Shown in pieces: positions 1 to 48,248 of a stretch of 48,248 nucleotides of DNA (positions are counted from its first letter, which is position 1; the number at the start of each line of letters is the position of its first letter). A program made the position numbers and the translations under genes. The notes beneath the pieces were generated by a model, which was not told the DNA's origin, ran no database searches, and saw only the letters and a list, made by a program, of their open reading frames with translations. This DNA is from Phycisphaerae bacterium (GTDB lineage Bacteria; Planctomycetota; Phycisphaerae; SM23-33), in NCBI GenBank assembly GCA_011050235.1, contig DRGC01000025.1, positions 1 to 48,248 of the forward strand. The letters are read 5' to 3'.

Positions 1-177
1 GATGCAGCCGCCCAGGCCGCCGGGCGATTGGCCCAGTCGGCGGATATCATCGATGCTGCCGAGTGGGTGGCCATCGATGTTCGTTCGGCCCTGGCCGAGT
101 TGGGGCAGATCAGCGGCGAGGTCGTCACCGAAGACGTGCTCGGCCGTATCTTCGCACGCTTCTGCGTGGGCAAGTGA
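1..177 (+). CDS. mnmE: MnmE (TrmE) tRNA modification GTPase, C-terminal end only
   Basis: The window opens inside this gene. Frame 1 gives 58 residues ending in FARFCVGK and a TGA stop at 175-177. MnmE ends in a conserved FCIGK-type tail whose Cys is part of the catalytic C-terminus, and the preceding stretch ([24 protein letters not shown]) matches the usual C-terminal helices of the family. MnmE works with MnmG to install the carboxymethylaminomethyl group on wobble uridine of certain tRNAs. The G domain and the N-terminal folate-binding domain lie upstream of the window. It is followed by a converging sigma-factor gene. The assignment rests on the tail alone but the tail is distinctive. 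Confidence 0.88.
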
Positions 178-276
178 GTGCCCCTGCGGGGCCGATGCCG
201 GCAGCTACATGGTGGGCGAAAGAAAAGCGCGGCAGCCGAAACGGCCACCGCGCCGGTTGAGAAGAAGCCGATCTTG

Positions 277-861
277 TCAGGCGGCCATGGCCGATCGGCC
301 GAGCCGGCGGAGGCGCTGGATCAGCGCCTTGTGGCGCAGGCAGACGGCCGACTCGCTGATGTCGAAGACTTTGGCGATGTCCTTGAAGGTCAGTTCATTG
401 GTATAGTACATCACCAGCAGTTGGCGGTCCTGGGGACGAAGCTTCTTTAGCAGTTCCCCGCAGAGATCCTGGCGGTCGACGGCGGCGTGGCCCTTGGGGG
501 CGTGCGGGTCGGGGATCTCCGGCGTCAGGGCGGTGAATGTCGGCGCGGGGGTCGTGCGGCGCCTGGATAGGACGCCATCCTTGCGCATCTCGTCGATGGC
601 CAGGTACATGCCCTTGCGCCAGGCAAACTGCGGAAACGGGACGCCGCGGCCGGGCTCGTAGGCCCGGGCCGCCAACGCCAACCCCAGGTAAGCGTAGCTT
701 CGCAGATCGTCCAAGCTGACCCAACTGTACCAACGGCTCAGGCGGACGGCAATTCCATTAGCCATCGAGATGTGCTTGACGGCGAGGTCTTCGGTGTCGT
801 CTTCAACACCGGCATTTTCCATGTCCGCGTCCTGCGGCTTCGCTTCTTTAGCCTTCGTCAC
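277..861 (-). CDS. FliA/SigD-like alternative RNA polymerase sigma factor
   Basis: This is a small sigma-70 family protein of about 194 residues. Region 2 is visible as SLDDLRSYAYLGLALAARAY followed by FAWRKGMYLAIDEMRKDG, which resembles the -10 recognition region of FliA/SigD/SigB-type factors. Region 4 follows the linker as LRPQDRQLLVMYY and a helix-turn-helix with LTFKDIAKVFDISESAV. The frame stays open to an ATG at 910-912, but that codon has no ribosome binding site and sits against a very AT-rich TATTATGATTATTA stretch. A GTG at 859-861 lies 8-9 nt after AAAGGG and is my preferred start; a second in-frame GTG is at 865-867. No anti-sigma gene is adjacent. The regulon cannot be told from sequence. 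Confidence 0.82.
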   Translation of the reverse strand: MTKAKEAKPQDADMENAGVEDDTEDLAVKHISMANGIAVRLSRWYSWVSLDDLRSYAYLGLALAARAYEPGRGVPFPQFAWRKGMYLAIDEMRKDGVLSRRRTTPAPTFTALTPEIPDPHAPKGHAAVDRQDLCGELLKKLRPQDRQLLVMYYTNELTFKDIAKVFDISESAVCLRHKALIQRLRRLGRSAMAA

Positions 862-912
862 TGTCACTGCCCTTTCGGTGGGGAGAACATAGAATTGAAA
901 TTGGGGAAACAT

Positions 913-1300
913 TAATAATCATAATAGGCTTAACAATCATCGACCGATTCTGCAGATACGGCAACTGGGCGTATCCCTCAAATGGATAGGGGGATAAAGG
1001 AGTTAACTTCGAACAAGATAGCTCGGTAGCCGCGGCAATACTTGGTGAGAAGACCTCTCTGTGTCTTCGTAACAGACTATTGCGTATAGAGTTGGTACCT
1101 ATTGATGGAGGGGCTTTGGGTGTATTGTATCCGGCTGTGCATATGTGTTCTGGCCCAGGCTGTCTGGGTGTTTCCACCCAGCCGGATGTGCGGAACAAAA
1201 AGTGCCCCTCGGCCGAACGGCCAATTTCAGGCGGCAGACCAGCGGTGGCTGGCCTGGTGTGGGCTGGCCCTGGTGTGGGCTGGCCCCTGCGGGCCGGCCC
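913..1300. other. Intergenic region upstream of the sigma factor and downstream of the HD-GYP gene
   Basis: About 390 bases without a convincing gene. The part next to the sigma factor (913-1100) is markedly AT-richer than its surroundings and should hold that gene's promoter. TATTAT (926-921) and TATGAT (923-918) occur on the minus strand, but I could not pair either with a good -35 box. The part next to the HD-GYP gene (about 1247-1300) has a 16-nt unit, GGGCTGGCCCTGGTGT, repeated about two and a half times. It ends in the palindrome GGGCCGGCCC directly after the HD-GYP stop codon; there is no U-tract, so it is not a clear intrinsic terminator. Confidence 0.5.
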
Positions 1301-2311
1301 TTAGAAGGCGGGGATTTCGGCGAAACGCTCCTGGATCTGGAGAAACTCGTCTTCGTGTCTGTGGAAGGCGTCGACCACGTCGGGGTCGAACTGCGTGGCG
1401 CGGCCTTGCAGGATGATGCTCCTTGCGACGCCGTGGCTGAAGGCTTCCTTGTAGACCCGTTTGGACACGAGCGCGTCGTAGACGTCGGCGACGGTGAAGA
1501 TTCGCCCGCACAGAGGAATGTTGTGACCGGCCAGCCCGACCGGGTAGCCTTGTCCATCGAACCGCTCGTGGTGGGTGGTGGCGATGTCGCGGGCCATCTG
1601 CAGGAACCGCGCCTCGGGGTGCTGCTGCAGGGCCAGGTCCAGCGTGCGAGCGCCTTCGGCGGCGTGGGTCTTCATGATCTCGAACTCGCCGTCGTCCAGC
1701 CGCCCGGGCTTGAGCAGGACGTAGTCGGGGATGCTGACCTTGCCGATGTCGTGCAGCGGGCTGGTGAGGTAGATCAGGTGGATGAAGTCCGGATCGATCT
1801 GGTCGGGGAAGATGTTGTAATCGGCGAGGTCCTGAGCCAGGACGCGGGAGTAGCTTTGCGTCCGCTCCAGGTGGGCGCCGGTTTCGGGGTCGCGTGATTC
1901 AGCCAGTTTGGCCAGCGCGAAGATGGTGACCTCGTGACTTTGCAGGGACAGCATTCGCTCGGCTGTGCGAATGCGGACGAACAGCTCTTCCGGCTCGAAG
2001 GGCTTGGACATGAACTCGTCCGCCCCGGCCGACAGTCCCTCGACGATGCAGGACGTGCCGCTCTTAACCGTCAGCATGAGAATGTAAATGTATCGACCGA
2101 GCTCCTCGGCCCGGATGGCGCGGCACAGGTCGATACCGTCCATTTCCGGCATGAGCCAATCGGCGATAACGAGGCGACAGTGGCTCTGTCGGAGCGCATC
2201 CATGGCAGCAAAGCCGTTGTCGGCTTCAAGGACGTTGTGGCCCATGCCTTTCAGGGCGGTGGCCAGGACGTCGCGGGCGATCTGTTCGTCGTCAACAATC
2301 AGGATTTCCAT
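1301..2311 (-). CDS. Response regulator with HD-GYP cyclic-di-GMP phosphodiesterase output domain
   Basis: The 336-residue protein has a receiver domain (residues 1-120) with the acidic pocket at D7-D8, the phospho-acceptor D51 in [10 protein letters not shown] and the conserved K103 in SKPFEPEE. An HD-GYP domain follows (about 125-330), with HD at H187-D188 in LHDIGK, the second metal-binding HH in [13 protein letters not shown] and an intact GYP at 255-257. HD-GYP proteins hydrolyse cyclic-di-GMP, so phosphorylation of this cytoplasmic protein probably lowers cyclic-di-GMP. Its first 13 bases overlap the end of the hybrid kinase gene, so the two are cotranscribed and probably translationally coupled. 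The kinase HPt domain is the obvious phosphate donor. Confidence 0.93.
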
Positions 2312-5300
2312 AATGTATCCTTACTCAAGGGCCTCTGGGCCTTTTCGGCGAGATTGACGAGATCGGCTAATACATCGGGTATGTGATCGAGGCATCGGGT
2401 CAGTTCAACTTGCAGGTCGAGCAGGGGGGTGCGTGCGGCCGCTTCGGCCCCGGCGGCGGCGAGGGTCTCAACGGCCCCGGCGGCGGCGCGGAGGGGCTCG
2501 GCCGAGAGGGTGGCGGCATCGCCCTTGAGCGCATGGGCCAACCGGGCGGCGGCATCGGTGTCGCCTTCGGCCAGGGCGCGTTCAATCCGGTCGACGGTGT
2601 CCGCAGCGATGTGCAGAAAGCTGGTCAGGATCTTCGAGGCGGCGTGGGCGTTGCCCATGCATCGATGCACCAGCGCTGCTACATCGAGGATGACCTGGCC
2701 GCCCGTTGGGTGAGTGTCCTGCGGCGCCTCGTCGTCGGCGGGGGCGCGGAGCGCATCGGACGGCTGGGGCGTCTGGTCGACTATGCGGGCGATGACCTCG
2801 GCGATTCGATCGCCGGTAATGGGTTTGGTGAGATAGTCGTCCATCTCGGCATCGATGCATCGCTGCTGGTCATCCTTCATTGCGTGGGCCGTCAGTGCGA
2901 CGATGGGTGTGTGTCGTCCCAGGCCCTGTTCGAGCTTTCGGATTTCGGCGGTGGCCTCGAAGCCGTTCATCTCCGGCATCTGGACGTCCATGAAGATCAG
3001 GTCGAACGGCTCGTTCTTTGCGGCGTGGACGGCTTGGCGTCCGTCGTTGGCCAGAGTCACCGAGTGGCCCAGCGATTGCAGCAGTTCGGCCGCGACATCG
3101 CGACTGATGGGGCTGTCCTCAGCCAGCAACACTCGCAGCGAGCGTTGCGAGTGGGCGGCGCTGTGGACGTCGGATCGGAAGGTTTCACTGATCTTGCCCA
3201 TTGCGATCAGGATTTGTTCGAGCAGTTCCGACGAGCGGATGGGCTTGACCAGGCAGCCGGCTGCGCCGAGTTGTCGGCTTCGGTGGGACTGGTCTCCGTA
3301 ATCCGAGGACGTTAGCATCATGATTAGAGGTGCGCGCCCGTCGGGGGCGGGGGCGGCCATGATCCGCTCGGCGAGGTCGAACCCGTCCATCTCCGGCATG
3401 TTTACGTCCAGCAGGATGATGTCGAACGATCGCCCAGCCTGGTGATGGTCGGCCAGGACCTTCAGGGCCGCCTTGCCGCTGTCAGCGAGGTAGGGCGTCA
3501 TCTCCTGTGCGGCGAGGGTCTCGGCGAGCACCTCGCGGTTGACGGCGTTGTCGTCGACGATCAGCACCGACACACCCGTCAGGTCGGACAGCTCGGCGGG
3601 CAATATATCGGTGGCGGGCTCATCGGCCGGGGCCAGCGGGAGCGAGATGTGGAATGTGCTGCCGCGGTCGGGCTGGCTCTCGGCCCAGATTCGGCCTCCC
3701 ATCATCTCGACCAGCCGCCGGCTGATGGTCAGCCCAAGCCCCGTGCCTCCGAACCGCCGTGTGGTGGAGGTGTCGGCCTGGGTGAACGCCTCGAAGATGT
3801 CGGCGAGCTTGTCGGCGGCGATGCCGATCCCCGTATCCTGGACGGCGGCGTGCATCTGGACCTGGTCGGGCTGGGTCTGCTCACACGAGACGTCGATCAG
3901 GACGTATCCCTCGGCGGTGAACTTCACGGCGTTGCCGGTGAGGTTCATCAGGACCTGTCGGATCCTGGCCTGGTCGGCGGTCACCCAGCGGGGGGAGTCG
4001 GGGGCGTATCGCACGACGACTTCCACGCCTTTGTCTTTGGCCACCGACGCGGCCAGCCAGGCCACTTCCTCGGTCAGGTTGCGGAGGTCGAACGGTTCGG
4101 ACTCCAGGGTCAGCCGACCGGCCTCGATTTTCGAGAAATCCAGGATGTCGTTGATGACTACCAGCAGCGCCTCGGCAGATTGTCGAATCGCTTTGGCGTA
4201 TCGGGCCTGCTGGGGGGTCTGGGGGGTCTTGAGAAGCAACTCCGTCATGCCGAGCACGCCGTTCATGGGCGTGCGGATTTCGTGGCTCATGTTGGCCAGG
4301 AACTCGCTCTTGGACTCGGTGGCCCGCTCGGCTTTGATCCGTGCGGCCTCCAGGGCGGCCTGTCTCTCATCGAGGATGGCCATCATGTTGTTGAACGCTT
4401 CGCCGATCTCATAGACCGGCTCGGCGATCGCCTGCTGGTAGACTTCACACTCCTGGCATAGGCCCAGTTTCTGAGCGAATGTTCCCTGGACCTTGTCCTG
4501 ACAATGCGTCCCAGCCACCTGCCAGCACCGGGGGTTTCGCTCGCCGAAGCAGGGGCAATCCCGCTGGTCGCACTGCTTCAACTCCCAGCAGGTGACCTGC
4601 TGGGGATGTTCAAACCGCACTCCCTCGCCCGGTGAGTCCTTGGCCAGTGTGACCAGATTGGTAAACTCATCCAACGCGCTGCGGAGAATCTGTGCCAGGT
4701 CCCGATAACGGGCCTCGCTTTTCTTGAGCGTCTCCTGGGCCTGCTGACGATCCATTGCCCGCAGCCTCTCGGCCTTCAGATCCGCCTGGGCCTTGCCGCT
4801 CGAATAGGTCATGTACCCCGCCAGCAGCGCCACGACCAGCAACCCGCCCATCAGGGCATGGCTCAGTCTTGCCTGGGCGCGGATCGGCCCGGAAATCTCG
4901 GACTTGAGCGTCACCACCGCCAGGCCGTACTGTTGATCGCCCAGGCGGATGGGCGCAAAAGCCGCCAACTGCTCGAGGCATTCCAGGCCATTGACGTACT
5001 CGGCCGTGCCCTCCTCGCCGTTCTGCACGCGCCGGCGCAGTTGGCGTTCCAGCACTTCCACTTCCTCGTCGATCTGCTCCCAGGTCAAGCCCACGTAGTC
5101 AGAGTTGGTGTGGTGCAGCAGTTGCCCGTCGTTGTCCACCAACCAACAGAAACTCTTGCCTCCTGCTTGGGCTCGCGAGATGGCGCGGTCCAGGAGCTTG
5201 GCTATGTCCAACCCGGTGTAGACCACAGCCTTGATCTGCCCGCCGTCATATATCGGCGCCGCAATGCGGACCATCCGGCTGTCGCCGTGTTCGGGGACGA

Positions 5301-5772
5301 TCTGGGGTCCGCCTAGGAAGGGCTTGCCCGTCCGCCAGACGGCCTGAAACTCGGGCGTGCTGAAGACGTTCGGGCGCTCGCCTGTTCTCGGGCTCTGGTG
5401 GATCACATTGCCGTTGGCATCGGCGATCGCCACGCTGTCTACCAGGTCGGTTTCCTCGGCTATGAACAGATCGAGCTCGGTCTGAAGCTCGGGTGTTTCA
5501 TCGATGATCCTCGGGTCGTTGGCCAAGCGGTCGAGGTGGAACATCATGTTGCTGACGAGCTCTTCGGCCGTGGTGGCCATGGACCGCGCGATGGCGAGCT
5601 GGTGGGCCTGGAAGGCGCGAATCGTCTGACGCTCGAAGCGCTTCTGCCCCGCACCCAGGCCGATGATCATCAGCGCGACGACGACGGCCGCCAACGTCAG
5701 CGGCACGGCAAACTTCCAGCGAGTCGGGCTTTGCATCGCCTGAGTTGGCGCGGCGCGATGACGGTCAGACAT
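2299..5772 (-). CDS. Hybrid sensor histidine kinase: dCache sensor, Cys-rich module, HisKA, HATPase, two receivers and HPt
   Basis: This is a membrane-bound phosphorelay kinase. Numbering from the most upstream ATG (5793), TM1 is about 28-48, an extracytoplasmic double-Cache-like sensor about 50-310, and TM2 about 312-331. A Cys-rich segment (402-449) has pairs such as CWELKQC, CPC and CQEC. HisKA carries H504 in [11 protein letters not shown]. The ATPase has N621, DTGIG (653-657) and GGTGLGL (682-688). Receiver 1 has D796 and K850, receiver 2 has D936 and K990, and a C-terminal HPt has H1087 in AHALKGDA. Three ATGs lie close together; the third (5772) has GAGAGGG six bases upstream and is my start. 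The gene runs into the HD-GYP regulator, its likely partner. The ligand is unknown. Confidence 0.93.
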
Positions 5773-6106
5773 AGACATCCCTCTCGATTGCATGGCCTGT
5801 CATAACTCTATTGGTCCACATCAATTGGTCGTGGAACCGAACGAATTGGAACACCCACCCGCTGACCATCCAGCCCATGGGTCGGCTCTTATTGTTCTAT
5901 CGGACGGACTGCAGGGGCCCTTGATTACCACACCAAAACAAGTTGTCTTGCCCCATGCGTTGGGCTAAGTCCGTTCCCCGCTAGCCGGGCGCCAAGCCGC
6001 TCGACGAGGATCTCGGGCGCAAGAAGAAATGGACGGCCCGGGTGGGTCGTCCGTTTTGGGTTTTGGCGGTCGGGCGATTCTTGCGGCGGCCCGATGGAGG
6101 CGGGGA
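5773..6106. other. Intergenic region between the LuxR-type regulator and the hybrid kinase
   Basis: About 330 bases without a gene. It should contain the kinase promoter in its lower half; the sequence there is AT-richer (5800-5935), but I could not assign a confident -35/-10 pair. The upper half holds the terminator of the LuxR-type gene, listed separately. Confidence 0.45.
6031..6052 (-). terminator. Intrinsic terminator of the LuxR-type regulator gene
   Basis: A 9-bp stem (GGACGGCCC pairing with GGGTCGTCC, one G-U pair) closes a GGGT loop. On the minus strand it is followed by ATTTCTTCTT. It lies about 55 bases after the stop of the LuxR-type gene. On the plus strand it is followed by GTTTTGGGTTTT, so it could also act from the other side. 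Confidence 0.6.
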
Positions 6107-6841
6107 TTAGATTGAGACGAGTCCCTGCTGGATGGCCAGGCGGACGAGGGCGGCTAGGGACTCGACGCCGCACTTGCGGTAGATGTTGTAGCGGTGGTTC
6201 TCGACGGTCTTGGGGCTGATGTGCAGGGCTCGGCCGATCTCCTTGCTGGACAGGCCCTCGCACATTAGACGGACGACCTCCAACTCGCGGCCTGTCAGTC
6301 GAATGCCCGGCAGGCGGCCGGCGGCGCCCGGCTCGACGGCGTCAGAGACGTCGCTGACCAGGAGCTGCGCGGCGTCCGGCGCCAGATAAGCCCGGTTGGC
6401 GGCCGCCATCGTGACGGCCTTGATTAGTTCAGCCGGCTCGGCGTCGAGGTTCACGTAGGCCTTCGCCCCGATCCGAAGGGCCCCGTACACCTCGGCCCGG
6501 GAGGCCTTTTCGGCCACGACCACCAGCGGCAGCGGTTGGGGCGTTCGTTTTCGCTCGTTGTCGATGCGGTGGAAGGTCGCGAACGGCTCGGCCCCACCCA
6601 GCAGTTGGACGATCACGATGCCGTCGCTGCACCCGCCCGATGCCAACGCCTCACTCAGCTCGTCCTGGTCGGCGAACAACCCGACCACGTCGATGCCGTC
6701 GCGCTGGAGCAACTGCTGCAGGGCCTCCCGCACCAGCCGCCAGCCGCCCACCAACAGGGCGCGGACCTTCACGCTGACAAGCGGCGTTTTGGGTACGCGG
6801 CGGGAAGTCTTGGTCAGTGGGGTGTCGGACGTTTTGAGCAT
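6107..6841 (-). CDS. NarL/LuxR-type DNA-binding regulator with a degenerate receiver domain
   Basis: The 244-residue protein has a receiver-like domain (about 25-150) and a LuxR-type helix-turn-helix at the C-terminus (about 180-240: LTGRELEVVRLMCEGLSSKE, then ISPKTVENHRYNIYRKCGV), the standard NarL/FixJ layout. In the receiver, the strand that normally ends in the phospho-acceptor Asp reads IVIVQLLGG, so the Asp is missing. The acidic cluster near the N-terminus is also replaced (ALLVGGWRLVREAL). It therefore probably does not respond to phosphorylation and may be controlled by level or by another ligand. The start has AAGGAA upstream. Its mRNA carries a long leader with a strong hairpin and a near-consensus promoter, both listed separately. 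The target genes are unknown. Confidence 0.87.
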   Translation of the reverse strand: MLKTSDTPLTKTSRRVPKTPLVSVKVRALLVGGWRLVREALQQLLQRDGIDVVGLFADQDELSEALASGGCSDGIVIVQLLGGAEPFATFHRIDNERKRTPQPLPLVVVAEKASRAEVYGALRIGAKAYVNLDAEPAELIKAVTMAAANRAYLAPDAAQLLVSDVSDAVEPGAAGRLPGIRLTGRELEVVRLMCEGLSSKEIGRALHISPKTVENHRYNIYRKCGVESLAALVRLAIQQGLVSI

Positions 6842-6870
6842 GTTTATCGCGTTCCTTGGCCTTGTTGGTT

Positions 6871-6908
6871 GCTCGTCGGGCGGCCGGGTCCCTGGCCGCC
6901 CGACGAGC
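6871..6908 (-). promoter_or_regulatory. Perfect 15-bp inverted repeat in the 5' leader of the LuxR-type regulator
   Basis: GCTCGTCGGGCGGCC (6871-6885) is exactly complementary to 6894-6908, with an 8-base loop. It lies 30 bases before the ATG and downstream of the predicted start site, so it would form a very stable hairpin in the mRNA. There is no U-run after it on either strand, so it is not a simple terminator. It could be an operator for a dimeric regulator or a translational or stability element. There is no direct evidence for either role. Confidence 0.65.
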
Positions 6909-7004
6909 GTATTGACGACAGAAGGCTAATTCACGTTCATAAAATGCATTACATGCAATCCAGAGCTGACTGGCGACCATCCTTGGCCACCGGTACGGCC
7001 CGCA

Positions 7005-7034
7005 ATCATAGTCACCATCGGTTAAGTCTGTCAA
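7005..7034 (-). promoter_or_regulatory. Sigma-70 promoter of the LuxR-type regulator
   Basis: On the minus strand, TTGACA (7034-7029) and TATGAT (7010-7005) are separated by 18 bases. An A/T-rich tract upstream (7035-7070) resembles an UP element. Transcription would start near 6998 and leave a leader of about 155 bases that includes the hairpin at 6871-6908. Confidence 0.7.
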
Positions 7035-7236
7035 TTTACATTTGTGATTTTTCAGAGTTTTTGCATATCAGCCTAGGGGTTCCCACCCGCTTGGCGCGGG
7101 GGTGTCCGTGGGGTATGGCAGTGGGGGCAATCACCGGCATCGCAGAGGCCCTGGCATCGGAAGGCCGGGGCTTTTGGGCTGGCTGGGGGCCCGATGATAT
7201 GGCGGCTGCGTCGGTTTGGCGATCCTTCGGCCGTCG

Positions 7237-8073
7237 TCAGGCCGTTTGGTATGTCAGGCCGTAGCGGTCGCAGACCGCCTTGAGGGCGGCGATGGCTTTG
7301 CCGAAGAGGTCGGGCCCGCTGAAGCCGGAGAACTGCCCGGCCGCCGCCAGATGCGGCTCGAGCGTCATGGTCCCGTCGAAGCCGCGCCGGGCCAGGTCGG
7401 TGAAGATCGAATCGAACTGGCCGTCGCCTTCGCCGGCCGGCACGCACGGACCGTCGCCGGTGAGCTTGTCCTTGATGTGAAACGCGTCGGTCAGCTCGGC
7501 CAACCCCTGGGACCAGCAATCGTCGTAGGGCTTGAAGCCGTCGTTGACGAAGTTGGCCGGGTCGAAAATGCCCTTGAGGCGATCGGAGGCGATCGTGGCG
7601 AACAGATCCTTGACGCCCTCGGGGCTGAAGCCGTAGATGCCGGATTCGTTCTCGTGATACAGCACCACGTCGTGCCGCTCGGCCAAGTCGACCATTCGCC
7701 CCATGCGGTCGATGACCTCGCCGCGCTGGTTGCGGATGTCGCAGCCGTCGGTCGGGTAGAAGCTGAACATGCGAATGCTGCTGCACCCAAACCCCTTGGC
7801 GACGTCGCAGGTATGTTTGATCAACTCGATGTGGGCGTCGAAATCGTCGCTGATCTTGATCTTGCCGATGGGCGAGCCGATGAACGGCACCGTAAAGCTG
7901 CGATCGTCGAGGCGGCTCTTGTACTCGGCCACCTTATCCAGGGCCATGGCCGAGACGTTCGTCCCATCGATGCCGCGAACGTCGATGCACTTGATGCCAT
8001 GGGCCTCGCATGTGTCCATCTGGAGGTCCAACTCGGGCCCGATCTCGTCGGCAAAGGCGCTGAACGTAATCAT
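7237..8073 (-). CDS. Sugar phosphate isomerase/epimerase (xylose-isomerase-like TIM barrel)
   Basis: The 278-residue protein fits the AP-endonuclease-2/xylose-isomerase-like TIM-barrel family. The four expected metal ligands can be placed: Glu in LYHENESG, Asp in GIFDPANF, His in AFHIKD and Glu near the C-terminus in TMTLEPH. Such enzymes isomerise or epimerise free or phosphorylated sugars or inositol derivatives in the cytoplasm; the substrate cannot be read from the sequence. AGGAAACCGAGC precedes the ATG. It stands alone: the upstream neighbour is the tRNA locus on the other strand. The AT-rich stretch beyond its stop (7020-7070) belongs to the next gene's promoter. Confidence 0.87.
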   Translation of the reverse strand: MITFSAFADEIGPELDLQMDTCEAHGIKCIDVRGIDGTNVSAMALDKVAEYKSRLDDRSFTVPFIGSPIGKIKISDDFDAHIELIKHTCDVAKGFGCSSIRMFSFYPTDGCDIRNQRGEVIDRMGRMVDLAERHDVVLYHENESGIYGFSPEGVKDLFATIASDRLKGIFDPANFVNDGFKPYDDCWSQGLAELTDAFHIKDKLTGDGPCVPAGEGDGQFDSIFTDLARRGFDGTMTLEPHLAAAGQFSGFSGPDLFGKAIAALKAVCDRYGLTYQTA

Positions 8074-8168
8074 GCTCGGTTTCCTGTTCGTTCGGGGTGG
8101 CGCTCAGTCGGCGGCATCATAGCGGCCGGACCTACGACCGGCAAGCGTCGCCCGCCCACCGCGATCAG

Positions 8169-8197
8169 TTGACATGCCCACAATCAGCCGATATAGT
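8169..8197 (+). promoter_or_regulatory. Strong sigma-70 promoter of the tRNA locus
   Basis: TTGACA (8169-8174) and TATAGT (8192-8197) are separated by exactly 17 bases. The start site would fall near 8204, six bases before the first tRNA-like segment at 8210. This fits a stable-RNA promoter driving both the decayed copy and the intact tRNA. Confidence 0.78.
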
Positions 8198-8209
8198 AGC
8201 CAACTCTTT

Positions 8210-8296
8210 GGGCCGTTAGCTCAGTTGGCTAGAGCGGCCCGACGGGCAAGTCACTGGTCCCGACCTGCCGGAGCAAGTTGCACAGGACCGTGCTTT
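8210..8296 (+). pseudogene. Decayed tRNA-Val copy (first tandem unit)
   Basis: The first 27 bases are identical to the intact tRNA at 8297: acceptor strand GGGCCGT, D-arm and GAGCG. The anticodon arm is reduced to GCCCGACGGGC (11 instead of 17 bases). AAGTCACTGG of the variable and T arms is recognisable, but the 3' acceptor strand is gone. It cannot fold as a working tRNA. The unit length is 87 bases and it sits directly behind the promoter. Confidence 0.7.
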
Positions 8297-8370
8297 GGGC
8301 CGTTAGCTCAGTTGGCTAGAGCGCCTGCTCGACACGCAGGAAGTCACTGGTTCAAGTCCAGTACGGCCCA
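8297..8370 (+). tRNA. tRNA-Val (anticodon GAC) with an unusual C at position 33
   Basis: The full cloverleaf is present in 74 bases. The acceptor GGGCCGT pairs with ACGGCCC (8363-8369), with discriminator A. The D-stem is GCTC/GAGC, the anticodon stem CCTGC/GCAGG and the T-stem ACTGG/CCAGT with loop TTCAAGT. The anticodon loop is TCGACAC (8329-8335), so the anticodon is GAC (Val) and position 33, nearly always U, is C. CCA is not encoded. A GIY-YIG reading frame starts four bases after the tRNA. The Val identity depends on the loop being seven bases, which the stem supports. Confidence 0.85.
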
Positions 8371-8373
8371 TTG

Positions 8374-8636
8374 ATGGGGATCTTCGTTTACATCCTGCGC
8401 TGCCAGCGCGATGGCAGTCTCTACGTCGGCCACACCAACAACCTTGCCCGCCGCCTGATCAGCACAACAATCCAGCCGGCAAGAGCTATACCGCCAAACG
8501 AGGGCCATGGACTCTCGTTCATCGAGAGCAGCATCCTGACCGCGGCTCTGCAATGAGGCGCGAGCATTTCCTGAAATCCCCCGACGGTTCGCGCGAGAAG
8601 AAACGCCTGGCAGCCGCTGCCGAAACGGTCGACTAG
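8374..8636 (+). pseudogene. GIY-YIG (URI-type) nuclease, frameshifted
   Basis: The N-terminus MGIFVYILRC, then GSLYVGHTNNLARRL, is the GIY-YIG core of small URI-type endonucleases of about 90 residues. The frame is lost after RLI at about 8459. The second frame continues with HNNPAGKSYTAKRGPWTLVH and KKRL as far as a TAG at 8634-8636. Restoring a single base would give the usual RLIEHN sequence and one frame of about 87 residues. It may be a true frameshift or a sequencing error. It begins four bases after the tRNA-Val, and its stop codon lies in sequence matching the tRNA D-arm (CTAGAGCG). Such nucleases belong to homing and repair families; no activity is claimed for this copy. Confidence 0.78.
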
Positions 8637-8790
8637 AGCGGCCCAACGGGCAAGTCACTGGTTCAAGCCGTAGGTCCCTTCGGGAGCCAGTACGGCCCAT
8701 TGATGGAGATCATGTAAACCCTGCGCTGCCGGCGTGACGGGAGTCTCGCCGTCGGCTACACCAACGACTCTACCGGCGACTTGGACCTAG
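8637..8790 (+). repeat. Third, degenerate tRNA/GIY-YIG tandem unit
   Basis: From about 8631 the tRNA sequence recurs (CTAGAGCGGCCC, AAGTCACTGGTTCAAG, CCAGTACGGCCCA). It has the same shortened anticodon arm as the copy at 8210 and about 19 extra bases in the T-loop. From 8701 the GIY-YIG start recurs (CCTGCGCTGCC, then GGCTACACCAAC) with stops in frame. The unit runs to the end of the converging acr3 gene. It shows that tRNA and nuclease were duplicated together. Confidence 0.7.
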
Positions 8791-10010
8791 ACAACAGCCC
8801 GGCGCGGGAACCAGTGTTGGGTTTTCAGGCACACTTTTACCAGCAGCAGCATCAGGGGCACTTCGATCAGGACGCCGACGACGGTCGCCAGGGCGGCGCC
8901 GCTGGATAGGCCGAACAGCATGACGGCTGTGGCGATGGCGACCTCGAAGTGGTTGGATGCTCCGATCATGGCCGAGGGGGCTGCATCGCGGTAGTCGAGC
9001 TTCATCGCCCTCGCCAGGCCGTACGTCAGCCAGAAGATCAGCATCGTCTGCACTGCCAGCGGGATGGCGATCCAGAGGATCGTCAGGGGATTGCTCAGGA
9101 TATCGCCCCCCTTGAACGAGAACAGCAGGACCAGCGTCGTCAGCAGAGCGACGATCGTGATCGGCGTGAGCGCGTGCAGGAACTTCTGGCGGAACCACCG
9201 CTCGCCCTTCGCTCGGATGATCAGCCGCCGCGACGCGTAGCCGGCCGCCAGCGGCAGGGCGACGTAGATCGCAATCGAAAGCCCCAGCGCCTGCCACGGC
9301 ACGGGCAGGCGGCCGACGCCCAACAGGAACCCGCCCAGCAGGCCATACAGCAACAGCATGGCCAGGGAGTTGATGGCCACCATCACCAGCGTGTGGCCGT
9401 CGTTGCCTTTGGCCAGGTACCCCCACACCAGCACCATGGCCGTGCAGGGCGCGATCCCCAGCAGGATGCAGCCGGCAAGGTAGCTCCGCCACAGCGGCAC
9501 CTGGAGCGCCTTGACGCCCTCGTGCATTACGACCGTGCCGGCCCCGTGCGTTGAGCCGACGGGCAGGTCCAGGCCGAGCGGCATCTTCACGAAGTCGACT
9601 TCCTCCGGCCCGATAAGTCCGTGGAAAAGAACCCCCAGAAACAGCACTGCGATGGCGTACATCGTGAAGGGCTTGATGCACCAGTTGACAACCAGCGTCA
9701 GCCCCACGGGCTTGATGCTCTTGCCGGCCCGGACGACCTCGGCGAAGTCGATCTTCACCATGATCGGATACATCATAAAGAACAGGCAGATCGCGATGGG
9801 GATCGACACCACCGGCGCGCCGTGGACGTAGATGGCCATGCCGTCGAGGGCCTTGGCTGCGCCCGGGGCCACCTTGCCCAGGATAATCCCCCCGACAATG
9901 CACAGCACGATCCAGAGCGTCAGGTACTTTTCGAAAACGCTCAGCCCTTTGGGCTGCGGGGTGAGACACGCTTCAGTCGCCATGTTGGGCGCTCTGTTAT
10001 CTGCTGGCAT
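8787..10010 (-). CDS. acr3: ACR3-type arsenite efflux permease
   Basis: This membrane protein of about 407 residues has roughly ten hydrophobic segments and matches the ACR3 (bile/arsenite/riboflavin transporter) family. It shows YPIMVKIDF, the VNWCIKPF segment, the conserved Cys in [20 protein letters not shown] that ACR3 proteins need for arsenite transport, and [11 protein letters not shown] near the end. It exports As(III) across the inner membrane using the proton motive force. Two starts are possible, 10010 and 9983; I chose the first, although neither has a strong ribosome binding site. It lies 32 bases after arsR in the same operon, so it should be induced by arsenite. Confidence 0.93.
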
Positions 10011-10042
10011 CGGTGTTGTCCGGGCCCGATCGGCCGAGTCGT

Positions 10043-10405
10043 TCACGATCGGCCGTACCTGGCGCACAGCTCTTCCTTGTCGGCCTTCCTGACGGCTTTG
10101 GCGGCCTTGGCGTCGATGCGGACCTGCTTGTCCTTGGCCAATGATTCCCGGGCCCATCGGATCGCGCCCCCCGCGAGCGGGCCGGCGGCGTCGGGCAGGC
10201 GGTAGTAAACCCACCGGCCTTGCTTGCGCGTTTCGACCAGCCGAGCCTGGTGCAGGATCGCCATGTGTTTGGAGACCGTCGAGGGGGCCAGAGCAAGCAG
10301 CTCGATGATCTGGCAGACGCACAACTCCCCGGCCGACAGAAACAGAACAATGCGAACGCGGCTCTCATCCGACAACGCCTTGGTGATCGACAGGTACTCC
10401 CGCAT
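10043..10405 (-). CDS. arsR: ArsR-family arsenite-responsive repressor
   Basis: The 120-residue winged-helix protein has the arsenic-binding motif ELCVCQI, with the two Cys of the CxC pair at the start of the DNA-binding helix region, followed by [20 protein letters not shown] and the wing QGRWVYYRL. As(III) binding to the Cys residues releases it from DNA. It is the first gene of the arsR-acr3 operon. GGAGATAGCG precedes the ATG, and a perfect 9-bp inverted repeat just upstream is its likely operator. The C-terminal 40 residues are Lys/Ala-rich and longer than minimal ArsR proteins. Confidence 0.93.
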
Positions 10406-10415
10406 CGCTATCTCC

Positions 10416-10441
10416 TATACTTCGCCATGTATCGAAGTATA
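10416..10441 (-). promoter_or_regulatory. ArsR operator
   Basis: TATACTTCG (10416-10424) and CGAAGTATA (10433-10441) form a perfect 9-bp inverted repeat with an 8-base spacer, centred about 23 bases before the arsR ATG. One half overlaps the -10 box of the promoter at 10436-10465, so a bound dimer would block RNA polymerase. The palindrome is seen; ArsR binding is inferred. Confidence 0.8.
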
Positions 10442-10465
10442 CCCAAGCCGCCAACACCGTGTCAA
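10436..10465 (-). promoter_or_regulatory. Sigma-70 promoter of arsR-acr3
   Basis: On the minus strand TTGACA (10465-10460) and TATACT (10441-10436) are 18 bases apart. Transcription would start near 10429, about 24 bases before the arsR start codon. Confidence 0.78.
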
Positions 10466-10500
10466 AGGCGAAACGACGGAGCAGGGGAGAAGAAGCAACC

Positions 10501-10685
10501 GGAGCAGGATTACAGGATTGGTGGGATTGGGAGCCGGGGAGGAGAAACAGCAGGAGCAGGATTAGGGGATTGATGGGATTGGGAGATTGTTCTTGTTGCA
10601 ACTCCTCGAAGCCTCGTTCTGAGAGGGCCCGGAAAGAAAGGAAAACAACAATCCCCTCAATCCCACCAATCCTCTAATCCCGCTC
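10501..10685. repeat. Cluster of dispersed GGATT-type repeats: two direct copies and one inverted copy
   Basis: Direct copies lie at 10501-10532 and 10552-10585 (both GGAGCAGGATTA, then GGATTG, TGGGATTGGGAG). An inverted copy lies at 10648-10685, whose complement starts GAGAGCGGGATTAGAGGATT. Each copy is three to four GGATT words 8-11 bases apart. Direct and inverted copies can pair into a long imperfect hairpin. Relatives occur at 19111 and 22669. No coding sequence is present. A TACAAT at 10771-10776 may be the -10 box of the following kinase gene. Confidence 0.65.
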
Positions 10686-10818
10686 TCGTCGCTTCTTCTT
10701 GCATCCCCCCTGACGTGGGCTGTGGGTTGGCCCTGGTTGGTCGGCGGTGGAATGTGGGGCGGTGCGGTGCTACAATCCGCTGCAAGCGTAATGCCTCATC
10801 CTTTCAGGAGTCCGCAGT

Positions 10819-13047
10819 ATGGCCAATCAGGCGGGCGCGACAGATCGACCGAGCGTCACCCACGTTGGGCAGCATTTTCCGAAGGTGGTCTTCTCGCAAA
10901 GCCGTCTTTGGCTGCTCGTGATTATCGCGGGGCTGCTGCTGGCGGGGTTGAGTATCTGGACGCATATGTCCGCCAGCGGCTCGCTGCGCAAGAGCTTGGC
11001 CGGGTATCTGCAGGCGATCCTGAAGGCCGACGTGGCGGCCCTGCGCAGTTGGCTGGACAACGAAAAGGCGGACGTGCGCGCCTGGGCGGCCCGAGACCAG
11101 GTTCGCCAGAACGTTCAGACACTCATTCGGATTGCTTCCGGCTCGCCGACCCCCGCCAAGCCGCTGCAGAGCTCGTCGGCGTTGGCGGCGCTTCGCAAGG
11201 ATCTCAAATCCATTGAACTGAACAAGGACATCCGGGGCTTTGTCGTCATTGCGCTCGACGGGACCGTGGTGGCCGCCGATCGCGACCGGATCATCGGCCT
11301 GCAACTGTCGCCCGACGATCTGGCGAATCTGGACAGTGTCTTCGGCGGCGATTCGCAGATCACCCCCCCGTTTCGCAGGAGCGTGCTGGTCAGCGCCTAC
11401 GGGCCCTGGCCTCTCGAGCCGATGATGGCTGCGGCAGCGCCGATCATCGTGGGGCCGAAGCCGCGGTCCCTGATCGATTCGCTCCTGGGCCCCGAGGAGG
11501 GGGACCGAATTGTCGCCACGTTGGTGTTTCTGCTGGACCCCAAGAAGGACTTCACCCGAATTCTGTCGATCGCCCATATGGGCCAGACCGGCCACACCTA
11601 TGCGTTCAACCGCGACGGGATGATGCTGTCGGACAGCCGGTTCAACGAGGACCTGAAGCGCATAGGCCTGATCGCCGATCGACCCGATGCGACGTCGATC
11701 CTGACCGTCCACGTGCGCGATCCCGGCATGGACATCACCGGCGGCGACCGGCCGAAGGAGCCCCTGTCGGCGCGCCCGCTGACGCAGATGGCGGCATCGG
11801 CGATTGCGGGTGAGTCGGGCGTGAACGTGGCTGGGTATCGAGACTATCGCGGCCTGGAGGTCATGGGGGCGTGGGAATGGCTGGAGGAGTACGACTTCGG
11901 CGTGGCGACGGAAGTCAACCAAAGCGAGGTCAGCCGCGCGCTGCGTCCGATTTGGCTGACATTCGCGCTACTGGTGGCGTTCCTGGCGGCCGCCGGGATA
12001 CTGCTGGTGGCCAAGACGTGGATGAACGTTCGTCTGCGGCACCGCATCGACCAGGTCCGCCAACTGGGCCAATACACGCTGATTGAAAAGATCGGCCAAG
12101 GCGGCATGGGCGAGGTGTACCGGGCCCAGCACACGATGCTTCGCCGCCCGACCGCGCTGAAACTGCTCCGCGGGCCGAGCGTCACGCCCGAGACGGTCGT
12201 CCGCTTCGAGCGAGAAGTGCAGCAGACCTGCCAGTTGACCCACCCCAACACGATCGAAATCTACGACTACGGGCGAACGCCGGACGGTATCTTCTATTAC
12301 GTGATGGAATACCTCGACGGCCTGACGGTGGGCCATCTGGTCGCGATGGACGGGCCCATGCCGCCCGGGCGGGTGGTGGCCGTGCTCAGGCAGGTCTGCG
12401 GGTCGCTGCAGGAGGCCCACCAGATCGGCCTGATCCACCGCGATATCAAGTCGCAGAACATCATGCTCTGCGAGCGCGGCGGCAACTACGACGTGGTGAA
12501 GGTGCTCGATTTCGGCCTGGCCAAGGATGTCGCCGCGCCGGATACCTTCAAGGCGGCCGGGCCCGACGAACTGGCCGGGACGCCGAAATACATCGCGCCC
12601 GAACGGCTGCGCGACTCCCGTATCGCCGACGCGAGGACGGACCTGTTTTCGGTGGGGGCGGTGGCATTCCTGATGGTGACCGGGCGCGAGGCGTTTCTGG
12701 GCTCGAGCGTGCAAGAGGTCTGTGAGCAGGTGCTGCACGCCCCGATCGCCCGCCCCAGCGAGTGTATCGATCGGCGCATTCCGGCGGGGCTGGACGAGGT
12801 GATCTTCAACTGCCTCAGCCGCGACCCCAACGACCGTCCCGCCAGCGCCGCCGAGGTGATAGATCTGCTCGATGCGATCGAGGGTCTGGACGAGTGGGGG
12901 CCCGACCAGGCCCGCCAGTGGTGGCAGAATAACACCCACAAGATTCGCTCGGTCCGCGCGCGGCGGTCGGCATCGTGGCAGGCGGGGACAGGCGGGGCGA
13001 CCGACCCGACGCCGCCGTTGACGGGCTCGTCGCTGGGCGGCGCGTAG
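10819..13047 (+). CDS. Membrane Ser/Thr protein kinase with extracytoplasmic Cache sensor
   Basis: The 742-residue protein is built like a receptor kinase. TM1 is at 29-47 and a double-Cache-like sensor at about 50-370 (GFVVIALDGTVVAADR, then GQTGHTYAFNRDGMMLSDSR). TM2 is at 378-398. A Hanks-type kinase domain spans 418-690, with the glycine loop GQGGMGEV (426-433), K448, the HRDIKSQN catalytic loop (540-547), DFG (564-566) and APE (593-595). All catalytic residues are present, so it should be active on cytoplasmic targets. Bacterial kinases of this family usually sense through PASTA domains; the Cache sensor is less usual. AGGAG precedes the ATG. The MinD-like and patatin genes downstream are collinear and are possible targets. 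Confidence 0.93.
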   Translation: MANQAGATDRPSVTHVGQHFPKVVFSQSRLWLLVIIAGLLLAGLSIWTHMSASGSLRKSLAGYLQAILKADVAALRSWLDNEKADVRAWAARDQVRQNVQTLIRIASGSPTPAKPLQSSSALAALRKDLKSIELNKDIRGFVVIALDGTVVAADRDRIIGLQLSPDDLANLDSVFGGDSQITPPFRRSVLVSAYGPWPLEPMMAAAAPIIVGPKPRSLIDSLLGPEEGDRIVATLVFLLDPKKDFTRILSIAHMGQTGHTYAFNRDGMMLSDSRFNEDLKRIGLIADRPDATSILTVHVRDPGMDITGGDRPKEPLSARPLTQMAASAIAGESGVNVAGYRDYRGLEVMGAWEWLEEYDFGVATEVNQSEVSRALRPIWLTFALLVAFLAAAGILLVAKTWMNVRLRHRIDQVRQLGQYTLIEKIGQGGMGEVYRAQHTMLRRPTALKLLRGPSVTPETVVRFEREVQQTCQLTHPNTIEIYDYGRTPDGIFYYVMEYLDGLTVGHLVAMDGPMPPGRVVAVLRQVCGSLQEAHQIGLIHRDIKSQNIMLCERGGNYDVVKVLDFGLAKDVAAPDTFKAAGPDELAGTPKYIAPERLRDSRIADARTDLFSVGAVAFLMVTGREAFLGSSVQEVCEQVLHAPIARPSECIDRRIPAGLDEVIFNCLSRDPNDRPASAAEVIDLLDAIEGLDEWGPDQARQWWQNNTHKIRSVRARRSASWQAGTGGATDPTPPLTGSSLGGA

Positions 13048-13190
13048 CGGCGGGGCCGCCCGGCCGGCCGAACGGCCGCGGCGCGGGAAAACGCTTGTTT
13101 GTCGGGCCCGTCGCGCCTAGGCTTAAGCGTTCCAATGGAGCTACCTGTCGGATCGGTGGGGGCCGATGCCGCATCGTGTGAGTGAGACCT

Positions 13191-13955
13191 ATGGGTGAAC
13201 GCCGAATCATTTCCGTGCATTCCTATCGAGGCGGCACGGGCAAGTCGAACATAACGGCCAATCTCGCCGTCCTTGCAGCCGAAATGGGCAAGCGGGTGGC
13301 CGTTCTGGATACCGACCTCCAGTCGCCGGGCATCCACGTGCTGTTCGGGTTCGACCAGGATCAGATCAGCCTGACGCTGGTGGACTTTCTGTGGGGCAAA
13401 TGTGAGATCCAGGACACCGTCTACGACGTGACCGATCGCGTCTGCCCGGAGGCGTCGGGTCGGTGCTGGCTCGTGCCGGCCTCGCTGACGACGCAGGCGA
13501 TCTCGCGGATTCTCGACGAGGGCTACGAGGCCAGCCGCCTGAACTCGCACTTCGACGAGCTGATGGACGAGTTGGACCTGGACTGCCTGCTGATCGACAC
13601 GCACCCGGGCCTCAACCGCGAGACCATGCTGACGTCGGCGATTTCCGACATCCTGATCCTGCTGATCCGCCCCGACCAGCAGGACTACTACGGCACGGCC
13701 GTTCTGGCCGAGATCGCCAACAAGCTGGAGATCCCCGCGATCTATCTGGTCGCCAACAAGATTTTCTCCCACGTCAACGAAACGCAGCTGCGCGAGCGGC
13801 TGGAAGAAGCGTTCGGGTACAGTGTGATCGGCATGATCCCTCTGTGCGAGGAGATGGCCCGCCTGGGCAGCCGGGGTCTGTTTATCCGCGAGCATCCCGA
13901 GCACGAGATCACGCACGAACTTCGCCAGATCGCCGAACGGATACTGGCGACCTGA
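13191..13955 (+). CDS. MinD/ParA-family P-loop ATPase
   Basis: The protein has 254 residues, and the N-terminal strand leads to a deviant Walker A, SYRGGTGKSN (K18 is the phosphate-binding Lys). The signature Lys of KGGxGK is Arg13 here. Walker B-type strands follow as VAVLDTDLQSPG and DCLLIDTHPGLN, then LLIRPDQQDYYGTAVL. It resembles the septum-site/partition ATPases (MinD, CpaE-like), which bind membranes or DNA as ATP dimers to place cargo. The ATG at 13191 is preferred over an upstream GTG at 13182. It lies 143 bases after the kinase and 37 before the patatin gene. A role in placing or activating the patatin is conceivable but unproven. It is not a chromosome ParA, since no parB or parS is nearby. 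Confidence 0.87.
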   Translation: MGERRIISVHSYRGGTGKSNITANLAVLAAEMGKRVAVLDTDLQSPGIHVLFGFDQDQISLTLVDFLWGKCEIQDTVYDVTDRVCPEASGRCWLVPASLTTQAISRILDEGYEASRLNSHFDELMDELDLDCLLIDTHPGLNRETMLTSAISDILILLIRPDQQDYYGTAVLAEIANKLEIPAIYLVANKIFSHVNETQLRERLEEAFGYSVIGMIPLCEEMARLGSRGLFIREHPEHEITHELRQIAERILAT

Positions 13956-13992
13956 CGGGCGCCGCCGCCTGCGCCGGCCGGAGCAACCTGAC

Positions 13993-15015
13993 ATGGTTTC
14001 AGACCAACGGACGGCCCACGAGCTGGCGGCCATGGAAGACCTCGAGCAGCAGATCCTCGACGAGGAGCAGGCCATCCTCGCGCCGTGCGAGCACGGGCAG
14101 TTTCGCGTCTTTCGCCGCATCGCGTCCAATCCGGATAATCATCTGGCCATCAGCTTCTCCGGCGGCGGCGTGCCGGGCCTGGTGGGCAACTGCGCGCTGC
14201 TGGGGATCCTCGAAGAGCTGGACCTCATCGGCCATGTCAAGGAGACGTGGGGCACCTCGGCCGGCAGCATCGTCGCAGCCGCCCTGGCCACCGAGGTCGG
14301 AAGGGAGGAGGTCTATCGGCTGATCGAGCGCGTCGGTAAGGCGGGCCCGGTCGACGTGCCGAAGTGGGATTTGATCAAGGGGGTGCTGGGCTTCATCTTT
14401 CGCCGCCGGATACCGGAGGGCTTTGTCCGCGGCAGGGGGTTTCACGACACGATCTCCGACGGCATGAAGGTCAGGACGTTCGAGGAGGCCACCATCCCGC
14501 TCCGCATCATCACGTGCACCGACGATGGCAACGCACAGAAAGTCATCCACCGCAAGGGCGAGATCCTCCCGGCCATCATGGCCTCGATGTGCCTGCCCGG
14601 CATCATGTATCCGGTCAAGGACTGGAAGGGCAAGCCCTTCGGCTACTTCGACGGCGGCGTCGTGGAGAACACCCCGCTGGTATCGGTCATCGACGACCAT
14701 CTCCGCGAAGGCCGCTCCACGCAACTGGTGGTTGTCTGCACACGGTTTTCCAGCGCGGCCAAGATCAAGAAGCCCCAGGGCTTCATGGCGAGGTTCCTCA
14801 ACGTGTTGTATCACTTCCAGGATATGGCCTGGCGCTACCAGAAACAGACCGCCGACCAGGCAGCCAACTGTAAGTACCTGATCGTCAACCCCCACGTCGA
14901 GGTCGGAAAGATGCTGGAGTTCGAGCACATCCACTTTGACTATCTGCTCAGCCGAAAGATGTTCAAGCAGCAACTATCCAACGCCGGCGTCGCCGGCCGA
15001 TTCGGCGCGGGGTGA
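13993..15015 (+). CDS. Patatin-like phospholipase
   Basis: The 340-residue protein has the patatin hallmarks: oxyanion glycine loop SFSGGGVPG (54-62), nucleophile elbow GTSAG (87-91, S89) and catalytic Asp in DGGVVENTP (D220). Patatins are Ser-Asp dyad lipid acyl hydrolases. No signal peptide is seen, so it acts in the cytoplasm or at the inner leaflet. The N-terminal 45 residues are charged and partly coiled-coil (MEDLEQQILDEEQAIL). GGAG lies nine bases before the ATG. It ends a kinase-ATPase-lipase gene set. A patatin whose activity is set by a kinase or ATPase could control membrane lipids; patatins also serve as effectors in anti-phage signalling, but no nucleotide cyclase is present here. 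Confidence 0.92.
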   Translation: MVSDQRTAHELAAMEDLEQQILDEEQAILAPCEHGQFRVFRRIASNPDNHLAISFSGGGVPGLVGNCALLGILEELDLIGHVKETWGTSAGSIVAAALATEVGREEVYRLIERVGKAGPVDVPKWDLIKGVLGFIFRRRIPEGFVRGRGFHDTISDGMKVRTFEEATIPLRIITCTDDGNAQKVIHRKGEILPAIMASMCLPGIMYPVKDWKGKPFGYFDGGVVENTPLVSVIDDHLREGRSTQLVVVCTRFSSAAKIKKPQGFMARFLNVLYHFQDMAWRYQKQTADQAANCKYLIVNPHVEVGKMLEFEHIHFDYLLSRKMFKQQLSNAGVAGRFGAG

Positions 15016-15047
15016 TGGGGCCGGACCTGTGGCGGGGGGGCTTGTGA

Positions 15048-16526
15048 CTATTCGGCGCGGGTGGCGAGTTCTTGGGTAGCGATGCGGGGGGAGTGGGCGC
15101 CGCAGGTTTCGGCGTCGGCCTCTCCGGGTGACGGGTCCCCGCCGGGGTAGAAGCCGAACTTCTGCATCAGGCGTAGTTTCGGCAGGACGTTGCCGGCCAG
15201 GTCGATGTGGAAGAAGCCCGGGAAGATGTCGGCGTTGTCTTGGATGAGGGCGAAGGTCTCGCGGTGGCGCTCGGGCAACTCCACCGAACCGTCGCGGTAG
15301 ATCTCCTGTCCGGTGAAGACGAACTCCGGCAGCAGGTAGGGGCAGAACTCCAAGTCTGCTGCGCCTTCCAGGTCGCGGTAGATTTCCGTCTGCGGCAGCA
15401 GGCTCAGCAGGCTGGGCAGGATCCGCGCGCCCATGGCTCGGAAGGAGACCATCTGAAACAACGTCTGGTGGAAGTCGTCCATTGTCTCGAACGGAAAGCC
15501 CCAAATGTAGAATACGTCGACTCGCGGGAAGATCGGAATCGCCTTGGGGACCACGTCCAGGACCTCGGCGGTGGTGAAGCCCTTCTTGACCTTCGCCAGC
15601 ATCCGGTCCGAGCCGCATTCCACGCCGAACCGCAGTTCCAGGCAGCCGCAGTCGGCCATCTGCTGCATCATGTCTTCATCGACCAGGTTCACGCGGCCGA
15701 ACGCTTTCCACTTGATGTCCAGGCCTGACCGTTGGAGCTCATCGCAGAAATCCACGACGTGCTCCCGCGACGAAACGAAGAACTCATCCTGGAACAGGAA
15801 CATCTCCACCCCGGCGGTGTCGTGGAGAAATCGCATTTCCTCGACGATGCTCTCGGGGCTGCGGGAGTAGCTTTCAAGGTTCCACACCGGGGCGACGGAG
15901 CAGAACGTGCATGGGTACGGGCAGCCGCGGCTGGTCATCATGCCATAGCCGGCGTATCGAGCCAGATCGACCCTCTCGAACGCGGGGAAGGCGATGTCGT
16001 CAAGAGATGCGATGCGAGTCCGGTCGCCGTTGTGGTGGATCTGGCCGTTGACTCGATAGGAGATGCCCTGGATCGAGGTGAGGTCGCCACCGTTTCGCAG
16101 GGCGGCCAGAAGCTCTGGGCCGGTGCGTTCCCCCTCCCCGCGGCAGATCACGTCCACGCACGGGAACCGCTGGAGAATCTTGTCCTCGACGCTCTTGGAC
16201 CCCACGCCGCCCAGGACCAGTGTCGCATCGGGGTATCGCTGGCGAAGGGCCTTCATCGCCTGCAGCGTGAACGGCAGCAGGTTGGCCATGCACGACAGGC
16301 CGATGACCGGGGCCGGGTCGGCGACGAACTCCAGGAAGACGGCCATGTCGAACGGGTCGTCCGATTCGCACATCTGATAGTCGCGGAAGTCGACCTCGAC
16401 GCCCGCATCGGCCAACGCCCGCGTCAGGTACAGGCACCCCAGCGGCACGTGGGCCTCGCGCTCGATCTCCTCCCCGAAACGAAGGAACAGCATGTTGAGA
16501 TTGATCAGTGTGATGTCGGCAGCCAT
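15048..16526 (-). CDS. B12-binding-domain radical SAM protein (BchE/class-B-like layout)
   Basis: The 492-residue protein has an N-terminal cobalamin-binding-like Rossmann domain (about 1-150, with VIGLSCMANLLPFTLQAMK and LVLGGVGS) and a radical SAM barrel from about 190, with the cluster motif CPYPCTFC (C202, C206, C209). The classic DxHxxG cobalamin-His motif is not evident, so cobalamin may bind base-off without that His. These enzymes carry out methylations, cyclisations or other C-H chemistry. GGAGA precedes the ATG. It begins 28 bases after the protein with repeated Gly-Ile motifs, and the shared promoter makes that protein the best candidate substrate. The C-terminal 60 residues carry extra Cys (TCGAH, FCPY) of unknown role. 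Confidence 0.9.
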   Translation of the reverse strand: MAADITLINLNMLFLRFGEEIEREAHVPLGCLYLTRALADAGVEVDFRDYQMCESDDPFDMAVFLEFVADPAPVIGLSCMANLLPFTLQAMKALRQRYPDATLVLGGVGSKSVEDKILQRFPCVDVICRGEGERTGPELLAALRNGGDLTSIQGISYRVNGQIHHNGDRTRIASLDDIAFPAFERVDLARYAGYGMMTSRGCPYPCTFCSVAPVWNLESYSRSPESIVEEMRFLHDTAGVEMFLFQDEFFVSSREHVVDFCDELQRSGLDIKWKAFGRVNLVDEDMMQQMADCGCLELRFGVECGSDRMLAKVKKGFTTAEVLDVVPKAIPIFPRVDVFYIWGFPFETMDDFHQTLFQMVSFRAMGARILPSLLSLLPQTEIYRDLEGAADLEFCPYLLPEFVFTGQEIYRDGSVELPERHRETFALIQDNADIFPGFFHIDLAGNVLPKLRLMQKFGFYPGGDPSPGEADAETCGAHSPRIATQELATRAE

Positions 16527-16554
16527 GAGGGTCTCCGTGTCGCCTGGGTATTGA

Positions 16555-17358
16555 TCACCACCGCATTCCTCGGGTGATCTGATCGACTCGGTCGCTGTCG
16601 TCATCAGGTTTGGCGTCGTCGGCGCTGTCGGCAGGTTGGCTTGCGGGCCGACTTGCGGGCTGACTTTCGGGTTGGGACGTAGGCCCTTTGTCGTCTTGTG
16701 CCGGCTGAGTTGCCGGCGGCAACGGATGATCCGGGGTAATGCCTCGGCTGAAGGATCGGATTGCTCCCGGTGGCGGTCCGGGCTGGGTCGCCGGCTCGGT
16801 TGCTGGGGTGTCTGGCCGGATGCCTTGCGGCGCCGGTGGCGCCGGCTGGGTGTTCGGTTCATCTACTATCATGATGCCGGCAATGAAGACGGGGGAGTCC
16901 CCGGCCGGTCGAGCGTCTGATTCGGCCGGACGACTGGCTGCGGCGGCCTTTTCTTTCGGATCGTCCTCGCGGATGCCTTGTGTGGCAATGTCGCGGTCGC
17001 AGCCCGCGACCGCTCCCAATGCAATGAGCATCGCGGCCGCCACCTTGCCCAGGAAGACGGCCTTGCTGCTTTCCGGGATGCGGGTCCGGTGTATGAAGGC
17101 CTCGAGCTGCTCGCGCGGGATGGCGGCCAGAAGCAGGGCTTCGTCGGCGTCGAGTTGCAGATCGATCTCCTTGGCAGCCCCGCCGCGTTTTTCAAGCAGC
17201 AGCACCTCAAATGCCGGATCGACCGACGCCTTCTTGACGAGCACTTCGATGCCCTGGGGGATCTGGCCGACGGACTTGCCGGGCCCCGGCGGCCGCCCGC
17301 CTACGATGGTTGTGCGCACGGCTTCCTTCTCTTGCGGCTGTGGCTTGTCGTTGGTCAT
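16555..17358 (-). CDS. Candidate peptide-precursor-like protein with Gly-Ile-x-Pro-Asp repeats, next to a radical SAM enzyme
   Basis: The N-terminal half, numbered from an ATG two codons upstream, holds TTIVGGRPPGPGKSVG (18-33), then VLVKKASVDPAFEVLLLEKR with LDADEALLLAAIPREQLEAF. That helical stretch resembles the Nif11/nitrile-hydratase-like leader peptides of modified peptides. A hydrophobic segment follows (103-121, ending in GAVAGC). The Pro/Thr/Gln-rich C-terminus repeats a Gly-Ile motif: QGIREDDP (129-136), AGIMIVDEP (162-170), QGIRPDTP (180-187), RGITPDHP (207-214) and a final RGMRW. I read this as leader plus repeated core, modified by the downstream radical SAM protein; that is inference. 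It could instead be a membrane-anchored structural protein. The second ATG (17358) has GGGAG eight bases upstream. Confidence 0.62.
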   Translation of the reverse strand: MTNDKPQPQEKEAVRTTIVGGRPPGPGKSVGQIPQGIEVLVKKASVDPAFEVLLLEKRGGAAKEIDLQLDADEALLLAAIPREQLEAFIHRTRIPESSKAVFLGKVAAAMLIALGAVAGCDRDIATQGIREDDPKEKAAAASRPAESDARPAGDSPVFIAGIMIVDEPNTQPAPPAPQGIRPDTPATEPATQPGPPPGAIRSFSRGITPDHPLPPATQPAQDDKGPTSQPESQPASRPASQPADSADDAKPDDDSDRVDQITRGMRW

Positions 17359-17443
17359 GGCCATATCTCCCTGGACTTAGACGCACACAAGTCGTCTGGT
17401 GTTCGACAAATCTCGCTGCCCCGCATCAATTCGCGCCAGTCTG

Positions 17444-17472
17444 AGTATACCGTGTCAACGGGCGTCTGTCAC
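17444..17472 (-). promoter_or_regulatory. Sigma-70 promoter of the repeat protein/radical SAM operon
   Basis: On the minus strand GTGACA (17472-17467) and TATACT (17449-17444) are 17 bases apart. The start site would be near 17437, giving a leader of about 80 bases. Confidence 0.62.
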
Positions 17473-17531
17473 TTGGACTTCCGCTTGTTGACGATGGGCC
17501 GGGTGGGGTAGGGTATCGGCAGGAGATTGTT

Positions 17532-17909
17532 ATGAGACTGGAACACATTGCGTTGCAGGTGGCTGAGCCCGCCCGGATGGCGGCGTGGTATTGCGAGCAT
17601 CTTGGGATGAAGGTGGTCGATCAGGTGGGCGATGCGTGCTTTTTCATCGTCGATGAAGGCGGCGCCATGCTGGAGATCTATCACAGCCCCGCCGAGGGTG
17701 TGCCCGACTATGCAGCCAAGACTCCGCTCGAGTTGCACGTGGCGTTTTGGACCGACGATGTCCCCGGCGACTGCGCCAGGCTGGCCTCGGCCGGCGCCAC
17801 CATTGTTCGCCCGCCGGACGATCCGTCGGCCGATTTCCAGCAGGCCATGCTGCGCGATCCGTGGGGGCTGGTGGTGCAACTGATCAAGCGGGCAAAACGG
17901 CTGAACTAG
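17532..17909 (+). CDS. VOC-family (glyoxalase/bleomycin-resistance fold) protein
   Basis: The 125-residue protein has two beta-alpha-beta-beta-beta modules: MRLEHIALQVAEPARMAAWY at the start, MLEIYH in the middle and LRDPWGLVVQLI at the end. VOC metal ligands fit H5 or E4 of the first strand, E48, H69 and Q120. Family members are glyoxalases, dioxygenases, epimerases and resistance proteins; this single-copy protein cannot be assigned further. GGAG lies seven bases before the ATG. The aldo/keto reductase begins 24 bases downstream, so the pair is probably one operon for small-carbonyl metabolism or detoxification, which is inference. Confidence 0.85.
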   Translation: MRLEHIALQVAEPARMAAWYCEHLGMKVVDQVGDACFFIVDEGGAMLEIYHSPAEGVPDYAAKTPLELHVAFWTDDVPGDCARLASAGATIVRPPDDPSADFQQAMLRDPWGLVVQLIKRAKRLN

Positions 17910-17932
17910 ATCGGCTGCGGAAGGATCGCCCA

Positions 17933-19051
17933 ATGCACTATCGACCGCTGGGCAAGACGGGCGTCGACATCTCGATCGTGTCGCTGGGATGCATGGGGTT
18001 CGTGGACGACGAGTCGGCCCATGCGACTGTGCAGGCGGGCCTGGACGGGGGGATCAACTACTACGAGACGTGCTGGGGCTACGCCCACAGCGAGCGGCGA
18101 CTGGGCGAGGGGCTGGGAAGCAGGCGGGGTGAGATCATGGTCTCCACCAAGTCTTACCCCGAGAGCGTCGATGGGTTGTCGGTGGCGGATACGATGCGCA
18201 AGCGGCTGGAGGAGCAGCTCCGGCGGCTCAGCACCGACCATGTCGATTTCTACCACGCGTGGCATACGACGACCGAAGAGGATTACGCCAACGCCATCGG
18301 GCCGGGCGGCTGGCTGGAAGCGGCGCGGAAGGCCCAGGATGAAGGCCTGATCGGCCACATCGGCATCACCACGCATGCAGGCCCCGAACTGGTTGGGCGG
18401 ATGATCGACGACGGCTGCTGGGAGGTCATCACGCTGCAATACAGCCTGGCGGTTTCGGCCACTCGGCCGATGGTGGCCAAGGCGCATGCCAAGGGAATGG
18501 GCGTCATCGTCATCGGCGCGATGGCCAGCGGGATGCTGGCCTGCCCAAGTGCGTTGCTGCAGGAGGTGTTCGGCGTCGACGATCAGGCGGCCGGCGCGCT
18601 GCGGTATGCCCTCAGCGATCCAGGCGTCTCGTCGGTGGCATCGGGGATGGTCTGGGCCGATGAGGTCCGGGCGAACTGCCGGGCCGTCGACGCCATGGCG
18701 GACCATCTGAGCATCGACTATCAACGCCAGGTCGATGATCGGCTGGCTACGCTGCTCGAATCGGAGGACCTGGCCGAACTCAAGCGGTACTGGTGCGACG
18801 GCTGCGGGCGCTGCATCGCCGTGTGCGACAAGCTCGTCGAGCCGTGGAGCCTGCTGAGGGCCTACAACGTCGCGATGCTGGGCGGCCGGCCGCGAGATAC
18901 TGCTGCACTTGTCGCGGGCTGCGAGCGCATGCTCAAACGATGTCCCGAGTGCGGCCGCTGCGCAGGCGTCTGCCCCCGCAACATCGATATCCCCCAGCAC
19001 CTGGAGCGCATCGCCCGCCTCATGCGGTCCCTGCCAGCCGACAACTCATAG
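17933..19051 (+). CDS. Aldo/keto reductase with C-terminal 4Fe-4S ferredoxin-like domain
   Basis: The 372-residue protein starts MHYRPLGKTGVDISIVSLGC with the aldo/keto reductase barrel. Tetrad-like residues are visible: Glu in YYETCWGY where most members have Asp, Tyr in GYAHSE, Lys in VSTKSYP and His in VDFYHAWH. The C-terminal 90 residues carry two clusters, CDGCGRCIAVC and CPECGRCAGVCP, spaced as in 8Fe ferredoxins. This fused type is a known subgroup whose electron donor may be the clusters rather than NADPH. AAGGA precedes the ATG. It follows the VOC gene closely. The Asp-to-Glu change in the tetrad leaves the carbonyl substrate and even the redox direction uncertain. Confidence 0.9.
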   Translation: MHYRPLGKTGVDISIVSLGCMGFVDDESAHATVQAGLDGGINYYETCWGYAHSERRLGEGLGSRRGEIMVSTKSYPESVDGLSVADTMRKRLEEQLRRLSTDHVDFYHAWHTTTEEDYANAIGPGGWLEAARKAQDEGLIGHIGITTHAGPELVGRMIDDGCWEVITLQYSLAVSATRPMVAKAHAKGMGVIVIGAMASGMLACPSALLQEVFGVDDQAAGALRYALSDPGVSSVASGMVWADEVRANCRAVDAMADHLSIDYQRQVDDRLATLLESEDLAELKRYWCDGCGRCIAVCDKLVEPWSLLRAYNVAMLGGRPRDTAALVAGCERMLKRCPECGRCAGVCPRNIDIPQHLERIARLMRSLPADNS

Positions 19052-19110
19052 ACCCCCACAGCAGGAACCGGGAGCCAGGAACCGGGAACCGGGGGAAAAA
19101 CACACAACAC

Positions 19111-19148
19111 CAATCCCATAATCCCATAAATCCTCTAATCCCGCTCTC
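19111..19148 (-). repeat. Dispersed GGATT-type repeat
   Basis: On the minus strand the copy reads GAGAGCGGGATTAGAGGATT and continues with two more GGATT words. It begins inside the stop codon of the creatininase-family gene and fills the space before the converging aldo/keto reductase. Its first 20 bases match the inverted copy at 10648-10685 exactly. Just beside it (about 19066-19095) is a short GGAACCGGGA direct repeat. Confidence 0.65.
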
Positions 19149-19953
19149 AGTTGCTCCCGCCCACCTCGTCACACCGGTCGTAGAACTCGTTGAGCACACC
19201 GGCCAGGGCGGTGTCTTTCTTGACGACGCCGATGTAATGGGCCAAGGCCTGGACTTGCAGCTCCAGCAGCTTTTGGCCTTTCTCGATGGAGGCGACCGTG
19301 GCGTCGCCGGCGTAGTGGTCGGGGAACTTTGCGTACCACTCGGCGGTGATGTTGCCGGGGCTCAGGTGGGCCAGGCGGGGATTCGGGTCGGCCTTGCGGC
19401 CTTGGAGGGCGTCCATCTTCACCAGCTCGGGGAAGTTGGCCAGCGTGATCGACGTCTCGCATTCGCACGCGTGCTCGTGGACGGCGGTTTCGAGGATGTC
19501 ATCCCACTGGCTGGCCCAGTCGGGCGTTGGCGGGAACAGGTGGCGAAGCAGATAGATGCCGTAGTCGCGCCGCTCGGACAGGTGTACCTGGAGGAGGTAG
19601 TTGAGCATCGCCCAGTTTCCGCCGTGGGCGTTGTAGATGAGGATCTTCTTGAACCCGTTGCGGGCGATCTCGTCGCAGACAGCCTGCAGCACCTCCAGCG
19701 TCATCGTCGGCGGCAGCGCCACGCACCCCGGGAACGGCCGCGACTCATGTATCTGGGCGATGTAATAGGGCGGAAACACCACCGCCGGCTCGCGCTCGGC
19801 CGCCAGGCAGCACAGCCGATGGCCGTTCAGGTAGTCCGTGCCGATGGGCAAGTGGTCGAAGTGCTTCTCCAGCGAGCCGATGGCGATCACACACACGCCG
19901 GTGTCCTTGACGGCCTTGGCGAAATCAGGTGCGGTCAGTTCTTCCCATTGCAT
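19147..19953 (-). CDS. Creatininase-family amidohydrolase
   Basis: The 268-residue protein matches the creatininase fold family: AIGSLEKHFDHLPIGTD near the N-terminus (where Glu, His and Asp bind metals), NAHGGNWAMLNYLL in the middle and VHEHACECETS with a Glu-His metal pair. Members hydrolyse cyclic amides or formamides (creatinine, mycofactocin precursor, formamidopyrimidine). The substrate is not known here and the genes around do not fit creatinine or mycofactocin pathways. AAGGAG precedes the ATG at 19953. The GH116 gene ends only four bases upstream, so the two are cotranscribed. A role in trimming an amide-linked sugar or modified sugar lactam is possible. Confidence 0.87.
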   Translation of the reverse strand: MQWEELTAPDFAKAVKDTGVCVIAIGSLEKHFDHLPIGTDYLNGHRLCCLAAEREPAVVFPPYYIAQIHESRPFPGCVALPPTMTLEVLQAVCDEIARNGFKKILIYNAHGGNWAMLNYLLQVHLSERRDYGIYLLRHLFPPTPDWASQWDDILETAVHEHACECETSITLANFPELVKMDALQGRKADPNPRLAHLSPGNITAEWYAKFPDHYAGDATVASIEKGQKLLELQVQALAHYIGVVKKDTALAGVLNEFYDRCDEVGGSN

Positions 19954-19957
19954 CGGT

Positions 19958-22525
19958 CTACTCCTTGGGCACGGCGACGTTCCATGTTCGGCCGGCAAGG
20001 ATGGTGCGGGCCTTGGCGAGCTTGACGGATCCCCAGCCGGTGAGCGTGAGTTCTTTGAGTGTCAGGCCGCCGCGGAGGCACGTCAGCTCGACGGCGATCT
20101 TCTTGGCGGACCGCCTCTGACGAATGGTTCCCCACGCGTAGCCGTTGGACCAGAACCAGGTGACGGCCTTGGTAGTCTTGGCCGGGGCGAAGGCGATGGA
20201 CTGCGTGACGCCGGAATAGTGGAAGCCCGTCAGCGTCAGCAGGGCGGCCCAACTGGCCATGGCGCGGGCGTAGTGATGGCCGCACTCGGCTTCGTCGAAG
20301 GGGCTCCGCTTTCGGCCGTCGTAGCGGTTGCGGATGGCGCGGATGACCTTAAGCCCGGCGGCGCGCTGGCCTTCCTGCAACATGCCGATCGCCGCGGTGT
20401 ACTCGAAGCCCGTCATCACCTCGGTGAAATACGGGAACGGCCGCTTGGGCCGGTCGCCCTTGGGGTAGCTGGCCATCAGCAGGGCCTGCTCGTCGCCGAG
20501 GATGAAGCTTCGCATGCAGTTGAAGTGGTCGAATACGCCGTCCACCCAGTTGTGCTTGCCGATGCTGCGGAGCGTGGTCTTGACCTTCTTGGGATCGTGC
20601 AGATAGCCCAGCCCCATCACGTGGGCCATGTACTGGCCGACGAGCTGGTCGACCAGGCAGCCCGTGCCGAGCTGGAACTGCGGCTCGCCGGCGTCGTTGC
20701 CGCCCATGGCCAGGGCAAATCCGGAGTCGACGTTCTTGGTCTTCTTGGGGGGACGGATCTCGTGCTCGTAGTACTCGCCGTTGAACAGATTCTCATCCAT
20801 CCACTTGCTGCCGCGGGTGAACAGGCTGCGACAGGTCTCGGCGAAATCGGTCTCGCCTACGTAGCGGGCCATTTCCTCAGCCGCCCGCAGGGCGCCCAAA
20901 TACCAGCCCGTCATCTGCGGGTTGGGGCCGTAATACTCCACGTCCATCGTGTTGTGCTGGCACCCTTCCATCACACCGTCGCGGTCGGCGTCCCAGCCGC
21001 CCTCGACCCAGCAGAACGCCAGGGCCTTTTTCACCTTCGGCCAGAGGCGCTTCAAGAACGCGTCGTCGCCGCTGAGCTGCCAGTCGCGGTACATCTTCAT
21101 GATGCAGCCCATCTGCCCGTCGGCGGCGGCGTAGGGGCTCTCCTGGGCGCGCTCGATCGGTAGGGCTGCGCGGAAGCTCATCAGCCCGTTATCGTGGGTG
21201 GCGCAGCCGAACTCGACGTCGCGCATGGTCCGGGCCAAGTCGCCGAACAGAAACGGCGTGGCGTTCTCGTAGTTCCACACGTGCGTGCACGACCCGTTGC
21301 AGCAGCCGGCATGGTCGTGACAACCCTCGAAGCCGAACAGCCGCCCGTCGGGCGTGCGGAAGACGGTCTGGCTGCGAAGCGTCGACAGGTTGAATAGCGC
21401 CGCCTCGCGCACCTCGGCCGGCAGGTCGCTATCGACGACGGCCTGGACGAACTGGGCGGTTTGGGTCTCGAGCTTGGCCAGTTGCGGGGCGAACTTGATC
21501 GCGACGTCCCAGGCGTCGGCGTATTGGGTGGTGTAGTAGTTGCCGATCCAGTTTGGGTTGTCGCACTGGCCGCCATCGCAGCAGCCCTCGGTCTCGACCG
21601 GCGACCAGGTCTGGCGGTTGGGGAAGTGCCACGTCAGCAGAAACGTCACGTCCTTGCTTGCCCGCGGCGGGACAGTGACCGAGACCGTCATCATCCCGTG
21701 GGGGTGGTCGGACTCAGCCGGGTTGGTCTTGTCGAGCTTGCCGTCGTCGCTGAAGTCCTGCCAGAAATCCAGCAGCCCGCCGTGCCAGCCCATGCAATCG
21801 TCGGGGATGTTGGTCCAGCAACTGGTCGGCCCGGCCGTGGTGGTCGTCAGGGCCATCGTGCCGAAGGTCTCGGCGCTGGCCGGCAAGCCTGTCGTCGAAA
21901 AGAACAGCCCTCGCACCTTGCCGCTCTCGCGGTAGGTGTTGACGTTGCCTTTGCACTCCCCGCCGGCGCCGTCGGTGCCGATGAAGTTCGGCAGGCCGCC
22001 GCAGATCGACGCCCGGACGGGCTTGTTGGTCCGGTTGATCAGCACGTATCGCAGAACGGCCACAGGAATGCCGCTGGCATCGGCGTCGGCCGGGATAAGC
22101 GGGTTGAACGCCTCGAGGCGCACGTCGAGCGGGACGCTCGGATCGGTCAGCAGCACCTGGCCGAACGGATAGGCGGCGGCGAATTGACAATCCCGGAACC
22201 GCGGCAGGCCGTGCGCGGGCGCCGAAGCACCCATGCCGCCCTCGTAGTCGGCGACATCCAACGGCCCTTCCAGCAGCTTGGTGACGGCCGGTTTGCCGGC
22301 CTGTTTGGCGTGAAGCAGGAAGGCCGATCCGCTGACGATGCCGGATGAGCCGGGCACGAAGGTCTTGGCCGGCCGGTTGACGATCTCCCAGTCGCGCAGG
22401 TCGCCCCGTCCGCCGAGCGAGACGGTCCCCGTTCCGATGCCCCCCAGCGGCAGCGCGATCCGCGCCAGGTGGTCGGAATCGTAGGTGGTCAGCACGGGCC
22501 AGTCGCGATTGGTCGCTACGCTCAT
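19958..22525 (-). CDS. GH116-family glycosidase (beta-glucosidase/glucosylceramidase type)
   Basis: The 855-residue protein starts at the ATG preceded by AAGGAG; a longer frame to 22561 lacks a ribosome binding site. The N-terminal beta-sandwich (GGIGTGTVSLGGRGDLRDWEI) and the C-terminal (alpha/alpha)6 barrel of GH116 are both present. The expected nucleophile is E420 in THVWNYE and the acid/base D528 in HNTMDVEYYGPN. GH116 enzymes remove beta-linked glucose or xylose. No signal peptide is seen, so it acts in the cytoplasm. The barrel is Cys-rich (GCHDHAGCCNGSC). It is coupled to the creatininase-family gene. The substrate remains open. Confidence 0.92.
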   Translation of the reverse strand: MSVATNRDWPVLTTYDSDHLARIALPLGGIGTGTVSLGGRGDLRDWEIVNRPAKTFVPGSSGIVSGSAFLLHAKQAGKPAVTKLLEGPLDVADYEGGMGASAPAHGLPRFRDCQFAAAYPFGQVLLTDPSVPLDVRLEAFNPLIPADADASGIPVAVLRYVLINRTNKPVRASICGGLPNFIGTDGAGGECKGNVNTYRESGKVRGLFFSTTGLPASAETFGTMALTTTTAGPTSCWTNIPDDCMGWHGGLLDFWQDFSDDGKLDKTNPAESDHPHGMMTVSVTVPPRASKDVTFLLTWHFPNRQTWSPVETEGCCDGGQCDNPNWIGNYYTTQYADAWDVAIKFAPQLAKLETQTAQFVQAVVDSDLPAEVREAALFNLSTLRSQTVFRTPDGRLFGFEGCHDHAGCCNGSCTHVWNYENATPFLFGDLARTMRDVEFGCATHDNGLMSFRAALPIERAQESPYAAADGQMGCIMKMYRDWQLSGDDAFLKRLWPKVKKALAFCWVEGGWDADRDGVMEGCQHNTMDVEYYGPNPQMTGWYLGALRAAEEMARYVGETDFAETCRSLFTRGSKWMDENLFNGEYYEHEIRPPKKTKNVDSGFALAMGGNDAGEPQFQLGTGCLVDQLVGQYMAHVMGLGYLHDPKKVKTTLRSIGKHNWVDGVFDHFNCMRSFILGDEQALLMASYPKGDRPKRPFPYFTEVMTGFEYTAAIGMLQEGQRAAGLKVIRAIRNRYDGRKRSPFDEAECGHHYARAMASWAALLTLTGFHYSGVTQSIAFAPAKTTKAVTWFWSNGYAWGTIRQRRSAKKIAVELTCLRGGLTLKELTLTGWGSVKLAKARTILAGRTWNVAVPKE

Positions 22526-22612
22526 GATCGTCTCCTTGGCCGCCAGTTCTTGGGCGGACACGGATTGTCGCGGCTGGGGGGGGAATTGTCGATTGTTGAT
22601 TGGGAACTGCAG

Positions 22613-22634
22613 ACCTGCCTGCCGGCAGGCAGGT
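22613..22634. repeat. Perfect 22-bp palindrome
   Basis: ACCTGCCTGCC is followed directly by its own complement, giving a 22-base perfect palindrome made of CTGC/GCAG units. It is intergenic, upstream of the GH116 gene and next to a GGATT-type repeat. No function can be read from it. Confidence 0.6.
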
Positions 22635-22668
22635 TGCGGAATGCGGAATGGGGGCTTCGGCTAGCGGA

Positions 22669-22707
22669 GAGAGGAGGATTGCAGGATTGATGGGATTAAG
22701 GGATTGG
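22669..22707 (+). repeat. Dispersed GGATT-type repeat
   Basis: GAGAGGAGGATTGCAGGATT is followed by TGATGGGATTAAGGGATTG. It has four GGATT words 8-11 bases apart, as in the copies at 10501, 10552, 10648 and 19111. Confidence 0.6.
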
Positions 22708-23165
22708 TTTTGTGGTTTCCAGATTCCTGGTCACTGGCCGGCGCCTAGGCCCCGCACTCGCCGTCGGTCTGTCAGGTATTTCCATTAACTTTAGGGACAG
22801 GGCGCGAAGGAGCTGCTGCAGCTTACTTCCAGTCTGCGAAAGTATTTAACACGACGCCATGTTCACAGGTGAAGTCCCCATGGGCCCAGGTCGGTTCCAC
22901 ACTTGCCCGGGTCGGTTTAGGGGTTTTGCTGGAGGGCTACTCAAGGCAGGGGCGTTCTCATCCGAAATGATATGACAGGAAGTAATCAACGGATGCGCTG
23001 CGCATCCGAACTTGCCGTGAGGCGGAATGACGTGCCGTTCCCCCGGATTCGGAGAGACCGACCTGACGGAGGCCTTGGCCGTTCAAGGCGACAGGTGGTC
23101 TCGGTACCTCGCACAGGGACCGGTTGCCGCAAGCGGCCGGATACTTGTTGACAGAAAGGTTGTCC
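22708..23165. other. Long intergenic region upstream of the receiver-HPt gene
   Basis: About 460 bases without a supported gene. It must hold the promoter of the receiver-HPt gene, but I see no convincing -35/-10 pair. CGGATGCGC-T-GCGCATCCG at 22990-23008 is a perfect 9-bp inverted repeat around one base, a possible operator or hairpin. Short repeats GGTCGGTTCC and GGGTCGGTTT occur near 22890-22920. I could not match the region to a known riboswitch. Confidence 0.45.
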
Positions 23166-23969
23166 ATGATTCGCGTCCTGGTTATTGATGATTCAGACGT
23201 CGTTCGAGACGCTTTGTCTTCCCATCTGTGCGTGTCGCAGGATATAGAAGTCGTCGGCACGGCGGTGGACGCCTTCACTGCCCAAGACAAGGTCGTGCGC
23301 CTGCAGCCGGACGTTGCGGTGCTGGACCTGGAGATGCCCGGGACGGACGGGCTGGTCTTGTTGACTAAGATCATGACCCATCACCCGGTTCCCGTGGTCG
23401 TTGTCAGTTCGCCCGGCCCCGAAGGCGCTCGGGCCGCCATCTGCGCCCTGCACCTTGGGGCTGTGGGTGTTGTCAACAGGCCCGGACCGGGGGTCTCTGC
23501 CGCTGAGACCATTGAAGAGCTGGTCAACAAGGTCCACGCCGCCGCCGCGGCCACGGCCGAACTCACGGTCGCGACGCACGCGCCGGCAGTTCGTTCGGAT
23601 GAGAACGGTGTTTCTGAGCGGATCATCTCGCAGTACGTTGACGACCCGGATCTGTCGGACATCATCGATCAGTTTGTGGACAAGCTTCTCGAGTACGCGC
23701 AAACCATGCGCCGATTGCTTCAGCACGGCGACCATGACGAACTTCAGCGCCTTGCGTACCAGATCAAGGGCGCCGGCGGCAGCTATGGGTATCCTAAGCT
23801 AAGTGAAATGGCCGCCGACCTTGAGCAGGCAGCCAAGGCGAGAGACACCGAATCCGCTCACCTGGCTTTGGCGACCTTCAGCGCCCTGTGTCAGGCCATT
23901 GTCCGCGACCGTGGCGCCGTTGTCCTCACAGACAAGGGAGGGATGACCAATGAAAGTCCTGATTATTGA
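23166..23969 (+). CDS. Receiver-HPt protein whose HPt histidine is replaced by tyrosine
   Basis: The 267-residue protein has an N-terminal CheY/CheB-like receiver, with the acidic pair in VIDDSD, phospho-acceptor D54 in LDLEMPG, and Arg105 where the conserved Lys is expected (VVNRPGPG). The C-terminal half (about 150-260) has the four-helix HPt pattern, but the motif that should read AHQxKG is AYQIKGAGGSYGY, with Tyr198 for the phosphorylatable His. A single base (TAC for CAC) accounts for it. The receiver may still accept phosphate, but the HPt cannot relay it in the usual way. AAAGG precedes the ATG. The receiver-GGDEF gene overlaps its end by 20 bases, so the two are coupled. Confidence 0.87.
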   Translation: MIRVLVIDDSDVVRDALSSHLCVSQDIEVVGTAVDAFTAQDKVVRLQPDVAVLDLEMPGTDGLVLLTKIMTHHPVPVVVVSSPGPEGARAAICALHLGAVGVVNRPGPGVSAAETIEELVNKVHAAAAATAELTVATHAPAVRSDENGVSERIISQYVDDPDLSDIIDQFVDKLLEYAQTMRRLLQHGDHDELQRLAYQIKGAGGSYGYPKLSEMAADLEQAAKARDTESAHLALATFSALCQAIVRDRGAVVLTDKGGMTNESPDY

Positions 23970-24843
23970 CGACAGCCCGGATGCGGTAGCCATCGCCACG
24001 GCGCGTTTGAGGCAGGACGGCCTTCAGGTCGTCAGTGCTGCCGATGGCCGGGCCGGTCTGGATTTGGCCGCCGCCCAGAGGCCCGACCTGATCCTGCTGG
24101 ATGTGGCCATGCCGGACATGTCCGGCTTCGACGTCTGCCGGCAGCTCAAGAGCGATTTGAATCTGAGCACGATTCCCATCATCTTTCTGACGGCGATGGA
24201 TGATACGCTGCAGAAGGTGCGGGGGCTCGAACTGGGCGCCGTGGACTACGTCACCAAGCCGTTCGACGCTTTCGAGCTTCGCGCGCGCGTGCAGGCGGCC
24301 TTGCGGACCAAGCGCTTCGCCGACATGTTGACCGAGTTCGCCAACATCGATCCGCTCACCGAACTGCCCAACCGCCGTGCCTTCATCAATCAATTGAACA
24401 AGGAGTGGGCTCGCAAGGAACGGCACGGAGATCCTTTCGCTCTGATCATGGCCGACATCGATTACTTCAAGCGCGTCAACGACACCTACGGCCACAGTGT
24501 CGGAGACCGGATGCTCAAGGCCGTCTCCAAGGCGCTCGCCGACCAGTGTCGCGAGCTAGACCTGGCCGCCCGCTACGGCGGTGAGGAGTTCGCTATTATC
24601 GCGCCCAATCAGTCGGCCGAAGCGGCCGGAAATCTGGCCGAACGGTGTCGCCAAGGCGTCGAGCATATCCGTCTGCACGTCACAGGCAGCGATATTTCCG
24701 TCACCATCAGTTTCGGCGTGGCGGATTCCCAAGGCCTCCATTCGATAGCTGAAGTGATCGAACTGGCTGACCGCTGTCTCTATCAGGCCAAGCTCGCCGG
24801 GAGAAACACCGTCTTCCGGCACAGTGAACGCGTTCACAGCTGA
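23950..24843 (+). CDS. Response regulator with GGDEF diguanylate cyclase output
   Basis: The 297-residue protein has one receiver (D51 in LLDVAMPDMSG, K103 in TKPFDAF) and a GGDEF domain with the active signature RYGGEEF (210-214). An inhibitory-site RELD (201-204) sits five residues before it, so product inhibition is expected. The NANC-type start DPLTELPNRRAF and DIDYFKRVNDTYGHSVGD are intact. It makes cyclic-di-GMP, opposing the HD-GYP regulator at 1301. The start lies inside the preceding receiver-HPt gene, whose HPt seems unable to phosphorylate it, so a kinase elsewhere is likely. Confidence 0.93.
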   Translation: MKVLIIDDSPDAVAIATARLRQDGLQVVSAADGRAGLDLAAAQRPDLILLDVAMPDMSGFDVCRQLKSDLNLSTIPIIFLTAMDDTLQKVRGLELGAVDYVTKPFDAFELRARVQAALRTKRFADMLTEFANIDPLTELPNRRAFINQLNKEWARKERHGDPFALIMADIDYFKRVNDTYGHSVGDRMLKAVSKALADQCRELDLAARYGGEEFAIIAPNQSAEAAGNLAERCRQGVEHIRLHVTGSDISVTISFGVADSQGLHSIAEVIELADRCLYQAKLAGRNTVFRHSERVHS

Positions 24844-24988
24844 GCGGCTCCTCTCGGCAGCCTCACGCCTTCATCTCGTCGGCGATTTTTTTCTCAGATT
24901 GCCCAAACCTTCTGTCGGTTGGGACGTCCAAAGGGGGAGTGACCGTTCAATCGGAATGGGCCGGCGAGCTTTCGACGGGAGAACAACC

Positions 24989-26284
24989 ATGTACACAAGA
25001 ACTCTCACTGCGGTTTGTATCCTGGCCGTATGCGCCGCGGGGCTGTTTGGCTGGTCATGTCAGGAGACAAAGGTCCAGCCGCCCGAGCAGGGAAACAGCT
25101 CCAGCAATGAACAGACCTCCTCGACCGAATCGGCCAAGACCGAATGGACCACGGCCGTCGATCCCAAGCCGCTCACCGACAACGTTAATCGCGGCCTGGC
25201 GTGGCTGTCCACCCACCAGCTGGATAGCGGCGCCTGGGGCCAGGGCGAAGAGTCCGGGCGGATGGGGGGCGGGGGCGAAATGAAGGCCACCGCCAGCGTG
25301 GCCGATACCTGTCTCGCCGCCTTGGCGCTAGTCCGTTCCGGCAGCAGTCCGTCCGACGGGCCTTACGCCGCCAACATCTTGCGGGCCGTTGAGTTTGTCT
25401 GCTTGCAGGTCGAGGCCGCCAACGACGAGTCGCTCTACATCACCAAAACGCGAGGCACCCGGGTCCAGGCCAAGCTCGGCGCCTACATCGACACATTCCT
25501 GGCTTCCATGTTTCTTTCGGAGGTCACCGACACCATGCCCGACGAGCAGAGCGCCAAGCGCGTCGGCGCAGCCCTTCAATGCGTCATTGACAAGATACAG
25601 AAACACCAGAAAGCCGACGGCACGTGGGCGGGCCGCGGCTGGGCGCCGGCTTTGGCCCAGTCGATGGGCACCAAAGGCCTGAACATGGCCGCCATGAGGG
25701 GGGCGGACGTCTCTACGCAGGCCCGCATTAAAGCCGGCGATTATGCGGCTAAGCAGTACGACAGGGTGTCGGAGAAGTTCGACAGCGAAGGGTCAGCCGG
25801 TGTGGACCTCTATGCAGCCGCCTCGTCGGTCGGCGGACAAAATGCGTCGGTCATTGTCGATCGCAACGAACGCGACGGAGTTAAGGCCCAACTCGAAAAC
25901 GCTACGAACGACGATCAACGCCGCGAGGCCTCCGACGAACTGGCCCGGATGGACAAGGCCGAGGCGAACCTGAAGGCTTCGCGCGAGACGGTCCTGGGCC
26001 GCCTGGATGATCCGAAGTTCATCGCCGGGTTCGGCTCCAACGGCGGCGAGGAGTTCCTCAGCTACCTGAACATCAGCGAAAGCCTCGTTCTCGAAGGCGG
26101 CGATGACTGGGAGACGTGGGACCGCAACATTACGAGGAACCTCAACCGCATTCAGAACAACGACGGCAGTTGGACCGGCCACCACTGCATCACGGGCCGG
26201 ACGTTCTGCACGGCCTCCGCGCTGTTGGTGATGATGACCGATCGCTGTCCCGTACCTGTTGGGACCGCATTCGCTCAGCGGTAA
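24989..26284 (+). CDS. Secreted prenyltransferase/squalene-cyclase-like alpha-toroid protein
   Basis: The 431-residue protein begins with a signal-peptide-like segment (MYTRTLTAVCILAVCAAGLF, then GWSC); the Cys could be lipidated, but the lipobox is poor. A Ser/Thr/Glu-rich linker follows. The body has toroid repeats as in terpene cyclases and complement-like proteins: LAWLSTHQLDSGAWGQGEE near the start, IQKHQKADGTWAGRGWAP in the middle and IQNNDGSWTGHHCITGRTF at the end. A charged coiled-coil-like insert lies between them (about 260-335). The aspartate-rich motif of real cyclases is not seen, so a structural or binding role outside the cell is more likely than catalysis. GGGAG precedes the ATG. 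A related gene follows 22 bases downstream. Confidence 0.72.
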   Translation: MYTRTLTAVCILAVCAAGLFGWSCQETKVQPPEQGNSSSNEQTSSTESAKTEWTTAVDPKPLTDNVNRGLAWLSTHQLDSGAWGQGEESGRMGGGGEMKATASVADTCLAALALVRSGSSPSDGPYAANILRAVEFVCLQVEAANDESLYITKTRGTRVQAKLGAYIDTFLASMFLSEVTDTMPDEQSAKRVGAALQCVIDKIQKHQKADGTWAGRGWAPALAQSMGTKGLNMAAMRGADVSTQARIKAGDYAAKQYDRVSEKFDSEGSAGVDLYAAASSVGGQNASVIVDRNERDGVKAQLENATNDDQRREASDELARMDKAEANLKASRETVLGRLDDPKFIAGFGSNGGEEFLSYLNISESLVLEGGDDWETWDRNITRNLNRIQNNDGSWTGHHCITGRTFCTASALLVMMTDRCPVPVGTAFAQR

Positions 26285-26305
26285 CGCCGAGACGCGAGAT
26301 CGTCG

Positions 26306-27601
26306 ATGCTTCGGCAGAGGTCAGCGTTGTGGATCGTGGCGACCTGCCTGACGGCGGTTGCAGCCACCGGCTGCGCCGGCCCTTCGGGCCGTGTCATCCG
26401 CATCGACGCGGCCCTGGCCGAGGCCGGCCGATACATGATCGCCGCTCAATCGCCTGACGGCGCCTGGCGGTCGGCGACCTACGGGTGTTTCAAGGCGGAC
26501 CCGGCGCTGACACCCCATGTGATGAGTTGCCTGTTCTTCCTGCCGCAGACGGGCGATGGGGCGTTGGCGTCGTTTCGCCGGGGCGCGGGTTACCTGTCCG
26601 GCTTTGTCGGCGATGACGGCCGGCTTGATGTCGGTCGGCGCGAGCTGCTGTTCCCGACCTTCACCGCAGCCGCAGCCAGCCGCGTGGTCGTGCTGGAACG
26701 CAAGACGCCCCGCGCCCTTCTCACCCAGCGGGCCTGGCTGGCCTACGTTCTCGACCGGCAGCTCACCGAGCGACTCGGCTGGCGCCCAGCCGATCGTGAG
26801 TACGGGGGGTGGGGGTTCGCCCTGGACGTGCCGCGAAAGCCTGCGCCCGGCCGGCGGCGGGAGCGGTTTTTCGAGTCGAACCTCGTCGCGACGGTCTACG
26901 GCGTCGCTGCGTTGCATTCGGCCGACACGCCCGTTGACGACGCGGCCTTTGGACAGATTCTCACCTTCGCCCGTAAGTGTCAGAACGTCTCCGACGATCC
27001 AAGCCGGGCCGATCCGGCCTTCGATGACGGCGGGTTCTACTTCATCCCCGACGATGAGGTCCAGAACAAGGCCGGGGTCGCCGGCATCGACCGGTTCGGT
27101 CGAAAGCGTTTTGCCTCCTACGGCACGATGACGGCCGACGGGGTGCGGGTGTTGATCCGATGCGGCCTGGGCCGCGACCATCCGCGCGTCGTCGCCGCCC
27201 GCAGGTGGTTGGAGCGGAACTTCTCGGCCACTCAAAACCCCGGTGTCTTCGCAGCCGACCGCGAGGAAATCCGCAACGCGACGTACTACTACTGGACGTG
27301 GGCGGTCTCGCACGCGTTTCTGGCCCTTCGGGCCCGCCAGATCGAATCGCCCGACGGGCCCATCCGCTGGGCCGAGGTCTTGGCCGATGAAATCCTCCGT
27401 CGCCAGCGGCCGGATGGGTCGTGGGTGAACGGCTACACCGACGCCAAAGAGGACGATCCTCTGGTGGCTACCCCTTTCGCCGCAGCTGCCCTGGCCATCT
27501 GCCGGGCGATGATGACGGGGGAGTATGCAACCATTGACGGCCGCTGCGTGAGCGTTCGTCCGGGCAGGCGCAGGTCACATCCACAGACCGCCTCCAGGTA
27601 G
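26306..27601 (+). CDS. Second alpha-toroid (squalene-cyclase-like) lipoprotein
   Basis: The 431-residue protein starts with a signal peptide ending in AVAATGC, an acceptable lipobox, so it is probably a lipoprotein. Toroid motifs include MIAAQSPDGAWRSATYGCF, then YGGWGFALD, and ILRRQRPDGSWVNGYTDAKE near the end. It is similar in kind to the preceding protein but not a close copy. It keeps YFIPDDEVQNK and a YYYWTWAVSHAF segment rich in aromatic residues. The two genes are 22 bases apart and form a secreted pair. The spacing to the receiver-GGDEF gene (145 bases) leaves a common promoter possible. No enzymatic activity can be assigned. Confidence 0.74.
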   Translation: MLRQRSALWIVATCLTAVAATGCAGPSGRVIRIDAALAEAGRYMIAAQSPDGAWRSATYGCFKADPALTPHVMSCLFFLPQTGDGALASFRRGAGYLSGFVGDDGRLDVGRRELLFPTFTAAAASRVVVLERKTPRALLTQRAWLAYVLDRQLTERLGWRPADREYGGWGFALDVPRKPAPGRRRERFFESNLVATVYGVAALHSADTPVDDAAFGQILTFARKCQNVSDDPSRADPAFDDGGFYFIPDDEVQNKAGVAGIDRFGRKRFASYGTMTADGVRVLIRCGLGRDHPRVVAARRWLERNFSATQNPGVFAADREEIRNATYYYWTWAVSHAFLALRARQIESPDGPIRWAEVLADEILRRQRPDGSWVNGYTDAKEDDPLVATPFAAAALAICRAMMTGEYATIDGRCVSVRPGRRRSHPQTASR

Positions 27602-27622
27602 CTGCGGCGCCAGCCGGCAACC

Positions 27623-28705
27623 TCAGCGCACGGCGACGCGGATGTGTTTGCCGGTGGCGGCTTCGGCGACGGCGTCGTTGATTCGATCCAGGCTGAACGT
27701 CTCGCCGACGATCCGGTCGTAGGGGTACCCCGCCGCGCACGATTCCAGAAAATGCAGGGCTTGGCCGAGGTGGGTGGGCTGATAGTTGTGGATTCCCTTA
27801 AGCGTCAGGACCTTTCGCGTCAGTTGATTGCCGTCCAGCTCGAACTGGGCCCCCGGCGTGACCAGCCCCGCGATCAGGTACCGCCCGCCGATCCGAAGGG
27901 CCTCGACGCCCATCGCCACCGCCTGCGCCTGTCCGCAGACTTCGAAGGCGACATCCGCCCCGCGCCCGTCGGTCGCATCGCGGATCGCTAAGACCACCTC
28001 GTCCGCCGAACAGTCGGCCAGGTTGAACGCCTCGTCGGCGCCGAACCGCTCGGCCAGTTCCAGGCGGGCCGGCTGGACGTCGGTCACGAACACCCGCGCG
28101 GCGCCGGCCTCTTTGCACAGAGCGATCAGGTTCAACCCCAGCAGGCCCGCGCCCTGAATCAGAACGCTCTCGCCGGCCGCCAGGCCGATCGTGTCCTTGG
28201 CGCAGATCACGGTGGCCAGCGCGCAGTTGGCCGGTGTGGCGATCTCGTCGGCCAGGGCGTCGGGGACGCGAAAGACCGCCGTGCCGGGCCAGAGGCAGAC
28301 GTGCTCGGCGAAGCCACCCGTCAGGTGCGGCGGCTCATCGCAGCACGTGTGTCCGTACTTGCGCAACTTGACGCACTTGTTTTCCAGCCCGTGTGTGCAG
28401 AAAAAGCACATCCCGCAGCACGCCATGATCGTCCACGACACGCGGTCGCCGACGGCCAGCGGCTGGCCGAAGCCGTCGGCGGTCAACCCCTCGCCAAGCT
28501 GCACGATCCGGCCGAGGATTTCGTGGCCCAGGATCAACGGTGCGGGCTCCTTCCGCCGCCCGGAAATCGTGTGCAGGTCCGACCCGCAGATCGTGGCCAT
28601 GACCACCTCACACACAGCCGCGCCCGGCTCGAGCTGCTCGGGCAGGTCGAACGTCTGCAACTCCAAGGGTCGCCCAACGTCGCGAAAAACCGCCGCCTTA
28701 CTCAT
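27623..28705 (-). CDS. Zinc-binding alcohol dehydrogenase (phosphonate-associated type)
   Basis: The 360-residue medium-chain dehydrogenase has catalytic-zinc residues in TICGSDLHTISG (Cys) and LGHEILGRI (His-Glu). Structural-zinc-type Cys lie in ACCGMCFFCTHGLENKC, and a nucleotide-binding strand is seen as VLIQGAGLLGLNLIALC. The pattern, especially the CFFC segment and KYGHTC, resembles the alcohol dehydrogenases annotated with phosphonate catabolism loci. However, no phn genes are nearby, so the substrate is open. The start at 28705 (MSKAAVFRDVGRPLELQTF) is chosen; the frame is open further upstream, but that part overlaps the divergent RtcB start and looks non-coding. Confidence 0.88.
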   Translation of the reverse strand: MSKAAVFRDVGRPLELQTFDLPEQLEPGAAVCEVVMATICGSDLHTISGRRKEPAPLILGHEILGRIVQLGEGLTADGFGQPLAVGDRVSWTIMACCGMCFFCTHGLENKCVKLRKYGHTCCDEPPHLTGGFAEHVCLWPGTAVFRVPDALADEIATPANCALATVICAKDTIGLAAGESVLIQGAGLLGLNLIALCKEAGAARVFVTDVQPARLELAERFGADEAFNLADCSADEVVLAIRDATDGRGADVAFEVCGQAQAVAMGVEALRIGGRYLIAGLVTPGAQFELDGNQLTRKVLTLKGIHNYQPTHLGQALHFLESCAAGYPYDRIVGETFSLDRINDAVAEAATGKHIRVAVR

Positions 28706-28851
28706 GGGCGATATCTTACGGCCGCGATGCCCCCCAGCCAAGCCGTTGCGGCGCAAGCTTGCCGCTTGTGGGGATGGGGGCTGTGTGCCTATGATGAACG
28801 ATCGAGACGGCAGGGGGCCAGACTGCCCACGATCCCTGTCGTCTGCATGCA

Positions 28852-30252
28852 ATGAAGATACGCGAGCTATTCAATCTGGGTGTCCCCAAGGGCCCGGCGA
28901 TGCAGGCCGCTCTGCGGGCGGCCGCCGATGCCGGCCATTCCGGCATGAACAACAAGACCGTTCGCCAGGCGATCGCGTCGGTGGTGGCCAATCCGCAGGC
29001 CTACGAGAACGACGCGGTGTTCGGCGAGCTGGCCGAGGTCCTGCAGAGCTCGGCCGAGGCCCGCGCCGCGTATCGCGAGCGGGCCGAGTCGGCCCCGTGG
29101 AAACAGTGGGGCCGCGACATCGAGCCCGGCGCCGTCGAGCAGATGCGCAACGCCTGCCGCCTGCCCGTGACGGTGCAGGGGGCGCTGATGGCCGACGCTC
29201 ACCAAGGGTACGGCCTGCCGATCGGCGGGGTGATGGCGACCGACAACGCCGTCGTGCCCTATGCCGTCGGCGTGGACATCGCCTGCCGGATGAAGATGAC
29301 GGTGCTCGACATGCCGCCCGATGCTCTGGTCGGCCGCCGCGATCAACTGCGGAAGGCCCTGGAGGGCGAGACGCGGTTCGGCATCGGGGCGGCGTTCAAG
29401 AATCGCCGCCGCCAGCATGTTGTGATGGACGAGGACTGGTCGGTCAGCAAGATCACGGCCGAGCTGAAGGACAAGGCGTGGAGCCAACTCGGCACCAGCG
29501 GCAGCGGCAACCATTTCGCGGAGTTCGGCACGTTAACGCTCGAACGGGCGGCGCTGGGCCTGGAGGCGGGCGTGTACCTGGCCCTGCTGAGCCACAGCGG
29601 CTCGCGCGGCGCGGGGGCGACGGTGGCCAATCACTACAGTAAGCTGGCGATGCGGCTGCACCCGGAGCTGCCGCGAGAACTGATCCACCTGGCCTGGCTG
29701 GATCTCGATAGCGACGCGGGGCAGGAGTACTGGCGGGTGATGGAACTGATGGGCCGATACGCCGCAGCCAACCACGCACTGATCCATCAACACGTTGTCG
29801 GCGCGTTGGGGACCGAGGTGTTGGCCGGCGTCGAGAACCACCACAACTTCGCCTGGCGCGAGACGCACAACGGTCGGGACGTGATCGTCCACCGCAAGGG
29901 CGCCACGCCGGCGGGGGAGGGGGCGATCGGCATCATCCCTGGCTCGATGGCGACCAGCGGCTACGTGGTTCGGGGCAAGGGCAACAAGCTGTCGCTCGAT
30001 TCGGCCGCCCACGGGGCCGGTCGCCGCATGAGCCGCACCGCCGCCAAGCGGCAGTTCACCTGGTCGCAGGCGAAGCGCCTCCTGCGGGACCGCGGCGTGG
30101 TGCTGATCTCGGGCGGCCTGGACGAGATCCCGATGGCCTACAAGGACATCGAGACCGTGATGGCCGCCCAGCGCGACCTGGTCGAGCCCATCGCGCGGTT
30201 CGACCCAAAGCTGGTCAAAATGGCGCCCGCCGGCGAGCGCCCGGAAGATTAG
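28852..30252 (+). CDS. rtcB: RtcB-family 3'-phosphate RNA ligase
   Basis: The 466-residue protein has the RtcB core: ADAHQGYGLPIGGV, GVDIACRMKM (metal-binding Asp/Cys), GTSGSGNHFAEFG, LSHSGSRG, ENHHNFAW and HRKGATPAGEG, and the guanylylated histidine H387 in SAAHGAGRRMSR. RtcB joins RNA 2',3'-cyclic phosphate or 3'-phosphate ends to 5'-OH ends using GTP and manganese, in tRNA repair or splicing. No rtcA or archease gene is adjacent. The N-terminus matches the subgroup that begins KIRELFNLGVPKGPAM. It starts 146 bases from the divergent dehydrogenase. It ends about 65 bases before the promoter of the giant protease gene. Confidence 0.95.
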   Translation: MKIRELFNLGVPKGPAMQAALRAAADAGHSGMNNKTVRQAIASVVANPQAYENDAVFGELAEVLQSSAEARAAYRERAESAPWKQWGRDIEPGAVEQMRNACRLPVTVQGALMADAHQGYGLPIGGVMATDNAVVPYAVGVDIACRMKMTVLDMPPDALVGRRDQLRKALEGETRFGIGAAFKNRRRQHVVMDEDWSVSKITAELKDKAWSQLGTSGSGNHFAEFGTLTLERAALGLEAGVYLALLSHSGSRGAGATVANHYSKLAMRLHPELPRELIHLAWLDLDSDAGQEYWRVMELMGRYAAANHALIHQHVVGALGTEVLAGVENHHNFAWRETHNGRDVIVHRKGATPAGEGAIGIIPGSMATSGYVVRGKGNKLSLDSAAHGAGRRMSRTAAKRQFTWSQAKRLLRDRGVVLISGGLDEIPMAYKDIETVMAAQRDLVEPIARFDPKLVKMAPAGERPED

Positions 30253-30317
30253 GGGTCGCCGTCGGGCTGCATCGGTCGGCTGTTCTATCTATTGTTGAGC
30301 AATCGACTGGGGATTCA

Positions 30318-30346
30318 TTGACATCCCGGCGAAATTGCTTTATAGT
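30318..30346 (+). promoter_or_regulatory. Sigma-70 promoter of the giant secreted protease
   Basis: TTGACA (30318-30323) and TATAGT (30341-30346) are 17 bases apart. The start site would be near 30353 with a leader of about 170 bases. The same sequence pair drives the tRNA locus at 8169, so this is among the strongest promoters in the window. Confidence 0.75.
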
Positions 30347-30525
30347 CGGTCAGAAGAGACGGTCCTGGCGGATTGGCAGGGCCTGGGCTGTTGGAAGTTG
30401 GCGGGACGACTGACGTAATAGACGGCGCTGAATGGAGACGTGAACTTTGGTGTCTCGACCGCCAGTGATTCAGTTGGGCTCATCAGGGAAACGAGTGAGG
30501 GATTCCGCCATCAAGCTGGCTTGCC

Positions 30526-33500
30526 ATGCGCATCCGCGCGAAAGGGCTAAGTGTGGATTCGATTAAGGCTAACCGTTCCTCCGACGTCGTGAAGTTCGAG
30601 AACCTCGAGCCGCGCCTGCTTCTCAGCAGCATGTTGTCTGTGGAATCCTTGGACTTGACCACAGCGGTCGATCTGATCCAACTCGAATATAACATGCCCG
30701 CTCTGCAGATTGAGCAGGTCTACTCAGGTGAGGCCGGGCCTCTCTCCCAGGTCGTGCTGGGAGATTCGCAGCTGACGGGGGGGACGGGACAGGTGATGTT
30801 GCCGTCGGTCACCACGCAAGTGGTCATCCCCTACGGGTATGAATTGGCTGATGTGCTGGTCGAGACCGGGGAGAGGATCGTCCTGGACGGACAATACACG
30901 CTGACAGAAGGCGATATACTGATCGCCTCCGACGGCGAAACGACGGCGTCGATGGAGTGGATCGACCGGTCGAACGGGTATGAAGTCGTGGGTGTTTACG
31001 GCCGGCGCGGCGTGGACATTCTCGTGCTGAATTTCTATCCGGTGGAGTACTCCTTGCAGGCGGGAACGCTGTCGTATTTCGACTCGTTGGCATTAAGCGT
31101 GCAGTTGACGCCCAGCGATATGGCGCCGGATCAGTCGCATCAGCTTCTCTATCGCGCCGACGATATTCGCCCCTTGTCTGATCAAGTGGATAACCCCGCC
31201 GCACTGGCCAGCTACGAGGCAGCCGAGTTCGTGGTGTCGGCTGCTACCGTAGGGAGTCTCGTGGACCCCGCCGACACCTACAATTACGTGATTATCACCA
31301 ACAACGCTCTGGCGACCGCCTCGGCCGACTACGACATGGATGACTTTGTCGCCCATAAGCAGTCGCTTGGTTACAGCGTTGCGATGGTGACGGTGGAGGA
31401 CATCTACGCCAATTACACCGGGGCCGATCAGCAGGAACAGATCCGCAACTTCATCATCGCCGCCTACAGCGGCTGGGAGACGGACTTCGTTCTACTCGCC
31501 GGCGACTGGTCCGTCATTCCGGTGCGGAGGCTGTTGGTCCCCGGCAATCTCCCGGACTTGATCGACTCGGACATGTACTATCAGGGCCTCGACGGCAACT
31601 TCAACGCCGACGGCGATGGGTGGTATGGCGAGTGGGGGGTGGACAATCCGGACTACATCTCCGACGTCTATCTCGGCCGGGCGGGGTTCAACAACGTTAC
31701 CCACATGAGCAATTTCGTCTACAAGACCATCACCTACGAGAACAGCATCAATGATCCGTATCGCTACAACGCGCTAATGGTCGGCGAGAAAATTGATGAC
31801 AGTACTTGGTCACAGCCCGCTCTCGATATAATCCGCGCGGACGCCTTCAACCAGGATCCGGACTTCCAGGTGGACACGCTGTATGATAAAGACCAGGTCT
31901 GGGCGGGGGAGGACGTCTTAGCGGCGATGAACACCGATACCTACGCTGTTTACAACCACCTCGGGCATAGCGACGGCGGCTACGTCATGAAAATGTCCGT
32001 AGACCCCCTCAGTCTCCTTTACCGCCCGTCCATCGATCCGAACTTGGTCCTGGCCAATGAGAAGTTCTTCTTCGCCTACTCCCAGGGATGCTGGCCGGGC
32101 TTTCTGCGGGGGGGCGGCAGCATTGCTGAGCAGCTGACGACCTATACCCGCCATGGCGCCGCCGCGGCGATGTTCAACAGCACCTACGGCTGGTACTACC
32201 CCGGCTGGTCCTCGGGCCCGTCGCAGGACCTCAATCTCGAATTCTGGGACGCGCTGTTCGGGGAGGGAATAAACCAGATTGGCGCGATGAATGCGGACAG
32301 TCACGCGGACAATCTTGGCAAGATCGGTATTATCGACGGGTTGGGCAGGCGCTTGTACCAGGCTGTCGTCTACGGCACCACGATCTTTGGCGACCCGTCG
32401 CTGGAGATCATCAGTTTCGATCTGGGCGTTGCGACAGAGCAGTTGGACTGGAGCTACCAGGACCAGGCGTATGACTTCACGCTGGAAGGACGATATGGCA
32501 GCGATCCGTATACATGGTCGATCGTGGCCGGCGCCCTTCCCGCCGGTGTTTCGTTGGAGGCATCCACGGGCATCCTGAGCGGCACACCAACAGCGACCGG
32601 TGAGTATACGTTCACGGTTCAGGTCACCGATGGCCTCAGCGACATTGCCAGCAAGCAGTTCGTTCTGCCGGTTCTCGAGCAGTTGATGATTACGGCCAGC
32701 CCTTCGCTCAATGCGTACATGGATACGGCCTTTAGTGTGTTCGTTTCCGCTACGGGCGGCACGCCGTCGTATAGCTTTACGCTGACGGACGGTTCGCTTC
32801 CGACGGGTCTGGCGTTGAACGGCTCGACGGGCGAGATTTCCGGGGTGACCAGCGCTCTGGGCCAGCACATCTTCTCGGTGCAGGTTGCCGACAGTGACGG
32901 GACGTATCCGCAGACGGATGTCGTGGAGTTCACGCTGGACGTCACGCAGCCGCTGGCCGAGATTCGCGGGCAGGTCTTCTCCGACACCGACGGTGACGGC
33001 CAGCGCGACGCCGGCGAAGGGGGTCTGAACGGCTGGACGGTCCAGTTGGTTGATCTGGCCACCGACACGGTGGTGGCCACGACCGTCTCGGCGAGCGTGG
33101 ACCTGGATGCAAGCGGATCGATTGATCCGGAGACGGAGATGGGCGTCTATAGCTTTGCCGACGTCGCTCCCGGCGACTATGAGGTCCGCCAGGTGTCCCA
33201 GGCCGGCTACGAAGCCACGACCTCCTGGCAGCGCGATGGGCGCGTTTTCGTCGCCGAGGCCGTCTCGGGCAATGTTTTCTTCCACGAGTTCGATCCCGCC
33301 GACGGCAGCATCATCAACACCTTCGCCACTCCCCAACCGGTGCTGATCGCCGGGTACCAGGGCCTGGCTGTTGGCCCGGATAGCCTGTTCTACGTCGACG
33401 CCAACGACCTCCTGTCCCCCACACTGTGGGAACTGGATCTGGATACCGGCGCCGTCATCGACTCCGACCCGTTGACCTTCGGGTTTATGTACGCCATCAA

Positions 33501-34902
33501 GGGCTTGGCGTACCTCGATGGGGAGTTGTACATCCAGTACATGGCCAATGAGATGGCCGTGTGGGACCCGGCCACCGATTCGCTGGTCCGCACCGTCGCC
33601 ATGTCGGCCAACATCAACTCCGGCCTGACGGGCAGCCCCGCAGGTCTTCTTTACGCGACCAATACACTCGGCGAAGTCGTCACGATCGATCCGGCCGACG
33701 GGAGCGTATTGGCGACATTAACGCCCGGACTGGAAACGCTGGACGGCGGGCTGGCCTATTACGACGGCGACCTGCTGGCCGTGCCCTTGGCGATGGGGTC
33801 GCAGGTGTATCAACTCGACCGCCTGACCGGCGGCGTGCTCGACACCTTTGTCCTCAGTGGCCTCTTTGCCAACTTTGTGGGCTTCGGCGGCGATGCCTTG
33901 CCGACGCCTGTGTTTGGCGTCTTGGGAGTGACCGTCAATTGGGGCGATGTGGAGGTGGGCCTGGACCTTGGCAACCAACCGTTGGCTATCCCGGGCGACA
34001 TGAACGCCGACGGGTTGGTGAACGCCCTGGACATTGATCTGCTGTGCGCCAACTTCGGTGTCGGTGTGGATCCGAAGTTCGATCTGGACGGTGACACGGA
34101 CGCCGATGGCGACGACATGACCGTGCTGCTCCACGATCTGCTTCAGACCGAGTACGGCGACTTCAACCTCGACGGATTGGTCGACGCGACGGACCTGGCC
34201 GCCATGAAAGCGGGCTTCGGCCACGCCGGCGGCTGGGCCAACGGCGACGCCAACGGCGACGGCCTCGTGTCCGGAACAGACCTGGCGATCTTGAAGCTGT
34301 ACTTTGGCTTCATAGCGCCCGCCGCCCCCCAGGCCCCGGCAGCTCCGCAAGAGGCCGAAGCTCCGGCTGAGCCGGATCCCGGCAGCATCAACACCAGCGC
34401 CGCTATCTCGCTGGCGCCGGCGCCGCAGGAATCGTTCGGCGGCTCGCGGCTCGGCCCGGCACGTGCCGGAACTATCTCCCCGCTGTCGGGCCCAACGCCC
34501 GCAGAATCGCCGGCTCGTCAGGTCGACATCGCCATTGCGGCTGCGGCCAGGCCGGCGATAACAGCCGCCCCGACGCTGTTGCCGTCGCTGACGCCCGACG
34601 TTGCGTACGTCATGGCCGAGACCTTGCTGCTCGATGACGCTGCAACGACGGGCCGGATTCACACAGATGTCACCCGGCCGGCTACGCCGGCTGGGCCGCC
34701 GGACTGGCTGGGCTTTGGCAGCCCGGCGAGAAGGCTCGGCCCCGCCCGGACGCCGACGACGCCGGCAGAGCTGACGATCCTGACCGACGGCAGCGCCCGG
34801 CCGATGGCTGCACTGGCCGGAGCGATTGACGCATCCATGTTTGCCGGCGCGGACGTGCTGGTGGATGTTCTAGCCGACGTGGAGAGCGTCTTTACCTTCT
34901 GA
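30526..34902 (+). CDS. Giant secreted gingipain-like (C25) cysteine protease with LEPR-XLL motif, Ig-like, SdrD-B-like and dockerin repeats
   Basis: The 1458-residue protein starts with a short basic region and FENLEPRLLLS (24-34), the planctomycete LEPR-XLL signature. A C25 peptidase region follows (about 250-640), with His in VYNHLGHSD (H478 or H481) and Cys in YSQGCWPGF (C522) as the likely dyad. Two putative Ig repeats lie at about 648-715 and 728-805, and an SdrD-B-like domain at about 810-900 (RGQVFSDTDGDGQRDAGEGG). A beta-propeller-like stretch comes next. Two dockerin-like calcium repeats follow, at about 1156-1200 (GDMNADGLVNALDID) and 1211-1262 (GDFNLDGLVDATDL, then GDANGDGLVSGTDL). 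The last 190 residues are Pro/Ala-rich. No ordinary signal peptide is seen. It is probably exported and cell-surface or cellulosome-like. Confidence 0.88.
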   Translation: MRIRAKGLSVDSIKANRSSDVVKFENLEPRLLLSSMLSVESLDLTTAVDLIQLEYNMPALQIEQVYSGEAGPLSQVVLGDSQLTGGTGQVMLPSVTTQVVIPYGYELADVLVETGERIVLDGQYTLTEGDILIASDGETTASMEWIDRSNGYEVVGVYGRRGVDILVLNFYPVEYSLQAGTLSYFDSLALSVQLTPSDMAPDQSHQLLYRADDIRPLSDQVDNPAALASYEAAEFVVSAATVGSLVDPADTYNYVIITNNALATASADYDMDDFVAHKQSLGYSVAMVTVEDIYANYTGADQQEQIRNFIIAAYSGWETDFVLLAGDWSVIPVRRLLVPGNLPDLIDSDMYYQGLDGNFNADGDGWYGEWGVDNPDYISDVYLGRAGFNNVTHMSNFVYKTITYENSINDPYRYNALMVGEKIDDSTWSQPALDIIRADAFNQDPDFQVDTLYDKDQVWAGEDVLAAMNTDTYAVYNHLGHSDGGYVMKMSVDPLSLLYRPSIDPNLVLANEKFFFAYSQGCWPGFLRGGGSIAEQLTTYTRHGAAAAMFNSTYGWYYPGWSSGPSQDLNLEFWDALFGEGINQIGAMNADSHADNLGKIGIIDGLGRRLYQAVVYGTTIFGDPSLEIISFDLGVATEQLDWSYQDQAYDFTLEGRYGSDPYTWSIVAGALPAGVSLEASTGILSGTPTATGEYTFTVQVTDGLSDIASKQFVLPVLEQLMITASPSLNAYMDTAFSVFVSATGGTPSYSFTLTDGSLPTGLALNGSTGEISGVTSALGQHIFSVQVADSDGTYPQTDVVEFTLDVTQPLAEIRGQVFSDTDGDGQRDAGEGGLNGWTVQLVDLATDTVVATTVSASVDLDASGSIDPETEMGVYSFADVAPGDYEVRQVSQAGYEATTSWQRDGRVFVAEAVSGNVFFHEFDPADGSIINTFATPQPVLIAGYQGLAVGPDSLFYVDANDLLSPTLWELDLDTGAVIDSDPLTFGFMYAIKGLAYLDGELYIQYMANEMAVWDPATDSLVRTVAMSANINSGLTGSPAGLLYATNTLGEVVTIDPADGSVLATLTPGLETLDGGLAYYDGDLLAVPLAMGSQVYQLDRLTGGVLDTFVLSGLFANFVGFGGDALPTPVFGVLGVTVNWGDVEVGLDLGNQPLAIPGDMNADGLVNALDIDLLCANFGVGVDPKFDLDGDTDADGDDMTVLLHDLLQTEYGDFNLDGLVDATDLAAMKAGFGHAGGWANGDANGDGLVSGTDLAILKLYFGFIAPAAPQAPAAPQEAEAPAEPDPGSINTSAAISLAPAPQESFGGSRLGPARAGTISPLSGPTPAESPARQVDIAIAAAARPAITAAPTLLPSLTPDVAYVMAETLLLDDAATTGRIHTDVTRPATPAGPPDWLGFGSPARRLGPARTPTTPAELTILTDGSARPMAALAGAIDASMFAGADVLVDVLADVESVFTF

Positions 34903-34916
34903 TCGCCGAAGCCCAT

Positions 34917-35540
34917 TCACGCAGACGTGCAGCGCTCGATAAAGTCGAGCACTCTGACGGCGAACTCGGCCTTGGACATCTGTCGGGCCCCGTCCCAGGG
35001 AGCGGCGTCGGCGAGGATTTCGGCGGAGATCTCATCGGCCCCCAGCGTCTTCGGATCGTTCAGGACGATCGCATCCATGTTCTTGTCGCGCCGCTTGGTG
35101 TGGGCGGCATCGCGGCCGTCGCCGGTTTCCAGGGCAAACCCGACGATGAACTGATCGGTTTTCATCTCACCCAGACGTTTGGCGACGTCATCGGTGGCCA
35201 CCAATCGCAAGACCAGTTCCGCGCCGTCCTTCTTGATCTTGGCGGGGCTGTATTCGGCCGGCTTGAAGTCAGCCACCGCCGCAACAAGGACGGCGACGCG
35301 ACAATCACCGAACGCCTTCACAGACGCCGCCAGCATGTCGGCGGCACTGCGAACGTTGACCGTGCGGACCTCCGGCGGCGGGTCCAGATTCGTCGGCCCG
35401 GAAACCAGGACGACGTTGTGGCCTCGGCGGGCGGCCTCGGCGGCGATGGCATAGCCCAGCCGTCCCGACGATCGGTTGGTCAGAAAGCGAATGGGGTCGA
35501 TGTCTTCGCAGGTCGGGCCGGCCGTAATTAGAATCTTCAT
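34917..35540 (-). CDS. coaB: Phosphopantothenate-cysteine ligase (CoaB), monofunctional
   Basis: The 207-residue protein is the CoaB half only of the usual Dfp (CoaBC) fusion: TAGPTCEDIDPIRFLTNRSSG at the start, VAAVADFKPAEYS and KIKKDG, then VGFALETGD with the dimer-interface Lys/Asn residues (VLNDP). It joins phosphopantothenate and cysteine in coenzyme A synthesis, using CTP in most bacteria. The decarboxylase CoaC is not in the window and must be encoded elsewhere. GGGGAGGAATAGCGCA before the ATG is a strong ribosome binding site. It converges on the giant protease gene with 14 bases between stops. Confidence 0.92.
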   Translation of the reverse strand: MKILITAGPTCEDIDPIRFLTNRSSGRLGYAIAAEAARRGHNVVLVSGPTNLDPPPEVRTVNVRSAADMLAASVKAFGDCRVAVLVAAVADFKPAEYSPAKIKKDGAELVLRLVATDDVAKRLGEMKTDQFIVGFALETGDGRDAAHTKRRDKNMDAIVLNDPKTLGADEISAEILADAAPWDGARQMSKAEFAVRVLDFIERCTSA

Positions 35541-35616
35541 TGCGCTATTCCTCCCCGTGATCGTGCGATACAGACTAGAGCGCCGCAGCGCGGCTGTAAA
35601 GAAGCCGTCCGCATCA

Positions 35617-35644
35617 TTGTGACCGGCGCAGCCGAGCCTACAAT
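35617..35644 (+). promoter_or_regulatory. Promoter of the PfkB-family kinase gene
   Basis: TTGTGA (35617-35622) and TACAAT (35639-35644) are 16 bases apart. The start site would be near 35651, about 25 bases before the ATG. Confidence 0.5.
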
Positions 35645-35675
35645 AGCGTCAACGTAATCGACAAAGGCGAATCGT

Positions 35676-36599
35676 ATGACAGACAATCAGCAAACGCCCA
35701 GGCCGTTGGTCGTCGGCGTGGGCGAAGTGCTCTGGGACGTGCTGCCGGAAGGCCGGACCCTCGGCGGCGCGACCGCCAATGTGGCCTATCACGCCGCGTC
35801 ATTGGGCGCCCGCGCGGCGGTCGCCAGTTGCGTGGGCGACGACGCGGACGGTCGGGAGATCATCGCCACGCTGACCGAAGCGGGCCTGGACTGTAGGGCA
35901 ATCGCCGTCGATGCCGATCACCCCACCGGATGGGTGTCGGTCGATCTGGACGGCCACGGCGAGGCGACCTTCACGATCCACGAGGACGTCGCCTGGGATT
36001 TCCTCCCTGCCGGCGAGGCGCTGGCGGACCTGGCGGCGCGGGCGGAGGCGATCTGTTACGGATCGGTGGCTCAGCGGTCGGGGCCGTCGCGGGAGACCAT
36101 TCGGTCTTTCCTGGCGGCGGCCGGGCCCGAGGCGCTCCGCATTTGTGACATCAATCTTCGCCCGCCCTTGGTTGACCGGGAGATCATCGTGGGCTGTCTG
36201 GAAGCGGCCGATATTCTGAAGCTCAACGACGACGAGTTGCCCGTGATCTGTCGACTCCTGTCGGTCGAAGGGGACCCAATCGGCGCCATGCGACACCTGC
36301 AGACCGCGTTCTCGTTGGACGCCGTCATTCTGACCAAAGGGGCCGACGGGAGCATTTTGCTCGCCGGCGATCAGGTGCTGCGACAGCAGGGGCGAAAGGT
36401 GGCGGTGGCCGATACTGTGGGGGCGGGCGACGCTTTCACAGCGGTGATCGCAGTGGGATTGCTGCTGGGCCTGGCCTTGCCGGACATCCACCGGCGCGCC
36501 GAAGAGGTGGCGGCCTATGTGTGCACGCAGCCGGGCGCGACGCCAGCGCTGCCGAGCGAGTTTCGGCTTGTGCCCGACAGCCAGGACCGGGGACGTTAA
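35676..36599 (+). CDS. PfkB-family carbohydrate kinase (fructokinase-like)
   Basis: The 307-residue ribokinase-fold protein has the N-terminal LGGATANVAYHAASLG motif, typical of fructokinases, then ICDINLRPP and LKLNDDELP. The catalytic anion-hole motif is VADTVGAGDAFTAV, with G249, A250, G251 and catalytic base D252. It phosphorylates a sugar at a hydroxymethyl group using ATP; the sequence type favours fructose, but other ketoses are possible. The last four bases overlap the stop of the converging GH4 glycosidase. The two are not in one operon, but they may serve the same pathway: release of a sugar and its activation. Confidence 0.9.
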   Translation: MTDNQQTPRPLVVGVGEVLWDVLPEGRTLGGATANVAYHAASLGARAAVASCVGDDADGREIIATLTEAGLDCRAIAVDADHPTGWVSVDLDGHGEATFTIHEDVAWDFLPAGEALADLAARAEAICYGSVAQRSGPSRETIRSFLAAAGPEALRICDINLRPPLVDREIIVGCLEAADILKLNDDELPVICRLLSVEGDPIGAMRHLQTAFSLDAVILTKGADGSILLAGDQVLRQQGRKVAVADTVGAGDAFTAVIAVGLLLGLALPDIHRRAEEVAAYVCTQPGATPALPSEFRLVPDSQDRGR

Positions 36600-37963
36600 C
36601 TGAAGAACTGCGGCAGCCGGTCGCGACTGGCTTCCAGTAGTTCTTCCAGCAGGGCTTCGTTTTGGGCCGGGCTAAGGGCCATCTCGTCCAGAAGCATCGC
36701 CTGCAGGGCGGACTTGCGATCGCCGTTGGCCCCGGCGTCGGCGACCCGTTCCTGCCAGGCGAAGCGTTTCTCCAACATTCCCTTCAGCACCGGCGGACAA
36801 TCGCCGACGGTCAGGCCGCGGAATCCGGTCGAGTCCGAAACGGCCTCGACCTCCACCAACGCATCGAGGGGTAGATTGGGAAACACGCCCTCGTTGGGAA
36901 GGTTCAGGACGAAGACCTCCCGCCGGCCTTCGGCAACGGCGACGATCATGTCGTCGATGGGCTCCTCGCCAAAGGATCGCCCGGCGGATCGGTCGGGCAG
37001 TGCGGCGCCGTCCAGTGCGTCGGTGTACATCTTGGCCCACTTGGCGCGGTCTTCGTCGCTGGCGTCGTCGCGGGTGGGGAAGGGGTCGGATTCCTTGAAC
37101 CCGTGCCGCCGGGCGCAGTCGGCCAGATATTCCGGCTGGTCGCCTTGGCTGCGGACACGCGTGGCCCACGGGTAGAACTCGATCAGATGGTTGCCCCCGG
37201 GAATGCCGACGACGACCCCGTAGGCGGCTGAGAGTTCACGCCACAGGACGTCGTCCTCGTCTTGGGGGATGGTCGTCACCTTGGCAAAAAGCTCTTCGGT
37301 CAGGTCTTGGCCGCGATGGACGACTTTCAGGAACCAGTAGTAGTGGTTCGTGCCCACCCATTTGCAGTCCAGCTCCGATGGCGGCCGGTCGAGCAGTTCG
37401 GCGATGCGCTGGATCGTGTTCTGCACACCGTGGCAGATACCGACTGTGTGGATGGAGGAGTATTTCCGCATAGCCCGGCAGATCGGGGCCATCGGATTCG
37501 TATGGTTCAGCAAAATGGCGCGGGGGCAGTAGCTCTCCATTTGGCGGCAGAGATCGACATAGGCCGGAATCGCCCGCAAGCCCATCATCATCCCCGCCGG
37601 GCCGCCCGTGTCGCCGATGACCTGGACCAGGCCGTACTTGGTGGATATGTGCATGTCGGCGCGGTGGTAATAGGATCCGTACACGCTGATCGCCGTCCCG
37701 CCGCTGCCGCCGATGCTGGTCAGAACGAAGTCGGCGCCGTCCAGCGTGTCGGTGATGTCCCCGGCGGCGCGGACTGTCAGACCATGCCCGGCCTGGTCGG
37801 TCAATCGCCGGCCCATGGCGGCCATACGCTCGGATTTATCCTGGACCAGGTCGTATAGGACGATCTCGCTGCCGGCCAGTTCCGCTCGGCTGACCAGGTT
37901 GGCGATCACGCCGGCGAAATGCAGGCTGCCGCTGCCGATGCACGCAATCTTCTTTGTGGCCAT
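36596..37963 (-). CDS. GH4-family NAD/Mn-dependent glycosidase
   Basis: The 455-residue protein has an N-terminal Rossmann fold (KIACIGSGSLHFAGVIANLV), typical of GH4, then LLNHTNPMAP and GICHGVQ, whose Cys177 and His178 hold the metal, and PGGNHLIEFYPW with a further His. GH4 enzymes hydrolyse alpha- or beta-glucosides, galactosides or galacturonides by an NAD-dependent redox-elimination mechanism, usually on phosphorylated or free disaccharides. The GICHGVQ sequence points to the alpha-galactosidase/alpha-glucuronidase branch, not the phospho-glucosidase branch, but this is not certain. GGAGAGAGTTC precedes the ATG. No PTS gene is near, which also argues for an unphosphorylated substrate. 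Confidence 0.9.
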   Translation of the reverse strand: MATKKIACIGSGSLHFAGVIANLVSRAELAGSEIVLYDLVQDKSERMAAMGRRLTDQAGHGLTVRAAGDITDTLDGADFVLTSIGGSGGTAISVYGSYYHRADMHISTKYGLVQVIGDTGGPAGMMMGLRAIPAYVDLCRQMESYCPRAILLNHTNPMAPICRAMRKYSSIHTVGICHGVQNTIQRIAELLDRPPSELDCKWVGTNHYYWFLKVVHRGQDLTEELFAKVTTIPQDEDDVLWRELSAAYGVVVGIPGGNHLIEFYPWATRVRSQGDQPEYLADCARRHGFKESDPFPTRDDASDEDRAKWAKMYTDALDGAALPDRSAGRSFGEEPIDDMIVAVAEGRREVFVLNLPNEGVFPNLPLDALVEVEAVSDSTGFRGLTVGDCPPVLKGMLEKRFAWQERVADAGANGDRKSALQAMLLDEMALSPAQNEALLEELLEASRDRLPQFFS

Positions 37964-38056
37964 GAACTCTCTCCGCTTTAAGTCAACCGATCTCGTCGGC
38001 CCACTTCTCCGTTGATGGAGGCGTTATCGTGGCAGGCATTTCACCCGCTGCAAGGG

Positions 38057-39004
38057 TTAGCCTCCACCGGCGGGCATCGTCGCTGGCGCCGCTGCAGGCT
38101 GAGTGGCTGGGGGGCTCGGCTCGGCCGAACGGTCGTGCCAGGGCGGGATCTCGATGGAGGCTGAGTCGCGCCAGGCCGTCGCGTAGAGCCGTGCCGTGAA
38201 CGTCGCCGCCGCCCGCGCGCGCTCGGCGGCGAAACGGCCGACGGGACTGTCGGCCTGGAGGGACTCGTCGGGGTCCGGCAATTGATCTTCAAGCTCATAC
38301 AGCCGGTCGACCCGTGCGTGGGAGGAGCGGATCTCGGCGATGATGCCGGCGAATAGATCATCCAACGGCTGGGCGGCAACTGGATCGATGGCCAGGTCGA
38401 GGTCGTCGGGCAGTTTGCCGATCAGGGCGTCGACTTTCTGGTGGATGCCGCTGGTGGGCGATCGGCCGGCCTCGTCGAGGCGGCCATCGTAGTGAACGGT
38501 CGTGTGCAGGGGCTGGCAGATGTCCTGGGCGTAGTGGGCGAGCAGGCCCGCGTAGACGAGGCACTTGGTGCGGATGTGCGGGTTGTCGGGCCAGGCACGG
38601 TGCTCGGCCAGCGCGGACGTGAGGCGCTGGGTCCATTCGACGATGGCATAGGGCGCCAGGCCCACCTGATCGGGCCGAAGATTGTTGCGGCCGCACCAAC
38701 GCAGCATGTCAAAGCGGGCGGTGGGGATATCGACGCCCTCGAGGTGCTCGAGATCGAAATAATGCTGCGGTGATTCGGTTCGATCCAGATCGGTATCGTC
38801 CATCAAGGCGCGGAAGACATCGGGCTCGAACGCGAGATGCGCGATGGTGTCGGCGCCGTCTGCGAGGAAAGAGGGCATCGATTCGGGCAGAGCGGCCAGG
38901 GCCAGCCGCGTCGTCCGCTGATGCCCAGGATCGTGCCACCCCTGAGCGGCCGCAGCGACCAGCAGGGCGGCCATGAGCACCGCGGCAGATTTCGACAAGG
39001 TCAT
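38057..39004 (-). CDS. Secreted S1/P1-nuclease / zinc phospholipase C-like protein
   Basis: The 315-residue protein has a signal peptide (MTLSKSAAVLMAALLVAAAA, then QG). Cleavage before Trp23 would expose the N-terminal Trp that binds zinc in the S1/P1 and phospholipase C families. Further ligands fit H28 in WHDPGH, D84 region HYFDLEH, and HYAQDICQPLHTTVHYDG (H157, D161, H167, H171), the hallmark of the fold. Members are Zn-dependent nucleases or phospholipases working outside the cytoplasm. AAGGAG precedes the ATG. The C-terminal 35 residues are Pro/Ala-rich and unlikely to be catalytic. Substrate (nucleic acid or lipid) cannot be chosen from the sequence. Confidence 0.82.
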   Translation of the reverse strand: MTLSKSAAVLMAALLVAAAAQGWHDPGHQRTTRLALAALPESMPSFLADGADTIAHLAFEPDVFRALMDDTDLDRTESPQHYFDLEHLEGVDIPTARFDMLRWCGRNNLRPDQVGLAPYAIVEWTQRLTSALAEHRAWPDNPHIRTKCLVYAGLLAHYAQDICQPLHTTVHYDGRLDEAGRSPTSGIHQKVDALIGKLPDDLDLAIDPVAAQPLDDLFAGIIAEIRSSHARVDRLYELEDQLPDPDESLQADSPVGRFAAERARAAATFTARLYATAWRDSASIEIPPWHDRSAEPSPPATQPAAAPATMPAGGG

Positions 39005-39151
39005 TCGGTCGGCTCCTTACTTGGAAGGCCGGGGGCCTCGGGCGGCAACGCATCCACGCCAGAAAGAGTACGTGCGCAAGCCCCCCGAGGGCAAACCAGA
39101 AACAACAGGCCGGGGGAATGGAACGATTCACGAGCGGCGGGCGGGGAATGG

Positions 39152-39186
39152 AAAAAGGCGGCAACCCATCCGGGTCACCGCCTTTT
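39152..39186 (-). terminator. Intrinsic terminator of the PEP-CTERM protein gene
   Basis: On the minus strand AAGGCGGTGACCC pairs with GGGTTGCCGCCTT around a short loop and is followed by TTTTT. It lies 30 bases after the PEP-CTERM stop codon. The plus strand also ends in TTTT, so it may be bidirectional. Confidence 0.82.
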
Positions 39187-39215
39187 CTTGTTGGCGGATG
39201 ATACGTCGAGCAAAC

Positions 39216-39866
39216 TTATTTGCGACGACGGATCAGAGCCCCTAGTGTCCCGACAGCAAGCAGGCCCATCGTGGCCGGCTCGGGAATGAAGAAGGTAGTG
39301 CTGATGACTTCGCCACCACCCGTGCCGCTGATGTAGAAGTCGAGCGTCACTTCCTCGCCGACCTGCGTCACGATGTTCGCCAGGATCCACGTCGGAACAG
39401 CGTCAACCGCGAAAACACCCGTCAGGGTCGTGCCGAAATCCGTATCGAAGCCGGCTCCGACTTCGGCGCTGGCCATGGTGACATCTTCGTTCGGGGCCGT
39501 GGCAATCAGCAGATCGGCGATGACAAGCAGGAAGTGCGTGTCGATCGCCGTTGCCAAAAGGGTACTGTCCGTTGTCGGGGTCGACGGGACGAGCCCGGTG
39601 GCGTACTGCTGGTGCAGCTTACCGGTGATGCCGGTATAGCCGAACTCAGGCGTTTGACCGTCAAAAGACGACGGATCCAACGTCTCGTCTTCCGTCTTGT
39701 TTTCAATCCTCAACGTGACCGCCCACAGGCTTTCCGAGCCATCACCAACCTCTACGGGGTCGGTGATGAAGGCATCATACACCGAGCCGTTGAACACTTT
39801 AAAGTCTGCGTTGGCAGCCCCAGCCAACAGGCTAACCGCCAACAACATGACGGCAAGTTTCTTCAT
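39216..39866 (-). CDS. Secreted PEP-CTERM protein A
   Basis: The 216-residue protein has a signal peptide (MKKLAVMLLAVSLLAGAANA) and a C-terminal PEP-CTERM sorting signal: IPEPATMGLLAVGTLGALI followed by RRRK. PEP-CTERM proteins are exported by Sec and processed at the membrane by an exosortase; no exosortase gene lies in the window. The body is acidic and beta-rich, with no enzyme motif. Its second half is clearly similar to the partial protein at 47908, sharing IADLLI, EDVT, ASAE, DTDFGT, TGVFAVDAV, LANIVT and GGEVI. AAGGAG precedes the ATG at 39866. It lies downstream of the SecA-like operon but has its own promoter and terminator. Confidence 0.88.
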   Translation of the reverse strand: MKKLAVMLLAVSLLAGAANADFKVFNGSVYDAFITDPVEVGDGSESLWAVTLRIENKTEDETLDPSSFDGQTPEFGYTGITGKLHQQYATGLVPSTPTTDSTLLATAIDTHFLLVIADLLIATAPNEDVTMASAEVGAGFDTDFGTTLTGVFAVDAVPTWILANIVTQVGEEVTLDFYISGTGGGEVISTTFFIPEPATMGLLAVGTLGALIRRRK

Positions 39867-39988
39867 CGTCTGCTCCTTGTTTCCTACGTCTTCTTCCGTT
39901 GAGCTCCAGGAACCACTCCACAGAGCTGCGTTGCGCGATACCGGGAATTGGAAAACACACACGTGTAACATCCACCGTTACGGCTGCT

Positions 39989-40017
39989 ATTATACTGCCA
40001 CTCCTCCAACCCCACAA
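39989..40017 (-). promoter_or_regulatory. Promoter of PEP-CTERM protein A
   Basis: On the minus strand a perfect -10 box TATAAT (39994-39989) lies 17 bases after TTGTGG (40017-40012), a weak -35 box. The start site would be near 39982 with a leader of about 115 bases. Confidence 0.6.
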
Positions 40018-40118
40018 GGCAAAAAAGGAATTTTCTTGCTGCCCACCCCTGGAGGGCAACATCTGTAAGCCTTGGTAAATACAGTTCATAGGCTTCAATC
40101 TTCCATATCTATCCCCAC

Positions 40119-40139
40119 GTCGCCCAAAAAGAGTGGGCG
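40119..40139 (-). terminator. Possible terminator hairpin after the SecA-like gene
   Basis: TCGCCCA and TGGGCGA pair around the loop AAAAGAG, about 110 bases after the stop of the SecA-like gene. No U-run follows on the minus strand, so this is at most a weak or factor-dependent terminator. Nothing else is seen in 40018-40248. Confidence 0.35.
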
Positions 40140-40248
40140 ATGTTCCGCTTTCTGAATCCGGCAAGTCGCTAGAATGTTCGGGACCGGGTCGTCTTCAACT
40201 GTCAGCGTGGTGGAGTGACTTGTCCTCAGCTAGTGGGAAAGGCAGCTG

Positions 40249-42237
40249 TTATACCTCGCTGCCGGCGAAGCCAAGGTATTGGTCCAGCCAGTCATCCGTC
40301 CGAAGGACGCCTTTGCGCTGACGCAGGGCGAGTCTCTCGGCGCGGCGTTGAGTGCGGTCGAACATCGTCCGTGTCAGCGTCGAGGATATCTCGCTTGTGG
40401 TGCTGCCGTAGCGCCGCCGTAACGCGGCCGAGAATGTTTTCGCGTGACGCTGGACCAGTTCATCGTCCAACGCCTCGAAGGCCTGGGCCGTTCCCGCATC
40501 GCCCTGGCGGGCGCAGCGGCCGAACAGTTGGCGATCGATTCGTCCGGCCTCATGGCGCTCGGTGGCGATCACGTGCAGCCCGCCCAACTCGGCGACGCCT
40601 TGGCCGAGCTTGATGTCCGTGCCTCGCCCGGCCATGTTCGTCGCGACGGTGATTCGGCCCGCCTGGCCGGCGCGAGCGACGACCTGGGCCTCCTCGGCGT
40701 GGCGAACGGCATTGAGCACCTGGTGGTCCAGCCCGGCCTGGGTGAGCATCTGCGAGAGGCGCTCGCTGGCGCGGACCGACCGCGTGCCGACGAGCACGGG
40801 CCGGCCCGTTTCGTTCAGTCGGCGGATCTCATCGACGATGGCCCGCCACTTGCCCTCCCCCGTGGCGTAGACCTGGGCCGGCAGGACCTGGCGGATGCAG
40901 GGGCGGTCGGTGGGGATCACGACGATCGGCAGATGGTAGACCTGCCAGAACTCTCGCCACGCCTCGGCCGCCGTGCCCGTCATCCCGGCCAGGCTGCGGT
41001 ACATGCGGAAGAATCGCTGGAAGCTGACGCGGGCGTAGGTCTCCTTGGGCGGTTCGATGTCGAGCTGCTCCTTGGCGGTGACGGCCTGGTGCAGCCCGTC
41101 GCGCCACTCGCGGTCGGGCATAAGCCGGCCCGTGAACTCGTCGACGATGACGACCTCGTCTTCCTGCACGACGTACTGCTTGTCGCGATGGTAGAGGGCC
41201 CGGGCCGTCAGCGCCTGGGTGACCAGTTCCTCGCGTCGCCGCGCCCCGTGCCAGATGCCGCCCAACGGGGCGGCCAGTTCGCCCAGGCGGCGTTTGCCGG
41301 TCGGGGTAATGTCGACCTCGCGGTATCGATGATTGACACGGTAGTGGGTGTCTTCCTGAAGCTCCGTCGCCAGATGGGCCGCCTGCTGAAAGGCCTCGAC
41401 CTGCTGGGGATTTGGCGCCTCGCCGGAGATAATCAGCGGCGTGACGGCCTCATCGACCAGGATCGAGTCCGCCTCGTCGACGATCGCCCGCGCCAACCCT
41501 CGCTGCACCAGACGATCGGCGGCGCTGCCGCCGCCGTCGACCAGCTTGGCCAGCAGCGCCTCGGGCAGGGCCTTGATCCCCCCCAGGGCCAGTCGATCGC
41601 GCAGGAAGTCGGCGGCGACCTCCTTGTTGGTCGTGTAGGTGATATCGGCGTGGTAGGCGGCGAAGCGGTCGGGCGGCTCGGTTTCCTGCTGGATGGACGC
41701 GACCGACAGCCCGCAGAACCGATAGATTGGGCTCATCTCCTCGGCGTCGCGCTGGGCGAGGTAATCGTTGGCCGTGATGATGTGACAGCCCTTTCCCCGC
41801 CAGCCGGCGACGGTCGCCGGGAGGGTGGCCGTGAGCGTCTTGCCCTCGCCGGTGGCCATTTCGACGATGCAGTCGGCCTCCAGCGCCAGCGCCCCGGCGA
41901 CCTGCACGGCGAAGGGCTTGAGGCCGATCTGGCGAAAGGCGACCTCACGGATCAGAGCGAAGGCGCGGTCGAGATCCTGCGGCGTGTCCCGCCCGCGGCG
42001 GAATCGCTCGCGGAACTGGTCGGAGTGCTCGCGGAGTTTCGCCTCGGCCATATTGGCGAAGGCCTTGTCCATCGCGATGATTCTGTCGGCGCGGGTGAGG
42101 AACTGGCGACGCGTCACGCGCAGGCGTTTGAGCCAGCCTCCGGCGGCATCCCAGATGGCGTCGAGCCCGCTGGGCAGGGGCTTGCCGGGCCGTCGCTGGG
42201 CGAGCGTTCGCCAGGTTGTGCTGGGAAGCTCCAGCAT
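40249..42237 (-). CDS. SecA-like ATPase lacking the usual C-terminal region
   Basis: The 662-residue protein has the SecA motor: Walker A MATGEGKT (127-134), the pre-Walker B TNKEVAADFLRDR, the DEAD-type motif VDEADSILVDEA (D254-D257), the helicase motif GTRSVRASERLS and TNMAGRGTDIKLG. SecA is usually 800-950 residues; here the protein ends soon after the second motor domain, so most of the helical scaffold/wing domain and the zinc-binding tail are missing. It is therefore a paralogue and not the housekeeping SecA. The ATG overlaps the stop of the M50/HlyD gene by one base (TGATG), which couples translation of the two. It is the last gene of the operon. It probably powers movement of a specific substrate; this is inference. 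Confidence 0.9.
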   Translation of the reverse strand: MLELPSTTWRTLAQRRPGKPLPSGLDAIWDAAGGWLKRLRVTRRQFLTRADRIIAMDKAFANMAEAKLREHSDQFRERFRRGRDTPQDLDRAFALIREVAFRQIGLKPFAVQVAGALALEADCIVEMATGEGKTLTATLPATVAGWRGKGCHIITANDYLAQRDAEEMSPIYRFCGLSVASIQQETEPPDRFAAYHADITYTTNKEVAADFLRDRLALGGIKALPEALLAKLVDGGGSAADRLVQRGLARAIVDEADSILVDEAVTPLIISGEAPNPQQVEAFQQAAHLATELQEDTHYRVNHRYREVDITPTGKRRLGELAAPLGGIWHGARRREELVTQALTARALYHRDKQYVVQEDEVVIVDEFTGRLMPDREWRDGLHQAVTAKEQLDIEPPKETYARVSFQRFFRMYRSLAGMTGTAAEAWREFWQVYHLPIVVIPTDRPCIRQVLPAQVYATGEGKWRAIVDEIRRLNETGRPVLVGTRSVRASERLSQMLTQAGLDHQVLNAVRHAEEAQVVARAGQAGRITVATNMAGRGTDIKLGQGVAELGGLHVIATERHEAGRIDRQLFGRCARQGDAGTAQAFEALDDELVQRHAKTFSAALRRRYGSTTSEISSTLTRTMFDRTQRRAERLALRQRKGVLRTDDWLDQYLGFAGSEV

Positions 42238-44423
42238 CACAGCACCTGGAATCGCCGTTGGATGAGCTGTCGAAACGCGCGCCACCACTGGGCGGCCAGC
42301 GGCTTGGCCGCCAGCGAGATGCGAACGATCACGCGCTGGCCGGTGAGCAGGCGAATGTTCTCCGGCGTGTGCGGGATGATTCGGATCTCGAAGAACCGCT
42401 CGGCCGCCTTCGTTCCCTGCGGGTCGTCGGGGGCAACGGCTGTTTGTCCGCCGACGCTGTAGCCGAGCGAGGCGGACGGCAGGCGCTGCTGGCCGGCGTC
42501 GGAGATTCTCGTGATTGTGCCGGGGAACCGATCGTCGGGGCGGCCCCGAATGCGAATGTCCACCTCATCGCCTTCGGTCCCATGGAGCCTGGCGCCGACC
42601 TTCTGCCCGGCGATAGCCCGGATCAGGAGGTTATCGAGGCTGACGACCATGCCGATGTTCTCGCGGCCGGCGGGGTCGAGGTAGGCCCCTCGCTTGTTCT
42701 CGATATCGGCGGCCAGCCACGTGCCGGCTGTTTCGGCATGAGGTTTCAGTTCGGCCAGCAGCTTCCTGATTTCCTGGATCTTACTTTCGCCGACGGCGAG
42801 CTTGCCCGCAAAGATCGTGGCGACAAAGGGCTCCTCCTGGGCGAGGGCGTAACGGCGTTGGATTTCGAGTTGGCGCTGCTCGGCCTGGAGGCCTTCGAGC
42901 TCGGCGGCCAAGGTGTTGTTCTCGCATTCGAGCAGGACCTGTCCGGGCTTGACCAACGTGTTGTCGGGCTCGAAATCGACCAGGAACCCGCCGATCCTTG
43001 GCGCCGCTACGAGCAGGATGTCGACGGGCTCGACGATGCCCTCCAAGCGGACGCGGTCGGGCGCCTTGATCCAGCCCACGGCGACCAGAACGATGGCGGC
43101 AAAGGCCAGGATGGATCCGACGGCCCGGGGGCGGACGCGCATCAGCTCATTGTTGGTCGCGAGGTAGTGAATCACCTTGCCCAGCGGCATCAACAGCCAC
43201 AACCCCACCGCCCCCACCGCCATCAGCACACCGATGAAGAAGAACCGGTTGGCGATCATCAGGATGATGGCCGCGCAGATCATGACGCGATAGATCGTCG
43301 AGGCCACACCGTAAAACGTGAACCACGCTTTCTCGCCGCGCGTGTGAGCGGGGTTGTTGGCCCGGCGGACACCGAAGACGTAGCGCTTGATCAGATAGGT
43401 GAGGTACTGGCGGCTGCGCGGGGCGAGATTGGGGATCTCCAGCAGGTCCGACAGAATGTAGTACGCGTCGTAACGCAGCAGGGGGTTGCCGTTGAATAGC
43501 AGCGTCGAGACGCTGGCGATGAACATCATGTTGTAGCAGAGGGCGTGAACCATCGCGGTCTCGCTGGTCTGCGTCCAGACGATCGCGGCGATCGCCGCGA
43601 TGGGAATCTCGACCAGCATGCCGGCGGCGCCGATGGTGATGCGGCGCCACTTGCTGCGCAGGGCCCACGCGCTGGTGGCGTCGACATAGGGCAGGGGCGT
43701 GAACACCAGCAGCATCACGCCCATGGCGTGGACCTCACCGCCGCCTTCATCGCGCCCGAAGCGTTTACATGCGAAGGCGTGGCCGAACTCGTGGAAGACC
43801 TTCACCAGCAGGGCCGCCAGGTACAGCAGCGGCAGGTTCGACGATTCGAGCACGTCGGTGCCGGCCTTGAACAGCTCCCCCCAGTGCCCGGCGACAAAAT
43901 ACAGACCCGCGGAGACCAGGACGGCCCAGAGAATCCATCCCCACCAGGCGAAGACCTTCCCGAACAAGGCCAGCCAGCGGTTGAGGAAGTGGTCGGGGTC
44001 GAACAGGGGGATGTGGATGAACAGGATGTTGGTCAGTCGGCTCTGGATTTCGCGGCGGCGGCGCTGCTGGTGGCGTTTCAGCAGGCCGGCGGCGTCGGGC
44101 GGCATTTCGCCCTGGAGCAGGTTGGAGGTATACAGTTGGCCCAGAAGTTGGATGGCCTCGCCTTGGGTGGGGGCCTCGTCGCCGAGCTGGTCGTTGCAGA
44201 CGTCCCAGACATCCGCGATCGTTCGCCGCCCGTCCAACAGGGCCACGAAGTGGTAGGCGGGCCCGTTGAGGCGGAAGAACTGGTTGTTGCTGGGGTCCTG
44301 CAGGACGTGCCACATCACCCCACGGAAATGCTGGCGCGTGATCTGCACTGTCGAGCGCAGGCGCGGCCGAAGATCGGCCACCCGATACCAGGATTCACTG
44401 AACGTGGGTCGTTCGACCGGCAT
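42237..44423 (-). CDS. Fusion of PqqD-like domain, M50 intramembrane metalloprotease and HlyD-type adaptor
   Basis: The 728-residue protein has three parts. Residues 20-110 resemble PqqD-like peptide-binding domains (FFRLNGPAYHFVALLDGRRT, then GQLYTSNLLQ). Residues 155-430 form a multi-pass membrane protein with the site-2-protease motif HEFGH (211-215) and the third metal-ligand motif NGNPLLRYDAYY (D319). Residues 450-728 are a HlyD-like periplasmic adaptor with lipoyl-like strands (RIGGFLVDFEPDNTLVKPGQVLLECEN) and a coiled-coil hairpin. M50-HlyD fusions are annotated as peptide zinc metalloproteases in other bacteria and are linked to peptide export. GGAGCGATAG precedes the ATG. Gene order and coupling place it with the SecA-like ATPase. 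Confidence 0.88.
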   Translation of the reverse strand: MPVERPTFSESWYRVADLRPRLRSTVQITRQHFRGVMWHVLQDPSNNQFFRLNGPAYHFVALLDGRRTIADVWDVCNDQLGDEAPTQGEAIQLLGQLYTSNLLQGEMPPDAAGLLKRHQQRRRREIQSRLTNILFIHIPLFDPDHFLNRWLALFGKVFAWWGWILWAVLVSAGLYFVAGHWGELFKAGTDVLESSNLPLLYLAALLVKVFHEFGHAFACKRFGRDEGGGEVHAMGVMLLVFTPLPYVDATSAWALRSKWRRITIGAAGMLVEIPIAAIAAIVWTQTSETAMVHALCYNMMFIASVSTLLFNGNPLLRYDAYYILSDLLEIPNLAPRSRQYLTYLIKRYVFGVRRANNPAHTRGEKAWFTFYGVASTIYRVMICAAIILMIANRFFFIGVLMAVGAVGLWLLMPLGKVIHYLATNNELMRVRPRAVGSILAFAAIVLVAVGWIKAPDRVRLEGIVEPVDILLVAAPRIGGFLVDFEPDNTLVKPGQVLLECENNTLAAELEGLQAEQRQLEIQRRYALAQEEPFVATIFAGKLAVGESKIQEIRKLLAELKPHAETAGTWLAADIENKRGAYLDPAGRENIGMVVSLDNLLIRAIAGQKVGARLHGTEGDEVDIRIRGRPDDRFPGTITRISDAGQQRLPSASLGYSVGGQTAVAPDDPQGTKAAERFFEIRIIPHTPENIRLLTGQRVIVRISLAAKPLAAQWWRAFRQLIQRRFQVL

Positions 44424-44438
44424 CTATCGCTCCGAAGG

Positions 44439-46358
44439 TCACCACCACATCCGCATCCTGATCCAGTTGACCAGCCGCTGCGTCCACAGTTCGCCGTAGG
44501 GCTTGGTGCCGAGGTGGATTTGCCCGACGCCTTCCATGCCCGGTCGCATCCAGTCCTTCTGCTCGGTCAGGTGAACGGTCACCTTGAAAACGTTCTTCTG
44601 GCTGATGACTTCGGCGACCGGATGGACCTGCTTGACGGTCAGGGCGATCCGCTCGCCGGGCCGGGCCGCAACAGCCAGTTCGCCCGTCAGCGGCTCGGAG
44701 CGCTTCGGATCGTTCATCAGCCGAAGGATATCGGCGATCTCATCTTCGGGGATATAGAGGTCGGCCCGCAGTGTTTCGAGGGGGGCCACCTCGAACAGCA
44801 CCTCGCCCATCTGTACCGGCCCGCCGATGCGGCGCTTCAGATCGCCGGAGATGACAATCCCGTCGATGGGGCACTTGATTGAGGCCTGGTCGATGTGGCG
44901 CTTGAGCAGGAGAATCCGGGCCTGGATCTGGTCGACCTGGGCAGCGGCGATCTGGCCTTCGGCCGTTTTGCGGTCGCGGTGGGCGGCGCGTTCCTGCATT
45001 CTGTAGCGGTGCTTTTCGGCTTGGGCCTCCAACAGCTGCAAGTCCAGATCGCCCGTATCGAGTTGGGCCAGGATGGTGTAGCCGGCCTGGACTCGCGCGC
45101 CGGGCTCGACGCGGACATCGGCGAGGCGCCCGTCGAAGGGGGCCGGCAGGATCTGGCGGTGGACGGCCTCCAGGACGAACGTCCCTTCGGCTTCGTCGTT
45201 GCCCTTGGCGAATGTCAGAAAGGCGGCAAACCCCAGCACGGCGATGGCGGCCACCTTGGCCCAGGTGTGCTTGGGCCCGATCACCACGCCAAAGGCTTTT
45301 TGAATCTGGCTGGCCGCCCGGGCGCCGACCCAACGGTCCCGTTCGTGCAGGTCCGTCAACCGGGCCGTGCACAGGTCCGCTGTCAGCCGAAGGGCCTCGG
45401 CGTCTTCGGTGGCAAACGGCAGGTCGCTGGGGCGCTCCAGCGTGAGGACAGCCTGCGCCTGGCCGCCCGGTCGAAGCGGCAGCGACAGGACGCTCGTGGG
45501 GCCGTGATGTTTCGAAAGCCCCGACGCGCAGCGGTTGACAAATGTCGCGCTGGGAGCAGCCGGGAAGATCACCTCGACGTCCTGGTCGAGGCATTCTTCC
45601 ATGGCGGCCTCGATGTCCTGGGCGATCTTCATCTTTCGGGAGAATTTTTCGGTGTGGCTGAGGGCGGCCAAGCGGACGTATCGCCCCTTGAGGAATCCCA
45701 GGCTCACGCGCTCGCACTCCCATCGGCTGGCCAGTTCGTTACAAAAGGCCATTGCCATGCCGCGGAACCGCCCCATGTCGTTGAGGGTGGCCAGCACCTC
45801 CATGGCCGCCCGCAGGCGTTGCATGTCAGCCGTGCGGCGCTGCAGCGTCAGCCGCATCTCGTACAGCCCCAGTAGGCTGATGGTCAACTCGAGCTTCTCC
45901 CGGCTGGCGGCCAGGATGTGCTCGTCGCCCGTCTCGACCAGAAAGACCGCCAGTCCCTGGAGATCCTGTTGACGCGTGGGCAACGGGATCAGAACCAAGT
46001 GGCGCTGGGCTCCCTGCCCGTACATGTCGTCCGGACCGCGCACCGGCACGATGGCTGTCGTGCCGCCGGCGATGATCTTGCGGGCGTCCTCTGCCGCGTG
46101 GGCCAGCCACGACGGCGCGGTCGCGCCGGCCGGGTGAGGGGGGAAGACGGCCAGGATCTCCAGCCGTCCTTCGGCGTCGGTCCGCAGGATCGCGCCCGCC
46201 GCAGCCGCACTGACCTGACACTGGACGGCCAGCAGGTTGATCAAGAACTCGTGCGGCGGCCCCTGAAAGCGGCTCAGCCGCGCCACCAACTCCGCCGTGG
46301 AGATCGGTGGCGGGGTCGGCTGGTGAGATTGGCTCGCTTGCAGCTCGTCAGCAGCCAT
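44439..46358 (-). CDS. GAF-domain sensor fused to a HlyD-type membrane adaptor
   Basis: The 639-residue protein begins with cytoplasmic GAF-like domains (about 30-340; LINLLAVQCQVSAAAAGAIL and WECERVSLGFLKGRYVRLAAL). A single membrane segment follows (about 367-385), then a HlyD-like adaptor (395-625: RQILPAPFDGRLADVRVEPG, VQAGYTILAQLDTGDLDL, then a coiled-coil hairpin). The GAF part could sense a small molecule or protein and gate the adaptor. A fusion of GAF with HlyD is unusual. Fifteen bases separate it from the M50/HlyD gene. It has no outer-membrane partner in the window. The precise role is unknown. Confidence 0.86.
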   Translation of the reverse strand: MAADELQASQSHQPTPPPISTAELVARLSRFQGPPHEFLINLLAVQCQVSAAAAGAILRTDAEGRLEILAVFPPHPAGATAPSWLAHAAEDARKIIAGGTTAIVPVRGPDDMYGQGAQRHLVLIPLPTRQQDLQGLAVFLVETGDEHILAASREKLELTISLLGLYEMRLTLQRRTADMQRLRAAMEVLATLNDMGRFRGMAMAFCNELASRWECERVSLGFLKGRYVRLAALSHTEKFSRKMKIAQDIEAAMEECLDQDVEVIFPAAPSATFVNRCASGLSKHHGPTSVLSLPLRPGGQAQAVLTLERPSDLPFATEDAEALRLTADLCTARLTDLHERDRWVGARAASQIQKAFGVVIGPKHTWAKVAAIAVLGFAAFLTFAKGNDEAEGTFVLEAVHRQILPAPFDGRLADVRVEPGARVQAGYTILAQLDTGDLDLQLLEAQAEKHRYRMQERAAHRDRKTAEGQIAAAQVDQIQARILLLKRHIDQASIKCPIDGIVISGDLKRRIGGPVQMGEVLFEVAPLETLRADLYIPEDEIADILRLMNDPKRSEPLTGELAVAARPGERIALTVKQVHPVAEVISQKNVFKVTVHLTEQKDWMRPGMEGVGQIHLGTKPYGELWTQRLVNWIRMRMWW

Positions 46359-46376
46359 CGGCCGAGAGTCTCCGTG

Positions 46377-46757
46377 TTAGACGCTGTCTTTGCGCCGCTT
46401 GTTGACGTCCAGCTCCAACTCGCCATACTGTTCCTCGTGACGACGGATGACCTGGCTGAGCGTAATGGCCAGGCGCTTGGCGGAGTAGTAGTTCAACACC
46501 ACGCGGTCGGTGACCTTGAAGAGGATCTCGGGCGTCGCCTTCTCGGCAGTTTGCACGACCGGCATGTTCAGTCCGAAATCGATCATCACCTCTTCGGCCG
46601 TTCCGTTGGCTCGAAAGCCGTTGGCATAGGAGGTGCTCATCTCGCGCTCGTCGATGCGCAATCGCACCTGCGCGTTGCCTGTCTGCTCCTGAGCCTGCTG
46701 CTGGGTCTGTGGGTCTACCGCGCCCTTGTCAGCGGAATCTTTTGCGTCTTTAGCCAT
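46377..46757 (-). CDS. DUF3467-family protein
   Basis: The 126-residue protein has a Gln-rich N-terminus and a conserved domain from about 30, ERE-MSTSYANGF, VMIDFGLNMP and KVTDRVVLNYYSAKRLAITL, ending in YGELELDV. This matches DUF3467, small bacterial and archaeal proteins of unknown role. There is no signal peptide, so it is cytoplasmic. AGGGAG precedes the ATG. It is cotranscribed with two HlyD adaptors: 12 bases after one and 18 before the other. It may be a regulatory or chaperone subunit of the export complex, but nothing in the sequence proves it. Confidence 0.85.
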   Translation of the reverse strand: MAKDAKDSADKGAVDPQTQQQAQEQTGNAQVRLRIDEREMSTSYANGFRANGTAEEVMIDFGLNMPVVQTAEKATPEILFKVTDRVVLNYYSAKRLAITLSQVIRRHEEQYGELELDVNKRRKDSV

Positions 46758-46769
46758 GAGGTACTCCCT

Positions 46770-47741
46770 TTATGCTTCGATGTCAGCGTCTGTCTCGCTG
46801 TCGTCACTCTCTGGGGGCGTCGCAACCGGGGCGGGCCCGGCCGGGGTGGGGCTGGTCGGCTCGTTGGGCGTCTCTGCCTCGGTCGCGTCGGCGGTGGGGC
46901 CAAAGCGCACCCACATGCGCTGACCGGCCGGGCGGGTGCTGCTGTTGGGGGCTTCGACGCGGACCATCAGCGTGTCGCTGGCGGCGTCGGCGACCGAGGC
47001 GATGTGGATGATCTTGCCGACCACGGGCGAGGAGCCTTCGCCGCCTTCGCCCTCGGCCAGGGCGACGCTGGCGGGTTGTCCGACGCGAAGGCCGCTCGCC
47101 TGCGTCAGCGGCGTGGGCACGTCGATCCACAGCGGATCGATCGCCACGATACGGATCACGTCCTGCAATGCGTCCACGCTTTCGCCGACCTCGACGGTAA
47201 CGGTTTCCACAATGCCGTCGATGCTGGAGACAAGCTTCATGCGATCCAGTTGCAGCCGTGCTTCCTCGTAGGCGCGCGCCGCCTGCTCTTTCTCGAACTT
47301 CGCCACCCGCACGCGCAGCGAATCGATGAGCACCTGCAGCTTGGCGTGTTCGACTTCCAGCGGGGTTGCAGCGCCTCGTTCGGCGGCCCATTCGATCTTC
47401 TTGAGGTCCACTTCGCTCTGGGCGAGCTGCGCCTCGGCGGCCTCGATGTTGATGGTGTTGTCGCTCTGGGCCTTCTGTTGGGCCAGGGCGGCCTGTTCGA
47501 CCTGGTCGTCCAGGTGGACGAGCATCTGCCCGGCCGTGACGGCCTGACCGTCGATGACCAGCACCTGCGCCACTCGTCCGGGACGCGTGAAAGACAACGT
47601 CACGTCCTTGCTGGGACGACCGACGGCCTCGATGGGGGGATCATCCGCCAGGGCCAGCCCCGCAGCGTGGGCGGCCAACAGGACCGTCAGCAGCCCTGCG
47701 ACCCGCGAATTGCCCCGAATACGTGATTGATGCAAGCGCAT
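46770..47741 (-). CDS. Secreted HlyD/MFP-family periplasmic adaptor
   Basis: The 323-residue protein starts MRLHQSRIRGNSRVAGLLTV with a signal peptide ending near ALADD. The first lipoyl-like half is seen at GRVAQVLVIDGQAVTAGQML, a coiled-coil hairpin spans about 80-160, and the second half is MKLVSSIDGIVETVTVEVGE. The C-terminus is an acidic Pro/Thr/Glu-rich tail. It is an RND/ABC-type membrane-fusion protein without transmembrane helices. The frame is open further upstream to 47888, but only this start is followed by a signal peptide; CAGGCC is a weak ribosome binding site. It is the first gene of the five-gene operon. Confidence 0.87.
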   Translation of the reverse strand: MRLHQSRIRGNSRVAGLLTVLLAAHAAGLALADDPPIEAVGRPSKDVTLSFTRPGRVAQVLVIDGQAVTAGQMLVHLDDQVEQAALAQQKAQSDNTINIEAAEAQLAQSEVDLKKIEWAAERGAATPLEVEHAKLQVLIDSLRVRVAKFEKEQAARAYEEARLQLDRMKLVSSIDGIVETVTVEVGESVDALQDVIRIVAIDPLWIDVPTPLTQASGLRVGQPASVALAEGEGGEGSSPVVGKIIHIASVADAASDTLMVRVEAPNSSTRPAGQRMWVRFGPTADATEAETPNEPTSPTPAGPAPVATPPESDDSETDADIEA

Positions 47742-47751
47742 AATTGGCCTG

Positions 47752-47779
47752 AGTATAGATGCACGCGCCCAGAAGGCAA
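47752..47779 (-). promoter_or_regulatory. Possible promoter of the HlyD/DUF3467/M50/SecA operon
   Basis: On the minus strand TTGCCT (47779-47774) and TATACT (47757-47752) are 16 bases apart. The start site would be near 47745, only a few bases before the ATG at 47741, so the leader would be almost absent. The boxes fit, but this distance makes the call uncertain. Confidence 0.4.
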
Positions 47780-47831
47780 GCGCTGAGTTCGCAGGCATAC
47801 GAGTCCCGAAGATGCTCAGCGCCGCAGTAAG

Positions 47832-47871
47832 AAAAAAGATCGGGCGACGGTCTCGCACGGGACACCGTCGC
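47832..47871 (-). terminator. Intrinsic terminator of the second PEP-CTERM gene
   Basis: On the minus strand GCGACGGT pairs with ACCGTCGC (8 bp) around a 12-base loop and is followed after six bases by TTTTTT. It lies about 36 bases after the PEP-CTERM stop codon, so the export operon needs its own promoter. Confidence 0.72.
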
Positions 47872-47907
47872 TCGAAGATGGGTTTCATTGAATCGCTACT
47901 CAGCCCG

Positions 47908-48248
47908 TTAGCGTCGTCGGCGTCTCAACGCAGCCAGTCCGCCCAGCGCCAGCAAGCCCATTGTGGCCGGCTCGGGGATGTGAACGGTGAAGCTGGTATC
48001 GATGACTTCACCACCCGCCGTGCCGTTCATGAAGAAGAGGAGCGTCACAGTCTGGCCTTGCGGCGTCACGATGTTCGCCAGGTCCAACGTCTCAACAGCA
48101 TCAACCGCGAAAGTACCTGTCAGGAACGTGCCGAAATCCGTATCGGCAAATCCATCGAACGGGAAAGCGGCGTCAGAGGCTTCGGCGCTGGCCAGGGTGA
48201 CATCTTCGCTGGGGGCCTCGACAATCAGCAGATCGCCGATGACAACCA
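47908..48248 (-). CDS. PEP-CTERM protein B, C-terminal part (cut by the window end)
   Basis: The minus-strand frame is open from the window edge to a TAA at 47910-47908. The last residues are IPEPATMGLLALGGLAAL plus five Arg, a PEP-CTERM sorting signal. Upstream it reads IGDLLIVEAPSEDVTLASAE, then FADTDFGTFLTGTFAVDAVE, LANIVTPQGQTVTL and GGEVIDTSFTV. These align closely with PEP-CTERM protein A at 39216, so the two are paralogues placed on either side of the SecA-like operon. The start and signal peptide lie beyond the window. Confidence 0.87.
   Translation of the reverse strand, partial: VVIGDLLIVEAPSEDVTLASAEASDAAFPFDGFADTDFGTFLTGTFAVDAVETLDLANIVTPQGQTVTLLFFMNGTAGGEVIDTSFTVHIPEPATMGLLALGGLAALRRRRR

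Follow-up and report, generated by a model that had tools for sequence, protein, structure and literature searches.

The window analysed here, i.e. the whole stretch of 48,248 nucleotides, is the entire contig C25 (DRGC01000025.1) of a 4.0-Mb draft genome of a member of the Phycisphaerae (GCA_011050235.1). Five collinear genes are situated on its minus strand, in the order HlyD, DUF3467, GAF-HlyD, PqqD/M50/HlyD and short SecA (Table 1). The first four genes are separated by 12, 18 and 15 bases, and at the M50/HlyD–SecA junction the TGA and ATG of a TGATG overlap by one base at position 42237. This layout had been described in an earlier reading of the DNA (the original prediction), and its coordinates and gaps were confirmed. 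Also in agreement with that reading, Pfam searches revealed no ABC-type ATPase or permease and no RND pump among the five genes, and no further family was frequent beside the other cassettes examined.

Two similar PEP-CTERM proteins flank the operon (39216-39971 and 47908-48248, both on the minus strand, the second cut off by the contig end). Downstream of the operon, the region 38057-39004 gives a weak S1/P1-nuclease-like match (20.7 bits, below the cut-off). A link between the cassette and PEP-CTERM/exosortase was considered and rejected as not specific, since exosortase was found in 147 of the 150 class genomes, irrespective of the cassette; being near-universal there, it is weak as a control.

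Table 1. Features of the window, in order of position. Motif and domain coordinates are those of the window; residue numbers (aa) are those of the encoded protein.
Feature	Position	Strand	Description
Predicted cargo	30526..34902	+	C25 peptidase/He_PIG/SdrD_B/dockerin protein, 1458 aa
N-terminal LEPR-XLL leader motif FENLEPRLLLSS	30595..30630	+	aa 24-35 of predicted cargo; NF012209, 20.3 bits, cut-off 17
Short SecA	40249..42237	-	NBD1, PPXD, NBD2, first part of scaffold helix
DEADS	41464-41478	-	In short SecA
Walker A	41836-41853	-	In short SecA
PqqD(RRE)/M50 intramembrane protease/HlyD fusion	42237..44423	-	728 aa
NGNPLLRYD motif	43467..43493	-	Third metal ligand Asp319; N, NP and D invariant in 16- and 56-member alignments
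HEFGH zinc-protease motif	43779..43793	-	His, Glu, His invariant in 16- and 56-member alignments
PqqD/RRE-like domain	44109..44372	-	aa 18-105; structure match to leader-bound RREs
GAF-HlyD fusion	44439..46358	-	GAF region, one TM, then HlyD; Pfam
DUF3467 protein	46377..46757	-	126 aa, no TM; Pfam
HlyD1	46770..47741	-	323-aa periplasmic adaptor (RND/MacA-type), N-terminal signal peptide

HlyD1 matches Pfam HlyD_D23 (1e-15) and, above its cut-off, NCBIfam RND_mfp. Its hydrophobic segment spans residues 13-31, and a signal peptide is present if translation starts at 47741. In the GAF-HlyD fusion (Pfam GAF, 7.7e-6; HlyD_3, 5.9e-12), the TM segment is at residues 365-383, with GAF on its N-terminal side and HlyD after it. 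Three proteins of the cassette bear HlyD, the membrane fusion protein component of type I secretion. The HlyD_D23/HlyD_3 and GAF matches exceed the Pfam gathering scores, as does that of the DUF3467 protein (5e-18). An AF2 model of the latter consists of three strands followed by a long helix (mean pLDDT 72). A SecB-like chaperone was considered for this protein; a fold search with this middling model gave no match above Z 4.5, and SecB was not among the matches.

The PqqD and Peptidase_M50 matches in the largest of the fusions lie below the Pfam gathering scores (21 vs 23.4 bits and 19 vs 27.2 bits, respectively). The PqqD/RRE assignment is supported by the model structure (AlphaFold, pLDDT 90 for the protein). 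Residues 18-105 of the model match the leader-bound forms of TbiB1 (5v1v; Z 9.6, 84 aa, rmsd 2.8) and TfuB1 (6jx3; Z 9.5, 84 aa, rmsd 2.9); overall, RRE matches were obtained at Z 9.4-9.6 over 82-84 residues, with the three-strand, three-helix leader-binding fold. The N-terminal domain thus folds, in the model, like RREs and is predicted to be of the leader-binding type, a shared fold being no proof of binding; the fold is consistent with the original prediction that the PqqD part binds peptide. The C-terminal part of the model matches the MacA/MexA adaptors, with Z up to 17. The M50 assignment is supported by the HExGH and NPLLR.D motifs, which are invariant; together they supply the HExxH and distal Asp ligand of site-2 proteases (M50).

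The best NCBIfam match of the M50 part is to daptide_HExxH (NF041824), and the score for NF058609 is 28 bits, against a cut-off of 225. These daptide/epipeptide M50 matches, and the original prediction, raise the possibility that the cassette matures and exports RiPP-like peptides, the RRE fold being typical of RiPP systems. The daptide_HExxH score of 157 bits is, however, far under the 300-bit equivalog cut-off, the neighbourhoods contain no further conserved enzyme gene, and the leader-bearing genes linked to the cassette (see below) encode hundreds to many thousands of residues. A RiPP-like function is, on these grounds, very improbable. The original prediction had proposed a protein or peptide as cargo; the cargo is probably large LEPR-XLL surface proteins, not a small peptide.

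The short SecA matches SecA_DEAD, SecA_PP_bind and P-loop_SecA in Pfam, at E values of 1e-28 or better; no Pfam match to SecA_SW was obtained. It aligns with residues 20-605 of Bacillus subtilis SecA, and the alignment stops at residue 605. In 121 of 123 copies of the short SecA, the C-terminus lies within 11 residues of the point where homology stops, which is where the scaffold helix begins; the 19 full-length SecAs of the comparison set extend at least 188 residues past that point. A short L[SG]F[AST] tail is present in 97 of the 114 complete copies. According to the known structure of SecA, the parts lost by such a truncation are the helical wing, two-helix finger and C-terminal linker. 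Judged from the alignments, the short SecA is without these three parts in nearly all members compared. The ATPase motifs and the preprotein cross-linking domain are present, the Walker A, DEAD-type and motif VI residues being retained in most copies. The 'SecA-type motor' of the original prediction has to be qualified as regards the wing and two-helix finger, and also in view of a cassette subtype without a short SecA, described below.

In a phylogenetic tree, the SecAs of the cassettes group in a single clade (100/100), separate from the full-length SecAs (98/95). The genome from which the window derives encodes a second, longer SecA elsewhere. Additional short SecA paralogues were observed in class genomes (L277-L281), off the cassette and outside the cassette clade, one of them (L278) on a very long branch. 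Housekeeping SecAs in the class have long frames, of about 1,160-1,270 aa (L263-L276), which fits the SecA_SW rearrangement reported for Planctomycetes in the available text of PMC4452313.

M50-HlyD was found in 93 of the 150 class genomes. By match strength, 83 of these genomes carry the main type, and a short SecA is present in 81 of them; the two without it are incomplete drafts. The five-gene order is repeated at most of the 60 loci mapped in the class, with single members often absent; beyond the five genes and large ORFs, no other neighbour was frequent at these loci. A scan of named genomes yielded over 500 relatives of M50-HlyD. The best 80 derive from Alpha-, Beta- and Gammaproteobacteria, delta-proteobacterial lineages, Nitrospira and Omnitrophota; among these 80, a short SecA adjoins the M50 gene in 76, as does GAF-HlyD in 76, with HlyD in 55, DUF3467 in 25 and TolC in 6, counts that are probably incomplete for the smaller genes, which were detected by single-sequence search. 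The gene order is kept across the window's class, the Proteobacteria and other phyla. The original prediction had held that the five genes make up one machine, and had named by-chance neighbourhood in other genomes as what would refute it; in this it is borne out. In Rhodobacterales, SapC family proteins were observed next to either the cassette or the giant gene (L125, 20263-21084; L146, 2058-2855).

The window also contains, 5.3 kb from the cassette and on the opposite strand, a gene whose product carries an N-terminal LEPR-XLL motif (Table 1). Cargo of this kind went unnoticed in the original prediction. Nine LEPR proteins are encoded in the genome, with subtilase, C25 peptidase, SdrD_B, Big, cadherin-like or dockerin domains, which are typical of extracellular proteins, and large proteins situated beside the cassette in several class loci likewise carry LEPR-XLL. 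Among the 150 class genomes, LEPR-XLL was found in 80 of the 93 with M50-HlyD vs 3 of the 57 without it (Fisher 1.9e-24), i.e. with 13 and 3 exceptions; Fisher values assume independent genomes and so overstate the evidence, and the shuffling, copy-number and adjacency results given below are less affected. To take out some of the shared ancestry, the data were also shuffled within taxonomic families; over 20,000 shuffles the count averaged 67.8 and never exceeded 77, vs the 80 observed.

Similar results were obtained outside the class. In an alphaproteobacterial family (296 genomes), with the cassette assigned at a score of at least 279 bits and weaker M50-HlyD matches left out, LEPR proteins were present in 25 of 28 genomes with the cassette vs 3 of 268 without it (table 25/3/3/265; p 7.5e-30, on the same assumption of independence). 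The copy numbers of the cassette and LEPR genes are equal, 2:2 or 3:3, in six genomes of this family, and in 22 of its 32 cassettes the M50 gene follows the end of a LEPR frame at a distance of about 0.9-2.8 kb, approximately the room needed for GAF-HlyD with or without DUF3467. Among other carriers, from mixed phyla, LEPR proteins were found in 47 of 49, vs 0 of 14 controls. The longest LEPR frames comprise 14,390 aa in these 49 carriers and 17,824 aa in the alphaproteobacterial family; the latter frame adjoins a cassette (G266:C4:103221).

In Proteobacteria the giant LEPR gene (4,000-18,000 aa) is usually directly beside the cassette. The upstream ORF was read for nine plasmid cassettes, and in each case it is giant and bears the LEPR motif, for example FEALEPRLLLSAD in Mesorhizobium and METYEPRLLLSAD in Pseudohalocynthiibacter; the annotation of several of these ORFs mentions no more than LamG, Ig-like or calcium-binding proteins. 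TolC is close downstream in two of the nine (Methylosinus and Thalassospira). TolC is usually outside the cassette, and OEP genes are found elsewhere in the window's genome.

Could the association reflect by-chance neighbours, or a co-inherited island without a functional link to the LEPR proteins? Inheritance at the family level does explain part of it, the shuffled mean being already 68 of 80. However, the within-family test, the second phylum, the match in copy numbers and the direct adjacency all remain, and they refute chance or co-inheritance as the main explanation; we consider it scarcely credible. The associations indicate that the cassette very probably serves the LEPR-XLL proteins, co-occurrence in itself not being function.

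A divergent type of the cassette bears on the role of the short SecA. It consists of an M50/GAF-HlyD pair without a close short SecA and is present in 10 class genomes, 6 of which have LEPR proteins. Because this subtype with LEPR proteins has no close short SecA, the short SecA is not strictly required; it is replaceable or not always needed. Divergent pairs without it are among the class loci L077-L092 (e.g. L084, L089 and L091), and some adjoin large ORFs.

The leader consensus common to the class and alphaproteobacterial sets is [FL]E.LEPR[LVI]LLS[AG]D, and the N-terminal motif that co-occurs with the cassette is FE.LEPRxLLS[AG]D. The leaders are usually rich in Arg and Lys. By a crude hydropathy test, in which no signal-peptide predictor was used, a hydrophobic 12-mer was found in 1 of 31 LEPR leaders vs 14 of 16 HlyD1 controls; the start of the single exception is perhaps over-extended. 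As far as such a test can tell, the LEPR leaders are without a Sec-type hydrophobic core, though the proteins have extracellular domains.

Two alternatives involve the general secretory route. According to the first, the LEPR proteins reach the periplasm by other means (e.g. SecYEG), and the cassette processes, anchors or retains them, the short SecA acting as an ATPase for quality control or regulation. In its favour, M50 enzymes are primarily proteases and all catalytic residues are conserved here, the GAF part suggests regulation, and the short SecA is without the parts that push into SecY. This alternative is rather improbable, in that the leaders have no Sec-type core, the HlyD adaptors and adjacent TolC indicate transport, and the preprotein cross-linking domain is kept in the short SecA. 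According to the second, the short SecA is an accessory translocase that acts through the housekeeping SecYEG, in the style of SecA2-only systems, with HlyD/TolC providing a second step from the periplasm to the outside. It overlaps with the explanation preferred here, having the same cargo and a different inner-membrane channel. In favour of this alternative, the short SecA can be aligned with B. subtilis SecA over the full length of its ATPase and preprotein domains, the cassette contains no other obvious inner-membrane channel, and Gram-positive SecA2 proteins are established to use SecYEG (PMC4452313, in its available text). The absence of the wing, finger and linker, leaders that are not Sec-like, and neighbourhoods in which nothing but the cassette genes and large ORFs is common are evidence against it, and this alternative is unlikely, if worth serious consideration.

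Taken together, the data make it probable that the operon is a dedicated exporter of large surface proteins with a non-hydrophobic N-terminal LEPR-XLL leader. The observations in its support are of associations and anatomy: conservation, co-distribution, adjacency, copy number, leader, fold, protease residues and SecA truncation. As to mechanism, the PqqD/RRE-like domain of the M50 protein would bind the leader on the cytoplasmic side, and the short SecA, with its intact helicase-type ATPase and preprotein-binding domains, would feed the unfolded chain. The chain would then cross the inner membrane via the M50 protein or a borrowed channel, which may be SecYEG (no inner-membrane channel was identified in the cassette), and pass onward through the HlyD portions of the two fusion proteins (M50 and GAF), the free HlyD1 and a TolC-type outer-membrane channel. 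The M50 protease would cleave the leader near LLS[AG]|D, and GAF would gate or sense. This SecA-motor/HlyD-conduit mechanism, with this particular order of events, has about an even chance of being correct.

Somewhat more tentatively, the cassette can be viewed as a distinct secretion system, belonging to none of the numbered types, in which a stripped SecA, a leader-binding intramembrane protease and three HlyD proteins would bypass SecYEG and carry LEPR cargo of up to about 18,000 residues from the cytoplasm to the surface in several phyla. If true, it would represent a route by which proteins of 5,000-18,000 residues are exported with neither a Sec signal nor an ABC pump, and in which a SecA motor functions without the two-helix finger.

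Comparison with known systems reveals partial likenesses. With type I secretion (HlyB-HlyD-TolC, and LapBCE for giant adhesins) the cassette shares the HlyD adaptors, TolC in some cassettes and a giant, repetitive surface cargo. It differs in having no ABC transporter, in the fusion of a protease and RRE domain to the adaptor, and in the N-terminal leader motif of its cargo (the only motif examined), the type I signal being C-terminal and uncleaved. The peptidase-containing ABC exporters (PCAT) of double-glycine leaders likewise combine leader recognition and proteolysis within the exporter, but with a C39 peptidase and ABC protein instead of an S2P-type metalloprotease and RRE fold, and the cargo of the cassette is very large. 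Gram-positive SecA2 systems also have a second SecA beside the housekeeping one, and a neighbouring SecA2 clade is reported in the available text of PMC4452313; the cassette SecA is, in contrast, more truncated, its partners are HlyD and M50 proteins, its cargo has a non-Sec leader, and no SecY2/Asp proteins were seen.

The closest precedent is the module of a secondary SecA_DEAD protein, M50/HlyD and GAF-HlyD already described by Kamneva, Poudel and Ward in 2015 (PMC4452313), so the 'candidate new export system' of the original prediction is not new as a module. The two share the gene set, a short SecA without SecA_SW, a distribution from Planctomycetes to Proteobacteria and an occasional OEP gene; in the window, too, a SecA_DEAD protein with no SecA_SW match has M50/HlyD, HlyD and GAF-HlyD neighbours. 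The genes listed in that paper include META1p2399-2402 of Methylorubrum (Methylobacterium) extorquens AM1, a laboratory strain with a single cassette. In the available text of that paper, SecA is proposed as the ATPase and M50 as the pore, the role is called 'completely unknown', no substrate or leader is named, and PqqD/RRE and DUF3467 are unmentioned; that of Zhang 2012, on toxin trafficking, contains nothing on a SecA/M50/HlyD module. Within the open-access literature searched, the LEPR-XLL substrate link is new relative to the 2015 description. The LEPR-XLL domain NF012209 (LEPR-8K), a domain model only, designates precisely the motif found at the N-terminus of the proposed cargo; the motif is mentioned in PMC10868602 and PMC9611531, with no export route given in their available text. 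In the open literature searched, no function has been assigned to the cassette since its description in 2015, and no export route to the curated motif, which is carried by some of the largest proteins of bacteria; each supplies the other's missing half, and the link between them makes both testable in laboratory strains.
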